Shown piece after piece: positions 1 to 64,000 of a DNA stretch of 64,000 nt. Where the stretch lies: contig NZ_FXUL01000002.1 of assembly GCF_900182955.1 (NCBI RefSeq), positions 186,001-250,000 on the forward strand, read 5' to 3'. Both the position numbers and the translations under genes were made by a program. The notes under the pieces were generated by a model. It was not told the origin of the DNA and ran no database searches. It saw only the letters and a program-made list of their open reading frames with translations. Origin of the DNA: Noviherbaspirillum suwonense (lineage in GTDB: Bacteria > Pseudomonadota > Gammaproteobacteria > Burkholderiales > Burkholderiaceae_D). The first letter of the stretch is position 1, and every line of letters begins with the position of its first letter.

Positions 1-289
1 GTTCGACCAGCGTGGCCGTAGCGATCGCCTCGATTTCGGGGACGACCAGGTGAGGCTGCTCGGCTGCGATCAGCGCCGCAAGCGCGGCGCCGTCGGTCAT
101 GTCGATCACGTGGGACCGGTGCGCGACCTGCTGGCCGGGCGCATTTTCATAGCGGTCGACAGCGATCGTTTCGACGCCCAGGCGCTGGAGAGCGATGATC
201 ACTTCCTTGCCCAGTTCGCCTGATCCCAGCAGCATGACGCGGGTCGCCGTGGATGACAAAGGTGTGCCTATGCGTACTGGACTGTTCAT
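1..289 (-). CDS. purT: Formate-dependent phosphoribosylglycinamide formyltransferase (N-terminal part)
   Basis: Partial gene: only the first ~96 codons lie in the window, and the rest runs off the left edge. PurT makes formyl-GAR from GAR, formate and ATP, a folate-independent third step of purine synthesis in the cytoplasm. The visible part is the pre-ATP-grasp Rossmann-like domain. It begins [20 protein letters not shown] and carries the glycine-rich [11 protein letters not shown] and the family-typical [20 protein letters not shown]. The ATG at 289-287 matches the usual PurT N-terminus; no strong Shine-Dalgarno sequence precedes it. The gene is transcribed leftwards and is separated from the MFS gene to its right by that gene's terminator, so it has its own promoter in 290-391. 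Recognition is by protein pattern and is secure for the family. Confidence 0.9.
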
Positions 290-391
290 TTTGTGTTCTG
301 AGGGGGAAAGTAGGAAGAAAATTACCAATGCGACAATATGGAAAGGTAGCAGATTTTGACATGCATCGTGCCAGCAGACTGGATCGAACGC

Positions 392-422
392 AAAAAAACC
401 GCCGGCTCTGGCCGGCGGTTTT
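392..422. terminator. Bidirectional-looking intrinsic terminator
   Basis: A GC-rich hairpin (CCGCCGG / CCGGCGG arms, 399-418) is flanked by a 7-A run on the left and a T-run on the right. Read leftwards it follows the MFS transporter stop by about 20 bases and ends in a U-tract, as expected for its terminator. Confidence 0.8.
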
Positions 423-443
423 CAGGGTGAGGGTGGAACGGGG

Positions 444-2108
444 TCAGTCGTCGGCGTAAATGTCACGGTCCTTGGTTTCCCGGACGAACAGCAGGCCGAT
501 GACGAATGTCGCCAGCGCAATGATGATCGGGTACCAGAGGCCGTAGTAGATGTCGCCCTTGTAAGCGACCAGCGCGAACGCGGTGGTGGGCAGCAGGCCG
601 CCGAACCAGCCGTTGCCGATGTGGTAGGGCAGGGACATCGACGTGTAGCGGATGCGCGTCGGGAACATTTCAACCAGCATCGCGGCGATCGGGCCATAGA
701 CCATGGTGACGTACAGCACCAGGATGGTCAGCAGCAGCAGCACCATCGGCTTGTTGATCTGCGCCGGGTCGGCCTTGGTCGGGTAGCCGGCGGCCTTGAT
801 CGCATCGCCCAGTTCCTTCTTGAAAGCCGCATCCCTGGCGGCCAGTTCTTCCTTCGGCGTCGTGCTGGCATCGTAGCCGTTGATCAGCTTGTCGCCGACC
901 TTGATGGTCGCCACCGATCCCGGGGCGCCGGCGACGTTGGTGTAAGCGACCGACGCATTGGCCAGCAGCGTGCGGGCGATGTCGCAGGAGGACGTGAATT
1001 TCTTGGTGCCGGTCGGGTTGAACAGGAACTGGCACTTGGCCGGGTCGGCGGTGACGACCACCGGCGCATTCTTCAACGCGGTTTCCAGCGCCGGGTTTGC
1101 ATAGTGCGTCAGCGCCGAGAAGATCGGGAAGTAGGTCAGCGCGGCGATCAGGCAGCCGCCGAGGATGATGGGCTTGCGGCCGATCTTGTCGGACAGCGAG
1201 CCGAACACGATGAAGAACGGCGTGCCGATCACCAGTGCGGCGGCGATGAACAGGTTGGCTGCGGCGCCGTCGACTTTCAGCGTCTGGGTCAGGAAGAACA
1301 GCGCATAGAACTGGCCGGTGTACCAGACCACTGCCTGGCCGGCGGTCAGGCCGATCAGGGCCAGGATCACGATCTTCAGGTTGCCCCATTTCGCGAACGC
1401 TTCCGACAGCGGCGCCTTGGAGACCTTGCCTTCGGCCTTCATCTTGGCGAAGGCGGGCGACTCGTTCATCGACAGGCGGATCCAGACCGACACGGCCAGC
1501 AGGAACACGGACACCAGGAAGGGAACGCGCCAGCCCCAGGCGGCGAATGCGTCCTCGCCGATCGCGGTGCGGGTGCCGAGGATGACCATCAGCGACAGGA
1601 ACAGGCCGAGCGTCGCGGTCGTCTGGATCCATGACGTGAAGAAGCCGCGCTTGCCTTCCGGCGCATGCTCGGCCACGTAGGTCGCCGCGCCGCCGTATTC
1701 GCCGCCCAGCGCGAGGCCCTGCAGGATGCGCAGGACGATCAGGATGATGGGGGCGGCGACGCCGATCGAATTGTAGTTGGGCAGCAGGCCGACGATGAAG
1801 GTCGACGCGCCCATGATGACGATGGTGACGAGGAAGGTGTACTTGCGGCCGATCATGTCGCCGAGGCGGCCGAAGACCAGCGCGCCGAACGGACGCACGA
1901 TGAAGCCGGCGGCGAAGGCGAGCAGCGCGAAGATGAAGGCGGTGTTGGGGTCGGTGCCGGCAAAGAACTGCTTGGCGATGATGGCGGCCAGCGAGCCGTA
2001 GAGATAGAAGTCGTACCACTCGAATACCGTGCCCAGCGAGGACGCAAAGATAACCTTGCGTTCCTCCTTGGTCATGCTGCCCGATGCGGCGGTCTGTACA
2101 GTGCCCAT
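444..2108 (-). CDS. MHS-type MFS transporter with a large hydrophilic insert
   Basis: Inner-membrane secondary transporter of the major facilitator superfamily, metabolite:H+ symporter type (ProP/ShiA/KgtP relatives), 554 aa. The N-terminal block ASSLGTVFEWYDFYLYGSLA and the loop motif GRLGDMIGRKYTF are typical of this subfamily, as is LGGEYGGAATYVAEHAP. Family members usually have 420-460 residues. Here about 100 extra, mostly polar residues with two Cys (CQFLF... and SSCDI) lie in the C-terminal half, between two late membrane helices (roughly residues 345-450). The ATG at 2108 is chosen because GGAGA lies 5-6 bases upstream; an in-frame ATG 33 bases earlier lacks this. The substrate cannot be read from sequence; organic acids are the usual cargo. 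A direct repeat at 2201-2221 lies upstream. Confidence 0.88.
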   Translation of the reverse strand: MGTVQTAASGSMTKEERKVIFASSLGTVFEWYDFYLYGSLAAIIAKQFFAGTDPNTAFIFALLAFAAGFIVRPFGALVFGRLGDMIGRKYTFLVTIVIMGASTFIVGLLPNYNSIGVAAPIILIVLRILQGLALGGEYGGAATYVAEHAPEGKRGFFTSWIQTTATLGLFLSLMVILGTRTAIGEDAFAAWGWRVPFLVSVFLLAVSVWIRLSMNESPAFAKMKAEGKVSKAPLSEAFAKWGNLKIVILALIGLTAGQAVVWYTGQFYALFFLTQTLKVDGAAANLFIAAALVIGTPFFIVFGSLSDKIGRKPIILGGCLIAALTYFPIFSALTHYANPALETALKNAPVVVTADPAKCQFLFNPTGTKKFTSSCDIARTLLANASVAYTNVAGAPGSVATIKVGDKLINGYDASTTPKEELAARDAAFKKELGDAIKAAGYPTKADPAQINKPMVLLLLTILVLYVTMVYGPIAAMLVEMFPTRIRYTSMSLPYHIGNGWFGGLLPTTAFALVAYKGDIYYGLWYPIIIALATFVIGLLFVRETKDRDIYADD

Positions 2109-2429
2109 GATGTCTCCGTTAGATTTGGTTTTGTTTCGCAACCCATGATTCGTGCTGCTGTTGCCGAGTGTAGGGAGCTTTGCTTACTGGAGGCTTGCTT
2201 GAAACTTACGGGAAACTTACGTGGGCGGGGCGGGTGCGCGGCATGGCGCCGGGAAAGCCGGGAAAGGAGGCGGAGGGAGCGGGTGGAAAGGCAGGGCTTA
2301 CGTCAATAGACCAGCCGGACAGGCAGGAGCACGATGCTTGCGGTGCGCACCTGCCGCCGTACAAGCCGTTTTGAAAATTTTGCCGGTAAAACCGGGCGGC
2401 TTACCCGCCCGTAGGTTTGAGGCCTGCGG
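2109..2429. other. Intergenic region upstream of the MFS transporter
   Basis: 321 bases between the MFS start and the proline-rich gene, both on the minus strand. It contains a perfect direct repeat of GAAACTTACG at 2201-2210 and 2212-2221 (11-base period, one helical turn), 93-113 bases upstream of the MFS start. No convincing gene was seen. Confidence 0.6.
2201..2221. promoter_or_regulatory. Candidate activator site: 11-bp-period direct repeat
   Basis: GAAACTTACG occurs twice, exactly 11 bases apart. Direct repeats phased by one helical turn are the usual layout of OmpR/PhoB-class response-regulator sites. Its position about 100 bases upstream of the transporter start suits an upstream activator. 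The identity of the regulator is unknown. Confidence 0.35.
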
Positions 2430-2678
2430 TTAGTGCAGCCAGCGGCCGGCATCCATGCGCGGCGTTGCAGGCACTTCCTGCGGCGCTTGCTCGGGCATGA
2501 CTTCCGGCCCGGTCGGCGAATCGGGCATGATCGGATCCTGGGACGGCGGCGGCATTTCCGGCTGCGGCGTGCTGCCAGGCTCGATCTCGGGCTGCGGCGA
2601 CGGGACGTTGGGAACTTCCGGCGGAATCTGGCCCGGCTCCTGGTGCAGGCGCAGTATGGGCTGGCGGGGTTGAAACAT
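2430..2678 (-). CDS. Small proline-rich protein of unknown function
   Basis: 82 residues beginning MFQPRQPILRLHQEPGQIPP, with about one quarter proline and a repeating P-x-P/PEIEP/PEMPPP character. No signal peptide or membrane segment is visible, and the protein is predicted to be extended or disordered. The start is supported by a strong AGGAGA Shine-Dalgarno sequence 5 bases before the ATG. It is divergent from trxC (166-base shared upstream region). I do not recognise a named family; short proline-rich proteins of this kind occur in Burkholderiales without known function. Confidence 0.6.
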   Translation of the reverse strand: MFQPRQPILRLHQEPGQIPPEVPNVPSPQPEIEPGSTPQPEMPPPSQDPIMPDSPTGPEVMPEQAPQEVPATPRMDAGRWLH

Positions 2679-2844
2679 AGGTCTCCTGGATCAAGATGGG
2701 GAAAATGGAAATCAGGCGCGGAGCGCCCGCGTTTTTGCCAACGCCAGGTTCTTAGCATTTTTTGCGCCAACCCGATGCGGCGAGATCCGCGTCCCGGCAT
2801 GCGGATTGCACGGATCCTTCCCGAACTTACTCTGAAAGCAAGCG

Positions 2845-3285
2845 ATGAGCGATGCATTACACGTGGTCTGCCCCCACTGCAATACCGTCAACCGCGTGCC
2901 GTCCGCGCGGCTGGCGATGCAACCGGACTGCGGCAAGTGCGGCCGCCCGGTGTTCACCGGCCATCCGGCCGAGCTCGATGCGCCCGGTTTTGAAAAACAG
3001 GTAGGCCGCAGCGACATCCCCGTGCTGGTCGACTTCTGGGCGCCGTGGTGCGGGCCATGCCGCGCGATGGCGCCGGCCTATGAACAGGCCGCCAGCCAGC
3101 TGGAGCCGGCGATGCGGGTTGTCAAGCTCAATACCGAGGAGGCGCAGGAACTCGCCGCGCGGCATGGAATACGCAGCATCCCGACGCTGGCGCTGTTCCA
3201 GAACGGCCGCGAGGTCGCGCGCCAGGCCGGCGCGATGGACGCCGGCAGCATCGTCGCCTGGGCGCGCCGGCATGCGGCGCGCTGA
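2845..3285 (+). CDS. trxC: Thioredoxin 2 (zinc-binding thioredoxin)
   Basis: 146-residue cytoplasmic disulfide reductase. The N-terminal zinc finger has two CxxC pairs (Cys9/Cys12 and Cys29/Cys32). The thioredoxin fold follows with active site WCGPC (Cys69, Cys72) and the cis-proline in SIPTLALF. TrxC reduces protein disulfides with electrons from thioredoxin reductase, and in enterobacteria it is part of the oxidative-stress response; no OxyR site was recognised here. Length and domain order are normal. It is a single gene, divergent from the proline-rich gene and convergent with the DUF1854 gene, whose stop is 9 bases away. Confidence 0.95.
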   Translation: MSDALHVVCPHCNTVNRVPSARLAMQPDCGKCGRPVFTGHPAELDAPGFEKQVGRSDIPVLVDFWAPWCGPCRAMAPAYEQAASQLEPAMRVVKLNTEEAQELAARHGIRSIPTLALFQNGREVARQAGAMDAGSIVAWARRHAAR

Positions 3286-3294
3286 GCGCCGCGG

Positions 3295-3771
3295 CTAGAG
3301 GAAGCGGTCGAGGATTTTCCTGCTCTGGCGGTCCAGTCCCTGCAGGTCGCGCAACAGGAAATGGATGCCGTGGCTGTCGGATATCAGCAGCGTGTCCTGG
3401 CCGATGCGCCGTATGTCCTCCTCGCCGCGCAGCACGAAGCTGGTGTCGCCGCGGTCGGTGCCGACCTGCCAGGTCGACGGCGTCGCATAGCTGGAGACCG
3501 AGCGGATCGCGTGGATGACGGGCATGAATTCCCGGCCCTGCAACTCTTCCTCGATCAGGCTGCGCAGCGCTGGCGGCAGGTCGGCCAGCGACGGTATCCA
3601 CGCGACCTCGCGGCCGTCGCCGGTCATCAGCGAAACGCCTTCGTCCGGCGCCTGTATCGGGAAGGCGCGCACCGGGGCGACGCCGGCATGGCGTTCGCCG
3701 TCGGCCGTGGTCAGCACCAGCTTGCCGTACGGGTCGCGCGCGAGGTCGATCTGGGCAGCATCCATCGTCAT
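3295..3771 (-). CDS. DUF1854 protein of the cyanophycin locus
   Basis: 158 residues, soluble, no signal peptide. The sequence (LARDPYGKLVLTTADGERH, PVRAFPIQAPDEGVSLM, GREFMPVIHAIRSVSSY, ISDSHGIHFLLRDLQGLD) matches the DUF1854 family as I know it. In beta-proteobacteria this family is found next to cyanophycin genes and annotated as cyanophycin metabolism-associated. Its ATG overlaps the stop of the ABC transporter gene by four bases (ATGA), so the two are translationally coupled and probably work together. No catalytic motif can be named. A role in transport or handling of cyanophycin-related metabolites is an inference from location alone. A second in-frame ATG lies 6 bases further in. Confidence 0.85.
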   Translation of the reverse strand: MTMDAAQIDLARDPYGKLVLTTADGERHAGVAPVRAFPIQAPDEGVSLMTGDGREVAWIPSLADLPPALRSLIEEELQGREFMPVIHAIRSVSSYATPSTWQVGTDRGDTSFVLRGEEDIRRIGQDTLLISDSHGIHFLLRDLQGLDRQSRKILDRFL

Positions 3772-6041
3772 TCCTTTTCCAATCTGTCGTCGAGGTCGCG
3801 GTCGACGTTGCGTGCCTGCGCCTGGTACAGCCGGTAGTACGCACCCTGCTGCGCCATCAGTTCCTCGTGCGGTCCCTGCTCGACCACCTGGCCGCGGTCC
3901 ATCACCACCAGCCGGTCGGCGCGCTGCAGCGTCGACAGCCGGTGCGCGATCGCGATCGTGGTGCGGCCCTTGACCAGGTTGTCGAGCGCCTTCTGGATTT
4001 CCTTTTCCGTTTCCGAGTCCACCGACGAGGTTGCTTCGTCCAGGATCAGGATGCGCGGGTCGATCAGCAGCGCACGGGCAATCGAGATGCGCTGGCGTTC
4101 GCCGCCGGACAGGCCCTGGCCACGCTCGCCGACCATCGAGTCGTAGCCGTGCGACAGCCGCAGGATGAATTCATGTGCATGGGCGGCCCGGGCAGCCGCC
4201 ATGATTTCGGCGCGCGTGGCGTCCGGCTTGCCATAGGCGATGTTCTCGGCGATCGTGCCGAAGAACAGGAAGGGTTCCTGCAGCACCAGGCCGATGTGGC
4301 GCCGGTAATCCGCCACCGCGAACGAGCGGATGTCCACGCCGTCCAGCCGTATCGATCCTTCGGCCACGTCGTAGAAGCGGCAGATCAGGTTGACCAGCGT
4401 GCTCTTGCCGGAGCCGCTGTGCCCGACCAGGCCGATCATTTCGCCCGGCTGTATCGTCAGGCTGACACCGCGGTTCACGGCGCGGTTGCCGTAGCGGAAG
4501 CCGACGTCGCGCACCTCGATGCGTCCTTCGACGCGGTCGAGCTTTACCGGCTGCGCCGGGTCCGGGACGCTGGAAACATGGTCGAGGATGTCGAAGATGC
4601 GCTTGGCCGCCGACGCCGACTTCTGCGTGACCGAGACGATGCGGCTCATCGAATCGAGCCGCGAATAGAAACGGCTGATGTAGGCCAGGAAGGCGGTCAG
4701 CGTGCCGACCGTGATGTCGCCGCGCGAGACCTGCCAGATGCCGAAGGCCCAGACCACCAGCAGGCCCAGCTCGGTCATCAGCGACACGGTCGGCGAAAAC
4801 AGCGACCAGATCCGGTTGATGCGGTCGTTGACGGCCAGGTTGTGCCGGTTGGCCGTCCGGAAGCGGGCGGCTTCACGTTTTTCCTGCGCAAACGCCTTGA
4901 CCACGCGGATGCCGGGTATGGTGTCCGCCAGCACGTTGGTGACCTCGCCCCAGACCCGGTCGATCTTCTCGAAGCCGGTGCGGAGGCGGTCGCGCACCAC
5001 GTGGATCAGCCAGACGATGATGGGCAGCGGCACCAGCGTGACCAGCGCCAGCCACGGGTTGATGGAAAACAGGATGGCCGACGTCATCAGGATCATCAGC
5101 ACGTCGGTCGCGAAATCGAGCAGGTGCAGCGACAGGAACACGCAGATGCGGTCGCTCTCGCTGCCGATGCGGGCCATCAGGTCGCCGGTCCGCTTGCCGC
5201 CGAAATACTCGAGCGACAGCCGCAGCAGGTGTTCGTAGGTCGACGTGCGCAGGTCCGCGCCGATGCGCTCGGACACCAGCGCGAGGATATAGGTCTTGGC
5301 CCAGGTCAGCCCCCACGCCAGCAGCGCCGCGCCGAGCAGGCCCAGCAGGTAGAGCGCGACCAGCCCGGTGTCGATCTGCTGCCCGTTCTGGTACGGGATC
5401 AGCACATTGTCCATCAGCGGCATGGTCAGGTAGGGCGGCACCAGGCTGGCGGCCGTGCCCAGCAGGGTCAGCAGGAAGCCGGCAAGCAGCTGCCCGCGGT
5501 AGGGCCGGGCGAAGCGCCAGAGACGGAACAGCGTCCATGTCGACGGCGGCGTGTGGATTACCTTGGTGCAGACCGGGCAGACATCCTGGTCGGGCTCCAG
5601 CGGCGCCTTGCAGCTCGGGCAGACGGTCTGGTCGTCGACCTCGGCGGGCGTGCCGTCGAAGTGGCTTTGCAGCCGCGACTGGAACTGATCGATCACCCGC
5701 ATTGCCAAAAGGTTCATGCCCAGCGTGAAGTGCCAGGCCGCCAGCCGGCGTTCCGGCAGCATCAGTTCAAGGCGGCCGACACCCGCGTGGTCGTGGTGTT
5801 CCAGCGTCATGCCGGGCAGGAAAGGGTAGTCGCTCCATTCATTTTCCCCCGGGGCGCGGGCCAGCACGCGCCGTTCCGTCAACACCACGATGCCGTCGGA
5901 AAAATGGTGCTGTGCATCAAGGTCAACCGTAATCCAGGTAACAACGTTCTCCCCTGCGGCAAGGCGTTTCCGGACTGCGTCGCGCCATACGTCGGGCAGG
6001 TCGCCGGCAGCGCTCTCCGGCAGAAGTGAAACTGTTGTCAT
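3768..6041 (-). CDS. Cyanophycin-associated ABC exporter with N-terminal domain and zinc ribbon
   Basis: 757-residue fusion. Residues 1-135 form a soluble domain containing IVVLTERRVLARAPGE. Residues 141-158 form a zinc ribbon (Cys141/144 and Cys155/158). Residues ~175-475 form a type-IV ABC exporter membrane domain with about six helices. The nucleotide-binding domain follows: Walker A GHSGSGKST (540-548), signature LSGGE (644-648), Walker B ILILDEA (664-670) and a switch histidine in IAIAHRLS. It is a half-transporter and should act as a homodimer in the inner membrane. The substrate is unknown. It is divergent from the cyanophycin synthetases (272-base shared region) and coupled to DUF1854. 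The zinc ribbon and N-terminal domain are unusual for exporters and suggest substrate recruitment or sensing in the cytoplasm (inference). Confidence 0.9.
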   Translation of the reverse strand: MTTVSLLPESAAGDLPDVWRDAVRKRLAAGENVVTWITVDLDAQHHFSDGIVVLTERRVLARAPGENEWSDYPFLPGMTLEHHDHAGVGRLELMLPERRLAAWHFTLGMNLLAMRVIDQFQSRLQSHFDGTPAEVDDQTVCPSCKAPLEPDQDVCPVCTKVIHTPPSTWTLFRLWRFARPYRGQLLAGFLLTLLGTAASLVPPYLTMPLMDNVLIPYQNGQQIDTGLVALYLLGLLGAALLAWGLTWAKTYILALVSERIGADLRTSTYEHLLRLSLEYFGGKRTGDLMARIGSESDRICVFLSLHLLDFATDVLMILMTSAILFSINPWLALVTLVPLPIIVWLIHVVRDRLRTGFEKIDRVWGEVTNVLADTIPGIRVVKAFAQEKREAARFRTANRHNLAVNDRINRIWSLFSPTVSLMTELGLLVVWAFGIWQVSRGDITVGTLTAFLAYISRFYSRLDSMSRIVSVTQKSASAAKRIFDILDHVSSVPDPAQPVKLDRVEGRIEVRDVGFRYGNRAVNRGVSLTIQPGEMIGLVGHSGSGKSTLVNLICRFYDVAEGSIRLDGVDIRSFAVADYRRHIGLVLQEPFLFFGTIAENIAYGKPDATRAEIMAAARAAHAHEFILRLSHGYDSMVGERGQGLSGGERQRISIARALLIDPRILILDEATSSVDSETEKEIQKALDNLVKGRTTIAIAHRLSTLQRADRLVVMDRGQVVEQGPHEELMAQQGAYYRLYQAQARNVDRDLDDRLEKE

Positions 6042-6313
6042 CGTGCAGCGGACTCCAGGCCTGGCAGATTGCGCAGGCTGTTTTGTTAAAAAAAGTAAGG
6101 AGACTTGTCTCGTTCGGCTCGGGTGGCAATATAACCGATCCTGAGAGGTGTATGGCTTGAAGGCAATATTGCGTTATGCTCGCAGTCGACCTGGCGCCAG
6201 GCGCCGGAGTGAAAGTATACCGCCTTCCTGGACCCGTGGCTGCGGCGGCAGATTGCCTGCAGCAGCCGATCTTACCGAGCACTGCGACGGGGCGCCCGTC
6301 GAAGAAGCAAACA

Positions 6314-8500
6314 ATGATGAAAAAGAAAGACATCGTATTTCGCCGCGTGACCCATCTGCGTGGCCCAAATATCTGGACGTACCGGCCAGTGATCGAAGCC
6401 TGGGTGGATATCGGTGCGCTCGAGGATTTTCCGTCGAACACCATACCCGGCCTCTATGAACGGCTGACCGCCTGGCTGCCGTCGCTGGTCGAGCACCGCT
6501 GCGGCGTCGGCGAGCGCGGCGGTTTCCTGGAGCGGCTGCGCGAAGGCACCTGGGCCGCGCACATCCTGGAGCACGTCGTGCTGGAGATGCAGAGCCTGGC
6601 GGGCATGCCTACCGGTTTCGGCAAGGCGCGGGAAACCTCGGAAAGCGGCGTCTACAAGGTGGCTTTCCGTACCCGGCAGGAACAGGTCGGCCGCGCGGCG
6701 CTGCAGTCGGCGCGGGAACTGCTGATGGCGGCGATCGAGGACCGGCCCTACGATGTCGAGGCGGCGATCGCCGGCCTGCGCGACATGGTCGACAGCATCT
6801 GCCTCGGCCCGAGCACCGCGCACATCGTCGACGCGGCGACCGAGCGCCGGATTCCGTCGATCCGCCTGAATGACGGCAACCTGGTCCAGCTGGGCTACGG
6901 CGAGCGGCAACGCCGCATCTGGACCGCCGAGACCGACCGCACCAGCGCGATTGCCGAAGGCATCTCCCGCGACAAGGACCTGACCAAGTCGCTGCTGCAA
7001 AGCTGCGGCGTGCCGGTGCCGCAGGGCCGCCTGGTCGACAGCGCGGCCGACGCCTGGGACGCCGCCGAGGACATCGGCCTGCCGGTCGCCGTCAAGCCCT
7101 ACGACGGCAACCACGGCCGGGGCGTATCCCTGGACCTGACCAACCGCGAGCAGGTCGAGGCCGCATTCGACCTCGCCAACCGCGAAGGCAACGGCGTGAT
7201 CGTCGAGCAGTCGATCTCCGGCGTCGAACACCGGCTGCTGGTCGTCGGCAAGCGCGTGGTGGCCGCCGCGGCGGGTGAAACCACCAGCGTGACCGGCGAC
7301 GGCCGCGCCAGCATTGCCGAACTGATCGAATCCCAGGTCAACAGCGACCCGCGGCGCGGCGAGGACGAGGCGTTCCCGCTGGATGTGCTGCGGCTGGTCG
7401 ACGGCGACGAACTGTCGCTGCAACTGGCGCGCCAGGGCCGCAGCGGCGCCACCGTGCCGGCGGCCGGCGAGAAAATCGAGCTGCAGCGCAACGGCAACGT
7501 CGCCTTCGACGTGACCGACCGGGTGCATCCGGACACCGCCGCGCTGGCCAGCCTGGCTGCGCGCGTGGTCGGGCTGGACATTGCCGGGATCGACCTCGTG
7601 GTCGAGGATATCAGCCGTCCGCTGTCCGAACAGCGGGGCGCGATCATCGAAGTCAATGCCGGGCCGGGGCTGCTGGCGCACATGAAGCCTGCCAGCGGCC
7701 AGCCGCAGCCGGTGGGCGCCGCGATCGTCGACCATCTGTTTGGCGGCAGCGATCATGCCCGCATCCCCATCGTTGGCGTCACCGGCAACCGCGACACCAG
7801 CCGCATCGCCCGCCTGATTGGAAAAATCCTGTGCGCAAGCCATCGCCACGTGGGCGTGGCCTGCGCTGACGGCCTGTTCCTGAATAACCGCCAGATCCGC
7901 AGCGACGATTGCGCGACCTGGGAAGCCGGCCAGAGCCTGCTGATCAACCGCTCGGTGCAGGCGGCCGTCATGGAAAACGGCAGCCGGACCATCCTGGGCG
8001 AAGGCCTTTCCTATGACCGCTGCGCGGTGGGCATCGTCACCGACGTGTCCGGGCTGGAAGCGCTGGCCGATTTCGATATCCGCAACCGCGACCAGCTCTA
8101 CAACGTCGTGCGCACCCAGGTCGATGTCGTGCTGCCCGATGGCGTCGCCGTGCTCAATGCGGCAGACCATCAGGTGGTCGAAATGGCCGAGCTGTGCGAC
8201 GGCGACGTGATTTTCTACGCGCCGACCGCGTCGCTGCAGGTAATCGCCGCGCATCGCGACGATGGCGGCCGCGCCGTGTTCGCCCGCGATGGCGACATCG
8301 TGCTGGCGAGCGGAACGAATGAAACCGCGGTGCTGCATGGCGCGCTGGCGCTTGCCGGCCCGGCCGTGCCGGCCGAAAGCGTGCTGGCCGCCGTGGCAAG
8401 CGCATGGGCGATGCAGGTCCCGACCGAACTTATTTGCGCGGGTTTGCGTACCTTCGGGTCGGAAGCGTCGCGGGCGGAATCGGCACGCGTGAAGCACTGA
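6314..8500 (+). CDS. cphA': Cyanophycin synthetase paralogue with degenerate Mur-ligase domain
   Basis: 728 residues. The N-terminal domain (RRVTHLRGPNIW) and ATP-grasp domain (DRTSAIAEGISRDKDLTKSL, VAVKPYDGNHGRGV) are intact. The C-terminal Mur-ligase-like domain is decayed: where the paralogue downstream has GTNGKTT, this protein has GNRDTSR (491-497), with the P-loop lysine lost. It also stops about 130 residues early. Cyanobacterial CphA2 has the same pattern and joins beta-Asp-Arg dipeptides with the ATP-grasp site only; a similar recycling role is an inference here. Two adjacent ATGs at 6314 and 6317 are both possible starts with a weak GAAGAAG upstream. It is followed after 48 bases by the full-length enzyme and is almost certainly cotranscribed with it. 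Confidence 0.88.
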   Translation: MMKKKDIVFRRVTHLRGPNIWTYRPVIEAWVDIGALEDFPSNTIPGLYERLTAWLPSLVEHRCGVGERGGFLERLREGTWAAHILEHVVLEMQSLAGMPTGFGKARETSESGVYKVAFRTRQEQVGRAALQSARELLMAAIEDRPYDVEAAIAGLRDMVDSICLGPSTAHIVDAATERRIPSIRLNDGNLVQLGYGERQRRIWTAETDRTSAIAEGISRDKDLTKSLLQSCGVPVPQGRLVDSAADAWDAAEDIGLPVAVKPYDGNHGRGVSLDLTNREQVEAAFDLANREGNGVIVEQSISGVEHRLLVVGKRVVAAAAGETTSVTGDGRASIAELIESQVNSDPRRGEDEAFPLDVLRLVDGDELSLQLARQGRSGATVPAAGEKIELQRNGNVAFDVTDRVHPDTAALASLAARVVGLDIAGIDLVVEDISRPLSEQRGAIIEVNAGPGLLAHMKPASGQPQPVGAAIVDHLFGGSDHARIPIVGVTGNRDTSRIARLIGKILCASHRHVGVACADGLFLNNRQIRSDDCATWEAGQSLLINRSVQAAVMENGSRTILGEGLSYDRCAVGIVTDVSGLEALADFDIRNRDQLYNVVRTQVDVVLPDGVAVLNAADHQVVEMAELCDGDVIFYAPTASLQVIAAHRDDGGRAVFARDGDIVLASGTNETAVLHGALALAGPAVPAESVLAAVASAWAMQVPTELICAGLRTFGSEASRAESARVKH

Positions 8501-8548
8501 GCCCGGCGCCGCCGGACTGGTGTTTAACATCAGACAGGACAACGATTT

Positions 8549-11122
8549 ATGGAAGTTTCAAGAATCCGGGCTTTGCGTGGACCCAACCTCTGGAGCCATC
8601 ACACCGCCATCGAGGCAGTCATCCACTGCGCGCCGCATGAGTGCGCGATTGCCGACATGCCAGGCTTCGAAGCCCGACTGCGGGAGCGTTTTCCGTGCCT
8701 GGCGCCGCTGCAGCCCAGCGGCCACCGGGACGCGGTCTCGATGGCGCATGTCGTCGAACTGGTGACCCTCGGGCTGCAGGCGCATGCAGGCTGCCCGGTC
8801 ACGTTCAGCCGCACGACACCCACGACCGAGGCAGGCATCTTCCAGGTCGTGGTCGAATATTCGGAAGAGGAAGTCGGCCGCCAGGCGTTCGACGTGGCAA
8901 TCGCGCTGTGCGAAGCGGCCCGCAATGCGGAAGATTTCGACATCGTCGCCGCGCTGGCCCAGCTGCGCGAACTCGACGAGGATGTTCGGCTAGGCCCCAG
9001 CACCGGCTCCATCGTCGATGCCGCCGCGGCGCGCAATATCCCGTTCCGGCGCATGACCGGGGGCAGCATGGTGATGTTCGGCTGGGGCAGCAGGCAGCGC
9101 CGCATCCAGGCAGCCGAGATGGACCGCACCAGCGCGATCGCCGAGGCCATTGCGCAGGACAAGGAACTGACCAAGAAGCTGCTTGCAGCAGCCGGCGTGC
9201 CGGTTCCCCGCGGCGGCATCGCCTGCGACCCGGAAGCGGCATGGACGCTTGCGCAGCAGATCGGCCTGCCGGTCGTGGCCAAGCCCAAGGACGGCAACCA
9301 GGGCAAGGGCGTGACGGTCAATATCGACAGCCGCGAAAGCCTGCTGGCCGCGTTCACGGCGGCCCAGTCCTATGGCGACGAAGTCATCATCGAGCGCTAC
9401 CTTGCGGGCGATGATTTTCGGCTGCTGGTGGTCGGCAACAAGCTGGTTGCCGCCGCCCGCCGCGATCCGCCGCAGGTCGTCGGCGACGGCGAGCACACGG
9501 TGCGCCAGCTGGTGGACATGATCAATAGCGACCCGCGCCGCGGCAGCGGCCATTCGACTTCGCTGACCCGCATCCGCTTCGACGACATCGCGCTGGCGCG
9601 GCTCGCGCAGCAGGGCTACGAGGCCGGGTCGGTGCCGGCGCGCGGACAGCGCGTCATCCTGCGCAACAACGCTAACCTGTCCACCGGCGGCACCGCGACC
9701 GACGTGACCGACGACGTGCATCCGGCCGTGGCGGCCTGCGCGGTCGAGGCGGCGCGCATGGTGGGGCTCGACATCTGCGGCGTCGACATGGTGTGCGACA
9801 GCGTGCTCAAACCGATCGAGGAACAGGGTGGCGGCATCGTCGAAGTCAATGCGGCGCCCGGCCTGCGCATGCACCTGACGCCGTCCTACGGCAAGCCGCG
9901 CGCAGTGGGCGAAAGCATCATCGACGACATGTTCCCGGCTGGCGAAGATGGCCGCATCCCGGTCATCGCCGTCACCGGCACCAACGGCAAGACCACCACC
10001 GTGCGGCTGATCGCGCACCTGCTCGGCAAGGCCGGGCTGCGCGTCGGCATGACCAACACCGACGGCGTGTATATCGAAGGACGGCGTATCGACAGCGGCG
10101 ACTGCAGCGGCCCGAAGAGCGCCCGCAACGTGCTGATGCATCCGGATGTCGATGCGGCGGTGTTCGAGACTGCCCGCGGCGGCGTGTTGCGCGAGGGCCT
10201 GGCCTTCGACCGCTGCCAGGTGGCCGTGGTCACGAACATCGGCAGCGGCGACCACCTTGGCCTGAACTACATCACCACGGTGGAAGACCTGGCGGTGCTC
10301 AAGCGCGTGATCGTCCAGAATGTCGCGAGCAGCGGCATGGCGGTGCTGAACGCGGCGGATCCCATCGTCGCGTCAATGGCGGAAAACTGCCCGGGGCAGG
10401 TGACGTATTTTGCGGAGGACCGGCATCATCCGCTGATGACCATGCACAGGGCGCAGGGTTTGCGCGTGGTGTTCATCGATGGCCATGACCTGGTCGCCGC
10501 CGAGGGCGCGATGGAGCAGCGGATTGCGCTGACCGACATCACCATCACCCGCGGCGGCAGCATCGGCTTCCAGGTGGAAAACGTGATGGCCTCGGTGGCG
10601 GCCGCCTGGGCGACCGGGCTGGAATGGGACGTGATCCGGGCCGGCCTGCGGACATTCTCCAATGACAGCGACAATGCGCCCGGCCGCTTCAATATCTTCA
10701 ATTACCGGGGCGCTACCGTGATCGCCGACTATGGCCACAATCCCGATGCGATGCTGGCGCTCGTGCGCGCGGTCGGCACGCTGCCCGCCCGCCGCCGCTC
10801 GGTGGTGATCAGCGGGGCAGGGGACAGGCGCGATGACGATATCCGCCAGCAGACCCGCATCCTCGGCGACATGTTCGACGACGTGCTGTTGTACCAGGAC
10901 CAGTGCCAGCGCGGCCGCGAGGACGGGGAGGTCATCGCCTTGCTGCGCGAGGGGCTGGAAGGCGCGCGGCGGACCAGCGACATCGAGGAGATACGCGGCG
11001 AGTTCAAGGCGATCGACACCGCGATGAGCAAGCTCGACGCAGGCGACCTGTGCCTGATCCTGGTAGACCAGATCGATGAAGCGCTCGCGCATATCGCGGG
11101 CAAGCTGGCGGAAGCCGCCTAG
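8549..11122 (+). CDS. cphA: Cyanophycin synthetase
   Basis: 857 residues, a normal length for proteobacterial CphA. It polymerises cyanophycin (multi-L-arginyl-poly-L-aspartate), a nitrogen and carbon store, adding Asp to the backbone and Arg to its side chains with ATP. The N-terminal domain begins MEVSRIRALRGPNLW. The ATP-grasp domain follows, with VVAKPKDGNQGKGV and IVEVNAAPGLRMHL. The Mur-ligase-like domain has an intact P-loop GTNGKTT (477-483) and ends with DYGHNPDAM and SGAGDRRDDD. All three functional regions are complete, in contrast to the paralogue immediately upstream. No cyanophycinase (cphB) or isoaspartyl dipeptidase lies in this window, so degradation genes must be elsewhere if present. 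A strong terminator follows at 11158. Confidence 0.96.
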   Translation: MEVSRIRALRGPNLWSHHTAIEAVIHCAPHECAIADMPGFEARLRERFPCLAPLQPSGHRDAVSMAHVVELVTLGLQAHAGCPVTFSRTTPTTEAGIFQVVVEYSEEEVGRQAFDVAIALCEAARNAEDFDIVAALAQLRELDEDVRLGPSTGSIVDAAAARNIPFRRMTGGSMVMFGWGSRQRRIQAAEMDRTSAIAEAIAQDKELTKKLLAAAGVPVPRGGIACDPEAAWTLAQQIGLPVVAKPKDGNQGKGVTVNIDSRESLLAAFTAAQSYGDEVIIERYLAGDDFRLLVVGNKLVAAARRDPPQVVGDGEHTVRQLVDMINSDPRRGSGHSTSLTRIRFDDIALARLAQQGYEAGSVPARGQRVILRNNANLSTGGTATDVTDDVHPAVAACAVEAARMVGLDICGVDMVCDSVLKPIEEQGGGIVEVNAAPGLRMHLTPSYGKPRAVGESIIDDMFPAGEDGRIPVIAVTGTNGKTTTVRLIAHLLGKAGLRVGMTNTDGVYIEGRRIDSGDCSGPKSARNVLMHPDVDAAVFETARGGVLREGLAFDRCQVAVVTNIGSGDHLGLNYITTVEDLAVLKRVIVQNVASSGMAVLNAADPIVASMAENCPGQVTYFAEDRHHPLMTMHRAQGLRVVFIDGHDLVAAEGAMEQRIALTDITITRGGSIGFQVENVMASVAAAWATGLEWDVIRAGLRTFSNDSDNAPGRFNIFNYRGATVIADYGHNPDAMLALVRAVGTLPARRRSVVISGAGDRRDDDIRQQTRILGDMFDDVLLYQDQCQRGREDGEVIALLREGLEGARRTSDIEEIRGEFKAIDTAMSKLDAGDLCLILVDQIDEALAHIAGKLAEAA

Positions 11123-11157
11123 CGGAGGAATCGCCTGCTGCTGACGAACGCGGGAAC

Positions 11158-11185
11158 AAGGCCAGTGGAGACACTGGCCTTTTTT
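11158..11185 (+). terminator. Intrinsic terminator after cphA
   Basis: Perfect 8-bp stem GGCCAGTG / CACTGGCC with GAGA loop, flanked by AA on the left and followed by six T, 36 bases after the cphA stop. It closes the cyanophycin operon. Confidence 0.9.
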
Positions 11186-11658
11186 GTGCGTGAGCGGTTA
11201 GCGTTGCCTGGGGTGAGCTTCGAGAAAGGCGGATCTGAGCTACGCAGGGCCGAACGAAGCGGCATCAATCCACCTTGGCACGATGTACGCTGTAAATCAT
11301 AAAAATGCAACTATCCAATGCAATACTACTCCTAACAATAAACCTTAAAACCGCAATCAAAAAAAGGGAAGCTTGTAGCCAGTTAGCGAAAGAGGGGATG
11401 ACCTTTTAGGTTTTTATTCGAAAAGTATCAGTGGTTCGAGATCGTGAAGGGCGGCTCAAATAATTAACGAGTTTAAGTATGTGTGAGCATGAGTTGAATT
11501 CCGGATTCACCGGGATATATCTGAAAATTCAAACACTTAATTGCGTCGTTTATTGATTTGTCGCGTGCAGATGCTCGCTTGATTCAATATAATTTGAAGG
11601 GGTTGGAAGTACATTTATGTGACCATTTTCGTTCTGCCACGGGATTTAATCGCTTACG
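11186..11658. other. Gene-free AT-richer region before the recombinase
   Basis: About 470 bases without a supportable gene. Base composition is visibly more AT-rich than the surroundings, with A-runs around 11295-11370 and 11520-11600. No Shine-Dalgarno-led frame, tRNA or repeat was seen. It marks the left side of a compositionally different stretch that reaches to about 14.1 kb. Confidence 0.55.
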
Positions 11659-12684
11659 ATGAAAAACTCTCTTTTTGATACAAGTGATTTCTGGGCAACG
11701 GACCCGATGACGCCGTTCAAGGAATTCATCGCGTCTTCCGAATTCGTCGAACTGGGTCGGCGGGTGCCGGCTTTCCGCGACCCTGGCAAGGCAGTCCAGC
11801 CCTTGCGGCCGGTGACGATCCAGGTCTACACGTTGATGTTCGGAAAATTCCATCGCTGGATGCGGGATCACGGCAAGACCCTTTACACCGTGAACGACGA
11901 CGACATCCTGCAATTCCTGAATTCCCGCGCCCTGGACGAGAGCGGAACCGGCGAACAGCTGAAAAGCACGATCCGCGTGAAATATGTCCGCATGCTCGAA
12001 CGCGTGTTCCAGCACCTGGAAGTCGCGCCGAATCCGGCCCAGAGCACTGCATTCCAGATCTACAAGACTGCAGGCGCGAGCGGCAAGGATCTCGACATGG
12101 TGGTGATGGATACAGCGCAGCAGCAGGCTTTCATGCAGGCGCTCCCGGTTGCCAACGATACGCCGGCAGGCTGGAAACGCCGCCGCGACAGGGCGATGCA
12201 GGCGCTGATGCTGGGTGCGGGCCTGACCGTGGCCGAGGCGATGCACGCGAAGACCCGCGACCTTGGCAGCGTGGATAACACCGGGTCCTTGCCGGTCACG
12301 GTCAATCCGGAATCCAGTCACAGCACGACGCGCGAGCACCGGACCCTGTTGCGGCCGTTCGCCGTGCCGGAAGTGATGCAGTGGCTGGAGGAACGGAGAA
12401 AGCTGGATATTCCTGGCCAGCTGCTGTTTCCGGCATCGCTGGCAACCGGCAAGCCGCTCGACAAGGCCACCGTTTATCGCCAGGTCAAGAAAACCTTTGC
12501 CCGGGCCGGCCTGGAAATGCCGCGACAGGGTGGACGCACGCTGCGCAACACCTTCGCGGTCCGCGAGCTGGAAAGCGAGTCCGTGGAACTCGTTGGGGAG
12601 TTGCTGGGGTTGGAACGGCGGAGCTCTACCGAATACTACCTGGATGCCGCACGCAAGAAGGCCAGGCCGCAGAGCTTGTCCTGA
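11659..12684 (+). CDS. Tyrosine-recombinase-like protein with degenerate catalytic set
   Basis: 341 residues. An N-terminal SAM-like core-binding region (RPVTIQVYTLMFGKFHRWM) is followed by a phage-integrase-type catalytic fold. Aligning by eye, box I reads MLGAGLTVAEA, where active enzymes have TGLRxSE, so the first Arg is Thr. Box II reads GRTLRNTFAVRE, keeping the second Arg but with Arg in place of His. The His/Trp position in LLGLERRSSTEYYLD is Leu. The nucleophile Tyr (EYYLD) remains. Integrase function is therefore doubtful; it may be a decayed or domesticated recombinase, or a DNA-binding derivative. No attachment sites were recognised. The AT-rich upstream region and lack of a clear Shine-Dalgarno sequence fit acquired DNA. 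A hairpin terminator follows. Confidence 0.75.
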   Translation: MKNSLFDTSDFWATDPMTPFKEFIASSEFVELGRRVPAFRDPGKAVQPLRPVTIQVYTLMFGKFHRWMRDHGKTLYTVNDDDILQFLNSRALDESGTGEQLKSTIRVKYVRMLERVFQHLEVAPNPAQSTAFQIYKTAGASGKDLDMVVMDTAQQQAFMQALPVANDTPAGWKRRRDRAMQALMLGAGLTVAEAMHAKTRDLGSVDNTGSLPVTVNPESSHSTTREHRTLLRPFAVPEVMQWLEERRKLDIPGQLLFPASLATGKPLDKATVYRQVKKTFARAGLEMPRQGGRTLRNTFAVRELESESVELVGELLGLERRSSTEYYLDAARKKARPQSLS

Positions 12685-12707
12685 TATCGATGGCAGCTGA
12701 AATTAAG

Positions 12708-12747
12708 AATCGAACGGCTGCATTGCTGCAGTCGTTCGATTGCTTTT
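12708..12747 (+). terminator. Intrinsic terminator after the recombinase gene
   Basis: Stem of about 15 bp (AATCGAACG outer arm pairing with CGTTCGATT, inner CTGCA/TGCAG) with a TTGC loop, followed closely by TTTT. It lies 24 bases after the stop. Confidence 0.7.
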
Positions 12748-12917
12748 GGAGGCCAGGCAGTTGGGCAGGCCGGGGCGGACCTGGGAAACCAGGGCTGATA
12801 AATCCTGCAGGATTATCCTGGTTCCAGACCTAATTTAACATAATACAAATTATAAGCAGTTTTGATGCAGGGAAAGCACGGCGCCGAAATGGTGCTCGCC
12901 GTGCATGAACCGGACGC

Positions 12918-13139
12918 CTACTTTGCCGTCCCAGTGCCGCTGCCAGTCGTGCCGCTTGCCGTGCCGCCCGAGGACGTTCCGCTTGTTCCCGCGCCTGCGC
13001 CTGTCGTGCCGCTCTGGCTGCTCGTCCCGCTCGCCGCCGGGGTTCCGCTCGATCCGCCGCCACGGTTGCAGCCGCCAAGCACCAAAACCAATGCAACCGC
13101 AGAAAGTGCGACACGAACGCCTGTTGAAGATGTGTTCAT
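12918..13139 (-). CDS. Small Gly/Ser/Thr-rich lipoprotein
   Basis: 73 residues. MNTSSTGVRVALSAVALVLV is a lipoprotein signal peptide ending in the lipobox LGGC. After the acylated Cys the mature part is almost entirely Gly, Ser, Thr and Ala, low in complexity and disordered. The start at 13139 is preferred because AAGGAAG sits 6 bases upstream; the adjacent ATG at 13142 is too close to it. No catalytic or binding function can be inferred. It probably sits in the outer or inner membrane facing the periplasm. It is convergent with the recombinase gene and compositionally resembles the secreted Gly/Ser protein at 37.7 kb without obvious homology. Confidence 0.65.
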   Translation of the reverse strand: MNTSSTGVRVALSAVALVLVLGGCNRGGGSSGTPAASGTSSQSGTTGAGAGTSGTSSGGTASGTTGSGTGTAK

Positions 13140-13893
13140 CATTCTTCCTTTCCTGTGAGTTGAATTTCCACAACCACGCGAAACGACGACGTTTCGGGCA
13201 GCATGGTTGTTAGACATAGATATTTTTTGACGTGCGCTGTTCCGATAAATCATTTGGCTTGCATCAGGAGCACTGATATCCATCAACACCGTTAACCGCT
13301 CGCCCCGCTTCGGTTCAGCGAGACGCGGTGGCTAGATGCAATTAATTCTTGAACTGTTTATCGAAGCATCGTTTCGTCTGCTGCTCAATGAGGGACTAAC
13401 CGAGACTTTCCCAGCGACATGTTGCGCAATGAACGTGCGTGCACGGGCGTTTAAAGTGTTTTTCGGCCACCGATCCCAATGTTCGTAGGGATTGCCCTTC
13501 TAGACCATTTGCAAAGGCGTTAAAACGGCTAGCACCGACAGGATTGGATTTTCGATGCAATTCCGCCGATCAAACAGCGCCGAATGCGTATCTAGCTAAT
13601 CTCGTATTGCGGATTGGGAAAATAATGGCCTGGATCGTCACCTCGGAAGGCTCGAATTAAGCGAGTACGGAAGATTAATTGGCGGCGCTTGGGCCTAGAG
13701 CAAGGCAGACCATGGAGTTCACTCCGCCGTCTGATGTTTCCTCACATTTTGCACTTCTAAAAACTGCTCGATCCGACCGCCAGCGCTGAAAGCTGGTTGG
13801 GATTCTAATATTCGTTCATTGAAACTGGATAATTGCAATTTACGGCACGTGAAAGGCTACGTAGCCGGGATAACTGCCAATGCCCAAGCCAGT
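13140..13893. other. Gene-poor region
   Basis: About 750 bases with no frame that combines a Shine-Dalgarno sequence, a plausible start and protein-like composition. Base composition is more balanced than the rest of the window. Together with 11186-11658 it suggests a remnant of acquired DNA around the degenerate recombinase. I see no repeats or RNA gene in it. Confidence 0.5.
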
Positions 13894-14010
13894 TTAGGGA
13901 ACGAACGGCAGCGTGTTTTGCAGGAATTCTGCAGAGCACAGCACATAAGCCGACACTGCACAGAACACTGTGGGCACAAGAGCAATAACGCCTGACTGGT
14001 ATTTACGCAT
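13894..14010 (-). CDS. Candidate 38-residue membrane protein
   Basis: A short frame starting ATG at 14010 and encoding MRKYQSGVIALVPTVFCAVS, followed by AYVLCSAEFLQNTLPFVP and TAA. A Shine-Dalgarno sequence AGGGGAA lies 7 bases before the ATG. The N-terminus is positively charged (RK) and is followed by one hydrophobic stretch of about 20 residues, the classic pattern of a small single-pass inner-membrane protein. No family is recognised. The ribosome-binding site plus charge and hydrophobicity pattern are the only evidence. Confidence 0.4.
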   Translation of the reverse strand: MRKYQSGVIALVPTVFCAVSAYVLCSAEFLQNTLPFVP

Positions 14011-14122
14011 GATGGTTCCCCTATTCGATGATGGAAGAATAGGCGAAGCACCGAATAGTTGATATCAGACAACCTCCTGTCCTATTGTAGGAAAACCGGC
14101 AAAATGCAGGTGATGCTTGCCG

Positions 14123-15139
14123 CTAGAATGCCCGCCCCTTTCGCCATGCCTCGGTGGCGCCAACCAGCGCGGCCGAATTGCCCGGTTCGCTTGCCGAGTG
14201 GCCGGCATCCGGCACCATGACCAGCCGCGAACCTGGCCAGGCCCTGTGCAGCTGATAGGCCACTGAAGGCGGGCAGATCATGTCATAGCGACCCTGGACG
14301 ATGCATGCCGGCAGGTGCCGGATCCGGTCCAGGTTCGCAAGCAACTGCCCGTCCTCAAGAAAGCCCGCATGCACGAAGTAATGTGCTTCGAGTCGGCCTA
14401 TGCTCAGGCTGAGCGCATCGGCAGCCAGGTCGGCAACCGCTTCCTCGTTAGGACGAAGGAAGGCGCAGCGGCCTTCGTAGGTGCTCCAGCTGCGCGCCGC
14501 ACGCAGCGCGGCTGGCTTGTCCGTGCCGAACAGCTTCCGTGCATATGCCTGCAAGAGCCCTTCCCCTTCCTCTTTCCCTTCAGCTTCCGCCGCGCCGGCC
14601 CGGAAATCGGCATGCGCTTCCGGGAAGAACTGGCCCATCCCATCCATGAACCAGTCGATTTCCGCCTGGGTGCAAAGGAAGATGCCGCGCAGGATGAAGC
14701 CCGTACAGCGTTGCGGGTAAGCCTGCCCGTAGGCAAGCGCGAGCGTCGATCCCCACGAACCGCCGAATACCAGCCAGCGCGATATGCCCAGCATCTCGCG
14801 CAGCTTCTCGATATCGTCGACCAGCAGCGGCGTCGTGTTGTCGCGCACTTCGCCATGGGGCGTGGATTGTCCGGCGCCGCGCTGGTCGAACAGGACGATG
14901 CGGTAATGGGAAGGATCGAAAAACTGCCGGTGCCGCGGCGACAAGCCGCCACCTGGCCCGCCGTGAAGAAACAGCACCGCCTCGCCGTCAGGATTGCCGC
15001 ACTCTTCCCAGTAAAGCGTATGGAGATCGTCGACCGCGAGGAAACCGGTGCGGTAAGGCGCGATCGGAGGGAAAAGCGGTGCGGGTTCAACGATCGCGCT
15101 GGCCGTCGGCGGCAGGCTGGTATCTCGGACAGTCGTCAT
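14123..15139 (-). CDS. pip: Proline iminopeptidase (alpha/beta hydrolase, peptidase S33)
   Basis: 338 residues from the chosen start. It removes N-terminal proline from peptides in the cytoplasm. The alpha/beta-hydrolase features are all present: oxyanion HGGPGGG, DQRGAGQSTPHG, the nucleophile elbow GGSWGS, Asp in VQGRYDMICPP and His in PDAGHSASEPG. The start is uncertain: ATG at 15139 best fits family length, while ATG at 15184 (GAGG just upstream) and GTG at 15208 would add 15 or 23 residues. It is divergent from the FtsK gene with no shared operon partners. Confidence 0.92.
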   Translation of the reverse strand: MTTVRDTSLPPTASAIVEPAPLFPPIAPYRTGFLAVDDLHTLYWEECGNPDGEAVLFLHGGPGGGLSPRHRQFFDPSHYRIVLFDQRGAGQSTPHGEVRDNTTPLLVDDIEKLREMLGISRWLVFGGSWGSTLALAYGQAYPQRCTGFILRGIFLCTQAEIDWFMDGMGQFFPEAHADFRAGAAEAEGKEEGEGLLQAYARKLFGTDKPAALRAARSWSTYEGRCAFLRPNEEAVADLAADALSLSIGRLEAHYFVHAGFLEDGQLLANLDRIRHLPACIVQGRYDMICPPSVAYQLHRAWPGSRLVMVPDAGHSASEPGNSAALVGATEAWRKGRAF

Positions 15140-15357
15140 GGTCTGTAACAGTCGGTCAAGTGGGTTGTTTTGCAGGCCGCGCATGGCCTCGTTTCGGTTA
15201 ATATCCACGCTTTGATTCCAAGGATACAGAAGTAGTCCGCCGCTGGTGCGGGCCGGCCGGTGGATTGCAGCAGGTCCGTCCTGGTACCCGTCCCCGCCCT
15301 GCCCGCCTGGCTGCCAGCCGCATGCCTGGCAAGCGTCTACTTCATCGCAACTCTGGT

Positions 15358-17898
15358 ATGCACATCGCTGTTCTAAACTGGTTTGGTTGGTCCCTGTTGT
15401 GGCTTCTGCCGCTCCTGGTGCGTTTCATCGGCGGTCTGCTCGGACATGGTCCGGGCATAGGCGGACGCGGCACCATACGCCTCTGGCTGGGCTCGCTGCT
15501 GATGCTGGTGGCCAGCAGCGCCATTGAAGGCGCTTTGCGCAGTTCAGGTGGTAATTTATTCGGAAGCTGGATAGATGCAAAATTAAGTAGTACGCTTGGC
15601 ACGGCCGGCAGCGTGCTGGTCGTCGCCGGCGCGGTTGCGCTAAGCCTCTACTGGATGTTCAAGCGTGTCGCCGATACCGACGACGACGCGGAGCCGGCGC
15701 CAGCCCGGGCCGCTCCTGCGGAACCGCTTTCGCATCCGCGCCGCACCCTGTCCGCAGCGCCTCCGCCGCTGCGCGCAAACCCGGGCAGCCTGCGTGCTGC
15801 CACGACCCCGCCGCCGCGTCGCCAGCCGTCGTGGCGCTTGCCCAAGCCCATCCCTTCGCAGGAAACGGTGGCGGGAAGGCGCCATCCGTCGCCGCTCGTC
15901 CCGGCCGAAAAAAGCGAAGGCCGGAGCGCTGCCCGCGCCCCCAGCGCCTGGGACGCCGTCGAGAGCCTCCGGCCTACCGACGCGATGCTGGCCCGTGCGC
16001 AGGCACGCGAGGAAGCGGCCCGACGGGAACGCGAACTGCGCAAGCAGCGCGAGCAGCAGGACAACCCTGCCCGCTTCCATGGCGCGGCCGGGACGCCGGC
16101 TTGCCATCCACCTGCTCCGCCTGCGGTGGTTCCCGCCATGCCGGCTGCGCCGCCCTTCGCGCCCGAGGTCATCGACAGCAGCGAGTTCCTTCCCCCCGGC
16201 TTCATGATCGAGCCGGAGCCGATGCCCTGGCGGGCCGATACAGCGCCGGAAGAAGAAATCCCGGTCATCGACAGCAGCGATATCTTCTTCGGCGTCGACT
16301 CCGCGCCCGAGCCGACCTATGCGGCCCAGCCGCGCAGCGATGCGCCGCCGGCATCGTCGCGCCCTTCCCCACCCGCGCCGTCCGCACAGCCTATTCCTCC
16401 GGCGCGCCCGGCGTCGCACTGGATGCCCCTGCCCGGGCTGAGCCTGCTCGACGCGGGAGATGGCGGCAGCTTCGACATACCGCAGCATGAGCTCGACCAG
16501 ACCGGTCAATTGATCGAGCAGCGCCTGAAGGAATTCAAGGTGCCGGTCACCGTGCTGGGCGCGGGCGCCGGCCCGGTGATTACCCGCTACGAGGTGGAAC
16601 CGGCGATCGGCGTGCGCGGCGCGCAGATCGTCGGCCTGATGAAGGACCTGGCGCGGGCGCTCGGCCTGACCTCGATCCGGGTGGTGGAAACCATCCCCGG
16701 CAAGACCTGCATGGGACTGGAGCTGCCCAACCTGCGGCGGCAGATGATACGGCTGTCGGAAATCCTGGAGTCGGATGCATACCGCGGCTCGCCGTCCAAC
16801 GTCACGATCGCGCTGGGCAAGGACATCACCGGCAAGCCGGTGGTAACCGACCTGGCGCGCGCGCCGCACATGCTGGTGGCGGGCACCACCGGCTCCGGCA
16901 AGTCGGTGGCGATCAACGCGATGATCCTGTCGCTGCTGTACAAGTCGACGCCGGACGACGTGCGGCTCATCATGATCGACCCGAAAATGCTGGAGCTGTC
17001 GGTCTACGACGGCATCGCGCACCTTCTGGCGCCGGTGGTCACCGACATGAAGCTGGCCGCCAACGCGCTGTCCTGGTGCGTCGCCGAGATGGACCGGCGC
17101 TACCGGCTGATGTCGGCGCTGGGCGTGCGCAACCTGGCCGGCTACAACCAGAAGATCCGCGACGCCGCCGCGGCCGGCCGCAAGGTGTCCAACCCGTTCT
17201 CGCTGACGCCCGATGCGCCGGAGCCGCTGGAGCCGCTGCCGATGATCGTGGTGATCATCGACGAGCTGGCCGACCTGATGATGGTCGCCGGCAAGAAGAT
17301 CGAGGAACTGATCGCGCGGCTCGCGCAGAAGGCCCGCGCGGCGGGCATCCACCTGATCCTCGCGACCCAGCGGCCGTCGGTCGACGTGATCACCGGCCTG
17401 ATCAAGGCGAACATCCCGACCCGGGTCGCGTTCCAGGTCTCGTCCAAGATTGATTCCCGCACCGTGCTCGACCAGATGGGCGCGGAGGCGCTCCTCGGCC
17501 ACGGCGACATGCTGTTCCTGCCGCCGGGTTCCGGCTACCCACAGCGCGTGCATGGCGCCTTCGTGTCGGACCAGGAAGTGCACCGGGTGGTGGAATACCT
17601 GAAGCAGTTCGGCGAGCCGGATTACGAGGAAGCGGTGCTGGCAGGGCCGGCCTCGAACGAGGAAGCCGGCGACGCGCCCCCGGCCGATGCCGATGCGGAA
17701 GCCGACCCGCTGTACGACGAAGCCGTCGCCTTCGTCATCCGCACCCGCAAGGCGTCGATCTCGTCGGTCCAGCGGCAGCTGCGCGTCGGCTACAACCGGG
17801 CGGCCCGGCTGGTCGAGCAGATGGAGACGGCGGGCATCCTGTCGGCAATGGCCAGCAACGGCAGCCGGGATGTGCTGGCGCCGCCGGGAAGCGACTAG
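15358..17898 (+). CDS. ftsK: DNA translocase FtsK/SpoIIIE family
   Basis: 846 residues. The N-terminal membrane part shows about three helices (residues ~5-25, 38-55, 80-98), one fewer than canonical FtsK. A long Pro/Ala/Arg-rich linker (~105-370) follows. The motor domain has Walker A GTTGSGKS (509-516), [11 protein letters not shown], Walker [12 protein letters not shown] and [12 protein letters not shown]. The C-terminal gamma winged helix ([32 protein letters not shown]) reads KOPS sequences and activates XerCD in the family. FtsK pumps DNA at the division septum to resolve chromosomes. The usual cell-division neighbours (trxB, lolA) are absent, so this may be the second of two paralogues often found in Burkholderiales (inference). 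The ATG at 15358 begins a hydrophobic N-terminus. Confidence 0.93.
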
Positions 17899-17911
17899 GC
17901 GCCGGCGGGGC

Positions 17912-18793
17912 TTATACCCGCTGTTCCGATGACAGCGCCTGCTGGAACCAGGCGCAGAACGCCCGGGTGCGCTTCGCGCTGTCGCTTGCGTCGGCTGCCT
18001 GCAGCATCCTGTCGCCGACCACGCCGCTGATTGCCGCCTTGACCCTTTGCTGCGCCGCCGGGGGTTGGGCGCTGAACCAGGACTGCACTTTGGTTTGTGT
18101 TTTGGCGGACAGGCAGGCAAGCTGCCTTTCCGGCGGAAGCAGGTGTCCGGCCTCGAAAGTGGATTTCTGGTCCGGCGACACCACCTGCCGATGCCCATTC
18201 AGATACGGGCCTGCATGGCTGACGACCTGTCCGGCCAATAATGGCGAATGATCCATGGCCGCGATGCTGTCGAGCGCCGCCAGGACGAAGAAGTCAGCGT
18301 GCGCTGCGATCGCCTCCTGGACGGAACCGGTTACCTCGTACATCAGCTTGTCGCTGATGCTCCCGCACAATCGGCCATCGCCGCTCAATTGATTGCGCAA
18401 TGCCTGCCGGCCCATCCGGTCCAGCGGGTCCATCGCCTTCCGTATCGCCTGGCTCACGACTTCTTCCGCGCCCGCCGAAATCGACTGCGCAGCCGACAGC
18501 GCCTGATTGAGCGCCTTGACCTGGCTGTCGGTAACTGCAGCGGGCGTACTGCGGGCAGCGTTGCGGACGAAGGGCGCGAGCGCGCTGCCTATCCGGATAG
18601 CGGAAACGCGGGATTTTATCCAGTCGCCGATCTGCGTCAGGGTTCGCTGGTAGAGGCTGGTCTTGTGATAGGTGGTGGTTCTGGCCTGCGCACGCGCGGC
18701 TTGCGCGGGACGATTCGGCTTGAGGATGGGTTCGGCGTAAGGCAGGCTAGGCTTATTGACGCGAACGCCTTCTACATACGTCTGGTAGTTCAT
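17912..18793 (-). CDS. Orphan protein of unknown function
   Basis: 293 residues, soluble, no signal peptide or membrane helix seen. It begins MNYQTYVEGVRVNKPSLPYA. The first ~60 residues are polar and probably disordered, and the rest is alanine-rich and helical (PAAVTDSQVKALNQALSAAQ; LDRMGRQALRNQLSGDG). A strong GGAG lies 6 bases before the ATG at 18793 (the adjacent ATG at 18796 is the alternative). It is convergent with ftsK (13 bases between stops). I recognise no family. A Ser/Pro-rich disordered N-terminus followed by a helical body is seen in type III effectors, but no secretion genes are nearby, so this is only a possibility. Confidence 0.6.
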   Translation of the reverse strand: MNYQTYVEGVRVNKPSLPYAEPILKPNRPAQAARAQARTTTYHKTSLYQRTLTQIGDWIKSRVSAIRIGSALAPFVRNAARSTPAAVTDSQVKALNQALSAAQSISAGAEEVVSQAIRKAMDPLDRMGRQALRNQLSGDGRLCGSISDKLMYEVTGSVQEAIAAHADFFVLAALDSIAAMDHSPLLAGQVVSHAGPYLNGHRQVVSPDQKSTFEAGHLLPPERQLACLSAKTQTKVQSWFSAQPPAAQQRVKAAISGVVGDRMLQAADASDSAKRTRAFCAWFQQALSSEQRV

Positions 18794-18910
18794 CATTGCT
18801 CCGGTCTGAAAGTTGATCGCATCACTGGACGTGTCGACCGGGGGTGAGTACTTATCTTTCCGGAAAGGGTTCTTCGAAAGCGTGATCGCACCGCGATGCA
18901 ATGAAAATGC

Positions 18911-19609
18911 CTAGTTCTCCAGCCGCCGCAATGCTTCCGCCACATCTTCGCGGAACTGCGCAAGCTTCTGCTGCGACTGCTCGACCGGCACGAACGCGGT
19001 CCACAGCATGTCCGTCAACTGGCCGGCGGTAGTCGCTATATCCGGCTTGTTGCGGTTCACCATGTAGTCCCAGAGCACGTGTTCCATGGAACCGTAGACC
19101 ATGTCCCGCAGCAGCGGCAGCGGCATGTCCTGGCGGACTTCGCCGGAGCGCTGGGCGGCGGCCAGCACCTTCATCAGCGGCGCGGTATAGCGACGCTTGA
19201 GTTCGGCGATCAGGCCGGCAAAATCGGCGTCGGCGCTGCGGCCTTCGGACAGCACCAGCTTGCACATGCCGGTGCCGTCCTGCATCAGCGTGACCAGGTG
19301 CTTGTGGACGACGAAATGGAGCTGCGCGCGGGTGCCTTCGACCATAGGCACTTCCTGCTCCAGCACCAGCGAGATCTCGTCATACCAGCCCTTGATCACC
19401 TGCATGCACAGGTCGCGCTTGCTGGTGAAGTAGGAAAACACCGTGGCTTCGGAAATGCCGGCCTGCCGGGCGATGTCGAGCGTGGTGGCGTTTTCATAGC
19501 CGTTCTCGGAAAACACCTGGCGCGCGACACCGAGGATTTCCTTCACGCGCCGCTCCGAGCGTGCGCCCAGGACTTCGCGCTTCCTCACCGGCCTGGCCAG
19601 GGTGCTCAC
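18911..19609 (-). CDS. liuQ: TetR-family regulator of the liu operon (LiuQ-like)
   Basis: 232 residues. N-terminal TetR helix-turn-helix: ILGVARQVFSENGYENATTL, DIARQAGISEATVFSYFTSK. The C-terminal ligand domain is variable. It is the last gene of the leucine-degradation operon, with GTG start only 4 bases after the carboxylase stop. In beta-proteobacteria the liu genes are controlled by a TetR-type regulator named LiuQ rather than the MerR-type LiuR of gamma-proteobacteria, so this assignment rests on family plus position. It likely represses the operon and the divergent acyl-CoA synthetase and is relieved by a pathway acyl-CoA (inference). Candidate operators are inverted repeats in 25390-25518. 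Confidence 0.85.
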   Translation of the reverse strand: MSTLARPVRKREVLGARSERRVKEILGVARQVFSENGYENATTLDIARQAGISEATVFSYFTSKRDLCMQVIKGWYDEISLVLEQEVPMVEGTRAQLHFVVHKHLVTLMQDGTGMCKLVLSEGRSADADFAGLIAELKRRYTAPLMKVLAAAQRSGEVRQDMPLPLLRDMVYGSMEHVLWDYMVNRNKPDIATTAGQLTDMLWTAFVPVEQSQQKLAQFREDVAEALRRLEN

Positions 19610-19613
19610 GCCG

Positions 19614-21626
<2,013 letters not shown>

Positions 21627-21713
21627 GCGTTCTCCATTATTTTGGCTGGCGCCGGCAGTCGCCGGCGCCGGTGCGCGTCAGGTGCGCCGTCCGGCGATCT
21701 GTCGAATGCGGTG

Positions 21714-22508
21714 TCAGATGAGCCATGACGGCTTGCGTTTTTCGAGGAAGGACTTCACGCCTTCCTTCCCCTGGTCCGACGCCCGGATGTCGGCGATGCG
21801 CGCCACCGTGTCGTCGACCAGCGCATCCGTCAGCGGCTGGTCCGTCATGTCATGCACGAGGCGCTTGGCCTCGGCCACCGCGTTCGGGCTGGCGGCCGTC
21901 AGCGCGGACACCAGCGCCTGCACCGTCGAGTCGAGCGCATCGGCGGCGACCGCCTGGTGCACCAGGCCCAGCCGCGCTGCCTCGATCGCCGAAAACCGCT
22001 CGGCGGTCAGGAAGTAGCGCCGCGCCGCCTGCGCGCCCATCGCCCGGATCACATAGGGCGAAATCGTGGCCGGGATCAGGCCCAGCTTCACTTCCGACAG
22101 GCAGAAATGCGCGCCCTCGGCCGCCACCACGATGTCGGCGGCCGCCGCCAGCCCCATGCCGCCCGCATAGCAGTCGCCCTGCACCCGGGCCACCACCGGC
22201 TTGGCGCAGTCGTGGATCGCGCGCAGCATCGCGGCCAGCCCGGCGGCGTCGGCCAGGTTTTCCTCGCGGCTGTAGCCGGCCATCTTCTTCATCCAGTTCA
22301 GGTCGGCGCCGGCGCAGAAGGCCGGGCCGCGTGCGGCCAGCACGACCGCGCGCACCTGCGGGTCGCCGTCGAGCGCCCTGAACACCTTGGTGATCTCGGC
22401 GATCGTGGTCTCGTTGAACGCATTGCGCACGTCGGGACGGTTCAGCCACACGGTGGCGAGCGCGCCGTCGCGGACGACTTCCAGGGTCTGGTAAGCGGTA
22501 TCTTGCAT
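21714..22508 (-). CDS. liuC: Methylglutaconyl-CoA hydratase (enoyl-CoA hydratase family)
   Basis: 264-residue crotonase-fold enzyme. The CoA/oxyanion segments are visible: RGPAFCAGADLNWMKKMAGY and VQGDCYAGGMGLAAAADIVV, with CLSEVKLGLIPATISPYVI. It hydrates 3-methylglutaconyl-CoA to HMG-CoA in leucine degradation; the specific substrate is taken from operon position between the carboxylase genes. A good Shine-Dalgarno sequence (GGGAGA) precedes the ATG, and the start is 9 bases after the liuB stop. Confidence 0.92.
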   Translation of the reverse strand: MQDTAYQTLEVVRDGALATVWLNRPDVRNAFNETTIAEITKVFRALDGDPQVRAVVLAARGPAFCAGADLNWMKKMAGYSREENLADAAGLAAMLRAIHDCAKPVVARVQGDCYAGGMGLAAAADIVVAAEGAHFCLSEVKLGLIPATISPYVIRAMGAQAARRYFLTAERFSAIEAARLGLVHQAVAADALDSTVQALVSALTAASPNAVAEAKRLVHDMTDQPLTDALVDDTVARIADIRASDQGKEGVKSFLEKRKPSWLI

Positions 22509-22517
22509 GTCGTCTCC

Positions 22518-24125
22518 CTACATCCGGAACAGGCCGAACTTCGTGTCCGCCACCGGCGCGTTCAGCGCGGCCGACAGCCCCAGCCCGAGCACCATGCGGG
22601 TGTCGGCCGGGTCGATCACGCCGTCGTCCCAGAGCCGGGCGCTGGCGAAATACGGATGCCCCTGGTGTTCGTACTGTTCCTTGATCGGCGCCTTGAACGC
22701 GTTTTCCTCGTCGGCGCTCCAGCTGCCGCCGCGGCCCTCGATGCCGTCGCGCTTCACCGTCGCCAGCACGCTGGCCGCCTGCTCGCCGCCCATCACCGAG
22801 ATGCGGGCATTGGGCCACATCCACAGGAAGCGCGGCGAAAACGCGCGGCCGCACATGCCGTAGTTGCCGGCGCCGAAGCTGCCGCCGATGATGACCGTGA
22901 ACTTCGGCACGGCCGCGGTGGCGACCGCGGTCACCATCTTCGCGCCGTTGCGGGCGATGCCCTCGTTCTCATACTTGCGACCGACCATGAAGCCGGTGAT
23001 GTTCTGCAGGAAGACCAGTGGGATCTTGCGCTGGCAGCACAGTTCGATGAAATGCGTGCCTTTCAGCGCCGATTCGGAAAACAGGATGCCGTTGTTGGCG
23101 ACGATGCCGACCGGCATGCCGAAGATATGCGCGAAGCCGCAGACCAGCGTGGTGCCGTAGCGGGCCTTGAATTCCTGGAACACGCTGCCGTCGACGATGC
23201 GGGCGATCACCTCGCGCACGTCGAACGGCTTGCGGGTGTCGGCCGGGATCACGCCGTACAGCTCCTCGGCCGGATACTTGGGTTCGGCGACGTCGCGCAT
23301 CAGCACGTCGGCCGCCTTCTGCCGGTTCAGGTTGGCGACGATGGCGCGGGCCATCGCCAGCGCATGCATGTCATCCTGCGCCAGATGGTCGACCACGCCG
23401 GACAGTCGGGTATGCACGTCGCCGCCGCCGAGGTCCTCGGCGCTGACCACCTCGCCGGTGGCCGCCTTCACCAACGGCGGGCCGCCGAGGAAGATGGTGC
23501 CCTGCTCCTTGACGATGATGGACTCGTCGCTCATCGCCGGCACATAGGCGCCGCCGGCGGTGCAGGAACCCATCACGACGGCGACCTGCGGGATGCCCTC
23601 GGCCGACATGTTGGCCTGGTTGTAGAAGATGCGGCCGAAGTGGTCGCGGTCGGGGAACACGTCATCCTGGTTGGGCAGGTTGGCGCCGCCGGAGTCGACC
23701 AGGTAGATGCACGGCAGCTTGTTCTGCATCGCGATTTCCTGCGCCCGCAGGTGCTTCTTCACCGTCATCGGGTAATAGGTGCCGCCCTTCACCGTCGCGT
23801 CATTGCAGACGATCACGCATTCGAGGCCGGCCACGCGGCCGATGCCGGTGATGATGCCGGCCGACGGCGCCGCATCGTCATACATGTCGTAGGCCGCAAG
23901 CTGCGAGAATTCCAGGAAAGGCGTGCCGGGGTCCAGCAGCATCTGCACCCGGTCGCGCGGCAGCAGCTTGCCGCGCGCTGTGTGCTTGTCGCGGGCGCCC
24001 TGGCCGCCGCCCAGCGCGATGGCCGCGACCTTCTGTTTCAGGTCGTCGACCACGGCGCGCATCGCCTCCGCGTTGGCCTTGAAGTCGTCGGAGCGGGGAT
24101 TCAGTTTCGATTCAATGATATTCAT
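22518..24125 (-). CDS. liuB: Methylcrotonoyl-CoA carboxylase, carboxyltransferase subunit
   Basis: 535 residues. Two crotonase-like carboxyltransferase halves are visible, with [40 protein letters not shown] and the C-terminal [20 protein letters not shown], all typical of the MCC beta subunit. It transfers CO2 from carboxybiotin on LiuD to 3-methylcrotonyl-CoA; the complex is a soluble (alpha-beta)6 assembly in the family. Length is normal. It lies between liuA (12 bases upstream) and liuC (9 bases downstream) in one operon. Confidence 0.95.
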
Positions 24126-24137
24126 CGCCGGCCGCCC

Positions 24138-25334
24138 TTACCTGGTCTCGCCGAACAGCTCGCGGCCGATCAGCATCCGGCGGATCTCGCTCGTTCCCGC
24201 GCCGATTTCATACAGCTTGGCGTCGCGCCACAGCCTGCCCACCGGGTATTCGTTGATATAGCCGTTGCCGCCCAGCGCCTGTATCGCCTCGCCGGCCATC
24301 CAGGTCGCCTTTTCGGCGGAGTAAAGGATCGCGCCGGCCGCATCCTTGCGCAGCGCGCGCACCGCTTCCGGCGTCTTCGCGCGGTCGCAGGCCTGGCCGA
24401 CCGCGTAGACATAGGCGCGGCAGGCCATCATCGTCGAATACATGTCCGCGAGCTTGCCCTGCATCAGCTGGAACTCGCCGATCGGCTGGCCGAACTGCTT
24501 GCGTTCATGCACATAGGGCACCACCGCATCCATGCAGGCCTGCATGATGCCCAGCGGTCCGCCGGACAGCACGGTGCGCTCGTAATCCAGCCCGGACATC
24601 AGCACATTGACGCCGCGGCCCAGTCCGCCCAGCACGTTTTCCGCCGGCACCTCGCAATCCTGGAACACCAGTTCGCCTGTATGCGAGCCGCGCATGCCCA
24701 GCTTGTCGAGCTTCTGCGCGACCGAAAATCCCTTGAAACTCTTTTCGATCAGGAAAGCCGTCATGCCGCGCGCGCCGGCTTCGATGTCGTTCTTCGCGTA
24801 GACCACCAGCACGTCGGCGTCCGGGCCGTTGGTGATCCACATCTTGGTGCCGTTGAGCACCCAGCGGTCGCCCTTCCATTCGGCGCGCAGCTTCATCGAC
24901 ACGACGTCGGAACCGGCGTTCGGCTCCGACATCGCCAGCGCGCCGACATGCTCGCCGGAGACCAGCTTGGGCAGGTACTTCGCCTTCTGTTCGTCGGTGC
25001 CGTTGCGGCGGATCTGGTTGACGCAGAGGTTGGAATGCGCGCCGTAGGACAGGCCGACCGACGCCGAAGCGCGGGAAATTTCCTCCATTGCGACGATGTG
25101 CGCGAGATAGCCCATCGCGGTGCCGCCGTATTCCTCGTCGACGGTGACGCCGAGCAGGCCGAGGTCGCCCATCTTTTTCCAGAGGTCCATCGGAAACTGG
25201 TCGCTGCGGTCGATTTCGGCAGCGCGCGGCGCGATTTCGGCCTGGGCGAACTGCTGCACGGTGTCGCGCAGCGCGGCGATGTCCTCGCCATGGTCAAAAG
25301 TAAGGCCGGGGAGATTGATGAAGGAATTTGCCAT
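24138..25334 (-). CDS. liuA: Isovaleryl-CoA dehydrogenase
   Basis: 398 residues from ATG 25334, the usual length; an upstream in-frame start would add 13 residues not seen in the family. AAGGA lies 4-5 bases before the ATG. It is an FAD acyl-CoA dehydrogenase oxidising isovaleryl-CoA to 3-methylcrotonyl-CoA and passing electrons to ETF. Motifs: [40 protein letters not shown] and the C-terminal [20 protein letters not shown], which is characteristic of isovaleryl-CoA dehydrogenases. It is the first gene of the liu operon; the promoter lies in the 229-base gap shared with the divergent acyl-CoA synthetase. Confidence 0.95.
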
Positions 25335-25389
25335 GACGTCCTTGTGGTTGGATTGGAAAGAGCCGCGGTGCAAGGGAACCGCCTGCCAC

Positions 25390-25402
25390 CGAATTTAATT
25401 CG
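25390..25402. promoter_or_regulatory. Palindrome in the liu/acyl-CoA synthetase intergenic region
   Basis: CGAATTTAATTCG is a perfect 13-base palindrome around a central T, 56-68 bases upstream of liuA. It may be an operator for the operon's own TetR-type regulator. This is not tested against a known motif. Confidence 0.35.
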
Positions 25403-25501
25403 ACCTGAGTATAGCTCACTAAAACTCGGGGTGTCACAAAATTAATAGGAAAGTTTCGCTTGAAGGTGCATACTTTCCGCTCTAGAATCAGCGCTGAACA
25501 A

Positions 25502-25518
25502 ATTGAGCTTTACTCAAT
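25502..25518. promoter_or_regulatory. Inverted repeat, candidate TetR-type operator
   Basis: ATTGAG-N5-CTCAAT is a perfect 17-base inverted repeat, 46-62 bases upstream of the acyl-CoA synthetase start in the divergent promoter region. Size and symmetry fit a TetR dimer site. A looser pair, GGAAAGT (25448) and ACTTTCC (25472), lies next to it. Confidence 0.4.
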
Positions 25519-25563
25519 CTACACGGCAACCCTGGCCGGCTGCCGACAAAAACGGAGACTTCC

Positions 25564-27249
25564 ATGCAACAGCAACCCAGTTACGTCCATGGCGCGCATC
25601 ACGTGCCGCTGACCGGCAAGACCATAGGCGCTTACCTCGACGACATCGCGCTGCGCCATGCGGAGCAGGATGCGCTGGTGGTCGTGCACCAGAACGTGCG
25701 CTGGACCTACCGCGAGTTCAGCGAACGCGTCAACCGCCTGGCCGCCGGCTTGCTGAAGCTGGGACTGGCGCCCGGCGACCGGATCGGCATCTGGTCGCAG
25801 AACTGCGCCGAATGGGTGCTCACGCAATTCGCCACCGCCAAGGCCGGACTGGTGATGGTGAACATCAACCCCGCTTACCGCCGCGCCGAACTCGAGTACG
25901 TGCTGGACAAGGTGCAATGCAGCGCGCTGATCCTGGCGCCCAGCTTCAAGAGCAGCGACTACATCGGCATGCTGCAGGACGTGGTGCCGGAACTGGCGAA
26001 AAGCAAACCCGGCAAGCTGCATGCGCCGCGCCTGCCGCAGCTGCGGCACGTGATACGTCTGGGCGGCGAGGAGACGCCGGGCATGCATCGCTTCGATGCG
26101 GTGCTGGAGTCCGCCACGGCCGCGGACCTGGCCGAACTGGAGGAGCTTGCGGCGACGCTGCAGTTCGACGACGCGGTGAATATCCAGTTCACGTCCGGCA
26201 CCACGGGCGCGCCCAAGGGCGCGACGCTGACGCATCACAACATCCTCAACAACGGCTTCTTCATTGGCGAGGCGATGCGCCTGACCGAGCGCGACCGGCT
26301 GTGCATACCGGTGCCGCTGTACCACTGCTTCGGCATGGTGCTGGGCAACCTGGCCTGCGTCACCCACGGCGCGACCATGGTGTATCCGGGCGAGGGTTTC
26401 GACCCGAAAGCCGTGCTGGACACGGTGCAGGCGGAAAAATGCACCGGGCTGCACGGCGTGCCGACCATGTTCATCGCGATCCTCGACCATCCCGACTTTG
26501 CGAGCTACGACCTGTCCGGCCTGCGCACCGGCATCATGGCCGGCTCGCCCTGCCCGATCGAGGTGATGAACCGGGTGATCAGCCAGATGCACATGAAGGA
26601 GATCACAATCGCCTATGGCATGACGGAGACCTCGCCGGTCAGCTTCCAGAGTTCGGTCGAAGACCCGGTGTCGCTGCGGGTGTCGACGGTGGGCCGGGTG
26701 CATCCGCACCTGGAAGTGAAGATCGTCGACGCCGACGGCCGCATCGTGCCGCGCGGCCATAAAGGCGAGCTGCTCACGCGCGGCTATTCGGTGATGCTGG
26801 GCTACTGGGGCGACGAGGAAAAGACCCGCGAGGCGATCGACCCGGCGCGCTGGATGCACACCGGCGACCTTGCCGTGATCGACGACGACGGCTTCTGCAG
26901 CATCGTCGGCCGCTCCAAGGACATGGTGATACGCGGCGGCGAGAACATCTATCCGCGCGAAGTCGAGGAATACCTGTACCGGCATCCGAAGGTGCTCGAC
27001 GTGCAGTGCGTCGGCGTGCCGGATGCGAAGTATGGCGAGGAACTGTGCGCCTGCATCATCCTGCGGCCCGGCACGCAGGCGGATGCGGACGAGATCCGGG
27101 CGTTCTGCAACGGCCAGATCGCGCACTACAAGGTGCCGCGCTATATCCGCTTCGTCGACAGCTTCCCGATGACGGTGACCGGCAAGATACAGAAATACCT
27201 GCTCAAGCAGCAGGTGACGACCGAGCTGGGTCTGGCGACCGGGAATTAA
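25564..27249 (+). CDS. AMP-dependent acyl-CoA synthetase
   Basis: 561-residue adenylate-forming enzyme. It activates a carboxylic acid to acyl-CoA via an acyl-AMP. The AMP-binding signature [16 protein letters not shown] covers residues 209-224, [14 protein letters not shown] follows, and the C-terminal hinge and catalytic lysine lie in [20 protein letters not shown] and MTVTGKIQK. The ATG has GGAGA 5-6 bases upstream. It is divergent from the liu operon and shares its promoter region, so probable substrates are branched or medium-chain acids entering the same pathway (inference). Fatty-acid CoA ligases of this clade have 540-570 residues, so length is normal. Confidence 0.9.
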
Positions 27250-27278
27250 AGGTTAAGGATCGTGTTTAACGGCTGGCT

Positions 27279-27363
27279 TTTAACGGCCGCCGTGAATGGT
27301 CGGTTTAAATGGCCGCCCTGAATGGCATTAATGGCGAGAGCGTCTTCCGCTATCGCCATTAAT
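27279..27363. repeat. Short imperfect tandem repeat and 11-bp hairpin between convergent genes
   Basis: TTTAACGGCCGCCGTGAATGG (27279-27299) recurs as a 22-base near-copy at 27304-27325, and a partial copy precedes it at 27265. Immediately after, ATTAATGGCGA (27327-27337) pairs perfectly with TCGCCATTAAT (27353-27363) around a 15-base loop. No T-run follows on either side. It lies between the converging acyl-CoA synthetase and hpf genes and may act as a bidirectional terminator or mRNA end-stabiliser. Confidence 0.5.
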
Positions 27364-27421
27364 TGGAGGATGCCATCAAGGACCTGCCGGCTGAAGCAAC
27401 GAGCCGGCCGGCGCCATGCGC

Positions 27422-27775
27422 CTAGAGTTCGTCCTCGGCCGTGACTTCACCGGCCCGCTTCTGGCTTTCCTGCCTGTGCCCCTGGGTTTTGCCCTTGATC
27501 TTCTGGACCTGGCGATCCAGCTTGTCCATCATCATGTCGATGGCGGCGTACAGGTTCTCGGCATAGCACTCGGCGTGGATGACATCGCCCTTGATGCGCA
27601 GGTTGGCTTCCGCGCGCTGCCGCTTTTCCTTCTCCGCCGGCGCCTCGACGCCGAGCACCACTGCTACATCGATGACCTGGTCAAAGTGGCTGATGACCCG
27701 CTCCAGCTTGGTTTCGACGTACTCCCGGATGGCTGGGGTAAGCTCGACGTGGTGTCCCGTGATCAAAATATTCAT
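27422..27775 (-). CDS. hpf: Ribosome hibernation-promoting factor (S30AE family)
   Basis: 117 residues. It binds the 30S decoding centre and helps form inactive 100S ribosomes in stationary phase. Sequence features: MNILITGHHVELTPAIREYV, EANLRIKGDVIHAECYAENL and YAAIDMMMDKLDRQVQKIKG, the conserved basic helix of the family. The C-terminal ~20 residues are charged. It is the short type, lacking the long C-terminal dimerisation domain. AAGGAG lies 7 bases before the ATG. In many proteobacteria hpf follows rpoN; here it stands alone. Confidence 0.93.
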   Translation of the reverse strand: MNILITGHHVELTPAIREYVETKLERVISHFDQVIDVAVVLGVEAPAEKEKRQRAEANLRIKGDVIHAECYAENLYAAIDMMMDKLDRQVQKIKGKTQGHRQESQKRAGEVTAEDEL

Positions 27776-27951
27776 TCAATTCTCCTTTTCCAATCTGGAA
27801 TCGATCAGAGTTTGAAGTGGATAAATGGTTCAGCTAGCTGGACAGGTGATTGATCGGATGCAAATAAGCTTGCTGCGATGGAAGCAGCCGGGCCGCAATG
27901 CTCGCATCATGGTCGGTCGCCACGCTTGCGCGCCTTGCCTGCCCGCCCTGC

Positions 27952-28716
27952 CTACCCGCCGAGTTTGCTCAGCACAAAGGCGGCGAGGAAGCCGGTGACG
28001 GTTATGAGCCCCGCAAAGTTGTGCGCCACCTCGAACGCCTCCGGAATCATCGTATCGGCCAGCATCGCCAGTATCGCACCGGCGGCCACCGCGGTGGTGG
28101 CCGCGATCACTTCATCCGAAAATCCCTGGAACACCGTGTAGCCGACCAGCGCGGCGATGCCGGACGTCAATGCGATGCCGGCCCAGATGCCGAAGATATA
28201 GCCCGCGCTGCGCCCGGCCTTCTTCATGCCTGCCGCGCTGGACAGCCCTTCCGGTATGTTGGACAGAAAGATCGCGATCACCGCGACCCGGCTGACGGCG
28301 CCGCCGTTGAGCATGCTCAGGCCAATGACGATGGATTCCGGCACGCCGTCAAGCAGCGCGCCGACCGCGATCGCCAGGCCGCTGCCCGCGTGCTCCTGCT
28401 CCGACGGCTGGTGACCGCCCGAGCGTTTCCGGTGCTTGGCGCCCCGCTTTTCCAGCAGCCAGTTGACCGCCGTATAGACCGTCGCGCCGCCGAGGAAACC
28501 GATGGCGGTGGAATCGAAGCCGCCTTGGCGGAAGGCCTCGTCCATCAGCTCGAAGGACAGCGCCGAGATCAGCACGCCGCTGCCGAATGCCATGACGCCG
28601 GCGATCAGCCGCTGCGGCACATGCACGAAGTAGGCGAAGGCCGCGCCGATCAGCAGCGCGCCGCCGGCCACCAGCCCCCAGAAGCCGGCCAGGGCCCACA
28701 TCGGGACAGCGCTCAT
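27952..28716 (-). CDS. ZIP-family divalent metal transporter
   Basis: 254-residue inner-membrane protein with about eight helices. Helix IV/V metal-site motifs DGVPESIVIG and LSNIPEGLSSA are the conserved H/D-x-x-x-E signatures of ZIP transporters. A cytoplasmic loop (KRGAKHRKRSGGHQPSEQEH) is rich in His and Lys and could bind metal. Zinc is the usual cargo, but iron or manganese is possible. The start is 10 bases after the stop of the upstream ThDP enzyme gene, so they form an operon, though no functional link is obvious. Confidence 0.88.
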   Translation of the reverse strand: MSAVPMWALAGFWGLVAGGALLIGAAFAYFVHVPQRLIAGVMAFGSGVLISALSFELMDEAFRQGGFDSTAIGFLGGATVYTAVNWLLEKRGAKHRKRSGGHQPSEQEHAGSGLAIAVGALLDGVPESIVIGLSMLNGGAVSRVAVIAIFLSNIPEGLSSAAGMKKAGRSAGYIFGIWAGIALTSGIAALVGYTVFQGFSDEVIAATTAVAAGAILAMLADTMIPEAFEVAHNFAGLITVTGFLAAFVLSKLGG

Positions 28717-28726
28717 CGGCGCCGCA

Positions 28727-30424
28727 CTAGGAAGCCTGCTGCAGCCGCACCGCCGGCGTGATCTGGCGCGGGTCGGTGCGCAGCTCCAAGAGCGCCGCCT
28801 TGCCGCTGGCGCGGGCGCGCTCGAAGGCGGCGGCGAAGTCCGCGGTGTCTTCCACCAGCTCGCCGTAGGCGCCGAACGAATGGGCCAGCGCTACGAAGTC
28901 CGGGTTGTGGATCGCCGTCGCGCTGATCCGCCCCGGGAAGCGTTTTTCCTGGTGCATGCGTATCGTGCCGTACATGCCGTTGTTGACGACGATGACGATG
29001 CAGCCCGCGCCGTACTGCATCGCGGTGGCCAGTTCCTGCGGATACATCAGGAAACAGCCGTCGCCGGCCAGGCAGACCACGTCCTGTTCCGGGTGCCGCA
29101 GCTTGGCCGCGATCGCGGCGGGAAAACCGTAGCCCATCGCGCCGCAGGTCGGCGCGAGTTGCGTGCGGCCTTGCCGGTAGCGATAGAAGCGGTGCAGCCA
29201 GACGCTGTAATTCCCGGCGCCGTTGCAGAGGATGGCGCCGTCCGGCAGCGTGCCGTCCAGCATGTTGATCACCGGCCCCATGTCGACGCCCTGGTAATCG
29301 GCTGCCGCCGCGGGCACCGCGGTGAAAGCCTCGTAGTCCGCATGCGCCGACGCGGTCCACGCCGCCCAGACCGCGTCCTGCGGCGGCGGCAGGCTTTTCA
29401 GCATCGCCGCCGCGTGGCCGACGCCGGCGTTGATCGCCAGGTCGGCCTGGTAGACCCGGCCCAGCTCATTCGCATCGGCATGGATGTGCACCAGCTTCTG
29501 CGCCGGCTTCGGCACGGCCAGGTGGACATAGCCGTCGGTGGTGATGTCGCCCAGCCGGGTGCCGACCGCGATCACCAGGTCCGCCTGGCGGACCCGCTCG
29601 GCAAGCTTCGGGTTGATGCCCAGGCTCATGTGGCCGGCGTATTGGGCGTCGCGGTTGTCGAACAGGTCCTGGCGGCGGAATGCGCAGGCGACCGGCAGGT
29701 TCCAGGCACGGGCGAAGGCGGCGAAATCCGCGCGCGCCTGCCCGCTCCAGTTGGCGCCGCCGACGATCACCAGCGGCTGCCTGGCTTCCGCCAGCGCGGC
29801 GGCCAGCGCCTCGGCGTCGCCCGGAGCCGGTGCGCTGGCCGACGGCCGGTATGCCGGCGCGTCGGCAACGACCGTCGAGCCGTCCAGCACGTCTTCCGGC
29901 AGCGCCAGCACGACCGGCCCCGGCCGGCCCGAGGTGGCGACATGGAAGGCGCGCGCGACCAGTTCCGGGATGCGGTCGATGTCGTCGATCTCGGCGACCC
30001 ACTTGGCGAGCGGGCCGAACATCTGCACATAGTCGACTTCCTGGAATGCCTCGCGGCCGCGGTGCTCGCGGGCGACCTGGCCGATGAAGAGGATCATCGG
30101 CGTCGAATCCTGGAACGCGATATGCACGCCGATGCTGGCATGCGTGGCGCCGGGTCCGCGGGTGACGAAGCAGATGCCGGGCCGGCCGGTCAGCTTGCCG
30201 TCGGCCTCGGCCATGTTGGCGGCCGCGCCTTCGTGCTTGCTGACGATGGTGTCGATCTCGGGCGTGTCATGCAGCGCGTCCAGCACGTCGAGGTAGCTTT
30301 CGCCGGGAACGCAGAACAGGCGGTCGGTGCCATGCTTGCGCAGCGCGTCCACCAGGATGCGGCCGCCGCTGCGGGCAGTGCTTTCGGTCTTGTTGTCTCG
30401 GTCGGTCAGGGTCTTTGAGTTCAT
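28727..30424 (-). CDS. Thiamine-diphosphate-dependent enzyme (acetolactate-synthase-like)
   Basis: 565 residues. The three ThDP-enzyme domains are in order. The N-terminal Pyr domain has the catalytic Glu in SKHEGAAANMAEADGKLTGR. The central Rossmann domain follows. The C-terminal PP domain binds Mg-ThDP via AGDGCFLMYPQEL and VVNNGMYG. It resembles the catalytic subunit of acetolactate synthase and 2-oxoacid decarboxylases, but no regulatory subunit gene is nearby, so biosynthetic acetolactate synthesis is not implied. The exact reaction is undetermined. ATG 30424 is chosen from family alignment although its Shine-Dalgarno sequence is weak; a GTG at 30478 would add 18 residues. It is probably cotranscribed with the ZIP gene. 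Confidence 0.82.
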   Translation of the reverse strand: MNSKTLTDRDNKTESTARSGGRILVDALRKHGTDRLFCVPGESYLDVLDALHDTPEIDTIVSKHEGAAANMAEADGKLTGRPGICFVTRGPGATHASIGVHIAFQDSTPMILFIGQVAREHRGREAFQEVDYVQMFGPLAKWVAEIDDIDRIPELVARAFHVATSGRPGPVVLALPEDVLDGSTVVADAPAYRPSASAPAPGDAEALAAALAEARQPLVIVGGANWSGQARADFAAFARAWNLPVACAFRRQDLFDNRDAQYAGHMSLGINPKLAERVRQADLVIAVGTRLGDITTDGYVHLAVPKPAQKLVHIHADANELGRVYQADLAINAGVGHAAAMLKSLPPPQDAVWAAWTASAHADYEAFTAVPAAAADYQGVDMGPVINMLDGTLPDGAILCNGAGNYSVWLHRFYRYRQGRTQLAPTCGAMGYGFPAAIAAKLRHPEQDVVCLAGDGCFLMYPQELATAMQYGAGCIVIVVNNGMYGTIRMHQEKRFPGRISATAIHNPDFVALAHSFGAYGELVEDTADFAAAFERARASGKAALLELRTDPRQITPAVRLQQAS

Positions 30425-30479
30425 CGAAATCGTCACTATTGGTTTTATGGATTCGTCCCCGGTCGCGGGGCCCGGCACC

Positions 30480-30500
30480 GCGCATTACACCATAGGGTGC
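30480..30500. repeat. Half-copy of a dispersed GTGTAATGCG repeat
   Basis: GCGCATTACACCATAGGGTGC matches one arm of the repeat units at 35882-35917 and 62040-62072. It lies between the divergent ThDP enzyme and DUF2760 genes. Confidence 0.55.
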
Positions 30501-30675
30501 TTGAAAATGCCCGAACCGGATGCAGTTACCGCCCCAGTGACCGCTGACCGGACGCGACAATGAAATCCGTTCTCGCCGGCGATCTCGCCGAACGCCGGCG
30601 ATTTCCGCCAGATCAAGTCGCATTCGTCCGGCTTCTGACATAATCCCCCGCTTGTCGCAATCAAAGGAAGAGTCA

Positions 30676-31257
30676 ATGAATAAGCCCAACCAGGACCGGC
30701 CAGGCGCCCGTCCATCGTTCTTTAATCGTGTATCGCTCGCCTTCAGCGCTTTTTTCCGGATTGTGGGCAATCCGGATTACGCGGAACGTATCGACAGGAT
30801 GCCCGAGGGCGCCGAAGCGCCGGCCCGTCCTGCCGCCCAGCCCGAGGCGAAGCCGGCGCTGCGCATCCTGAAGGAATCCTCGCCCGACGCCGCGCTGCAG
30901 CTGCTGGGCATCCTGCAGCGCGACGCGCGCCTGATCGATTTTGCGCAGGAAGACCTGTCCGGCTACAGCGACGCCGACATCGGCGCCGCCGCCCGCGTGG
31001 TGCATGAAGGCTGCCGCAAGGTGCTGCGCGAACATTTCATGATCGAACCCGTGCTGCGCGAAAGCGAGGGCAGCCCGATCGCCGTGAGTCCCGGCTTCGA
31101 CGCCGCCGCGATCCGGCTGACCGGCAACGTGGTCGGCACCGCGCCGTTCAACGGCGTGGTCGGCCACCGCGGCTGGCGCGCGACCGACGTCCACCTGCCC
31201 AAGGTCGCCGACGGCCACAACGTGCACGTGCTGGCCCCGGCGGAGGTGGAGCTGTGA
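30676..31257 (+). CDS. DUF2760 protein, first gene of the double-Hsp70 operon
   Basis: 193 residues from ATG 30676, which has AGGAAGAG 5 bases upstream. Features: a short N-terminal hydrophobic patch (FFNRVSLAFSAFFRIVGNPD), a Pro/Ala linker (~residues 45-60), then the conserved body ALQLLGILQRDARLIDFAQE, YSDADIGAAARVVHEGCRKV and TGNVVGTAPFNGVVGHRGWR. It matches DUF2760 as I recall it, a family that lies beside Hsp70-like genes in proteobacteria. Its stop overlaps the GTG start of the first Hsp70 by four bases (GTGA), implying translational coupling and a shared role. The molecular function is unknown; a co-chaperone or adaptor is conceivable but untested. Confidence 0.85.
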   Translation: MNKPNQDRPGARPSFFNRVSLAFSAFFRIVGNPDYAERIDRMPEGAEAPARPAAQPEAKPALRILKESSPDAALQLLGILQRDARLIDFAQEDLSGYSDADIGAAARVVHEGCRKVLREHFMIEPVLRESEGSPIAVSPGFDAAAIRLTGNVVGTAPFNGVVGHRGWRATDVHLPKVADGHNVHVLAPAEVEL

Positions 31258-33098
31258 CTGCGGCGCGCTACAGCATCGGCATCGACCTCGGCACCACCCA
31301 CAGCGCGCTGGCCTGGGTCGACACCAGCGCGTCCGACGGCGAGAAGACCAGCAACGGCGTGCTGCCGATGCCGCAGCTGACCGGCCCCGGCGCGGTCGAG
31401 GCGCTGCCGCTGCTGCCGTCCTTCCTCTACCTGCCTCATGCCGACGAACTGCCGCCCGGCGCGCTGGCCCTGCCCTGGACCGACAGCCTGCCGTACGCGG
31501 TCGGCGAATTCGCGCGCAGCCGCGGCGCGGGCACGCCGATCCGGCTGGTGTCCAGCGCCAAGAGCTGGCTGTCGCATCCCGGCGTGGACCGGCGCGCGGC
31601 CATCCTGCCGGTCGACGCGCCGCCCGACCTGGCGAAAGTCTCGCCGGTCGATGCATCGATCCGCTATCTCGACCACCTGAAGCAGGCGTGGAACAACGCC
31701 CACCCGGACGCGCCGTTCGACCAGCAGGATGTGACCGTCACCATCCCGGCCTCGTTCGACCCGGCCGCCCGCGAGCTGACCGCCGAGGCCGCGCGCGCGG
31801 CCGGCTACGACAGCCTGACGCTGCTGGAAGAACCGCAGGCGGCGCTCTACAGCTGGATACAGGGCAGCGGCGGCAACTGGCGCAAGGAAGTGCGGACCGG
31901 CGACATCATCCTGGTGGTGGACGTCGGCGGCGGCACCAGCGACTTTTCGCTGATCGCGGTGCTGGAGCGCGAAGGCAACCTGGAACTGCACCGGGTGGCG
32001 GTGGGCGACCATATCCTGCTCGGCGGCGACAACATGGACCTGACGCTGGCCTACGGCATGGCGCAGAAGCTGGCTGCCAACGGCACCCGGCTCGACCCGT
32101 GGCAGATGCGCTCGCTGACCCATGCCTGCCGCGCGGCCAAGGAAAGCCTGCTGTCGGACGCCGCGCTCGAATCGGTGCCGGTGGTCATCCCCAGCCGCGG
32201 CTCCAAGCTGATCGGCGGCGCGATCCGCGCAGACCTCAGCCGCGAGGACGTGGCCGCCACCATCCTCGAAGGCTTCTTTCCGCAGGTCGACGCGTCGGCC
32301 CGCCCGGCTGCGCGCACCCGCGCCGGCCTGACGCAGATCGGCCTGCCGTTCGCGCAGGACGCGGCCATCACCCGCCACCTGGCCGCCTTCCTCGGCCGCC
32401 AGCAGGGCGCGACCGCCGAGCTGGACGGATTCGTCGAGCAGCATCCCGGCGCGACCTTCCTGCACCCGACCGCCGTGCTGTTCAACGGCGGCATCTTCAA
32501 GTCGGACCTGCTGGCCTCGCGCACGCTGGAGACGGTCAACCGCTGGCTCGCGGCGGAAAACGCGCCGCCAGCGCGGCTGCTGGCCGGCGCTGACCTCGAC
32601 CTCGCCGTTGCGCGCGGCGCCGCCTATTACGGCCACGTGCGGCGCGGACGCGGCGTCCGCATCCGCGGCGGCACGGCTGCCGCCTACTATGTCGCCGTCG
32701 AATCGGCGATGCCCGCAATCCCCGGCATGGCGCCGCCGATCCAGGCGTTGTGCGTCGCGCCGTTCGGCATGGAAGAAGGCGCCGAGGCTGCGGTGCTGGA
32801 CCAGGAATTCGGCCTGGTGGTCGGCGAGCCGGTGCATTTCCGTTTCTTCGGCTCGACCGTGCGGCGCCAGGACGGCGTCGGCACGCTGCTCGACTTCTGG
32901 CAGGATGACGAACTGCAGGAGCTCGACGAGATCCAGGCGACGCTCCCGGCCGATGGCCGCCAGCCCGGCCAGGTGGTCGAGGTCCGGCTGCAGTCGCGCG
33001 TCAGCGAGACCGGCACGCTGGAGCTGGCCGCCGTGCCGCGCGACGGCAGCGCACGCTGGAATGTCGAGTTCGACGTGCGCGGCGCCGTTCCCGGTTAA
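31254..33098 (+). CDS. Hsp70-family protein A (non-canonical DnaK relative)
   Basis: 614 residues, GTG start inside the DUF2760 stop. The actin-like ATPase fold has phosphate loops IGIDLGTTHSALAWV and VVDVGGGTSDFSLIAV, GGDNMDLTLAYGM and an adenosine-motif-like VLFNGGIFKSDLLAS. It carries RLVSSAKSWLSHPGVDRRAA, a block shared almost word for word with the next gene. The C-terminal third is beta-rich (SRVSETGTLELAAVPRDG), resembling a reduced substrate-binding domain; the DnaK linker (VLLLDVTPL) and helical lid are absent. It is likely an ATP-dependent chaperone-like protein with a partner encoded 3 bases downstream. Not the housekeeping DnaK: no dnaJ or grpE is nearby. Confidence 0.9.
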   Translation: MTAARYSIGIDLGTTHSALAWVDTSASDGEKTSNGVLPMPQLTGPGAVEALPLLPSFLYLPHADELPPGALALPWTDSLPYAVGEFARSRGAGTPIRLVSSAKSWLSHPGVDRRAAILPVDAPPDLAKVSPVDASIRYLDHLKQAWNNAHPDAPFDQQDVTVTIPASFDPAARELTAEAARAAGYDSLTLLEEPQAALYSWIQGSGGNWRKEVRTGDIILVVDVGGGTSDFSLIAVLEREGNLELHRVAVGDHILLGGDNMDLTLAYGMAQKLAANGTRLDPWQMRSLTHACRAAKESLLSDAALESVPVVIPSRGSKLIGGAIRADLSREDVAATILEGFFPQVDASARPAARTRAGLTQIGLPFAQDAAITRHLAAFLGRQQGATAELDGFVEQHPGATFLHPTAVLFNGGIFKSDLLASRTLETVNRWLAAENAPPARLLAGADLDLAVARGAAYYGHVRRGRGVRIRGGTAAAYYVAVESAMPAIPGMAPPIQALCVAPFGMEEGAEAAVLDQEFGLVVGEPVHFRFFGSTVRRQDGVGTLLDFWQDDELQELDEIQATLPADGRQPGQVVEVRLQSRVSETGTLELAAVPRDGSARWNVEFDVRGAVPG

Positions 33099-33101
33099 GC
33101 A

Positions 33102-35834
33102 ATGGCCCGCTATGTGGTCGGCATCGACCTCGGCACGACCAACACCGTCGTCGCCTATGCGGCGCCGGGCGATGCGTCGGTGCGGGTGTTCGAGGTCGAG
33201 CAGCTCGTCGCGCCCGGCGAAGTGCGGGCCGAAGCCCTGCTGCCATCGCTGCGCTACCAGCCCGCGCCCGGCGAGTTCGCGCCCGGCGCACTGCGCCTGC
33301 CGTGGAGCGCCGGCGACGAGCCGGCCATCGTCGGCGCGCTGGCGCGGCGGCTCGGCGCCCAAGTGCCGGGCCGGCTGGTGTCCAGCGCCAAGAGCTGGCT
33401 GTCGCATGCGGCGGTGGACCGCAGCGCGCCCATCCTGCCCTGGGGCGCGCCGGACGACGTCGAGAAAGTCTCGCCGCTGGCGGCCAGCGCCGGCTATCTT
33501 GCCCATGTGAGGCACGCCTGGAATGCCCGCTTCCCGGCGCATCCGCTGGAAAAGCAGGACCTGGTGCTCACCATCCCGGCCTCGTTCGACGAGGGCGCGC
33601 GGGCGCTGACCGTCGAGGCGGCGCGGATGGCCGGCCTGCCGCGCCTGCACCTGGTCGAGGAACCGCAGGCGGCGCTGCATGACTGGCTGTACCGGCACCG
33701 GGCGTCGCTGGCGGCCGGGCTTGCCGGCAGCCGGCTGATCCTGGTGGCCGACGTCGGCGGCGGCACCACCGACTTCAGCCTGATCAGCGTCCGGCTCGAG
33801 AACGGCGAACCGGCGCTGGAGCGCATCGGCGTCGGCCAGCACCTGATGCTGGGCGGCGACAACATGGACCTGGTGCTGGCCCACCTGGCGGAGTCGCGGC
33901 TGCAGCCGGCGCAGGCCGGCCAGGCGCCGCAGAAACTGTCGGCGAGCCGCCTGTCCCAGCTGATGGAGCGCTGCCGCGCGGCCAAGGAACAGTTGCTGGC
34001 GGCCGATGCGCCGGAACGCGCGCCGGTGACGCTGCTGGGCGGCGGCAGCCGTCTGGTCGGCGCCAGCCGCACCGTCGAACTGGGCCGCGACGAGGTCAGG
34101 ACGATGCTGGTCGATGGCTTCCTCCCGGCCGTCGGCCTGGCGGAGAAAAGCAAGCCGCGCCGCGCCGGCCTGGTCGAGTTCGGCCTGCCGTATGCGAGCG
34201 ACCCGGCCATCACCCGCCACCTGGCCAGTTTCCTGCAGCAGCATGCGGACGACAGCGGCGCGCCGGCGATGCCGGACACGCTGCTGCTGAACGGCGGCGT
34301 GTTCCGCGCCTCGGCATTGTCGGAACGGCTGCGGCAGGTGCTCGAAGGCTGGCGCGGCGCGCCGCTGCGCCTGCTTGAAAACGACGACCCGGACGTCGCG
34401 GTCGCACGCGGCGCGGTCGCCTACGGGCTATCGCGCAGCGGCGCGGCGCCGCGCATCGCCGGCGGCGCGGCCCGGAGCTATTTCCTGGCGCTCGAAGGCG
34501 GCGACGCGGCCGACACCGGCGTCTGCATCCTGCCGCGCGGCAGCCAGCCGGGACAGGAACTGCTGCTGGAAGACCGGGCCTTCGCGCTGCGCGTCGGCCA
34601 GCCGGTGCGTTTTCACCTGGCGTCGTCGACCGGGGCCGGCAATGCCGGGCAGCTGGTCGACCTGGCAGACATCGGCGCGCTGCGGCTGCCGCCGCTGGCG
34701 GCGGTGCTGCCGGCCGGCGAGGCTGGCGGCAAGGGTGAGATCGAGGTGCGGCTGGCCAGCATGCTGACCGAGGTCGGCACGCTGCAGGTCGCCTGCGTCG
34801 CCGCGAAGAATCCGGCGCAGCGCTGGCAGCTCGAATTCCAGCTGCGCGGCGCGGAAGCCGCGGCCGACAGCGCGGAGGCCAGGCTGCCTGTGCGTTTTCC
34901 GCAGGCGGTGGAAGCGATCGAACGCGTGTTTTTGCTGCGCGGCCAGAAGCTGGCGCCGAAGGACGTCCGGCAGCTGCGGCTGCAGCTGGAAAAGCTGCTG
35001 GGCAGCCGCGAGCGCTGGGACCTGCCGCTGCTGCGCAAGCTGTTCGACACGCTGTGGAAAGCCGCGCGCGGCCGCCGCCGTTCGGCCGACCATGAACGGC
35101 TGTGGCTGAACCTGGCCGGCTACTGCCTGCGGCCCGGCACCGGCTATCCGCTCGACGACTGGCGCATCGAACAGCTATGGACGATATTCCCGGACGGCGT
35201 GCAGCACCGCGGCGACAGCCAGGCCTGCGCGGAATGGTGGACGCTGTGGCGGCGCGCCGCCGGCGGCCTGCCGGCGGAAGCCCAGCTGCGGCTGCTCGAG
35301 GACTTCGCCTTCAATGTCCAGGCGGATGAAAAGGAACGCCGCCAGCGGCCCCAGAACCTGCCGCCGGGCGGGCTGGACGACATGCTGCGGCTGGCAGCGT
35401 CGCTTGAACGGATCCCGGGCAGCTACAAGGTGGAGATCGGCGACTGGATGCTGGAGCAGTTGCAGGCGTTACCGGACCAGCGGCTGATGCTGTGGGCGCT
35501 GGGCCGGGTCGGTGCGCGGATGCCGCTGCAGGGCAGCGCGCATGAAGTCGCGCCGGCCGAGGCCGCGGAGCGCTGGGTTGCCTGGCTGCTGACGCTGGAC
35601 TGGCGGCGCATCGAACCGGCCGCCTTCGCCGCCGCGAATATCGCCCGCATGACCGGCGACCGCAGCCGCGACCTCGACCCGGCGTTGCGGCAGCAGGTGG
35701 CGGCCCGACTGCGCGAAGCCCGCGCCGCGCCCGCATGGAGCGCGATGGTGCTGGAACTGGTGCAGCTCGACGAGGCCGACGAGCAGCGGGTGCTCGGAGA
35801 TTCCCTGCCGCCCGGCCTCAAGCTGCTGCCATAG
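33102..35834 (+). CDS. Hsp70-family protein B with long C-terminal helical extension
   Basis: 910 residues, ATG 3 bases after the stop of Hsp70 A. The ATPase domain has VGIDLGTTNTVVAYA, VADVGGGTTDFSLISV and GGDNMDLVLAHLAE; the block RLVSSAKSWLSHAAVDRSAP repeats that of Hsp70 A. A beta-rich region (MLTEVGTLQVACVAAKN) is followed by ~300 extra residues, helical and Trp/Arg-rich (QKLAPKDVRQLRLQLEKLLG; RERWDLPLLRKLFDTLWKAA; RRSADHERLWLNLAGYCLRP). This extension is absent from canonical Hsp70 and may be the client- or partner-binding part. The two Hsp70 proteins look like ancient duplicates that now act together. The biological role is undescribed to my knowledge. Confidence 0.9.
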   Translation: MARYVVGIDLGTTNTVVAYAAPGDASVRVFEVEQLVAPGEVRAEALLPSLRYQPAPGEFAPGALRLPWSAGDEPAIVGALARRLGAQVPGRLVSSAKSWLSHAAVDRSAPILPWGAPDDVEKVSPLAASAGYLAHVRHAWNARFPAHPLEKQDLVLTIPASFDEGARALTVEAARMAGLPRLHLVEEPQAALHDWLYRHRASLAAGLAGSRLILVADVGGGTTDFSLISVRLENGEPALERIGVGQHLMLGGDNMDLVLAHLAESRLQPAQAGQAPQKLSASRLSQLMERCRAAKEQLLAADAPERAPVTLLGGGSRLVGASRTVELGRDEVRTMLVDGFLPAVGLAEKSKPRRAGLVEFGLPYASDPAITRHLASFLQQHADDSGAPAMPDTLLLNGGVFRASALSERLRQVLEGWRGAPLRLLENDDPDVAVARGAVAYGLSRSGAAPRIAGGAARSYFLALEGGDAADTGVCILPRGSQPGQELLLEDRAFALRVGQPVRFHLASSTGAGNAGQLVDLADIGALRLPPLAAVLPAGEAGGKGEIEVRLASMLTEVGTLQVACVAAKNPAQRWQLEFQLRGAEAAADSAEARLPVRFPQAVEAIERVFLLRGQKLAPKDVRQLRLQLEKLLGSRERWDLPLLRKLFDTLWKAARGRRRSADHERLWLNLAGYCLRPGTGYPLDDWRIEQLWTIFPDGVQHRGDSQACAEWWTLWRRAAGGLPAEAQLRLLEDFAFNVQADEKERRQRPQNLPPGGLDDMLRLAASLERIPGSYKVEIGDWMLEQLQALPDQRLMLWALGRVGARMPLQGSAHEVAPAEAAERWVAWLLTLDWRRIEPAAFAAANIARMTGDRSRDLDPALRQQVAARLREARAAPAWSAMVLELVQLDEADEQRVLGDSLPPGLKLLP

Positions 35835-35881
35835 CGGTTCGCCCCATATCGCTCCCGGTCTGCCACGCGCCATGACACCTC

Positions 35882-35917
35882 GTAGGGTGTAACAAGCGAG
35901 AGCGCATTACACCCTGC
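35882..35917. repeat. Dispersed imperfect-palindrome repeat
   Basis: GTAGGGTGTAA (35882) pairs with TTACACCCTGC (35907) in 10 of 11 positions around a 14-base loop. The whole unit read in reverse closely matches 62040-62072. It lies between the converging Hsp70 B and DUF423 genes, a typical place for REP-like elements, where it could end transcription. Confidence 0.65.
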
Positions 35918-35950
35918 GAGCCTGCGAGCCGCGCAGACGAAGACCGGTTT

Positions 35951-36319
35951 TCAACCCTTCGCGACGGCCCATGCGAGGCAGGCCCAGGCTGCCAGCCAGG
36001 CCAGGCCGCCCAGCGGCGTGATCGCGCCGAGCCAGCGCACGCCGGTCAGGCTCAGCAGGTACAGGCTGCCGGAAAACAGCAGCGTGCCGGCAATGAACAG
36101 CCAGCCCGCCGCATTCGCCGCGCCGCCCGGCCAGCGGCCGATGATCCAGGCCGTGGCAATCAGCGCGAACGCATGGTACATCTGGTAGCGGACGCCGACC
36201 TCGAACACGGCCAGCAGGTCGGGAGCGAGCCGGGACTTGAGCGCATGCGCGCCGAATGCGCCGCCGGCGACACCGATGAAAGCCGAGATCGCGCCGGCAA
36301 TGATGAAGAGTTTTTCCAT
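35951..36319 (-). CDS. DUF423 small membrane protein
   Basis: 122 residues with four hydrophobic helices, beginning MEKLFIIAGAISAFIGVAGG and continuing AFGAHALKSRL. GAFGAHAL and the C-terminal ITPLGGLAWLAAWACLAW are the hallmarks of the DUF423 (YgdD/YwdK) family of inner-membrane proteins. The function is unknown in the family. Homology sets the start at ATG 36319; the frame stays open further upstream, but those residues are not membrane-like. Convergent with the Hsp70 operon, with the dispersed repeat between them. Confidence 0.9.
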   Translation of the reverse strand: MEKLFIIAGAISAFIGVAGGAFGAHALKSRLAPDLLAVFEVGVRYQMYHAFALIATAWIIGRWPGGAANAAGWLFIAGTLLFSGSLYLLSLTGVRWLGAITPLGGLAWLAAWACLAWAVAKG

Positions 36320-36496
36320 CCGCGCATTATAGGGAAGCCTGGCTCGAAGGCGCGGGCCGTTTCCGGGGCTTTCCGCCCGGCGGGACAAAAAGCCGTCGGT
36401 CCGATCCCCAGAACAAATCTGCGCTGCTGCGATCTGACATCGAACAGATGAAATTCACCGCCGCGCCTTACGGCCTGGCAAAAGGAGGAATGTCGC

Positions 36497-37048
36497 ATGG
36501 AGAACGATGCAGGCGCCGAAGCCTGGTACACCCTGTCGGGCGATGTGAACGATTCGATGGTGCGTCGGGTGTTCGACGCCAGCGCGCAGATGGCGCAGGA
36601 AGGCGTGCAGGTGGCGCACCTGCTGCTGCACTCGCACGGCGGCTATATCAGCGACGGCCTGTGCCTGTACAACGTGCTGTCGGCGTCGCCCGTGCGCTTC
36701 GTGATGTACAACGCCGGCGTGGTCGCGTCGATCGCGGTCACGCTCTTCCTCGCGGGCCAGCAGCGCTACGCATCGGAAACGGCGCGCTTCATGATCCACA
36801 AGTCGCATGCGTCGCCCAACGCCGGCATCGGTGCCGATGAACTCGCGGTCGTGGTCGAGGGACTGCGGGCCGACGACCATCGCACCGAGTCCGTGCTGCG
36901 CAAGTTCCTGCGGCTTACGCCTGAACAGCTGCTGGTGCATGCGCGCACGGACCTGCACCTGACGGCCCGCGACGCGCTGGCCGCGGGCCTGATCGACGAG
37001 ATCCGCGACTTCAGCCCACGGCCCGGCGCACGCCTGATCAACATCTGA
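36497..37048 (+). CDS. ClpP-like serine protease, orphan
   Basis: 183 residues of the ClpP/crotonase fold. The catalytic Ser is in NAGVVASIAVTLFLAG and the His in ARFMIHKSHA; ClpP has the equivalent Ser and His at these points, and a late Asp is plausible near the DEL/RADD segment. LLLHSHGGYISDGLCLYNVL matches the ClpP strand that contacts substrate. It is shorter than ClpP (about 195-205 residues), diverged in sequence and not adjacent to clpX or tig, so it is not the housekeeping subunit. The start has AAAGGAGG 9 bases upstream. Possible roles are specialised degradation or a membrane-protein-linked protease; neither is shown. Confidence 0.8.
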   Translation: MENDAGAEAWYTLSGDVNDSMVRRVFDASAQMAQEGVQVAHLLLHSHGGYISDGLCLYNVLSASPVRFVMYNAGVVASIAVTLFLAGQQRYASETARFMIHKSHASPNAGIGADELAVVVEGLRADDHRTESVLRKFLRLTPEQLLVHARTDLHLTARDALAAGLIDEIRDFSPRPGARLINI

Positions 37049-37101
37049 CAGCCTTCCCGCCTCGGGCGGCTGCCGGCTGAGCGCGCGCCGCGCCCGCCGG
37101 T

Positions 37102-37377
37102 TTATTTGCCGGCGGTATCGACCTCGGCTTGCGCGCCGTCGGCCCCGCCGGCTTGCGCCGCACGGCCCCGGTTGGCGCTGTTCTTCCGGCTCATGCTGCC
37201 GGCGCGCCGCGCTTCTTCCGAAGTGAACTCATGCGCATTGCCGCTCAGGTGTGCGGCACGACCGCCTGCGCTGGCAATCGCGCGCTGCTGGTTCGGGTCC
37301 ATGGACGCAAAGCCGCGACGGCTGGTGCGCTCGCCCTGTTTGCCCTGTTCCTTAACGTCCTGCTTGGTGGAGGCCAT
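37102..37377 (-). CDS. KGG-repeat stress protein
   Basis: 91 residues, very hydrophilic. The pattern GFASMDPNQQRAIASAGGRA followed by TSEEARRAGSMSRKN matches the short KGG/GsiB-type repeats (GFASMDPEKQREIASKGG) of stress-induced desiccation-type proteins. The C-terminus is Ala/Gly-rich. The ATG at 37377 has AAAGGAAA 7-8 bases upstream; upstream in-frame codons are not family-like. Probably a disordered protein produced in stationary phase or stress. It is divergent from the secreted Gly/Ser protein. Confidence 0.8.
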   Translation of the reverse strand: MASTKQDVKEQGKQGERTSRRGFASMDPNQQRAIASAGGRAAHLSGNAHEFTSEEARRAGSMSRKNSANRGRAAQAGGADGAQAEVDTAGK

Positions 37378-37747
37378 GATCGATTTCCTTTCAATGCGGT
37401 TAAGCGGATGCCGGATGCCGCAGTTAGCAAAAGGCAATGCGCCGGCATAAGCTCATCCTAGCCAACAGCGCTGCAACTCTCTATAGGACGATAGCCCGGC
37501 CGTGTGTCAGAAATGCGCACCATGACCGTTATTCCGGTGCTCTGAAGACATGCCCCGGGCTTACGCGTCCTTCCGGACGAGCAGTGCCAGCTTGATACGG
37601 TGCAAGGCTTTAAGCAGAACTGTTGCGCAAAGCGCCATCCCGCCCCGTTTGTTTGAACTCCGTGCCGCATACCTTTCTAACAGGCATGCGCTGCGCCGGC
37701 ATGCATCATGCGCCGGCCACTTTTCAAACGGTTTTCAGGAGATTCAT
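37378..37747. other. Divergent intergenic region
   Basis: 370 bases between the KGG protein and the secreted Gly/Ser-rich protein. It must hold both promoters. I see no additional gene, repeat or recognisable operator in it. Confidence 0.5.
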
Positions 37748-38176
37748 ATGAACAAGCCATCCATCGCTATCCTGGTTTCATCGCTGCTGCTTGCTGGCAG
37801 CGCCCTGGCGCAGGTCAACCCGACGACGCCAACCGACCGCTCCGGCCACGGCGCGCATTCGGACGCGACGAAAAAAGGCCCGAGCGGCATCGCGCGCGAC
37901 GGCGACACGCCGTCGGTCAACCGCCGCAGCGACGCAACGGGCTCGCCCGGCGCCACTGCGAACAGCGACCGCCTGTCGGCGCCATCCGGAAGTTCGAGTT
38001 CGGGTGCGACCGGCAGCGGCCTCGGCAGCGGCGGTCTCGAAGGCGGCGCCAGCCGGCAACCCGGCACGGGCCTGAAGTCATCCGGCAGCGCCGGATCGGC
38101 CGCCGGCAGCGGCGCGTCGAATGCGGCAGGTTCGGGCGGCATGGGCGGCGGCGCCACCGGCGGAACGATGCGCTAG
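37748..38176 (+). CDS. Secreted Gly/Ser-rich low-complexity protein
   Basis: 142 residues. The signal peptide MNKPSIAILVSSLLLAGSAL ends with AQ (cleavage after ALA). The mature part is low in complexity: an initial NPTTPTDRSGHGAHSDATKK segment, then mostly Gly, Ser and Ala (SGSSSSGATGSGLGSGGLEG; GSGGMGGGATGGTMR). It is predicted disordered and exported to the periplasm or beyond. CAGGAGA lies 6 bases before the ATG, a strong ribosome-binding site. A strong terminator follows. No family with known function is recognised. Confidence 0.7.
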   Translation: MNKPSIAILVSSLLLAGSALAQVNPTTPTDRSGHGAHSDATKKGPSGIARDGDTPSVNRRSDATGSPGATANSDRLSAPSGSSSSGATGSGLGSGGLEGGASRQPGTGLKSSGSAGSAAGSGASNAAGSGGMGGGATGGTMR

Positions 38177-38192
38177 GCATCACGAGAGTGAC

Positions 38193-38223
38193 AAACCGCG
38201 CTGCTGATGGCGCGGTTTTTTTT
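38193..38223 (+). terminator. Intrinsic terminator after the secreted protein gene
   Basis: Stem AACCGCGC / GCGCGGTT with an 8-base loop (TGCTGATG), followed by a run of at least nine T, about 20 bases after the stop. Confidence 0.9.
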
Positions 38224-38277
38224 GTCTGTTGTTAAATGAATGGTTCTCTGGATAGTTGCATTTAACCGGTAAACGCA

Positions 38278-38316
38278 AGGGATAACAGCTACAGGCCGTT
38301 ATCCCTCGGTGTTTTT
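38278..38316 (+). terminator. Second hairpin with T-run
   Basis: AGGGATAAC (38278-38286) pairs with GTTATCCCT (38298-38306) around an 11-base loop, followed after 5 bases by TTTTT. It may be a back-up terminator in the gap before the converging hemerythrin gene. Confidence 0.5.
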
Positions 38317-38450
38317 GGATTGGTCTGCGTAACTCCTGCTGGCAGGATCTAATTGTTTCCTCCGGTGCGCAGGCAGTAATCGCCGCCGTTGCCCTGTTGC
38401 CTGCGTTAGTTCCTGCCAGCGGCGCACACCGCGCAGCCAGCCCGCCCCCG

Positions 38451-38873
38451 CTAGGCCGGCGTCTCCCGCGCCGGCGTGCTCACGCCGGCCGCAAGCGCGC
38501 CGTCCATGGTCGCAATGTGCAGCATGAACCAGCCCGGCAGCATCGCGACAAGGTCGCGCCCGGCGGCGAGGTCGCCGGCCATCACCTGCCGCGCGACATG
38601 ATGCAGCCCGCCCAGCATCCGCGCATGCTGTTCCCGGTGGCCATGCAGGCCCGAAAAGGCGGTCCGCTCCATCAGCGCCTCCTCCTCGCGGAAGTCGCGT
38701 TCGACGCGCGCGACGAAGCCGGTGTAACGGTCCGCGAACTGTGCATCCTGCTCATCTTCCAGCGCCGCCAGTTCGCTGAGCAGTTCGCGGTGGCAGGCGT
38801 CCACCGCGTCCACCCCCACGCTGAGCTGCGGCGACCAGTAGCGCCCTGCCCGCGCGGCGTCCTCATCGCTCAT
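38451..38873 (-). CDS. Bacteriohemerythrin
   Basis: 140-residue four-helix oxygen-binding protein with a di-iron site. Ligand candidates: His in SVGVDAVDACHRELL, Glu in RDFREEEALM, His residues in HGHREQHARMLGGLHH and the final His/Asp in HIATMDGAL. It likely stores or senses O2 or detoxifies NO at low oxygen. Its ATG overlaps the stop of the universal stress protein gene by four bases (ATGA), so it is coupled to it and should share its FNR-type control. Single domain with no fused signalling part. Confidence 0.87.
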   Translation of the reverse strand: MSDEDAARAGRYWSPQLSVGVDAVDACHRELLSELAALEDEQDAQFADRYTGFVARVERDFREEEALMERTAFSGLHGHREQHARMLGGLHHVARQVMAGDLAAGRDLVAMLPGWFMLHIATMDGALAAGVSTPARETPA

Positions 38874-39307
38874 CGGAACACCATCACCGGCAGCATCGTG
38901 TGCGCCAGCACCTTCTGGGTCTCGCTGCCGACAAACAGCCGGTTGATGCCCTTGCGGCCGTGGGACGCCATGAAGATCGCGTCGCAGCCGAGATCCTTGG
39001 CGGTATTGGTGATTTCCTCGTAGGGGCTGAAAGACAGCGCGACCCGGGCGTCGCACTGGACGCCGGCGGCGCTGGCGAGTTCGGCAACCTCGGTCACGAA
39101 GCGCCGCGCATTGTCCTGCATTTCCTTCTCATAGCGGCTCTGGTCGGGCAGATAGGTCGACTCCGCCAGCGCCGAGTATGGATAGGGTTCGGCCACAGAC
39201 AGTGCGGTGATCCGTGCGCCCACGGCAGCGGCAAACTCGACGGCGGCCTTGGCTGCCTTGGCAGACAGCGGCGAGCCGTCGGTTGGAACCAGCAGATGCT
39301 TGAACAT
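38870..39307 (-). CDS. Universal stress protein (UspA family)
   Basis: 145 residues, one Usp domain. MFKHLLVPTDGSPLSAKAAK begins the fold, and the ATP-binding motif G-x2-G-x9-G-S/T is present (GRKGINRLFVGSETQKVL). Such ATP-binding Usp proteins support survival under energy or oxygen limitation. It is the first gene of a two-gene operon with bacteriohemerythrin. An FNR-like box (39390-39403) lies about 83-96 bases upstream of the start, giving a sequence-based reason to expect induction at low oxygen. Confidence 0.93.
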   Translation of the reverse strand: MFKHLLVPTDGSPLSAKAAKAAVEFAAAVGARITALSVAEPYPYSALAESTYLPDQSRYEKEMQDNARRFVTEVAELASAAGVQCDARVALSFSPYEEITNTAKDLGCDAIFMASHGRKGINRLFVGSETQKVLAHTMLPVMVFR

Positions 39308-39389
39308 GTTGATCTCCTATGGGAAACGATGGCCCGGTGGCCCCGGATTGAAAGCAAGGCCATGCTAGAACCCCGCCCCCGGCGCTCCC

Positions 39390-39403
39390 TTGAGCTACAT
39401 CAA
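39390..39403. promoter_or_regulatory. FNR/ANR-type box upstream of usp-hemerythrin
   Basis: TTGAGCTACATCAA matches the FNR/CRP-family consensus TTGAT-N4-ATCAA at 9 of 10 defined positions. It is 83 bases from the usp start, in the right range for class I or II activation. The downstream genes (Usp, hemerythrin) are typical low-oxygen targets. Confidence 0.65.
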
Positions 39404-39510
39404 AATTCGCCGGGTCGCATTCCGGCCCGCTGCGGGGGCTTCATTAATTCCGCGGATGGCCGTAAATACCCCATCAGCAGCCCGCTGCCACTGGACACAG
39501 CGACACTCGA

Positions 39511-42198
39511 ATGGCTAAAAGAAGAGTCGAAATTCCTGCGATGATCGCCGCCATCCGGCGGATACCGCCGCTCGCCCTGATCGTTTTCATCAGCTGCAGC
39601 CTGCTGATCGGGCTGGTATGGAGCATCGAGGCCGCGCGCTCGACCAACCGCCATGCGCTGGCCAACGCCGCCGCGCAGCGCCAGGCGCAGGCGCTGTCGC
39701 GCGCCTATGCCGAGCAGCTGCGCCGCGGCATCGGCGAACTGGACCAGATCACCCTCACCCTCAAGTATTACTGGGAACACACCCGCGGCAGCGTGTCGCT
39801 CGAGGACCAGGCCGAGCACGGGATGTACCCGAAGTCGGACGGACTGTATGTGCTCATCGTCGACAGCAAGGGCGATACGGTTTCCGGCACGCTTCCGGCG
39901 CGCGTGGCCGTGTCGGACCGCGAGTATTTCCGCGTGCACCAGGCGGGCCGGGCGTCCGGGCTGTATATCTCGGAGCCGTACATCGGACGGACCACGGGCA
40001 AGCAGGTCCTCGCATTCTCGCGCGCGCTCCGGAAACCCGACGGCAGCTTCGACGGCGTGGTGATGGTCGCGGTCGAGGCGCCGTATCTCGCCGCCTTCTA
40101 TGACCGGTCCAGCCTGGGCGAGCAGGACTTCATCGCGGTGCACCGGGCCGACGGCGAGTTCCTGGCGGCCAAGGTCGGCGGCACCCTGGACGGCAACAAC
40201 GCGCGCCTCTTCCCGGCGCCGCCGCGCTTCGACCAGGCTTCCGGCCTGAAGGCGCTCGACGCCAGCCAGTTTGCCGACGGCGCCGCCCGGCTGGTCGCCT
40301 GGCAGCGGCTGTCGGGCTACCCGCTGACCGCAACGGTGGGCCTCGCGGCGGCCGATATCCAGGCCGGCGCCGACGATGCGTCGGACCATGCCCGCCAGAC
40401 CGCGCTGGGCGTCACCGCGCTGCTGGCCGTCGCCGGCTTCTGCGGCATCGTCGCGTCGCTGCGCGCGGCCGAACGGGCCAGGCGCGAGGCACGCGTGAAG
40501 GACACCTACCGGCTCGCCACCGATAGCGCCCGCGAGGGTTTCTTCATGATCCGCAGCATCGCCGACGAGCATGGCGAGATCGTCGATTTCGTGGTCCAGG
40601 ACTGCAACGAGCGCGGCGCGGCCTTCGTCGGCTTCGGCCGCGACGAGCTGCTGGGCATGCGCTTCCGCGAGCTGTACCGCGGCGCCGCGCTGTCCAAGGT
40701 GATGGGCATCTTCCGCCTGGCGATGGACACCGGCTTCCACGAGGATGAATTCATGGCCCGGCGCGACCGCGGCGGGCGTCCGCTCTGGCTGCAGCGCAAG
40801 CTGGTGCGCTCGGAGGATGCGCTGGCGATGACGGTGCGCGACATCTCCGACGCCAAGGCGCATGCGCAGGCGCTGGCGCGCCTGGCCTGCGAGGATGCGC
40901 TGACCACGCTGCATAACCGCCACTGGCTGATGCAGACGATGCCGCAGTCGCTGGAAGCGGCCCGCGCCGGCGGGCGCCAGCTGGCGCTGCTGTTCTTCGA
41001 CCTCGACGACTTCAAGAACGTCAACAACACGCTGGGCCATGCGGCCGGCGACGACCTGCTGCGGCTGACCGCGCTGCGGCTGCGCGCGGCGCTGCGCCCG
41101 GGCGACCATGCGGTGCGCCTCGGCGGCGACGAGTTCACGGTGGTCCTCGAACAGGTCGACAGCGTCGACGACGTGGCCCGGATCACCGAGCGCGTGATCG
41201 CCGCGCTCGGCGAACCATTTGTGCTGTCCGACGGCAGCCGCCATGAAGTCCATGCGTCGATCGGCATCAGCATGTTCCCGGACGACGGCAACGACGCGGA
41301 CACGCTGCTCAAGCATGCGGACATCGCGATGTATGCGGTCAAGGCCGGCGGCAAGGGCCAGTACCGCTTCTACCAGCCGGCGCTGTCGGCCAGCCTGGTG
41401 CAGCGGCTGGCGCTGGAGCAGGCGCTGCGGGACGCGGTCGACGAAGACCAGTTCGTGCTGCACTACCAGCCGCGGGTCGACGCCGTGACCGGCGAGCTGC
41501 GCAGCATGGAGGCGCTGGTGCGCTGGCAGCATCCGCTGCGCGGCCTGGTCGGCCCGCTGGAATTCATCGGCGTGGCCGAGTCCATGGGCCTGATCGAGGC
41601 GCTGGGATGCCAGGTGGCCGACAAGGTGTGCCGGCAGCTGCGCGCATGGCAGGCCGACGGCCTGCCGCTGGTGCCCGTGTCGATCAACGTGTCGGCCCGG
41701 CAGTTCAACCACGGCGACGTGCCGGGCATGATCGCCCGCTGCATGTCCCGCCACGGCGTGCCGGCGTCGCTGCTGGAAGTCGAGCTGACAGAGTCCTGCA
41801 TGCTGGCCACCGACCGCCCCGTGGCCGACGAGCTGACCGCGCTGAAGGCGCTCGGCATCAAGCTGCTGGTGGACGACTTCGGCACCGGCTATTCGTCGCT
41901 GTCGCAGCTGCAGCAGCTGGACCTGGATGTGCTGAAAGTGGACCGCGCGTTTACCGCGCAGCTGCGCAACGGCCGCGAAGGCATGGCGTTTTTCCGGGCC
42001 ATCGTGTCGATGGCGCACGTGCTGCGCATGAGCGTGGTCGCGGAAGGCGTCGAGAATGCCGAGGAGCTGGCGATACTGCAGGACCTCGGATGCGACGAGG
42101 TCCAGGGCTATTACGTGTCGCGGCCGCTGCCGGCCGCGGCGGCGGCCCGGCTGCTGCGCGCCGGCAGCCTGTTCCCGGCGTTGCTGCAGAGCGCCTGA
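39511..42198 (+). CDS. Membrane Cache-PAS-GGDEF-EAL c-di-GMP enzyme
   Basis: 895 residues. TM1 (~20-40) and TM2 (~300-322) flank a periplasmic double-Cache sensor region (DGLYVLIVDSKGDTVSGTLP, VAVSDREYFRVHQAG). A PAS domain (~335-455) follows, then GGDEF with an intact RLGGDEF motif (538-542) and a product-inhibition I-site RPGD (529-532) exactly five residues before it. The EAL domain starts at MEALVRW (EAL 667-669), with catalytic segments VELTES, DDFGTGYSS, KVDRAF and VVAEGVEN all present. It can potentially make and degrade c-di-GMP in response to a small extracellular ligand. A later ATG at 39541 is an alternative start. Single gene, divergent from usp. Confidence 0.92.
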   Translation: MAKRRVEIPAMIAAIRRIPPLALIVFISCSLLIGLVWSIEAARSTNRHALANAAAQRQAQALSRAYAEQLRRGIGELDQITLTLKYYWEHTRGSVSLEDQAEHGMYPKSDGLYVLIVDSKGDTVSGTLPARVAVSDREYFRVHQAGRASGLYISEPYIGRTTGKQVLAFSRALRKPDGSFDGVVMVAVEAPYLAAFYDRSSLGEQDFIAVHRADGEFLAAKVGGTLDGNNARLFPAPPRFDQASGLKALDASQFADGAARLVAWQRLSGYPLTATVGLAAADIQAGADDASDHARQTALGVTALLAVAGFCGIVASLRAAERARREARVKDTYRLATDSAREGFFMIRSIADEHGEIVDFVVQDCNERGAAFVGFGRDELLGMRFRELYRGAALSKVMGIFRLAMDTGFHEDEFMARRDRGGRPLWLQRKLVRSEDALAMTVRDISDAKAHAQALARLACEDALTTLHNRHWLMQTMPQSLEAARAGGRQLALLFFDLDDFKNVNNTLGHAAGDDLLRLTALRLRAALRPGDHAVRLGGDEFTVVLEQVDSVDDVARITERVIAALGEPFVLSDGSRHEVHASIGISMFPDDGNDADTLLKHADIAMYAVKAGGKGQYRFYQPALSASLVQRLALEQALRDAVDEDQFVLHYQPRVDAVTGELRSMEALVRWQHPLRGLVGPLEFIGVAESMGLIEALGCQVADKVCRQLRAWQADGLPLVPVSINVSARQFNHGDVPGMIARCMSRHGVPASLLEVELTESCMLATDRPVADELTALKALGIKLLVDDFGTGYSSLSQLQQLDLDVLKVDRAFTAQLRNGREGMAFFRAIVSMAHVLRMSVVAEGVENAEELAILQDLGCDEVQGYYVSRPLPAAAAARLLRAGSLFPALLQSA

Positions 42199-42207
42199 TC
42201 AGTCGGA

Positions 42208-43245
42208 TCAGTCGACCTTGGCGCCGGAAGCCTTGACGACCGCCGCATATTTCTTCAGTTCGGCCTGGATCAGCGCGCCGAACTGCTCGGGCGAGGTCGG
42301 CGACGGTTCCGCACCCAGCTTGGCCATGCGCTCGCGCACGTCGGCCGACTGCAGCGCATGCCGTATTTCCGCGTTCAGCTTCTCGACGATGGGCGCCGGC
42401 GTCTTCGCCGGCGCAAGCACACCGAACCAGGTATTGATGTCGAAACCGGCCAGTCCGTAATCCCGGCCGGCCTCGGCCACGGTGGGCAGCTCCGGCACCG
42501 ACTCGGCGCGCCTGGCGGTCGTCACCGCCAGCGCCTTGAGCTTGCCGGCGCGGATGTTCTGGCTGGCCGACGCCAGGTTGTCGAACATCAGGTCGGTCTG
42601 TCCGGCCAGCAGCCCGAGCTGGGCCGGCGCTGCGCCCGCATACGGGATATGGACCATGCTGACCTTCGCCATCGACTTGAACAGCTCGCCGGCCAGGTGG
42701 CCGGCGCTGCCGTTGCCGCCGGACGCGAAATTGAGCTGGGCCGGGTGCGCCTTCGCATACCGGACTAGGTCGGGCAGCGTGGCGATGTTGTGGCGGGCGG
42801 CGATCTCGGTGTTAATCACCAGCACGTTGGGCACGCTGGCCACCAGCGACACCGGCGCAAAGTCGCGCACCGGGTCGTAGGGCATCTTGGCGAACAGCGT
42901 CGGGTTGATCGCATGGGTCGCCACCGCGCCCATCACGATGGTGTACCCGTCAGGCGGTGACTTCGCGACCATGTCCGCGCCCAGGTTGCCGCCGGCGCCC
43001 GGCCGGTTGTCCACGATCACCTGCTGGCCCAGGCCTTCCCGCATTTTCTCGGCCAGCATGCGCGCGATCGCGTCGAGCGGGCCGCCCGGCGGGTAAGGCA
43101 CGACGAAGCGGATCAGCCGGGTCGGGTACGCCTGGCCCTGGGGCGTGGACTGCGATTGTGATTGGGACTGGGCCTGCGCCAGCGGCGCGGCCGAAATCAG
43201 GAAGGTTGCGGCCAGGCCGCATAGCAGTGAACGACGCAGTTTCAT
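42208..43245 (-). CDS. Bug/TctC-family periplasmic solute-binding protein
   Basis: 345 residues. Signal peptide MKLRRSLLCGLAATFLISAA ends in AQA, followed by a SQSQSQS stretch from a short tandem DNA repeat. The mature part has family motifs YPTRLIRFVVPYPPGGPLDA, IVDNRPGAGGNLGADMVAKS and GYTIVMGAVATHAINPTLF. These extracytoplasmic receptors serve tripartite tricarboxylate transporters or signal alone, and are greatly expanded in Burkholderiales. No tctA/tctB genes are adjacent, so it is an orphan receptor. The ligand is unknown, probably a carboxylate. ATG 43245 is chosen because it begins the signal peptide. Its stop lies 10 bases from that of the GGDEF-EAL gene. Confidence 0.92.
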   Translation of the reverse strand: MKLRRSLLCGLAATFLISAAPLAQAQSQSQSQSTPQGQAYPTRLIRFVVPYPPGGPLDAIARMLAEKMREGLGQQVIVDNRPGAGGNLGADMVAKSPPDGYTIVMGAVATHAINPTLFAKMPYDPVRDFAPVSLVASVPNVLVINTEIAARHNIATLPDLVRYAKAHPAQLNFASGGNGSAGHLAGELFKSMAKVSMVHIPYAGAAPAQLGLLAGQTDLMFDNLASASQNIRAGKLKALAVTTARRAESVPELPTVAEAGRDYGLAGFDINTWFGVLAPAKTPAPIVEKLNAEIRHALQSADVRERMAKLGAEPSPTSPEQFGALIQAELKKYAAVVKASGAKVD

Positions 43246-43422
43246 GGTTGTTTTTCTGGTTGGGATGGCCGCCATTCTAGCAAGCGCCGCAGGTCTGCAC
43301 CCTCCTTCGCGGCGCAGTGCCGTTGCATGCGGGGGAGCGCCAGCGCAGCGCTCGTTACCCGGCGGGCCGGTGACCGGCCTTGCCGCAGCCAGCGTCGTTT
43401 GCATCGCCGCCACAGCCGCGCC

Positions 43423-43464
43423 CTTAAGGCTGGCTTAAGTCTGCTTCCTTATCATCTCCTTAAC
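43423..43464. promoter_or_regulatory. Phased CTTAA repeats upstream of the Do protease
   Basis: CTTAAG occurs at 43423 and 43434, 11 bases apart, with a third CTTAAC at 43459. Repeats phased by one helical turn 60-100 bases upstream of a start suggest a response-regulator site for this envelope-stress gene. Not matched to a known motif. Confidence 0.3.
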
Positions 43465-43519
43465 CAAAGCATCAACGCACCCAACCGTTAAACCAACAAC
43501 GCACCGAAAGGATAAGACA

Positions 43520-45004
43520 ATGAAAAGCACCAAAGTCACTTCCGCCCTTGTCGCCGCCGGCATACTCGCCAGTTCGGTCGCCGCGGCTGCAGGCTGGAAT
43601 CCGTCCGAATGGCTGTCCAGGCCGGCACAGCAGGTTGCCGCCGCGCCGGCAGCGGCCAGCGCCGCGCCGAGCGCGCCAATTGCCGCAATGACCGCACCGA
43701 ATTACCGCGCCATCGTCCAGCGCTACGGCCCGGCGGTGGTCGGCATCAACACCGAGGGCATGGTCAAGGCCTCGGCGCGCGGCATGCCCCAGGTCGACGA
43801 GGACGACCCGTTCTACCAGTTCTTCCGCGGCATGCCGGGCATGCAGGGCAAGCCCAACGGCGGCAATGCGCCGCGCGCGCTGGTGCACGGCCAGGGCTCG
43901 GGCTTCATCGTCGGCGCCGATGGCATCATTTTGACCAACGCGCACGTGGTCCGCGACGCCCAGGAAGTCACCGTCAAGCTGCAGGACCGCCGCGAATACA
44001 AGGCCAAGGTGCTGGGCAGCGACCCGGCCACCGACGTCGCCGTGCTGAAGATCGACGCGCATAACCTGCCGGTGGTCAACCTCGGCAATCCGAAACAGCT
44101 GGCGGTGGGCGACTACGTGCTGGCCATCGGCGCGCCATTCGGCTTCGAGCAGAGCGCCACGTCGGGAATCGTCAGCGCCAAGGGGCGCAGCCTGCCGGGC
44201 GACGGCTACGTGCCCTTCATCCAGACCGACGTCGCGGTCAATCCCGGCAACTCGGGCGGCCCGCTGTTCGACGCCGGCGGTGCGGTCGTCGGCATCAATT
44301 CGCAGATCTACAGCCAGACCGGCGGCTACATGGGCCTGTCCTTTGCGATACCGATCGACGTCGCGCTGTCGGTCAAGGACCAGATCGTCGCCACCGGCAA
44401 GGTCAGCCGCGCCCAGCTGGGCGTGACGGTGCAGGAGCTGAACCAGTCGCTGGCCGATTCGTTCAAGCTGCCGCAGCCGGAAGGCGCACTGGTCGCCAGC
44501 CTGGTGCCGGGCGGCGCGGCGGCCAAGGCCGGCCTGCAGCCGGGCGACGTGATCCTGGCCTATAACGGCCAGCCGATCACTGCTTCCGGCGACTTGCCGG
44601 CGCTGGTCGGCATGGCCAAGCCGGGCGACCGCGCCAGCATCGACATCTGGCGCAATGGCAAGAAGGAAACCCTGAGCGCCACCCTGTCGGGCGCTACCGA
44701 AAAGGTGGCGGCCGCGGCCGGCCAGGAAAATGCGCCGCGCGGCAAGCTCGGGGTCGCGGTGCGGCCGCTGTCGCCCGAGGAGAGCCGCCAGGCAAACCTG
44801 AACGGCGGCCTGCTGGTCGAGGGCGCGGGCGGCGCGGCGGCCCGGTCGGGCATCGAGCCCGGCGACATCATCGTCGCGGTGAACGGCACCCGGATCACGT
44901 CGGCCGCCGACCTGCAGAAGCTGGTTGGCGAAGCGGGCAAGCAGCTTGCCGTGCTGGTCCAGCGCGGCGACGAGAAGATCTTCCTGCCGGTCAAGCTGGG
45001 CTGA
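43520..45004 (+). CDS. Periplasmic Do-family serine protease (DegP/DegQ/MucD type)
   Basis: 494 residues. Signal peptide MKSTKVTSALVAAGILASSV ends near AAAA. Trypsin-like domain with catalytic His in LTNAHVV, Asp in DPATDVAVLKI and Ser in NPGNSGGPLF; the LA loop is short. Two PDZ domains follow (QLGVTVQELNQSLADSF and KLGVAVRPLSPEESRQAN). It degrades or refolds misfolded envelope proteins as an oligomer in the periplasm. AAAGGAT lies about 5 bases before the ATG. It overlaps the last 14 bases of the convergent gamma-carbonic-anhydrase-like gene. Confidence 0.94.
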   Translation: MKSTKVTSALVAAGILASSVAAAAGWNPSEWLSRPAQQVAAAPAAASAAPSAPIAAMTAPNYRAIVQRYGPAVVGINTEGMVKASARGMPQVDEDDPFYQFFRGMPGMQGKPNGGNAPRALVHGQGSGFIVGADGIILTNAHVVRDAQEVTVKLQDRREYKAKVLGSDPATDVAVLKIDAHNLPVVNLGNPKQLAVGDYVLAIGAPFGFEQSATSGIVSAKGRSLPGDGYVPFIQTDVAVNPGNSGGPLFDAGGAVVGINSQIYSQTGGYMGLSFAIPIDVALSVKDQIVATGKVSRAQLGVTVQELNQSLADSFKLPQPEGALVASLVPGGAAAKAGLQPGDVILAYNGQPITASGDLPALVGMAKPGDRASIDIWRNGKKETLSATLSGATEKVAAAAGQENAPRGKLGVAVRPLSPEESRQANLNGGLLVEGAGGAAARSGIEPGDIIVAVNGTRITSAADLQKLVGEAGKQLAVLVQRGDEKIFLPVKLG

Positions 45005-45578
45005 TCCGCCCTGCCCCGATGCGCCGTCGTCCCGCTTCCGGGGCGTCGAGCGCATCGACCTCGCGCATGGTGTCCCGCGAACGCTGCGCCAGCGCGATGT
45101 ATTCCTCGGTCTCGCGGGTTTTCTGCGCGACCTCCTCGTCGGTCAGTTCCCGCAGCACGCGGGCCGGCATGCCGACCACCATGCTGCGCGGCGGCACCTG
45201 CATGCCGGATCGCACGAAGCTCATGGCCGCCACCAGCGACTCCGCGCCGATCAGCGCGCCATCCATGACGACCGCATTCATCCCGACCAGCGCATTGCGG
45301 CCGATGCGGCAGCCGTGCAGGATCGCGCCGTGCCCGATATGGCCGTAGCGCTCGATGACCGCGTCGCTGTCTGCATAGCTGTGCATCACGCAGGCATCCT
45401 GCACATTCGCGCCCTCCTCCAGCTCGATGCGCCCGAAGTCGCCGCGCAGGCAGGCGGCCGGGCCGACATAGCAGTGCGGGCCGACGATCACGTCGCCGAT
45501 CAGCACGGCGCTGGGATGCACGAAGGCGGTGGGATGGACGACGGGCGTGATGCCGTCGATTTCGTAGACCTTGACCAT
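44991..45578 (-). CDS. Gamma-carbonic-anhydrase/PaaY-like hexapeptide-repeat protein
   Basis: 195 residues of left-handed beta-helix (VVHPTAFVHPSAVLIGDVIV, GPHCYVGPAACLRGDFGRIE) plus a C-terminal helix. Metal-ligand histidines typical of gamma carbonic anhydrases are visible in CVMHSYADS and RYGHIGHGAILHGC. The tail TDEEVAQKTRETEEYIALAQ resembles PaaY/CaiE. It forms a trimer with zinc or iron at the interfaces; activity could be carbonic anhydrase or acyl-CoA thioesterase (PaaY), but no paa or cai genes are nearby. The 3' end overlaps that of the Do protease by 14 bases on the opposite strand. Confidence 0.87.
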   Translation of the reverse strand: MVKVYEIDGITPVVHPTAFVHPSAVLIGDVIVGPHCYVGPAACLRGDFGRIELEEGANVQDACVMHSYADSDAVIERYGHIGHGAILHGCRIGRNALVGMNAVVMDGALIGAESLVAAMSFVRSGMQVPPRSMVVGMPARVLRELTDEEVAQKTRETEEYIALAQRSRDTMREVDALDAPEAGRRRIGAGRISPA

Positions 45579-45782
45579 GGGATTTCCGCGGGAAAAATTT
45601 GCGGATATGGTAGCGGATCTGTCGCCGGATAGGAAAAGCGGTGCGTTGAACCCGGCCGGCCGGCCAGTTCCAACGCACCGCTTATCGATGCCCCGCTTCA
45701 GCCTGGCGCCGGCCTGAGTCCCGGCCGATCCGACGCTGAACAGGGGTTGGCGCGCGACCGGAGCACGACTGAAGCGCGCCTG

Positions 45783-45812
45783 ACTACAGCGTGATCTACT
45801 ACAGCGTGATCT
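45783..45812. repeat. 15-bp tandem duplication at a gene end
   Basis: ACTACAGCGTGATCT occurs twice head to tail (45783-45797, 45798-45812). It spans the stop codon of the PNPOx-like gene, placing a second stop and codons beyond the real end. Probably a recent slippage duplication. Confidence 0.7.
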
Positions 45813-46296
45813 TCTTGTGCTCGCCCAGATCGCGCGGCGCCTTGCCGGTCAGCGCGGACTTCGCCAGCGCGTAGAGCTGGGTCATCTTGCTGGAATGGGT
45901 GTCCCAGTATTCGGCGCTGCTGACATCCACCTTGATCAGCGCGAGGTGCGGATCGTCCTTGCCGCCGTCGAACCATGCCGACACCAGCGGGCTCCACAGC
46001 TCGTCGATCTTGGCGCGGTCGCGCGTCAGTTCGGCGTGGCCGGCGACCGACACGTACAGGCTGTCGTCAGGATCGGAGAACGCGACGTTCACATTGGGAT
46101 GCTCGTTCAGGTGGCGCACAAAATCGGTGACGTCCGACGTGAAGAACCACAGGTTGCCGTCATCGTCCAGCTGCTGGCTGGTCATCGGCCGCGACGACAG
46201 CTTGCCGTCCGGGTCCAGCGTCGTGAACATGCCGAACTTGACGTCCTTGATCTTTTCCTTCAGGTCTTTCAACTGGGTGCTGGCTTCCTGGCTCAT
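45799..46296 (-). CDS. Pyridoxamine-5'-phosphate-oxidase-fold general stress protein
   Basis: 165 residues of the split-barrel FMN-binding fold. KDVKFGMFTTLDPDGKLSSR followed by PMTSQQLDDDGNLWFFTSD is the characteristic start of general-stress-protein-26-like PNPOx members. HPNVNVAFSDPDDSLYVSVA and EYWDTHSSKMTQLYALAK complete it. It probably binds flavin or F420-like cofactors or nucleotides; the reaction is unknown. It is not vitamin B6 PdxH, being shorter and lacking its C-terminus. AAGGAG lies 5-6 bases before the ATG. Often stress induced in related bacteria. Confidence 0.88.
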   Translation of the reverse strand: MSQEASTQLKDLKEKIKDVKFGMFTTLDPDGKLSSRPMTSQQLDDDGNLWFFTSDVTDFVRHLNEHPNVNVAFSDPDDSLYVSVAGHAELTRDRAKIDELWSPLVSAWFDGGKDDPHLALIKVDVSSAEYWDTHSSKMTQLYALAKSALTGKAPRDLGEHKKITL

Positions 46297-46485
46297 GATG
46301 GCTCCTTATTGTTTAGCAAGCCATTACCTTAGTGGCAACAGGCCCGCGGCGTCGGTGCGCCAAGACACACTTCGGCCGGAAGCAGCCGCAATTGATAGCG
46401 GCTACAATGACCCGCGCCGGCCGCAGGCCACGACCTCAAGCACACCAATCCCAATCCCATACCCATACTCATATCAGGAGCAAGC

Positions 46486-47181
46486 ATGAATTCACGCTGG
46501 ATCGACATCGACACGAACAATGGCAACGCCTTTCGCGGCTACCTGTCCCTGCCGCCCAAGGGCACCGGCCCGGGCATCGTGCTGATACAGGAAATCTGGG
46601 GCGTCAACGGCCACATCCGCGCGGTCGCCGACCAGTACGCGCTTGACGGCTACGTGGTGCTGGCGCCGGACGTGTTCTGGCGGCAGAAGCCGGGCGTCGA
46701 CCTGCAGTATGACGAGGCCGGCTCGACCCAGGCCTTCGCCTACCTGAAAAATCTCGACCTGCCGCTGGCGGTCCAGGACCTGACCCAGGCGGTCAACATG
46801 CTGCGCGGCATGCCGGAAGTCAGCGGCGGCGTCGCCTCGCTCGGATTCTGCATGGGCGGCCTGCTGTCCTACCTGTGCGCGGCCAATGCCGGCGTCGACG
46901 CCGCGGTCTGCTATTACGGCGGCGGCATCGACGGCCACCTGAACCAGGCGGACAAGGTGACCTGCCCCATCCTGTTCCATTTTGCCGAGAAGGACCACTT
47001 CATCAGCAAGTCCGCGATCGACGCGGTGCAGGCCGCATTCGGCAAGGCGCGCAATGCGGTGATCGAGACCTATCCGGATGTCGACCACGGCTTCAATTGC
47101 TGGGAGCGTCCGTCGTATAACCAGAAGGCCTCCGCGGTCGCGCACGGGATGTCGCTGTCCTTCCTGGGCAAAGTGCTCTAA
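46486..47181 (+). CDS. Dienelactone hydrolase family protein
   Basis: 231-residue alpha/beta hydrolase with a cysteine nucleophile. The triad is visible as Cys122 (LGFCMGGLL), Asp170 (FAEKDHF) and His201 (DVDHGF), with Glu36 (IQEIWGVNGHIRAVADQY) supporting the Cys as in ClcD. Dienelactone hydrolases open 4-carboxymethylenebut-2-en-4-olide in chloroaromatic degradation. No other chlorocatechol genes are here, so the natural substrate is open. AGGAG lies 6-7 bases before the ATG. An 18-bp hairpin follows the stop. Confidence 0.92.
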   Translation: MNSRWIDIDTNNGNAFRGYLSLPPKGTGPGIVLIQEIWGVNGHIRAVADQYALDGYVVLAPDVFWRQKPGVDLQYDEAGSTQAFAYLKNLDLPLAVQDLTQAVNMLRGMPEVSGGVASLGFCMGGLLSYLCAANAGVDAAVCYYGGGIDGHLNQADKVTCPILFHFAEKDHFISKSAIDAVQAAFGKARNAVIETYPDVDHGFNCWERPSYNQKASAVAHGMSLSFLGKVL

Positions 47182-47199
47182 TCCAGGCTCCCAAAAGCA

Positions 47200-47240
47200 G
47201 AACGGGCTGTATCACGGTGTTGCCGTGATACAGCCCGTTC
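47200..47240. terminator. Perfect 18-bp hairpin between convergent genes
   Basis: Arms 47200-47217 and 47223-47240 are exact reverse complements (18 of 18) around a TGTTG loop. There is no T-run on either side. It lies 18 bases after the dienelactone hydrolase stop and 87 bases from the hemerythrin stop. A bidirectional, possibly Rho-assisted terminator or transcript stabiliser is likely. Confidence 0.7.
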
Positions 47241-47327
47241 GCAATACCGGATCGGAAACAGCACTATCGCGTCGCGATCAGGCTTTCCGGCTCCAGCCGC
47301 CCGGCGTCGAAACACCAGGCGGGAGTA

Positions 47328-47810
47328 CTACAGCGGCGCAGCGGCGTCAGTCTCGCCGGCGACATTGTCGCGCGGGCTGCCTTCCATTTTCTGCTGCGTC
47401 TGCAGCGCAATCATCTGCGCGCCGAGTTCGTTGAGGCGGGACGCGTCGAGCGCGGCCTTTACCTTGGGGAAGAGATGCTCCTCTTCTTCCTTGTGATGAT
47501 GCTCCGCCTGCTCCTTGAGCACCTTGAATTTCGGCTCGAAGGTCTGCTCATCAGGATTCAGCGCCAGCAGGTCTGCCATCAGCCGCTTCAGCGACAAATG
47601 TTCCTCGAGCGACTCCAGAAGGATGTCCTCGGTCCGGGCTGCCCGGACTGCCGGGTAGAAAACCACTTCCTCGGCGCTGATGTGCATGGTCAGCTGGTCG
47701 GCGACCTCCGCATACAGGCGTTGGCGCGCTTCGGGGCCGGCATCCATCACGCCGGCCAGCATGGTCTCCATGGAGCGGTGCTGGCTGACCAGAAAATCGA
47801 TTGCATTCAT
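47328..47810 (-). CDS. Hemerythrin HHE-domain protein
   Basis: 160 residues. The HHE cation-binding helices are clear: NAIDFLVSQHRSMETML, LTMHISAEEVVFYPAVR, LLESLEEHLSLKRLMADLL and LKEQAEHHHKEEEEHLFPKV. These supply the His/Glu ligands of a di-iron site. Such proteins bind O2, sense iron or repair Fe-S centres (RIC/DUF438 relatives). The C-terminal ~25 residues are polar and probably disordered. AAGGA lies about 10 bases before the ATG, just after the stop of the 57-residue gene. It appears cotranscribed with that gene. Confidence 0.88.
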   Translation of the reverse strand: MNAIDFLVSQHRSMETMLAGVMDAGPEARQRLYAEVADQLTMHISAEEVVFYPAVRAARTEDILLESLEEHLSLKRLMADLLALNPDEQTFEPKFKVLKEQAEHHHKEEEEHLFPKVKAALDASRLNELGAQMIALQTQQKMEGSPRDNVAGETDAAAPL

Positions 47811-47832
47811 CCAGAACCATCCTTATCTTGTT

Positions 47833-48006
47833 TCAACTGGGAAACAACTCATCGTCCAGGCCAAGCTGGCGGCGATCGCGTGCTTCTTCCAGCGCGTGAC
47901 GGCCCCCGATACGCTTGCGCATGATTTCCGCGTGCTGCTGCGAGGTCATGGGCGGCAATTTCATCAGGTCTTCCAGACGTGCCGCGTTCTCTTCGTTGTT
48001 TCTCAT
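47833..48006 (-). CDS. Small protein (57 residues) upstream of the hemerythrin gene
   Basis: ATG at 48006 to TGA at 47833. It encodes MRNNEENAARLEDLMKLPPM, then TSQQHAEIMRKRIGGRHALE and EARDRRQLGLDDELFPS. It is charged, helical and soluble, without Cys or membrane segments. The stop is 22 bases before the hemerythrin ATG, so the two are probably one transcript. The Shine-Dalgarno sequence is weak. No family is recognised. Amino-acid composition (balanced, Leu/Arg/Glu helices) looks like a real protein rather than a chance frame. Confidence 0.55.
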   Translation of the reverse strand: MRNNEENAARLEDLMKLPPMTSQQHAEIMRKRIGGRHALEEARDRRQLGLDDELFPS

Positions 48007-48067
48007 TATTGTGTCCCTTGGAACTGCCGGGACCGGCAGCGAGCGCTGCCGCCCGGCGAGAAAATAC

Positions 48068-48382
48068 TTACTTCTTGGTAATCATCGGTGTCAGCAGCGC
48101 ACCGATCAGCAGCGCGACGCCTGCCGAGATGGCGATCGTCTTCCATGGGTTTTCATGGACGAAGTCATCGGCGGTGCTCGCCAGTTCCTTGCCGGTCTTC
48201 ACGGCGCTGTCCTGCAGGTCGCGCGCGGACGACAGCGCGTTTTCGAGTACGCGCATGCCCTCGGAGCGCAGCGCAGCGGCTTTGTCGGACGAGGCCGAAG
48301 CCGCGGCATTGAACAAGTCCTGCGCATCCGATACCAGCGATTTAATTTCGCTGCTTGCTTTGTCGGCGTTGTAATCGACCAT
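48068..48382 (-). CDS. YqjD/ElaB (DUF883) family protein
   Basis: 104 residues. An amphipathic helical N-terminal part (SSEIKSLVSDAQDLFNAAAS; LRSEGMRVLENALSSARDLQ) is followed by the family box VHENPWKTIAISAGVALLIG and a C-terminal membrane anchor ending LLTPMITKK. In E. coli such proteins tie ribosomes to the inner membrane in stationary phase. Length and order are typical. It lies 61 bases upstream of the 57-residue gene on the same strand and may share a stress-induced transcript with it and the hemerythrin gene. Confidence 0.9.
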   Translation of the reverse strand: MVDYNADKASSEIKSLVSDAQDLFNAAASASSDKAAALRSEGMRVLENALSSARDLQDSAVKTGKELASTADDFVHENPWKTIAISAGVALLIGALLTPMITKK

Positions 48383-48652
48383 CTTCTAGCTCCTGTTTGT
48401 TGTGGTAAGGATGCCGCCCGTGACGAGGCAGCATATTTGCCTTTTATACACCAGACTCCCTGCAATCAACAGTACGCTGGCGAACATACAGCCGCTCCCA
48501 CTATCTGCTCGCCCACCCACGCTTCTGTCCGAATGGTAACTTTTCCGTGCGCAACCATGCCAGAGTAGCCGGTGTGGCGCGGCGCGTCCAGCCGCTTTTC
48601 CCGGCCGTGCCGCCTGGCGCCTGCGCCAGGCATCCCCTGCCGCTCCCCTGCC

Positions 48653-48916
48653 TCAGGCATGCGCGATCACGTGCCGCGCTTCCATCAGCGCCGGCAGTCC
48701 GGCCGCGCCGTCGTCCAGGCAGGCCTGCGCCGCGCAAGCGACGCGGCGCTTGAGCAGCAGGTAGGCGTCGATGCGGTCCAGCCCGGGGTCCATCTTCTGC
48801 GACAGCAGGTACAGGGCCTCGTCCGACACCGCGCAGCGGTAGACCTGCCCGTGGAGCCGCAGCGTGAATACGGTCGGCATGCATTCCGGTTGCAACGCGT
48901 GATCTGCGGTTTTCAT
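48653..48916 (-). CDS. Small protein resembling DUF1488
   Basis: 87 residues: MKTADHALQPECMPTVFTLR, LHGQVYRCAVSDEALYLLSQ, KMDPGLDRIDAYLLLKRRVA, with three or more Cys. The pattern of a beta-hairpin with Y-x-C-x-V-S-x-E-A-L is like DUF1488 family proteins, but I hold this loosely. GGAGG lies 4-5 bases before the ATG, and the start follows the phaZ stop by 11 bases, so it is read from the phaZ transcript. Function unknown. Confidence 0.65.
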   Translation of the reverse strand: MKTADHALQPECMPTVFTLRLHGQVYRCAVSDEALYLLSQKMDPGLDRIDAYLLLKRRVACAAQACLDDGAAGLPALMEARHVIAHA

Positions 48917-48927
48917 CCATCCTCCGT

Positions 48928-50163
48928 TCAAAGGCTGTCCGTGCTGTAGATGAGTTCTCGTACGATCGGATAGGTCTGCTGGGCCCAGCGTCGGCCGCTG
49001 AAAACGCCGTAATGGCCGACGCCCGCCTGCATGTGATGCGACTTCAGGAAGGCCGGGATGCCGGTGCAGAGGTCCTGCGCGGCCATGGTCTGGCCGAGCG
49101 CGCAGATGTCGTCGCGCTCGCCCTCGACCGTCAGCAGCGCGGTGCGCCGTATCGCGGCGGGCCGCACCGTCCTGCCTTCGAAGCTCAGCGTGCCGCAGGC
49201 CAGCGCCGGATGCTGGAACACGTCGCGTATGGTTTCCAGGTAAAACTCGGCCGGCAGGTCCAGCACCGCGAAGTATTCGGCGTAGAACGCGCGGGTGACC
49301 GCCGCCTTGTCGGACTCGCCGGTGGCCAGGTCGCGGTAAAGTCCGCGAAACGCGTCCATGTGCCGCTCCAGGTTCATGCTCATGAATGCGGTCAGCTGCA
49401 GGAACCCCGGGTAGACCCGCCGGCCGCCGCCAGGATGGCGGCGCGGCACCGCGCTGATCAGGTTGTTCTCGAACCAGGAAAACGGCTTGGACGTGGCGAG
49501 CCGGTTGACCGCGGTCGGGCTGATGCGCACGTCGACCGGCCCGGCCATCAGCGTCAGGCTGCGCGGCGCCGCCGGATGCCGGTCCTCGGCCATGATGGAA
49601 GCCGCGGCGAGCGCCGGCACGCAGGGCTGGCACACCGCCAGCATGTGCGCGCCCTCGCCGATCAGGGCCAGGAAATCGATCAGGTAGCGTGTGTAGTGCT
49701 CCAGCCCGAACGGGCCGGCGGACAGCGGCACGTCGCGGGCGTTGTGCCAGTCGGTGATATAGACGTCATGATCCGGGAGCATCGTGCGCACGGTGTCGCG
49801 CAGCAGCGTGGCGAAATGGCCCGACATCGGCGCGACCAGCAGCACGCGCGGCTGCGCCAGCTGGGCGGCGCCTTCTTTCCTGAAACGCAGCAGCGTGCAG
49901 AACGGCGCCACGTGCACCTGCTCTTCCTGCACCAAAACTTCCCGCGCCAACGCACCTTCGCCGAGCATGACGCTGGAAATCCCGAAATCGGGGCGGCGAT
50001 GCGTGACCTCGGCGCTGGCGAATACCATGCAGGCGGCGCTGAGCCGGCGGGCGGCGGGCAGCTCGGCCAGCCACGGCTGCCGCATGGTATTCAGCGTCGC
50101 CTCGGTGTACAGGCGCATGTGAGCCATGAGGTCAGCGTGCGCCTGGTAGGCTTCATACTTCAT
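48928..50163 (-). CDS. phaZ: Intracellular polyhydroxyalkanoate (PHB) depolymerase
   Basis: 411 residues. It degrades stored PHB granules to oligomers or 3-hydroxybutyryl-CoA. The sequence is of the PhaZ1 type: MKYEAYQAHADLMAHMRLYT, VLLVAPMSGHFATLLRDTVR, DWHNARDVPLSAGPFGLEHY. The catalytic Cys lies in MLAVCQPCVPALAA, where extracellular enzymes have Ser. The late GERDDICALGQT Asp and HHMQAGVGHYGVFSGRRW His complete the triad. No signal peptide is seen, which fits an intracellular enzyme. It shows that the cell stores PHB; synthesis genes (phaCAB) are not in this window. It is divergent from the GST gene. Confidence 0.94.
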   Translation of the reverse strand: MKYEAYQAHADLMAHMRLYTEATLNTMRQPWLAELPAARRLSAACMVFASAEVTHRRPDFGISSVMLGEGALAREVLVQEEQVHVAPFCTLLRFRKEGAAQLAQPRVLLVAPMSGHFATLLRDTVRTMLPDHDVYITDWHNARDVPLSAGPFGLEHYTRYLIDFLALIGEGAHMLAVCQPCVPALAAASIMAEDRHPAAPRSLTLMAGPVDVRISPTAVNRLATSKPFSWFENNLISAVPRRHPGGGRRVYPGFLQLTAFMSMNLERHMDAFRGLYRDLATGESDKAAVTRAFYAEYFAVLDLPAEFYLETIRDVFQHPALACGTLSFEGRTVRPAAIRRTALLTVEGERDDICALGQTMAAQDLCTGIPAFLKSHHMQAGVGHYGVFSGRRWAQQTYPIVRELIYSTDSL

Positions 50164-50315
50164 TCGGGCTCCGATGGTGATGCAATCCGTACAGTCTTTC
50201 TAGCAAGGACTGCGCCATCGGGCGACGGCCTCGGTATCAATCTTGCATGCGCGCTGCTGATCGATGACCGATCGCCATGCCGGATCGGCATGGCCAACCG
50301 CCCGAGGACGACCGC

Positions 50316-50972
50316 ATGCAACTGACCACGCTTACCATCAGCAGCAAGAATTACTCGTCCTGGTCGATGCGCGGATGGCTGCTTGCGCGCCTGGCCGGGC
50401 TGCCGTTCGACGAGATCGTGATCTCGCCGGACGACCCGGCGATGCGCGCCGAGATCCTGCTGCTCGCGCCGTCGATCCTGGTGCCCTGCCTGCGGCATGA
50501 GGGCATCGAGGTCTGGGACACGCTGGCCATCGCCGAGTACCTGCACGAGATCCGTCCGGACGCCGGCCTGCTGCCGGCGGACCGCAAGGCGCGCGCCCAC
50601 TGCCGCGCCATCAGCGGCGAGATGCACTCGGGCTTCTCGGCCCTGCGCTCGGCGCTGCCGATGAACCTGAAGGCCAGGTATGAAAACTTTCGCGTCTGGG
50701 CGCGGGCGCAGGCCGACATCGACCGCATCACGGTGATCTGGCGGGTCTGCATCAACACCTATGGCGGCCCCTTCCTGTTCGGCAGCCAGCCCTGCATGGC
50801 CGACGCGATGTTCGCGCCGGTCGTCACCCGTTTCATCACCTACGGCGTCGAAGTCGACCCGGTGTGCGCCGGCTACTGCGACGCCATCATGTCGCTGGAG
50901 CCGGTGCAGGAATGGGTCGCCGAGGCCTTGCTGGAGCCGGACGGCATCGACGAGCTGGAAGCCGAGTTCTGA
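50316..50972 (+). CDS. Glutathione S-transferase family protein
   Basis: 218 residues. N-terminal thioredoxin-like domain MQLTTLTISSKNYSSWSMRG with the likely catalytic Ser in NYSSWS, cis-Pro in PSILVPCL and glutathione-contact WDTLAIAEYLHE. The all-helical C-terminal domain follows (ARAQADIDRITVIWRVCINT). Substrate unknown; conjugation or peroxidase-type detoxification is typical. The ATG at 50316 matches the family N-terminus; an earlier in-frame ATG at 50277 would add a non-homologous leader. Confidence 0.9.
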   Translation: MQLTTLTISSKNYSSWSMRGWLLARLAGLPFDEIVISPDDPAMRAEILLLAPSILVPCLRHEGIEVWDTLAIAEYLHEIRPDAGLLPADRKARAHCRAISGEMHSGFSALRSALPMNLKARYENFRVWARAQADIDRITVIWRVCINTYGGPFLFGSQPCMADAMFAPVVTRFITYGVEVDPVCAGYCDAIMSLEPVQEWVAEALLEPDGIDELEAEF

Positions 50973-50978
50973 CGGCGC

Positions 50979-52529
50979 TCAGACGTATTCGGGCTGGAGG
51001 CGGGTGTCGCCGGCCGGCACCGTGCTGGTGCTGGAAGTCGAGGACGATGACGTCGTCGACGTCGACGTAGACAGCGCGCTTCCCAGGTTCATGGACGCCG
51101 GCGCAACCGTCGTCGGGGATGGGGAAGCAAAGGTGGTCGGGCTCGATCCGGACCCCGGCGCTGCCGCAAGCACCGACGAGGCCTGGATGCCAGGCGCCTG
51201 CATCCCCGTTGCCTCGAAGGCATTCTGCAGCCGCTCGAGGTCGGTACCCAGCCGTTCCTGCTCGTACCTGCGGACGTTTTTCCGGGCGTCGACGAATACG
51301 CGCCTGTAATTGTCCACGAACACTTTCTGGACGACAGTCTCGTCCAGTACGTCCCTCAGCGCTTCATATTTTTCATAGGTGGCGTTCCAGACCCCGGCGC
51401 TGGCCGGCGCCAGCGTGTCGGAGCCGAACAGGAAGCGGTCCGGGAAGTCCTGGATCAGGCTTTTCCACTCGTTCAACCCAACGGTGTCGCCGACCACCTT
51501 GTCAGCCACCACCGTCCATGAAATGTCGACATGCAGCCTGGGATTTGCCGTCAGCAGCGCACGCAGGCTCCGCACATGGCCGTCCGGGGCATTGACGAAG
51601 CGGCCGAGGCCGCCCGCGTGCGCCCAGACGATCGTGGTCTTGCTGACATGCTCGTGCGAGAACAGTTTGCTCAAGCCGTCGAGATATTTCGCGGCCTTGC
51701 CTGGCGTGGGCGCATAGTGGTCGATATCGCAATGGACGACTGCCGGCATCCCGATCTCGCCGCAGGTATACAGCAGCTGGATCAGCGGATTGATGTTCTT
51801 CTTCAAGTGCGCCCAGCCCTCGCCCATCAGCGCATCGACCACTTCCTTGTGGATGGTGATTTCCCCCACGCCGGTGAAGACGCCCCTGTTGCGCTCCAGC
51901 TTGTGCAGCAGCCTGTTGCTGCAGTCGTCGGCGCCTATGTGCAGCCCGGTAATCATTGGGTCGAACCTGCTCTTTTGCGACTCGGTGAGCTGCTTGTAGC
52001 GTTCGGCGAGCATGTCGTCGACCTCGGTGTCCGCGTAGAGAGTCTGCAGCTTGCAGACCTTGCTGACGTCATCCCTTGTGATGTAATTCTTTTCAAGCAG
52101 ATCGCGCGGCAGGTAGTAGGAAGGCGCACAGCCGCAAATGCCGACCCCGTCGACCAGCTTGGGTTCGGTGCGGCCCTTCAGGCTCGTGGGAATCGACATC
52201 AGCGTGGTGTAACCGATGCCGAGCTCGTCCATGTGCTGCATGTACCGGTCCAGTTTGTAGCCGTCCTGCCGGTAATTGCCCGGATGCATATGGGCGTCGT
52301 TGAAGTTGACCGGCTTGTTCTTGTGCAGCGCCAGGAAGCTGCCGGTATCCCTCGTTTTCGCCGCGGCGGCGCCGAAGTGGACCGAATAGAGCGTCGGCGA
52401 CGGTGATCGTGATTTCTGGCCGGAACGGTCGCGGTCGGCGATGGGGCGCGGCTGCGTGGGAAGATGAGCCTGGCCCTGTGGAACAGGCGTTCGTAACGCA
52501 GTCGCTTCGCTCTTCAAATCAAACGCCAT
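50979..52529 (-). CDS. Amidohydrolase-superfamily metal-dependent hydrolase with Ser/Thr tail
   Basis: 516 residues. The TIM-barrel metal site is complete: His-x-His in NDAHMHPGNYR, a Glu in GVGEITIHKE, His in VVHCDIDHYAP and WAHAGGLGRFV, and Asp in LFGSDTLAP. It belongs with amidohydrolase-2-type enzymes; the substrate is unknown. The first ~75 residues are polar, and the last ~85 form a Ser/Thr/Ala-rich low-complexity tail (STSTSTTSSSSTSSTSTVP), both unusual for the family. No signal peptide is seen. AAAGGAAG lies 5-6 bases before the ATG. Its stop is 6 bases from the GST stop, on the opposite strand. Confidence 0.82.
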   Translation of the reverse strand: MAFDLKSEATALRTPVPQGQAHLPTQPRPIADRDRSGQKSRSPSPTLYSVHFGAAAAKTRDTGSFLALHKNKPVNFNDAHMHPGNYRQDGYKLDRYMQHMDELGIGYTTLMSIPTSLKGRTEPKLVDGVGICGCAPSYYLPRDLLEKNYITRDDVSKVCKLQTLYADTEVDDMLAERYKQLTESQKSRFDPMITGLHIGADDCSNRLLHKLERNRGVFTGVGEITIHKEVVDALMGEGWAHLKKNINPLIQLLYTCGEIGMPAVVHCDIDHYAPTPGKAAKYLDGLSKLFSHEHVSKTTIVWAHAGGLGRFVNAPDGHVRSLRALLTANPRLHVDISWTVVADKVVGDTVGLNEWKSLIQDFPDRFLFGSDTLAPASAGVWNATYEKYEALRDVLDETVVQKVFVDNYRRVFVDARKNVRRYEQERLGTDLERLQNAFEATGMQAPGIQASSVLAAAPGSGSSPTTFASPSPTTVAPASMNLGSALSTSTSTTSSSSTSSTSTVPAGDTRLQPEYV

Positions 52530-52803
52530 GGTTCTTCCTTTAAAGGATAAATGAAGCCGGCAATCGCGCGCTGCCAGATCGCACGACCCAAAAAAAGCGC
52601 GAAATGAGTACCGGCGACCCAGCATCGGTTGCAGATCAGGTTTGATATGGATTGAATGTCGTGACAGGACGGCCGGCAGCGGCAGCCCATCGATGCGGCA
52701 GGGGGAAATCTGGAACGATGTGCGGGATAGGTAAGGCGGGACGCGCTTAAGGCCGGCCGAGGCAGGCGGCCAGCCCGGTTTCTCAGGCCGGTTTCTCGGG
52801 CCC

Positions 52804-52829
52804 GTTGTTTAGTCCGGTTGTTTAGTCCG
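52804..52829. repeat. 13-bp tandem duplication at the Hpt gene end
   Basis: GTTGTTTAGTCCG occurs twice in direct tandem, followed by GTTG. The Hpt protein stop codon lies inside it, so the repeat adds a second stop-like copy downstream. Probably slippage. Confidence 0.65.
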
Positions 52830-53193
52830 GTTGCTGCAGCGTCGCAACGAACGCAGCCATGTCGTCGCGCGCAGCCTGGAGCTGCTGCTGCAGTTGCGCA
52901 AGCTGTTCCGCGGTGCAAGGCCGGCGCTGCTCAAGGCCGGCGGTTTCGATGTCGCGCAGCAGCTGCACCAGCCCGGTGGCGCCGACGGCGCCGACCGTGC
53001 CCTTGAGCGAATGCGCCTCGTAGCCCATGTCGGCAAACGCGCCGGCCGCCGACGCCCGTACGATGTCATCGAAACGCGCGATGGTTTCCTGGTGAAAGAC
53101 CTGCGCCAGGTCGAGGAAGATGACGGCGTCGCGATCGACTGCATCGAACAGAAGTCCGGGCTGGCAGCAGCGATAGACGGGCGGCGGCGTCAT
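52822..53193 (-). CDS. Stand-alone histidine phosphotransfer (Hpt) protein
   Basis: 123 residues. The four-helix Hpt domain carries the phospho-accepting histidine His61 in YEAHSLKGTVGAVGATGL, the standard H-S-L-K-G box. It should pass phosphate between response-regulator receivers, or from the adjacent kinase. It starts 6 bases after the CheA-like kinase stop, so is cotranscribed with cheZ and cheA. Note that the kinase already has its own Hpt (P1) domain; an extra free Hpt suggests a branched phosphorelay. Confidence 0.87.
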   Translation of the reverse strand: MTPPPVYRCCQPGLLFDAVDRDAVIFLDLAQVFHQETIARFDDIVRASAAGAFADMGYEAHSLKGTVGAVGATGLVQLLRDIETAGLEQRRPCTAEQLAQLQQQLQAARDDMAAFVATLQQPD

Positions 53194-53199
53194 CGGCGA

Positions 53200-55053
53200 T
53201 CAGGCGTAGGCGTCGAGCCCGGCGCCCGCGAGCAGGAAGGACAGGCCGACCACCAGCACCAGCTCGCCCTCGGCGGACCTGGCCGTGCCGGTGATGCCCG
53301 GCACCGACAGCGCGGTCAGCGGCTTGATGACCAGGTCGGCAGTCCCGTCCACCGCGCTTACGGCCAGCACATACGGGCTGGGCGCGGCGACCACGATGCC
53401 GACTCTTTCCTCTCCCGGCTCGTAACCCAGCGACGCCGCCAGCGAACGCACCGGCAGCGTCAGTCCCTGGTCGCGCAGCACCGGCGCGCCGCCGACATGC
53501 ATGAAGGTCTCGGGCAACTCGACCACGCGTTCGACCAGCGCCAGCGGCATGCCCAGCGCAGCGCCGGCGGCGGTGACCAGCATCGTCGGCACGATGGACA
53601 GCTCGATCGGCAGCCGGATCGAAAACCGGGTGCCCGTGCCCAGCGTGGAGTCGATGCTGATCGCGCCGCGATGCTTCTCGACGGCAGTCTTGACGACGTC
53701 CATGCCGACGCCGCGGCCAGACACGCTGGAAGCGACTTCCTTGGTCGAGAATCCCGGCAGGAAGACCAGCTGGTAAGCCTCGGTCGGCGTCAGGTTGGCG
53801 GATTCGGCGATCAGGCCGTTGGTCACCGCCTTGGAGCGCAGCCGCTGCGGGTCCATGCCGCGGCCGTCGTCGGAAATCACGATCATCACGCTGTTGGCTT
53901 CCTGCCAGGCCTTGAGCAGGATCCGGGCGCGCGCCGGCTTGCCGGCTGCCAGCCGCTCGTCGCTGTTCTCGATGCCATGGTCGAGCGAATTGCGCAGCAT
54001 GTGCACCAGCGGGTCGTACAGGCTGTCGACCACGACGCGGTCGACCTCGGTCTCCGCGCCTTCGATCACCAGCTCGACTTCCTTGCCGAGATCCCGGGCA
54101 AGTTCGCGCACCAGGCGCGGGAATTTCTGGAACAGCCGGCCCACCGGCTGCATCCGCGTGGCCAGGGTCGCCCGCTGCAGTTCGGTGGCATAGCGCGATG
54201 CGCGTCCCAGCGTTTCCGACAGCGTCGCCATCAGCGTCGCGGCGCCGCCGTCGAACTTGAACTGCTGCAGCTTCTCCAGCAGCACGGCGGCCTGGTTGGC
54301 CGCCTGCACCGATTCGCCCGCCACTTCCAGCAGCGCGTCGAGCTTCACTGCGTCGACCCGGATGCTTTCCTCCGGCGCACGCGCCTCGGTCGACGAGCCG
54401 CGGCGTTCCGCGCCGTCCCACGCCTGGGCCGGCTGGGCCGAAACGGGCGATATGGCCTGCGGCCCGGTCTGGGACGCGGCCGGCGGCGCCGGTTCGGCCG
54501 TGGCGGCAGCCGGGGCTGGCGCGGCCTGCATGCCGGCCGGGACGACCGCATTGTAGAAGGCGATCCAGTCCACTTCAGCGTCATCGACGCCGGCCTGCGG
54601 CGCAGCGCCGGCATCAGCGGCAGCGACCGCGGCAGGCGCAGCCGGCGCAATCGGCGCGGCCAGGGTCTGGCGGCCTTCGATCGCATCCGTCAGGATACGG
54701 TCCAGTTCGGGCGGCATCGGCGCCAGGCTTTCGGGCGAGGCGCCGTTATGCAGCTGGTTGAGCAGGTCGGCGACAAAGCCGCTGGCCTGCAGCGCCGCCT
54801 CGATCGCCAGCGGCGTCACGGCGGTCTTGCCGGTGCGCAGCGCGTCGAACAGGTTCTCGGTCAGGTGGCAGGCCGACACCATGCCGGGCAGGTTCATGAA
54901 GCCGGCGCCGCCCTTGATCGTATGGAAGGACCGGAACACCGCGTTGAGCGCGTCCGGGTCGTCCGGGTGCCGCTCCAGCTGCAGCAGCCTTTCCTCGACG
55001 TCGACCGCCAGTTCCAGCGCCTCGACCACGAAGTCCTTGAGCATGTCGTCCAT
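53200..55053 (-). CDS. cheA: CheA-type chemosensory histidine kinase
   Basis: 617 residues. P1 Hpt domain with His44 (FRSFHTIKGGAGFM). A long Ala/Pro-rich linker (~130-235) replaces the usual CheY-binding P2. The P3 dimerisation helices follow (LDALLEVAGESVQAANQAAV), then the P4 ATPase with N box MLRNSLDHGIENS, G1 DDGRGMDP and G2 GRGVGMDVVKTA, and the P5 CheW-like domain. No receiver is fused. In the cytoplasm it should autophosphorylate under receptor control and donate to a response regulator. No CheY, CheW, CheR, CheB or receptor gene is adjacent. It overlaps the cheZ stop by one base (TGATG), so the genes are coupled. Confidence 0.9.
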   Translation of the reverse strand: MDDMLKDFVVEALELAVDVEERLLQLERHPDDPDALNAVFRSFHTIKGGAGFMNLPGMVSACHLTENLFDALRTGKTAVTPLAIEAALQASGFVADLLNQLHNGASPESLAPMPPELDRILTDAIEGRQTLAAPIAPAAPAAVAAADAGAAPQAGVDDAEVDWIAFYNAVVPAGMQAAPAPAAATAEPAPPAASQTGPQAISPVSAQPAQAWDGAERRGSSTEARAPEESIRVDAVKLDALLEVAGESVQAANQAAVLLEKLQQFKFDGGAATLMATLSETLGRASRYATELQRATLATRMQPVGRLFQKFPRLVRELARDLGKEVELVIEGAETEVDRVVVDSLYDPLVHMLRNSLDHGIENSDERLAAGKPARARILLKAWQEANSVMIVISDDGRGMDPQRLRSKAVTNGLIAESANLTPTEAYQLVFLPGFSTKEVASSVSGRGVGMDVVKTAVEKHRGAISIDSTLGTGTRFSIRLPIELSIVPTMLVTAAGAALGMPLALVERVVELPETFMHVGGAPVLRDQGLTLPVRSLAASLGYEPGEERVGIVVAAPSPYVLAVSAVDGTADLVIKPLTALSVPGITGTARSAEGELVLVVGLSFLLAGAGLDAYA

Positions 55054-55805
55054 CAGAATCCCAGATCGGCCAGTAAGTCGTCAACGTCGGTCTGCGCCAT
55101 CGCGGAGGCCGGCACGGCCGGGCCGGCCAGCAGGTCCACGACCTTGTCCTTTTCCCGCAGCTTGTGCTGCTGCGGCGCGGTGTCCACCAGAAGCTGCGCG
55201 AGTTCGCGCTCCAGCTTCTGCGTGATATTGACCACTTTCTTGATGATCTGTCCCGTGATGTCCTGGAAATCCTGGGCCATCATGATCTGCATCAGCCGCG
55301 CCTTCTCGGCTTCGCCGGTTTCGACCACCGTAGCGGCGAAGTCGCGCGAGTCGTGCGCCAGCGCCTTGAACTGCTCGACATCCAGCTTGCCGTCGAACAG
55401 CGCATTCCAGCGGCTGTCGACATCCCTGGCCCTGGCGATCAGCTTGTCCTGCACCGGCATCGCCTCGTCGATCGAATTGAGCACCTTGTTGGCGGCCTGT
55501 TCGGTCAGCGTCGCAATGTATTCCAGCCGGTCGGTCGCATCGGTGACTTCGGTGGCGATGTCCGACAGGCTGCGGTCGTAGCCGAGTTCGCGCAGCGAGT
55601 CGTGCAGCTGGCGAACGATATGACCGAGACGGTCGAACAGCTGGGATTGGGGTTCCTGGCCATCCTGCCCGGCGTCCGCGGCGGCGGGAGCAGCCGCAGT
55701 GGCGGCGGGCGCGGCGGCGACAGGCGCCGCCGGCGCGGCTACGGCCGCATGCTGCGCTGCGACTTCATCAAACAGCGCGTCCAGGTCTTCGGTCAGATCG
55801 TTCAT
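55053..55805 (-). CDS. cheZ: CheZ, CheY-P phosphatase
   Basis: 250 residues. The long helical hairpin contains the catalytic Q/D segment MMAQDFQDITGQIIKKVVN, in which the Gln inserts into the CheY site. The C-terminal CheY-binding peptide QTDVDDLLADLGF is intact after a flexible linker. An extra Ala/Pro-rich stretch (~20-48) lies near the N-terminus. CheZ removes phosphate from CheY-P in chemotaxis. Its normal partner cheY is missing here; it is first in a cheZ-cheA-hpt operon. A possible sigma-28-like promoter is at 55936-55962. Confidence 0.9.
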   Translation of the reverse strand: MNDLTEDLDALFDEVAAQHAAVAAPAAPVAAAPAATAAAPAAADAGQDGQEPQSQLFDRLGHIVRQLHDSLRELGYDRSLSDIATEVTDATDRLEYIATLTEQAANKVLNSIDEAMPVQDKLIARARDVDSRWNALFDGKLDVEQFKALAHDSRDFAATVVETGEAEKARLMQIMMAQDFQDITGQIIKKVVNITQKLERELAQLLVDTAPQQHKLREKDKVVDLLAGPAVPASAMAQTDVDDLLADLGF

Positions 55806-55935
55806 TTGCGTGGTTTTCCTTGGCTATCCATCGGTGCATCCCGTCGAGGCGGCTGCGCTGCGCGCCCGGTTGCCTGTTTCAGCATCGACGGGCGCGACCG
55901 GCGCAGGTCCGACCCATGGGGCCGGTTCTCTACGG

Positions 55936-55962
55936 TTTACGGCATGATGGCAAAAATATTGA
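55936..55962 (-). promoter_or_regulatory. Candidate sigma-28 (FliA) promoter for cheZ-cheA-hpt
   Basis: On the minus strand TCAATATT, an 11-base spacer and GCCGTAAA resemble the FliA consensus TAAAGTTT-N11-GCCGATAA, with exact spacing, 5/8 and 6/8 matches. It ends about 130 bases upstream of the cheZ start. The match is imperfect. Confidence 0.3.
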
Positions 55963-55970
55963 GGCGATGC

Positions 55971-56005
55971 CTGCAAGAAATAATTATAAGCATTATTTCC
56001 TGCAG
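55971..56005. repeat. 35-base near-perfect inverted repeat
   Basis: GAAATAAT-N7-ATTATTTC is extended outward by CTGCA/TGCAG, giving about 13 base pairs per side with one mismatch. It lies between the iron permease 3' end and the cheZ promoter region. It may terminate the permease transcript (no T-run) or be an operator. Confidence 0.5.
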
Positions 56006-56068
56006 TAAATGTCTCAAATGCGCCGCAAAGGAAGGTTTATTGCAATCCCGGACGCCGCGGGCGCCGGT

Positions 56069-58006
56069 TCAGGCGGCCCGCAGCGACCGCGACGACCGCG
56101 CATTGAACAGCACGGCGACGACGATGACGGCGATCACGGCCAGCTGCGCAAGCATGGTCTGCATCGACGGATGGATACCCAGCAGGTCCAGGCTCGGGCC
56201 GGCGATCGGCGTGATGCCCAGCACGCCGGCTTCCTGCAGCGCCGCCACGCCCTTGCCGACCATGACTACCGCCAGCACCGCCACCAGCGCCGAGCTGATC
56301 GCGAAGAAGCGCCCGACCGGCAGCCTGGTCGACGTGCGCAGCATGATCCAGCCGACCGCCGCCAGCAGCACCACGCCCAGGCCGAGGCCGGCCAGCAGGT
56401 AGGCGCCGGTGCCCTCGGTCCAGAGCGCCGCATAGAACAGCACGGTCTCGAAGACCTCGCGATAGACCGTGACGAAGGCCAGCACGAACAGCATGATGGC
56501 CGATTGCCGGCCAAGGGCCGCGGACAGCTTGTCGCGGATATACGCCTGCCAGCGGCCGGCCATGCTCTTCTGGTGCATCCAGATGCCGACGCTCAGCAGG
56601 ATGGCCGCCGCGAACAGCGACGAATAGCCCTCCGTCAGCTCCCGGCTGGCGCCGCTGATCTCGACCATGTAGGTGGCGGCGAACCAGGTCAGGCCGCCGG
56701 CGGCCAGCGCGGAAATCCAGCCTGCATGCACCACCGGCAGCACGTCCTGCCGGCCGGCCTTTTTCAGGAACGCAACCATCGCGATCACCACCAGCAGCGC
56801 TTCGGCGCCTTCCCGCAGCAGGATGGTCAGCGCCCCGACGAATACGCCCATCGGGTCGTTGCCGGCCTGGCTGAGCGCATCCTGCGCGCGCACCAGCGAC
56901 GCCTGCAGCGACTGTTCGACGGCCCGCGCCTGCGCGACGTCGCCGGCGGCGACGGCGGCCCGGTACAGTCCCATGTCCTTCTCGACCGCCTTGAACAGCG
57001 CGCCGTCGCGCACCGCCAGCGCCGGTTCGACCGGCTCGAAGCCGTCCAGGTAGGCCGACAGCGCCAGCCGCGACGCATTCGCGCGGTCGCCCTTGTCGAG
57101 CGCCGCCAGGCTTTCGCGCAGCCGCGCCGACGACAGCGCGAGGCCGCCGCCGTTCGACTGGGCCAGCGACGCCGGGTTGCTGCGCAGGTAGGCCAGCACC
57201 TCGGCTGCCTGCTGCGGCGGGATCGATGCGGAAAGCGTGGCTTCGGACGCCTGCGTCATCGCCGCCAGCGATGGCAGCGCGGCGCGCACCGCCGCGTCGG
57301 ATTTCCATAGCGCGGCGCCGGCCTGGCGTTCCTGCTCCCCGAACGCCAGCGTCGATACGAAGAATGCCAGCGCCCAGCGGTCGTCCTCGCTCAGCGCGGG
57401 GAATGCCGGCATCGACGTGCCGGACACGCCGCGGGTGATGGTCTGGTGCAGGGAGAACAGGCTGCGTTCGCGCGCCCGCTCGCGGTTCGAGAAAGCCACC
57501 GGCGGCGGCGTTAGCTGGGACGCCAGCGGACCGTCGCCCCGGCCCTCGGCGCCATGGCATGACGCGCATTGCGCCTGGTAGAGCGCAAGGCCGCGCTCCA
57601 GGCTGGGCGCGCCGGACGGCGCAACCGGCACCGGATAGGCCGCCAGCAAGGCCGCGGCCAGGCGCCGCGCCTGGCCACCGACGTCGGCAGCCGCGGCCTT
57701 CGCGGCGATCGCGGCCTGCAGGCTGGCCGCCTGCGCCAGCAACGCGGTCCGTTCCGGCTTGTCCGGCAGGCCCGCCAGCTGCGTGGCGGCCGTCTGCGCA
57801 AACTCCTGCATTTCGGCGTATTCGCCGGCGGCGACGACCTTGCCATTGTCCACCGCGCCTGCATAGTCGACGGCCAGGTAGTCGAGCAGTTGCCAGATTT
57901 GCCTGGCGCTGTCTTCGGTGGTGGAGCCGGCCGCCTGCGCGACGCTGCCGCATAACGCGGCCGCGAGGAACAAGGCGGCAATAAGGAACCGGCGCAATGA
58001 TGTCAT
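56069..58006 (-). CDS. FTR1-family iron permease fused to a cytochrome c domain
   Basis: 645 residues. Signal peptide MTSLRRFLIAALFLAAALCG ends near AQA. A periplasmic region (~25-330) contains a cytochrome c domain with CASCHG and a distal Met candidate in SGTSMPAFP. The C-terminal FTR1 membrane domain has seven or so helices with the two iron-binding R-E-x-x-E motifs: LLREGAEALLV and VYREVFETVLF. Fe(II) is probably oxidised and moved inward; the cytochrome could accept the electron, replacing the multicopper oxidase of yeast Fet3/Ftr1 (inference from domain fusion). The ATG at 58006 begins the signal peptide. A Fur box lies about 100 bases upstream. Confidence 0.9.
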   Translation of the reverse strand: MTSLRRFLIAALFLAAALCGSVAQAAGSTTEDSARQIWQLLDYLAVDYAGAVDNGKVVAAGEYAEMQEFAQTAATQLAGLPDKPERTALLAQAASLQAAIAAKAAAADVGGQARRLAAALLAAYPVPVAPSGAPSLERGLALYQAQCASCHGAEGRGDGPLASQLTPPPVAFSNRERARERSLFSLHQTITRGVSGTSMPAFPALSEDDRWALAFFVSTLAFGEQERQAGAALWKSDAAVRAALPSLAAMTQASEATLSASIPPQQAAEVLAYLRSNPASLAQSNGGGLALSSARLRESLAALDKGDRANASRLALSAYLDGFEPVEPALAVRDGALFKAVEKDMGLYRAAVAAGDVAQARAVEQSLQASLVRAQDALSQAGNDPMGVFVGALTILLREGAEALLVVIAMVAFLKKAGRQDVLPVVHAGWISALAAGGLTWFAATYMVEISGASRELTEGYSSLFAAAILLSVGIWMHQKSMAGRWQAYIRDKLSAALGRQSAIMLFVLAFVTVYREVFETVLFYAALWTEGTGAYLLAGLGLGVVLLAAVGWIMLRTSTRLPVGRFFAISSALVAVLAVVMVGKGVAALQEAGVLGITPIAGPSLDLLGIHPSMQTMLAQLAVIAVIVVAVLFNARSSRSLRAA

Positions 58007-58104
58007 GGAATGGTCCAGGTAGGGCCGGCCTGCGCGACGAATCCGGTACGGAGAAGAATGCGCTGCAGTTCCGGCGGCTCGCATCCGGGCATGGCCTTAA
58101 TGCG

Positions 58105-58123
58105 AATGAGAATAGTTATCATT
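58105..58123. promoter_or_regulatory. Fur box
   Basis: AATGAGAATAGTTATCATT contains TGAGAAT-A-GTTATCA, matching the 7-1-7 Fur consensus TGATAAT-N-ATTATCA at 12 of 14 positions. It lies between the divergent iron permease (start 58006) and cytochrome c gene (start 58276) and predicts repression of one or both by Fe-Fur. Confidence 0.75.
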
Positions 58124-58275
58124 GTAGGCGATAGCCTTTCGCCGGGCAATACAAAAACTGTTCGGATGCCGAATGACGCCGGCGTGGTTTCTGACCTTCC
58201 TCAAGGCAGGCGGCGCACGGGCGCTATTTCATCAAGCAGCGACGAACCCGTCACGATCCCGTTCATGGAGGCTGC

Positions 58276-58788
58276 ATGCACCGTTCCACTTCCCGCGCCG
58301 CGCTGCTCTCGAGTGCGCTGGCTGCGCTGCTCAGCTGTTGTCCCGTCATCGCATCCGCCGCCGAGCAGGCAGCAAGGCCCGTTCCCGCCGCCGGCGGAAA
58401 GGCGATCGAGCGCGGACGCTACCTGGTCCGCATTGCCGGCTGCAACGACTGCCATACGCCGGCTTACGCGGAACGCGGCGGCGCCGTTCCCGAGAAGGAA
58501 TGGCTGACCGGCAGCCCGGTCGGTTTCCGCGGTCCGTGGGGCACGACCTATGCGGCCAACCTGCGGCTGACGATGGCGGCGTTGAGCGAGGACGACTGGG
58601 TCAGGGCCGCGCACGGCAAGCAGTACCGGCCGCCCATGCCCTGGTTCGCGCTGCGCGACATGCAGGCCGCCGACCTGCGGGCCATTTACCGCTTCATCCG
58701 CCACCTCGGCCCGGCGGGCGAACCGGCGCCGGCATTCGTCGGGCCGGGCGGGACGCCGGGCGGACCGGTGGTGCAGTTTCCCGGCTGA
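58276..58788 (+). CDS. Periplasmic monohaem cytochrome c
   Basis: 170 residues. A signal peptide (MHRSTSRAALLSSALAALLS, cleavage near ASAA) precedes a single haem site CNDCH in YLVRIAGCNDCHTPAYAERG. The distal Met is probably in RPPMPWFALRDM. The overall form (GRYLVRIAGCNDCHT, GPWGTTYAANLR, DLRAIYRFIRHLGPAGEPAP) resembles small cytochrome subunits of alcohol/aldehyde dehydrogenases. GGAGG lies 6 bases before the ATG. It faces the FTR1 permease across the Fur box, so it may be an electron carrier for iron uptake (inference). Confidence 0.87.
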   Translation: MHRSTSRAALLSSALAALLSCCPVIASAAEQAARPVPAAGGKAIERGRYLVRIAGCNDCHTPAYAERGGAVPEKEWLTGSPVGFRGPWGTTYAANLRLTMAALSEDDWVRAAHGKQYRPPMPWFALRDMQAADLRAIYRFIRHLGPAGEPAPAFVGPGGTPGGPVVQFPG

Positions 58789-59118
58789 CGCTGGCAGCGG
58801 CCGGCAGGCTTGTCAAGCGGCCGCGGCGGCGACATTTGCCTGTCTACCGCCCAGGCGCGCAAGCCTGTTTATTACCGTTAATTTAATAGCGTCAGTTTTT
58901 ACCTTTTTAGTTTTAATTTCGAGTTGTCGATTAATTAATTATGCAATAAGATTTATCCAATTTGCCTTACCTTCCCTGGAAATGCCGCGACTGCCCGTCC
59001 TGTCTGAGTTTTTCGCTCGGCCGTCTGTTTGAACAACCGGCAGGAAAAACAAAAACAGCCAGGTTTTTGTTACAAAGCAGCGCGTCTGCCAAGCCAGGCA
59101 GGCATTACCGGAAAGACC
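58789..59118. other. AT-rich promoter region
   Basis: 330 bases between the cytochrome c stop and the start of the GGDEF-EAL gene. Bases 58860-58950 are conspicuously AT-rich (TTTTTAC, TTAATTAATTA), suitable for promoter melting or H-NS/MvaT-type binding. No gene is seen. The frame of the GGDEF-EAL gene stays open back to 59029, but those codons are not protein-like. Confidence 0.5.
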
Positions 59119-61848
59119 ATGGGCCCACCGATGACTGCAGCACCCGAGGAGCCGTACCGCAAGGCGATGGCAGAGAACCTCGCGTTCGCGCTTCTGAACG
59201 GGAGCGACGAAGTGCAGTTCGTTTCCCCCCGGGCGCTGCCGTACTTCAACCGGCGGGACATCGCGACGCGGCCGTTTGCGCTGGCGTCGGTCGCGCTGGC
59301 CCCGCAGGCCGAACTCCTGGCGACGCTGATCCGCGCCCGGCGCACCGGGCTGATCGCCCATTCCCAGGCGCTGCAGCTGCGGCGCGGCGACATCGCCGAC
59401 GAGATCCGGGTAAGCGCCCAGGCGATCAGCGACGCCGACCTCGATCCGGGCGCGGTGATCCTTATTTTCGAACCGCTGGAAGCCGGCGACGTTGGCGGAT
59501 GCGTCGCCGCCGACCCGCTGTCCAGCCAGAGCATCATTTCCGACCTGTATGCCGAACTGATGCTGTCGCGGGACGAGTTCCACAGGCTGACGATCGAGCA
59601 CGAGGAAACCGTCAGCAATATGGCGACGCTGAACGAGGAGCTTTATTCGATCAACGAGGAGCTGCGCAGTGCGTCGACCGAACTGGAGGCGAACCGGGAC
59701 ACGCTGGAAGCCGGCAATGCGGCGCTGACCGAAATGGTCAACCGGGTCACGAAGTCGAACAACGACCTGGAGAATTTCGTCGGCGCGACCGAGCTGGCGC
59801 TGATCTTCGTCGACGCGAACCTGCGCATCAGCCGCTACACCAGCCCGGCCACGACGGTCTTCAAGTTGTTGCCGAAGGACGTTGGCCGGCCGCTGCTCGA
59901 CATTGCGCACAAGCTGGAATACCGCAGCCTCGGCCCGGACCTGGAAGCCGCGCTGCAGCAGCACAAGGTCGACCGCGAAGTCCGCAGCAATTCCGGCAAA
60001 TGGTACAGCCTGCGCATCGTCCCCTACCTGTCGCCCGACAACCAGGCGACCGGCGCCGTGATCACGCTGATCGACATCTCGATGCGCAAGGAAGCCGAGG
60101 AAAACCTGCGCACCGGCGAACAGCGCTGGCGGATGGCGCTGGAAGCGGCCGGCGACGGCATCTGGGACTGGAACGTCGTGTCGAACAAGTCGCTGCTGTC
60201 GCCGGCCTGGCGCCGCATCCTGGGTTACGACAGCGATGAACTCAGCAGCGGCACGCCGGGCGAATGGGAGGCGCTGATCCACCCGGAAGACCAGCCGGGC
60301 GTGCTGGAAAACATCCGCGCCTGCGCCAAGGGCGAGCCGGGCTGGTTCTCCCATGAATACCGGATCAGGTGCAAGGACGGCCACTGGAAATGGGTGCTGA
60401 GCCGCGGCGCGGTGGTCGAGCGCGACCATCGCGGCCAGGCGACGCGGGTCATCGGCACGCTGAGCGACATCTCGCAGAAAAAGGTGGCGGAACACGAGAT
60501 CTGGTACCGGGCGAATTACGACCACCTGACCGCGCTGCCCAACCGCAGCTTCTTCCTCGACCGGCTCGAATACGAGGTCGTGCAGGCCAGGCGCGCGGGT
60601 ACGCCGTTTGCGCTGATGTTCATCGACCTCGACCGTTTCAAGGAAGTCAACGACCTGCACGGCCATAGCGCCGGCGACCTGCTGCTGCGCATCGTCGCCG
60701 ACGAGCTGCGGGGATCGGTGCGCGAGTCCGACACGGTGGCGCGGCTGGGAGGCGACGAATTCACCGTCATCCTGCCGGCGCTCGCCAACCCGCTGCAGCT
60801 CGAACTGATCGCCGCGCAGATCCTGCGCAAGCTGTCGGACCCGATCCAGCTCGCGGGCAACGTCGTGCATATCTCGGCCAGCATCGGCGTCACCTGCTTC
60901 CCGCGCGACGCCGACAACAGCGGCGACCTGGTCCGCAATGCCGACCAGGCGATGTACGTGGCGAAGAACGCCGGGCGCAACTGCTGCCGCTTCTTTTCGC
61001 AGGACATGCAGGACAAGGCGATCGCGCGGATCAGCATCACCAACGACCTGCATGACGCGATCGACGGCCAGCTGAAGCTGTATTTCCAGCCCATCATCGA
61101 CATGGTTACCGGCGAGATCGTCAAGGCCGAGGCGCTGCTGCGCTGGAGCCATCCGACGCGCGGGCTGATACAGCCGGACAAGTTCATCCACCTGGCCGAG
61201 GAAGCCGGCCTGATCGGCCGCATCGGCGACTGGGTGTTCACCCAGGCCGCCGCAGCCGCGCTGCGCCTGGGCAATGTGCTGGGCATGCCATTCCAGGTCA
61301 GCATCAACAAGTCGCCGCTGGAACTGTCGTCGCCGGACAGCCTGCCCGAACTGGACTGGCTGGCCTTCCTCGAACGCCTGGGGCTGGACACCAGCAGCAT
61401 CGTCATCGAGATCACCGAGGGACTGCTGCTGCAGGCCACGCCGACGGTCAACGAGCGCATCTCCCTGCTCCGGCGCGCCGGCATCCAGTTCGCGCTGGAC
61501 GATTTCGGCACCGGCTATTCGTCGATGTCCTACCTGACCAACTACAACGTCGACTTCCTGAAGATCGACCAGTCCTTCGTCAACTGCGGCCGGGACAACA
61601 CGGCCGGCAAGGCGATCGCCGAAACCATGATCATCCTGGCCCACAAGCTGGGACTGAAGGTCGTCGCCGAGGGCGTCGAACTGGCCGAGCAGCATGACTG
61701 GCTGCGCGCGGCCGGCTGCGACTTCAGCCAGGGCTTCCTGTACGCGTATCCGCTCGAGCTGGATGCGTTCGAGGACCTGCTGCGGCAACGCAGGCTGCGC
61801 ACCCTGGCAGCCGTCGTGCAGCCGAAATCGATCGGGCGCCATGCCTAA
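59119..61848 (+). CDS. PAS-PAS-GGDEF-EAL protein with CheB/CheR-fusion-like N-terminus
   Basis: 909 residues, soluble. Residues ~15-100 and the coiled coil (TLNEELYSINEELRSASTEL; EANRDTLEAGNAALTEM) resemble the linker of CheB-CheR fusion proteins. A CheR-type PAS follows (SNNDLENFVGATELALIFVD; YTSPATTVFKLLPKDVGRPL). A second PAS with PAC (~330-460) precedes GGDEF (544-548; I-site RESD 535-538) and EAL (EAL 671-673; EITEG, DDFGTGYSS, KIDQSF, VVAEGVE). Both catalytic domains look intact, so it may make and degrade c-di-GMP. ATG 59119 with GGAAAG 4-5 bases upstream is chosen. The methyltransferase and methylesterase domains themselves are absent. Confidence 0.9.
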   Translation: MGPPMTAAPEEPYRKAMAENLAFALLNGSDEVQFVSPRALPYFNRRDIATRPFALASVALAPQAELLATLIRARRTGLIAHSQALQLRRGDIADEIRVSAQAISDADLDPGAVILIFEPLEAGDVGGCVAADPLSSQSIISDLYAELMLSRDEFHRLTIEHEETVSNMATLNEELYSINEELRSASTELEANRDTLEAGNAALTEMVNRVTKSNNDLENFVGATELALIFVDANLRISRYTSPATTVFKLLPKDVGRPLLDIAHKLEYRSLGPDLEAALQQHKVDREVRSNSGKWYSLRIVPYLSPDNQATGAVITLIDISMRKEAEENLRTGEQRWRMALEAAGDGIWDWNVVSNKSLLSPAWRRILGYDSDELSSGTPGEWEALIHPEDQPGVLENIRACAKGEPGWFSHEYRIRCKDGHWKWVLSRGAVVERDHRGQATRVIGTLSDISQKKVAEHEIWYRANYDHLTALPNRSFFLDRLEYEVVQARRAGTPFALMFIDLDRFKEVNDLHGHSAGDLLLRIVADELRGSVRESDTVARLGGDEFTVILPALANPLQLELIAAQILRKLSDPIQLAGNVVHISASIGVTCFPRDADNSGDLVRNADQAMYVAKNAGRNCCRFFSQDMQDKAIARISITNDLHDAIDGQLKLYFQPIIDMVTGEIVKAEALLRWSHPTRGLIQPDKFIHLAEEAGLIGRIGDWVFTQAAAAALRLGNVLGMPFQVSINKSPLELSSPDSLPELDWLAFLERLGLDTSSIVIEITEGLLLQATPTVNERISLLRRAGIQFALDDFGTGYSSMSYLTNYNVDFLKIDQSFVNCGRDNTAGKAIAETMIILAHKLGLKVVAEGVELAEQHDWLRAAGCDFSQGFLYAYPLELDAFEDLLRQRRLRTLAAVVQPKSIGRHA

Positions 61849-62379
61849 GTCCCTAACGCCGTCTTGAGCGGCGGCGCCGGCCGTGGCGCTTCGCCCCGCC
61901 TTCATCCGCCCCATCCCGCCGATCGTCCACGCCCTGGACCAATCCCGTTTCACAAGCGCCACCCAAATCCGTGGGCGTAAAAAGCGCAGCGCATTACACC
62001 ACCGGCCAATCAACCACCATCGCCTGTTCGCGACGAATGGCGTAATGCGCTTGCGCTTGTTGCACCCTACAAGTTGCGGTGACGAATCGGAAGCATCGAT
62101 CTCGCCCGGTTCACCGCGAACTGGAAATGGCATTACTCCTTCCGGCTGCCCCTGATGGCAATACAAGCCCACGTGCCGAATTGCCGCCCTTGATCTCTCC
62201 CGCACGATCGTTGTGCGTACCATCCTAAAAACCGCCTGATTGATCGCAATCGTCCCCGGCTACCGCATTTCTTTACGCCGCTGCAAGTCTGTTGCTAGGA
62301 TCGACCTGGCGATCAGACCTAAAACAAGATTTCGCAGAGCGAAACATACGTTCCATCACCGTGAACTCAGGAGACATCA
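61849..62379. other. Intergenic region with dispersed repeat
   Basis: 531 bases between the GGDEF-EAL gene and the esterase. It holds two pieces of the dispersed GTGTAATGCGC repeat (61981-62000 and 62040-62072) and the esterase promoter. No supportable gene. Confidence 0.6.
61981..62072. repeat. Copies of the dispersed GTGTAATGCGC repeat
   Basis: GCGCAGCGCATTACACC (61984 on) and GCGTAATGCGCTTGCGCTTG-TTGCACCCTAC (62040-62072) match the unit at 35882-35917, the second in reverse orientation with few differences. The paired, opposed pieces could form a larger stem. Likely a REP-like or MITE-like chromosomal repeat. Confidence 0.65.
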
Positions 62380-64000
62380 ATGCAGCGTCAACCCCGATCG
62401 AATTATTCCCGCCTGCCAGGGCTGTTTGCGCTGGCAGGACTTGCCGTCCTGTCCGCCTGCGGCGGCGGCAACGGCAACGATGACAATGGCGGCGGCCAGG
62501 CAGCGCCGGCCGTCGCCGCCACGACCGCCGGCCAGGTGCAGGCCGTGGACCGGCTCGGCATGCGCAGCTACTTCGGCATCCCGTTCGCCGCGCCGCCGGT
62601 CGGCAATATGCGCTGGCTGCCGCCGGCGGCGGCGCAGCCGTGGACCGCGCCGCTGGCGAAAACCCAGTCGAATGCGCCCTGCCTGCAGACCAGCAGCAGC
62701 GCCTTCCGCCTGCCCAACGGCCAGGAAGACTGCCTCTACCTCGACGTCCATGCGCCGGCAAGCGGCGCAGGCCCCTTCCCCGTCATGGTCTGGATCCACG
62801 GCGGCGCCTTCAACACAGGCGGCACGGTGACCTATGCCGATCCGTCGCCGCTGGTCGGCAAGGGCGTCATTGTCGTCAATATCGCTTACCGGATGGGCGC
62901 AATGGGCTTCCTGGGCCATCCGTCGCTGCGCGCCGCCGACGGCAGCGTCGGCAACTACGGCATCATGGACCAGCAGGCGGCGCTGCGCTGGGTGCAGGAC
63001 AATATCGCGTCCTTCGGCGGCAACCGGGCCAATGTCACCATCTTCGGCGAATCCGCCGGCGGCTTCAGCGTGATGACGCACCTGGCGTCGCCGCTGTCGA
63101 AAGGACTGTTCAGCAAGGCCATCGTCGAGAGCGGCGGCTATGGCTTCGACCGGCAGCTGACGCAGGCGCAGCTCGAGACGCAGAGCACCGCGGTCGTCAA
63201 CAGCGCGCTGGCCGCGGCAGGCGTGGCCTGCGCCACGGTGGACGCGGCCTGCCTGCGCGGGCTGCCGGCGGACGTGGTCAACAACCAGCTGGCTGCCGCC
63301 TTCACGGCCGCGAATTCGAGCCCGGTGCCATCGGTCGACGGCAAGGTGCTGCCGAAGACGATCAAGAACACCTTCATTGCCGGCGAGAACAACAAGGTGC
63401 CGCTGGTGAACGGCTCGAACCGCGACGAATGGTCGCTGTTCGTCGCCTCCCGCGAACTGCTGGCCGGGCCGCTGACCGCGGCGCAGTACCCGTCCTACCT
63501 GCAGACCTCGCTTGGCCTGCCGCCGACGCTTGCCGCGTTCTACCCGCTGGCAGACTACGGCACGAACCCGGCGCAGCAGCCCAGCCTCGGCGCAACCGCG
63601 GCCGGCACCGACCTGCTGTTCTCCTGCCCGGGCCTCAATGCATCGAAGCGGGTGCTGGCGCAGGGTTCGCCGATCTACATGTACGAGTTCCGCGACCGCA
63701 CCGCGATCCCGTCCATCGGGCGCAACACGGTCAGCTTCAACCAGGGCGCGGGCCACTCGTACGAACTGCAGTACCTGTTCAACCTGCGTGACCTGGAAAC
63801 GGCCGAGCACCGCGACCTGCAGACCGCGATGTCCCGCTACTGGACCAACTTCGCGCGCACCGGCAACCCGAACGAGGGCGATCAGGTTGCCGTCAGCTGG
63901 CCGGCATTCAGCGGTCCGTCGAAGGTCCTGGGCCTGGATGTCGGCTCCGCCGGCGGCATCAGGGAGCTGAACACCTTCGAGGCCGACCACAAGTGCAACA
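62380..64000 (+). CDS. Type-B carboxylesterase lipoprotein (3' end outside window)
   Basis: Partial: about 540 codons are visible and no stop is reached. Lipoprotein signal MQRQPRSNYSRLPGLFALAG ends in lipobox LSAC, followed by a Gly/Asn/Asp linker, so it is anchored in the envelope. The esterase fold is clear: YFGIPFAAPPVGNMRW, EDCLYLDVHAP, WIHGGAFNTGG (oxyanion), nucleophile Ser in FGESAGGFSVM, NGSNRDEWSLF with a likely acidic residue, and catalytic His in GAGHSYELQYLF. The visible end (FEADHKCN) is near the usual C-terminus, so only a few residues are missing. It hydrolyses carboxylic esters; the substrate is unknown. AGGAGA lies 5-6 bases before the ATG. Confidence 0.93.
   Translation, partial: MQRQPRSNYSRLPGLFALAGLAVLSACGGGNGNDDNGGGQAAPAVAATTAGQVQAVDRLGMRSYFGIPFAAPPVGNMRWLPPAAAQPWTAPLAKTQSNAPCLQTSSSAFRLPNGQEDCLYLDVHAPASGAGPFPVMVWIHGGAFNTGGTVTYADPSPLVGKGVIVVNIAYRMGAMGFLGHPSLRAADGSVGNYGIMDQQAALRWVQDNIASFGGNRANVTIFGESAGGFSVMTHLASPLSKGLFSKAIVESGGYGFDRQLTQAQLETQSTAVVNSALAAAGVACATVDAACLRGLPADVVNNQLAAAFTAANSSPVPSVDGKVLPKTIKNTFIAGENNKVPLVNGSNRDEWSLFVASRELLAGPLTAAQYPSYLQTSLGLPPTLAAFYPLADYGTNPAQQPSLGATAAGTDLLFSCPGLNASKRVLAQGSPIYMYEFRDRTAIPSIGRNTVSFNQGAGHSYELQYLFNLRDLETAEHRDLQTAMSRYWTNFARTGNPNEGDQVAVSWPAFSGPSKVLGLDVGSAGGIRELNTFEADHKCN

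Follow-up and report, generated by a model that had tools for sequence, protein, structure and literature searches.

Three adjacent genes in the window, the 64,000-nucleotide stretch of Noviherbaspirillum suwonense DNA that we analysed, encode a DUF2760 protein (D) and two diverged Hsp70 proteins (A and B), and our genome surveys support the view that D, A and B are a co-inherited three-protein set. We propose that they work together as an Hsp70 machine complete in itself, located on the cytoplasmic side of the inner membrane, in which D recruits B and usually also A; we give this reading a probability of about one half. The Hsp70s of E. coli, the usual model, are described as the DnaK, HscA and HscC systems. 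The D-A-B set may be a chaperone machine of the inner membrane that has so far gone unstudied. To our knowledge, well-studied Hsp70s depend on J-proteins. The set, which is widespread, combines intact ATPase residues and changed J-domain contacts with a partner whose N-terminus is membrane-like. It would be a natural system in which to ask whether J-proteins are dispensable for an Hsp70 and for what reason one would be held at a membrane.

Gene order and co-occurrence

All three genes are on the forward strand. D (30676..31257, 193 residues) matches PF10816 at 6.5e-54 over residues 70-192. A (31254..33098, 614 residues) begins with a GTG at 31254 and overlaps D by 4 bases, and B (33102..35834, 910 residues) follows the end of A after a 3-base gap, which confirms the tight packing described in the first-pass annotation. 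That annotation also reported no J-protein or exchange factor with the set, and we likewise found no GrpE or J-domain match adjoining it in the window's genome.

Co-occurrence had been proposed as a check on a coupled system, and the three families were found together rather than apart in most genomes that carry them. Among 299 genomes of the window's phylum, D is present in 22, A in the same 22 and DUF3731, the C-terminal domain of B, in 21 of those; in the remaining genome (G026) the A gene stops at base 85 of its contig, and the search found no B. Of 154 genera, D, A and DUF3731 are found in 9, which are the same for all three (hypergeometric 9e-15, with the relatedness of genera ignored), and their linkage is far beyond chance. 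A second sample consisted of the best 80 loci of at least 256 confirmed among at least 597 candidate stretches; these were chosen through B from a longer list, so the presence rates in them are conditional. The 80 genomes come from at least six phyla; 79 of them yielded D and 77 yielded A. The D-A-B order on one strand was seen in 58 of the 80 loci. Genome-wide searches of 21 of the other 22 found one D in 21/21 and A in 18/21, and the shared presence therefore does not rest on linkage alone. In three of the best 80 genomes D and B are adjacent with no A found, and in one D was not found; all of these are draft genomes, in which a missing gene is not proof of absence. In a fourth D-B locus (L144) the A gene is on another contig, suggesting that A was possibly missed in the three drafts.

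In 20 loci chosen because a single contig carries both D and DUF3731, the order is D-A-B on one strand in 20/20. Around these loci, from 9 genera, only two protein pairs are common between genera, at differing distances from the set; the home-made gene caller used for this survey missed some genes, and D, A and B were completed. The same 11 plasmid records match both the B query and D; judged by coverage and place, 10 of them hold B and one (Thiodictyon) holds D and A only. In a tree, the A sequences form a single group (100%), and the organism groups among A and among B look the same on visual inspection.

The two lidless Hsp70 proteins

A and B share 43% identity across 614 aligned columns, and PF00012 is above its cut-off for both (1.1e-16 and 1.3e-16). 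The sequence blocks that the first-pass annotation saw in both proteins are real; A and B carry the identical block RLVSSAKSWLSH, at residues 97-108 (31542..31577) and 91-102 (33372..33407), respectively, where it surrounds K103 and K97, the equivalents of DnaK Lys70. Identity to the two DnaK proteins and one HscA-like protein of the same genome is about 26-32%, over parts of the ATPase domain. The equivalents of DnaK D8, K70, E171, T199 and D201 are invariant in 20/20 A and 20/20 B sequences. DnaK-type Hsp70s contact the J-domain through R167, N170 and T173 and carry a VLLLDV linker. N170 is replaced by Glu in all 40 A and B sequences and T173 by Gln in 36/40, and R167 is still Arg in 9/40 (7/20 B and 2/20 A). 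None of the 12 alignment rows of A and B that were inspected shows the VLLLDV motif.

All 21 set-bearing genomes searched have J-proteins, one of them encoded ~11 kb from B (G142) and another beside D (L095). Together with the R167 residues that are kept, this means that A and B may still use a J-protein. We rejected PF12339 (DNAJ_related), which occurs in 57 of the 299 genomes, as a dedicated J-protein, since it is present in 14/22 carriers of the set and in 0/7 carriers of the window's taxonomic order. A J-domain model gave a near-empty result, which is weak because the model was built on one seed; the J-domain search of the genomes is the stronger test. A GrpE model had 0 matches in 100 loci and 32 in control stretches.

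As previously noted from the sequence, both proteins lack the DnaK lid, although in different ways: A stops after a putative beta substrate-binding domain, and B runs on into another domain. In the alignment with DnaK, A ends with no helical lid. The putative beta domain of A is assigned from a gappy alignment with DnaK and from the 43% identity to B, which continues through B residue 583. The model of B (pLDDT 80.5) matches DnaK in Foldseek at 3.7e-22 and aligns to lid-truncated BiP and DnaK over ~600 columns, covering the ATPase and beta substrate domains. The extension of ~300 helical residues described for the second Hsp70 is present in the model, which is all-helical at ~599-898. Residues 661-908 (35082..35825) match Pfam DUF3731 (PF12531, 1.1e-95) and replace the canonical lid in position. 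The extension is thus an already existing Pfam family.

B is closer in fold to DnaK than to Hsp110, as DnaK and BiP come first among its Foldseek matches and the Hsp110 Sse1 is 33rd; entries of RAC/Ssz1 are also among the matches. The best NCBIfam matches of A and B are to HscA (1.6e-23 and 3.2e-22); they fall far short of the curated cut-offs, and MreB is a further weak match. We rejected A and B as defence genes; PADLOC gave nothing beyond a weak match to the ATPase fold. Only two PHROGs families, both of unknown function, match, mainly in the ATPase part. Phage carriage was also rejected; the matches span at most about a third of B and, where annotated, are DnaK or HscA.

DUF2760 and its N-terminal segment

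The conserved domain of D (30883..31251) consists of helices followed by six strands, as seen from the Pfam match, an alignment of 20 sequences and a model with pLDDT ~80-90 for residues 81-170 (70.6 for the whole of D). Ahead of it lies an amphipathic segment, PSFFNRVSLAFSAFFRIVG (residues 13-31, 30712..30768), which we propose as a membrane anchor from its hydrophobicity and the model. It has the largest hydrophobic moment before the domain (0.53) and a best mean KD of 0.92, and the model has a helix at residues 15-29 with a local pLDDT of ~60-70. Other lineages have transmembrane helices at this position. New in this analysis is that the N-terminus of nearly all D proteins is a segment of hydrophobic or amphipathic character, in many cases a clear transmembrane helix. 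Among 98 N-termini, 41 pass a transmembrane rule, 46 have an amphipathic pattern, which was formulated after inspection of the data, and 11 have neither. Hydrophobicity is not strong in the amphipathic class: when the same residues were shuffled, a median of 9 in 100 shuffles reached the segment score, compared with 2 in 100 for the transmembrane class. In 30 GrpE N-termini used as a control, the mean KD never exceeds 0.86. The start codons of D are not fixed, so some upstream letters may be untranslated. In the transmembrane cases, the 15 residues after the segment contain on average 3.0 K/R and those before it 1.0, and a cytoplasmic domain is therefore predicted. DUF2760 had been suggested as an adaptor; these segments shift the reading, and D is probably a membrane anchor.

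No HPD motif was found in the 98 DUF2760 domains (0/98), and a search for sequence kin of D among solved structures found none, with one meaningless match (E 0.78). It is improbable that DUF2760 is a remote relative of GrpE, acting as a nucleotide exchange factor specifically for A and B. GrpE chains are three of the top four Foldseek matches of the D model, and the helices followed by six C-terminal strands resemble the GrpE plan. However, these matches have E of 0.3-0.6 and a probability of at most 0.15, and a profile comparison (hhalign) with 30 GrpE sequences gave a probability of 0.17% and an E of 0.35, leaving the kinship unsupported.

A proposed membrane-held machine and its alternatives

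In the proposed machine, D and B would be the core, the Hsp70s would be tethered to the membrane and their work would perhaps be independent of J-proteins. D would sit in or on the membrane through its N-terminal helix, and its conserved cytoplasmic domain would recruit and regulate B, in most cases together with its sister A. Both Hsp70s would go through ATP binding and hydrolysis and would hold polypeptides in the lidless beta domain. The helical DUF3731 domain, in place of the lid, could cover the cleft or bind D, A or the client. D, or A acting on B, probably stands in for the J-protein and the exchange factor, as suggested by the changes in two of the three J contacts and in the linker and by the lack of a dedicated J-protein. 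We infer the membrane location, the physical complex and the ATP cycle of this machine; that its clients are membrane or nascent membrane proteins is a guess. More tentatively, in at least six phyla DUF2760 could be a new class of membrane-anchored Hsp70 co-chaperone, replacing both J-protein and exchange factor and driving a J-independent B, usually with A, to act on membrane clients; we regard this as possible but doubtful.

The first-pass annotation suggested an ATP-driven heterodimer analogous to Hsp70-Hsp110. Like the eukaryotic pair, the set combines two divergent proteins of Hsp70 fold, of which one has the longer helical C-terminal part, and the prevailing D-A-B order, the presence of both A and B in 77 of the best 80 genomes and the absence of the canonical linker motif from both are consistent with such a pair. 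As an obligate, soluble heterodimer in which B serves as exchange factor for A and D is a cytosolic adaptor, it is nevertheless rather unlikely. The three D-B drafts weaken it slightly, Sse1 ranks well behind DnaK and BiP, and the set includes a third protein, D, whose N-terminus is membrane-like in the majority of cases. Both A and B also retain the tested ATPase residues. We consider it unlikely that A and B are ATP-driven scaffold or regulatory proteins, or one-client assembly factors in the manner of HscA, instead of folding chaperones. The missing lid and linker motif, the altered J contacts and the HscA and MreB matches would fit this idea, but the B model aligns to DnaK and BiP across the substrate domain as well as the ATPase domain.

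The set shares with canonical DnaK and HscA the Hsp70 ATPase domain, its tested catalytic residues and, at least in B, the beta substrate domain. It differs from them in lacking the lid and the VLLLDV linker, in the changes at N170 and T173, and in being tied to DUF2760; neither a J-protein nor GrpE adjoins it in the window's genome. Ssz1 of the yeast RAC is an atypical Hsp70 held in a complex, and Tim44 and Sec63 hold mtHsp70 and BiP, respectively, at membranes. If the membrane-tether reading is right, D-A-B would work similarly, although DUF2760 differs from these partners in having no HPD motif and no kin among solved structures.

Expression and related genes in Vibrio

General heat-shock control of the set is not indicated. 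The regions upstream of D have a best sigma-32-like score of 9.6 on average, versus 9.3 in shuffled sequences, and 3/57 loci (L093, L096 and L107) reach 12 or more; the grpE controls score 10.4 versus 9.1, with 8/30 reaching 12 or more. DUF2760 and DUF3731 are named nowhere in the literature searched. In PMC9608740, 'VC1374' is a strain name. Tables for V. cholerae list the three genes VC1373-VC1375 as one unit, with two annotated as DnaK-related. One V. cholerae promoter study covers genes probably equal to the set and prints a HapR site. This site could not be recognised near D, with at most 15/22 letters matching, in 13 Vibrio/Photobacterium loci, which are from other species. In the Vibrio loci, D is divergent from a CHASE-GGDEF gene, and we take VC1376 to be a GGDEF gene. 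VC1375 is divergent from VC1376 in the same way. Based on the tables and the gene order, VC1373-VC1375 is probably the D-A-B set of V. cholerae.

Gene set and co-inheritance

On re-reading the sequence, the DUF2760 protein (D) is encoded at 30676-31257, a lidless Hsp70 (A, GTG start) at 31254-33098, and a second lidless Hsp70 with a C-terminal DUF3731 (B) at 33102-35834. The 4-base D/A overlap and 3-base A-B gap reported in the first-pass annotation are thereby confirmed. Pfam matches D to DUF2760 (6.5e-54), A and B to Hsp70 (~1e-16 each) and B residues 661-908 to DUF3731 (1.1e-95). The closest named B relative among the matches listed is from Noviherbaspirillum soli (80% identity), in a scan that may omit very near genomes. 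A ClpP-like protease, a KGG stress-repeat protein and a universal stress protein are encoded downstream (window 36497-37437 and 38870-39307); none is among the families common to different genera in our neighbour comparison.

The coupling of the three families held in a co-occurrence check. D was present in 22 of 299 Pseudomonadota genomes, A in the identical 22 and DUF3731 in 21 of those; at the thresholds used, the remaining 277 contained none of the three. In the exception (G026), A runs to base 85 of its contig and B was not found there. Where D and DUF3731 share a contig, the order was D-A-B on one strand in 20/20 loci read, G026 and G053 (B on a separate contig) being left out. Two genes are interposed between A and B in one Burkholderiales locus, L054; they encode a porin and a sodium/calcium exchanger (L054:9287-11833).

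We scanned named genomes with a B profile and retained the best 80 loci, so the following rates are conditional on B. These loci span Pseudomonadota, Myxococcota, Thermodesulfobacteriota, Planctomycetota, Verrucomicrobiota/Lentisphaerota and Acidobacteriota, and are laid out as D-A-B (58), D-B (4), A-B (4) or B alone (14). The 58 include L121, a Cupriavidus draft in which all three genes are split into several frames, perhaps by sequencing errors. Whole-genome searches for 21 of the 22 incomplete loci found one D in 21/21, A in 18/21 (partial in G302, G304 and G309) and DUF3731 in 20/21, B being truncated by a contig end in G314; no D was found for the remaining locus, L130. In total, D accompanies 79/80 and A 77/80. 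The genomes without detected A are drafts (two Desulfobacula, one Bryobacterales), in each of which D adjoins B. In the fourth D-B locus, L144, A is located on another contig, and its absence from the three drafts is therefore not proven. In a plasmid collection, the identical 11 records match the B and D queries. The sole match by D on the Candidatus Thiodictyon syntrophicum plasmid was read as A because it spans only residues 2-583, at 42%, leaving 10 plasmid records with B. The D-A-B finding is real.

A separate family of lidless Hsp70s

Judged from their sequences, A and B stand as a family apart. The two share 43% identity, and their likeness to the DnaK or HscA of the window's genome is limited to parts of the ATPase domain. 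That genome encodes three full-length ordinary Hsp70s elsewhere, plus two shorter Hsp70-like frames. In 21 further genomes, full A and B matches scored at least 429 bits with an A profile and the next Hsp70s ~73 bits. A rapid phylogeny of 64 A, 75 B and 3 control proteins places all A in a single group (100% support). The long branch leading to the controls splits the B group and 42/139 inner branches are poorly supported, which leaves the order of events uncertain. By eye, A and B repeat the same organism groups in the tree.

The missing lid and helical extension noted from sequence were both borne out. A stops after its putative beta domain and B continues into the DUF3731 region, with modelled helices up to ~residue 898. 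The B model (pLDDT 80.5) aligns with DnaK and BiP (best E 3.7e-22) in both the ATPase and the beta domain. No VLLLDV linker motif was seen in the A and B rows listed in the alignment with DnaK. When 20 A and 20 B were compared with the DnaK of the window's genome, the equivalents of D8, K70, E171, T199 and D201 were unchanged in all. R167, N170 and T173 are J-domain contact residues of DnaK; their equivalents are retained in 9/40, Glu in 40/40 and Gln in 36/40, respectively.

Proposed membrane anchoring and alternative readings

D consists of an N-terminal segment, a linker (often Pro/Ala-rich or with VEKPVEK repeats) and the conserved domain. The segment comprises one or two strong transmembrane helices in Vibrio, Photobacterium, Methylococcales, Chromatiaceae and Desulfobacteraceae. 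It is short and amphipathic in Burkholderiales (type SFFxRLSLAFGxFFxxLG), Myxococcota, Acidobacteriota and many Planctomycetota. Among 98 D proteins, after removal of partial and duplicate rows, 41 satisfied a transmembrane rule, 46 fitted an amphipathic pattern devised post hoc from the same data, and 11 did neither; by eye, a variant of this segment is also recognisable in most of the 11. Shuffling the residues of the segments gave scores as high in a median of 2/100 cases for the transmembrane class, which stands apart, and of 9/100 for the amphipathic class, which is less distinct. Positive charges average 3.0 after and 1.0 before the transmembrane segments, and a cytoplasmic DUF2760 domain is therefore predicted. 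Mainly because lineages keep differing hydrophobic N-termini before one domain, we think that D is probably a membrane anchor.

We think that the three proteins make up an Hsp70 machine tethered to the membrane. D and B would form its core, with A as the usual sister subunit; the three may assemble into a complex at the membrane and run an Hsp70 cycle on their clients without a J-protein. A soluble A-B heterodimer, close to the Hsp70-Hsp110-like pair with DUF2760 as adaptor proposed in the first-pass annotation, is unlikely; the hydrophobic D segments point to the membrane. A non-chaperone or single-client role for A and B seems a shade less likely still. D in a GrpE-like role we regard as improbable.

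The window's genome has 2 GrpE and 5 J-domain matches, none of them beside the set, in agreement with the first-pass annotation. A GrpE profile gave 0 matches across 100 loci. J-domain matches occur in 21/21 set-bearing genomes (those of the 20 loci read plus that of L095); the nearest to the set are ~11 kb from B (G142) and beside D (L095). The latter, in a Competibacteraceae draft, is a DNAJ_related protein (PF12339 plus J-domain) upstream of DUF2760 (L095:2835-3455). An extra, highly diverged GrpE match (~53-72 bits) accompanies the ordinary one in nine Pseudomonadota genomes: G002, G018, G022, G026, G030, G037, G049, G053 and G057.

Literature and the Vibrio genes

No paper in the literature searched names DUF2760 or DUF3731, and as far as it shows, the set is undescribed as a system. 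It belongs to the Hsp70 kind as a variant. V. cholerae VC1373-1375 are included in an in-biofilm repression screen (PMC9201469), VC1373 is listed in a riboflavin/iron transcriptome table (PMC5816637), VC1374 is tabulated among differing transcripts in a polymyxin B study (PMC5636140), and the quorum-sensing regulator HapR is reported to activate the VC1375 promoter in vivo and in vitro (PMC10328515). From gene order rather than sequence, we infer that VC1375 is DUF2760. A Thiodictyon differential-expression table (PMC6413534) and a Photobacterium angustum carbonylated-protein list (PMC3706606) each contain a 'DnaK-related protein' that may correspond to A or B. Two Vibrio loci have a diguanylate cyclase gene of the CHASE-GGDEF type (L059:4073-5623, L060:4147-5676) in divergent orientation to DUF2760.
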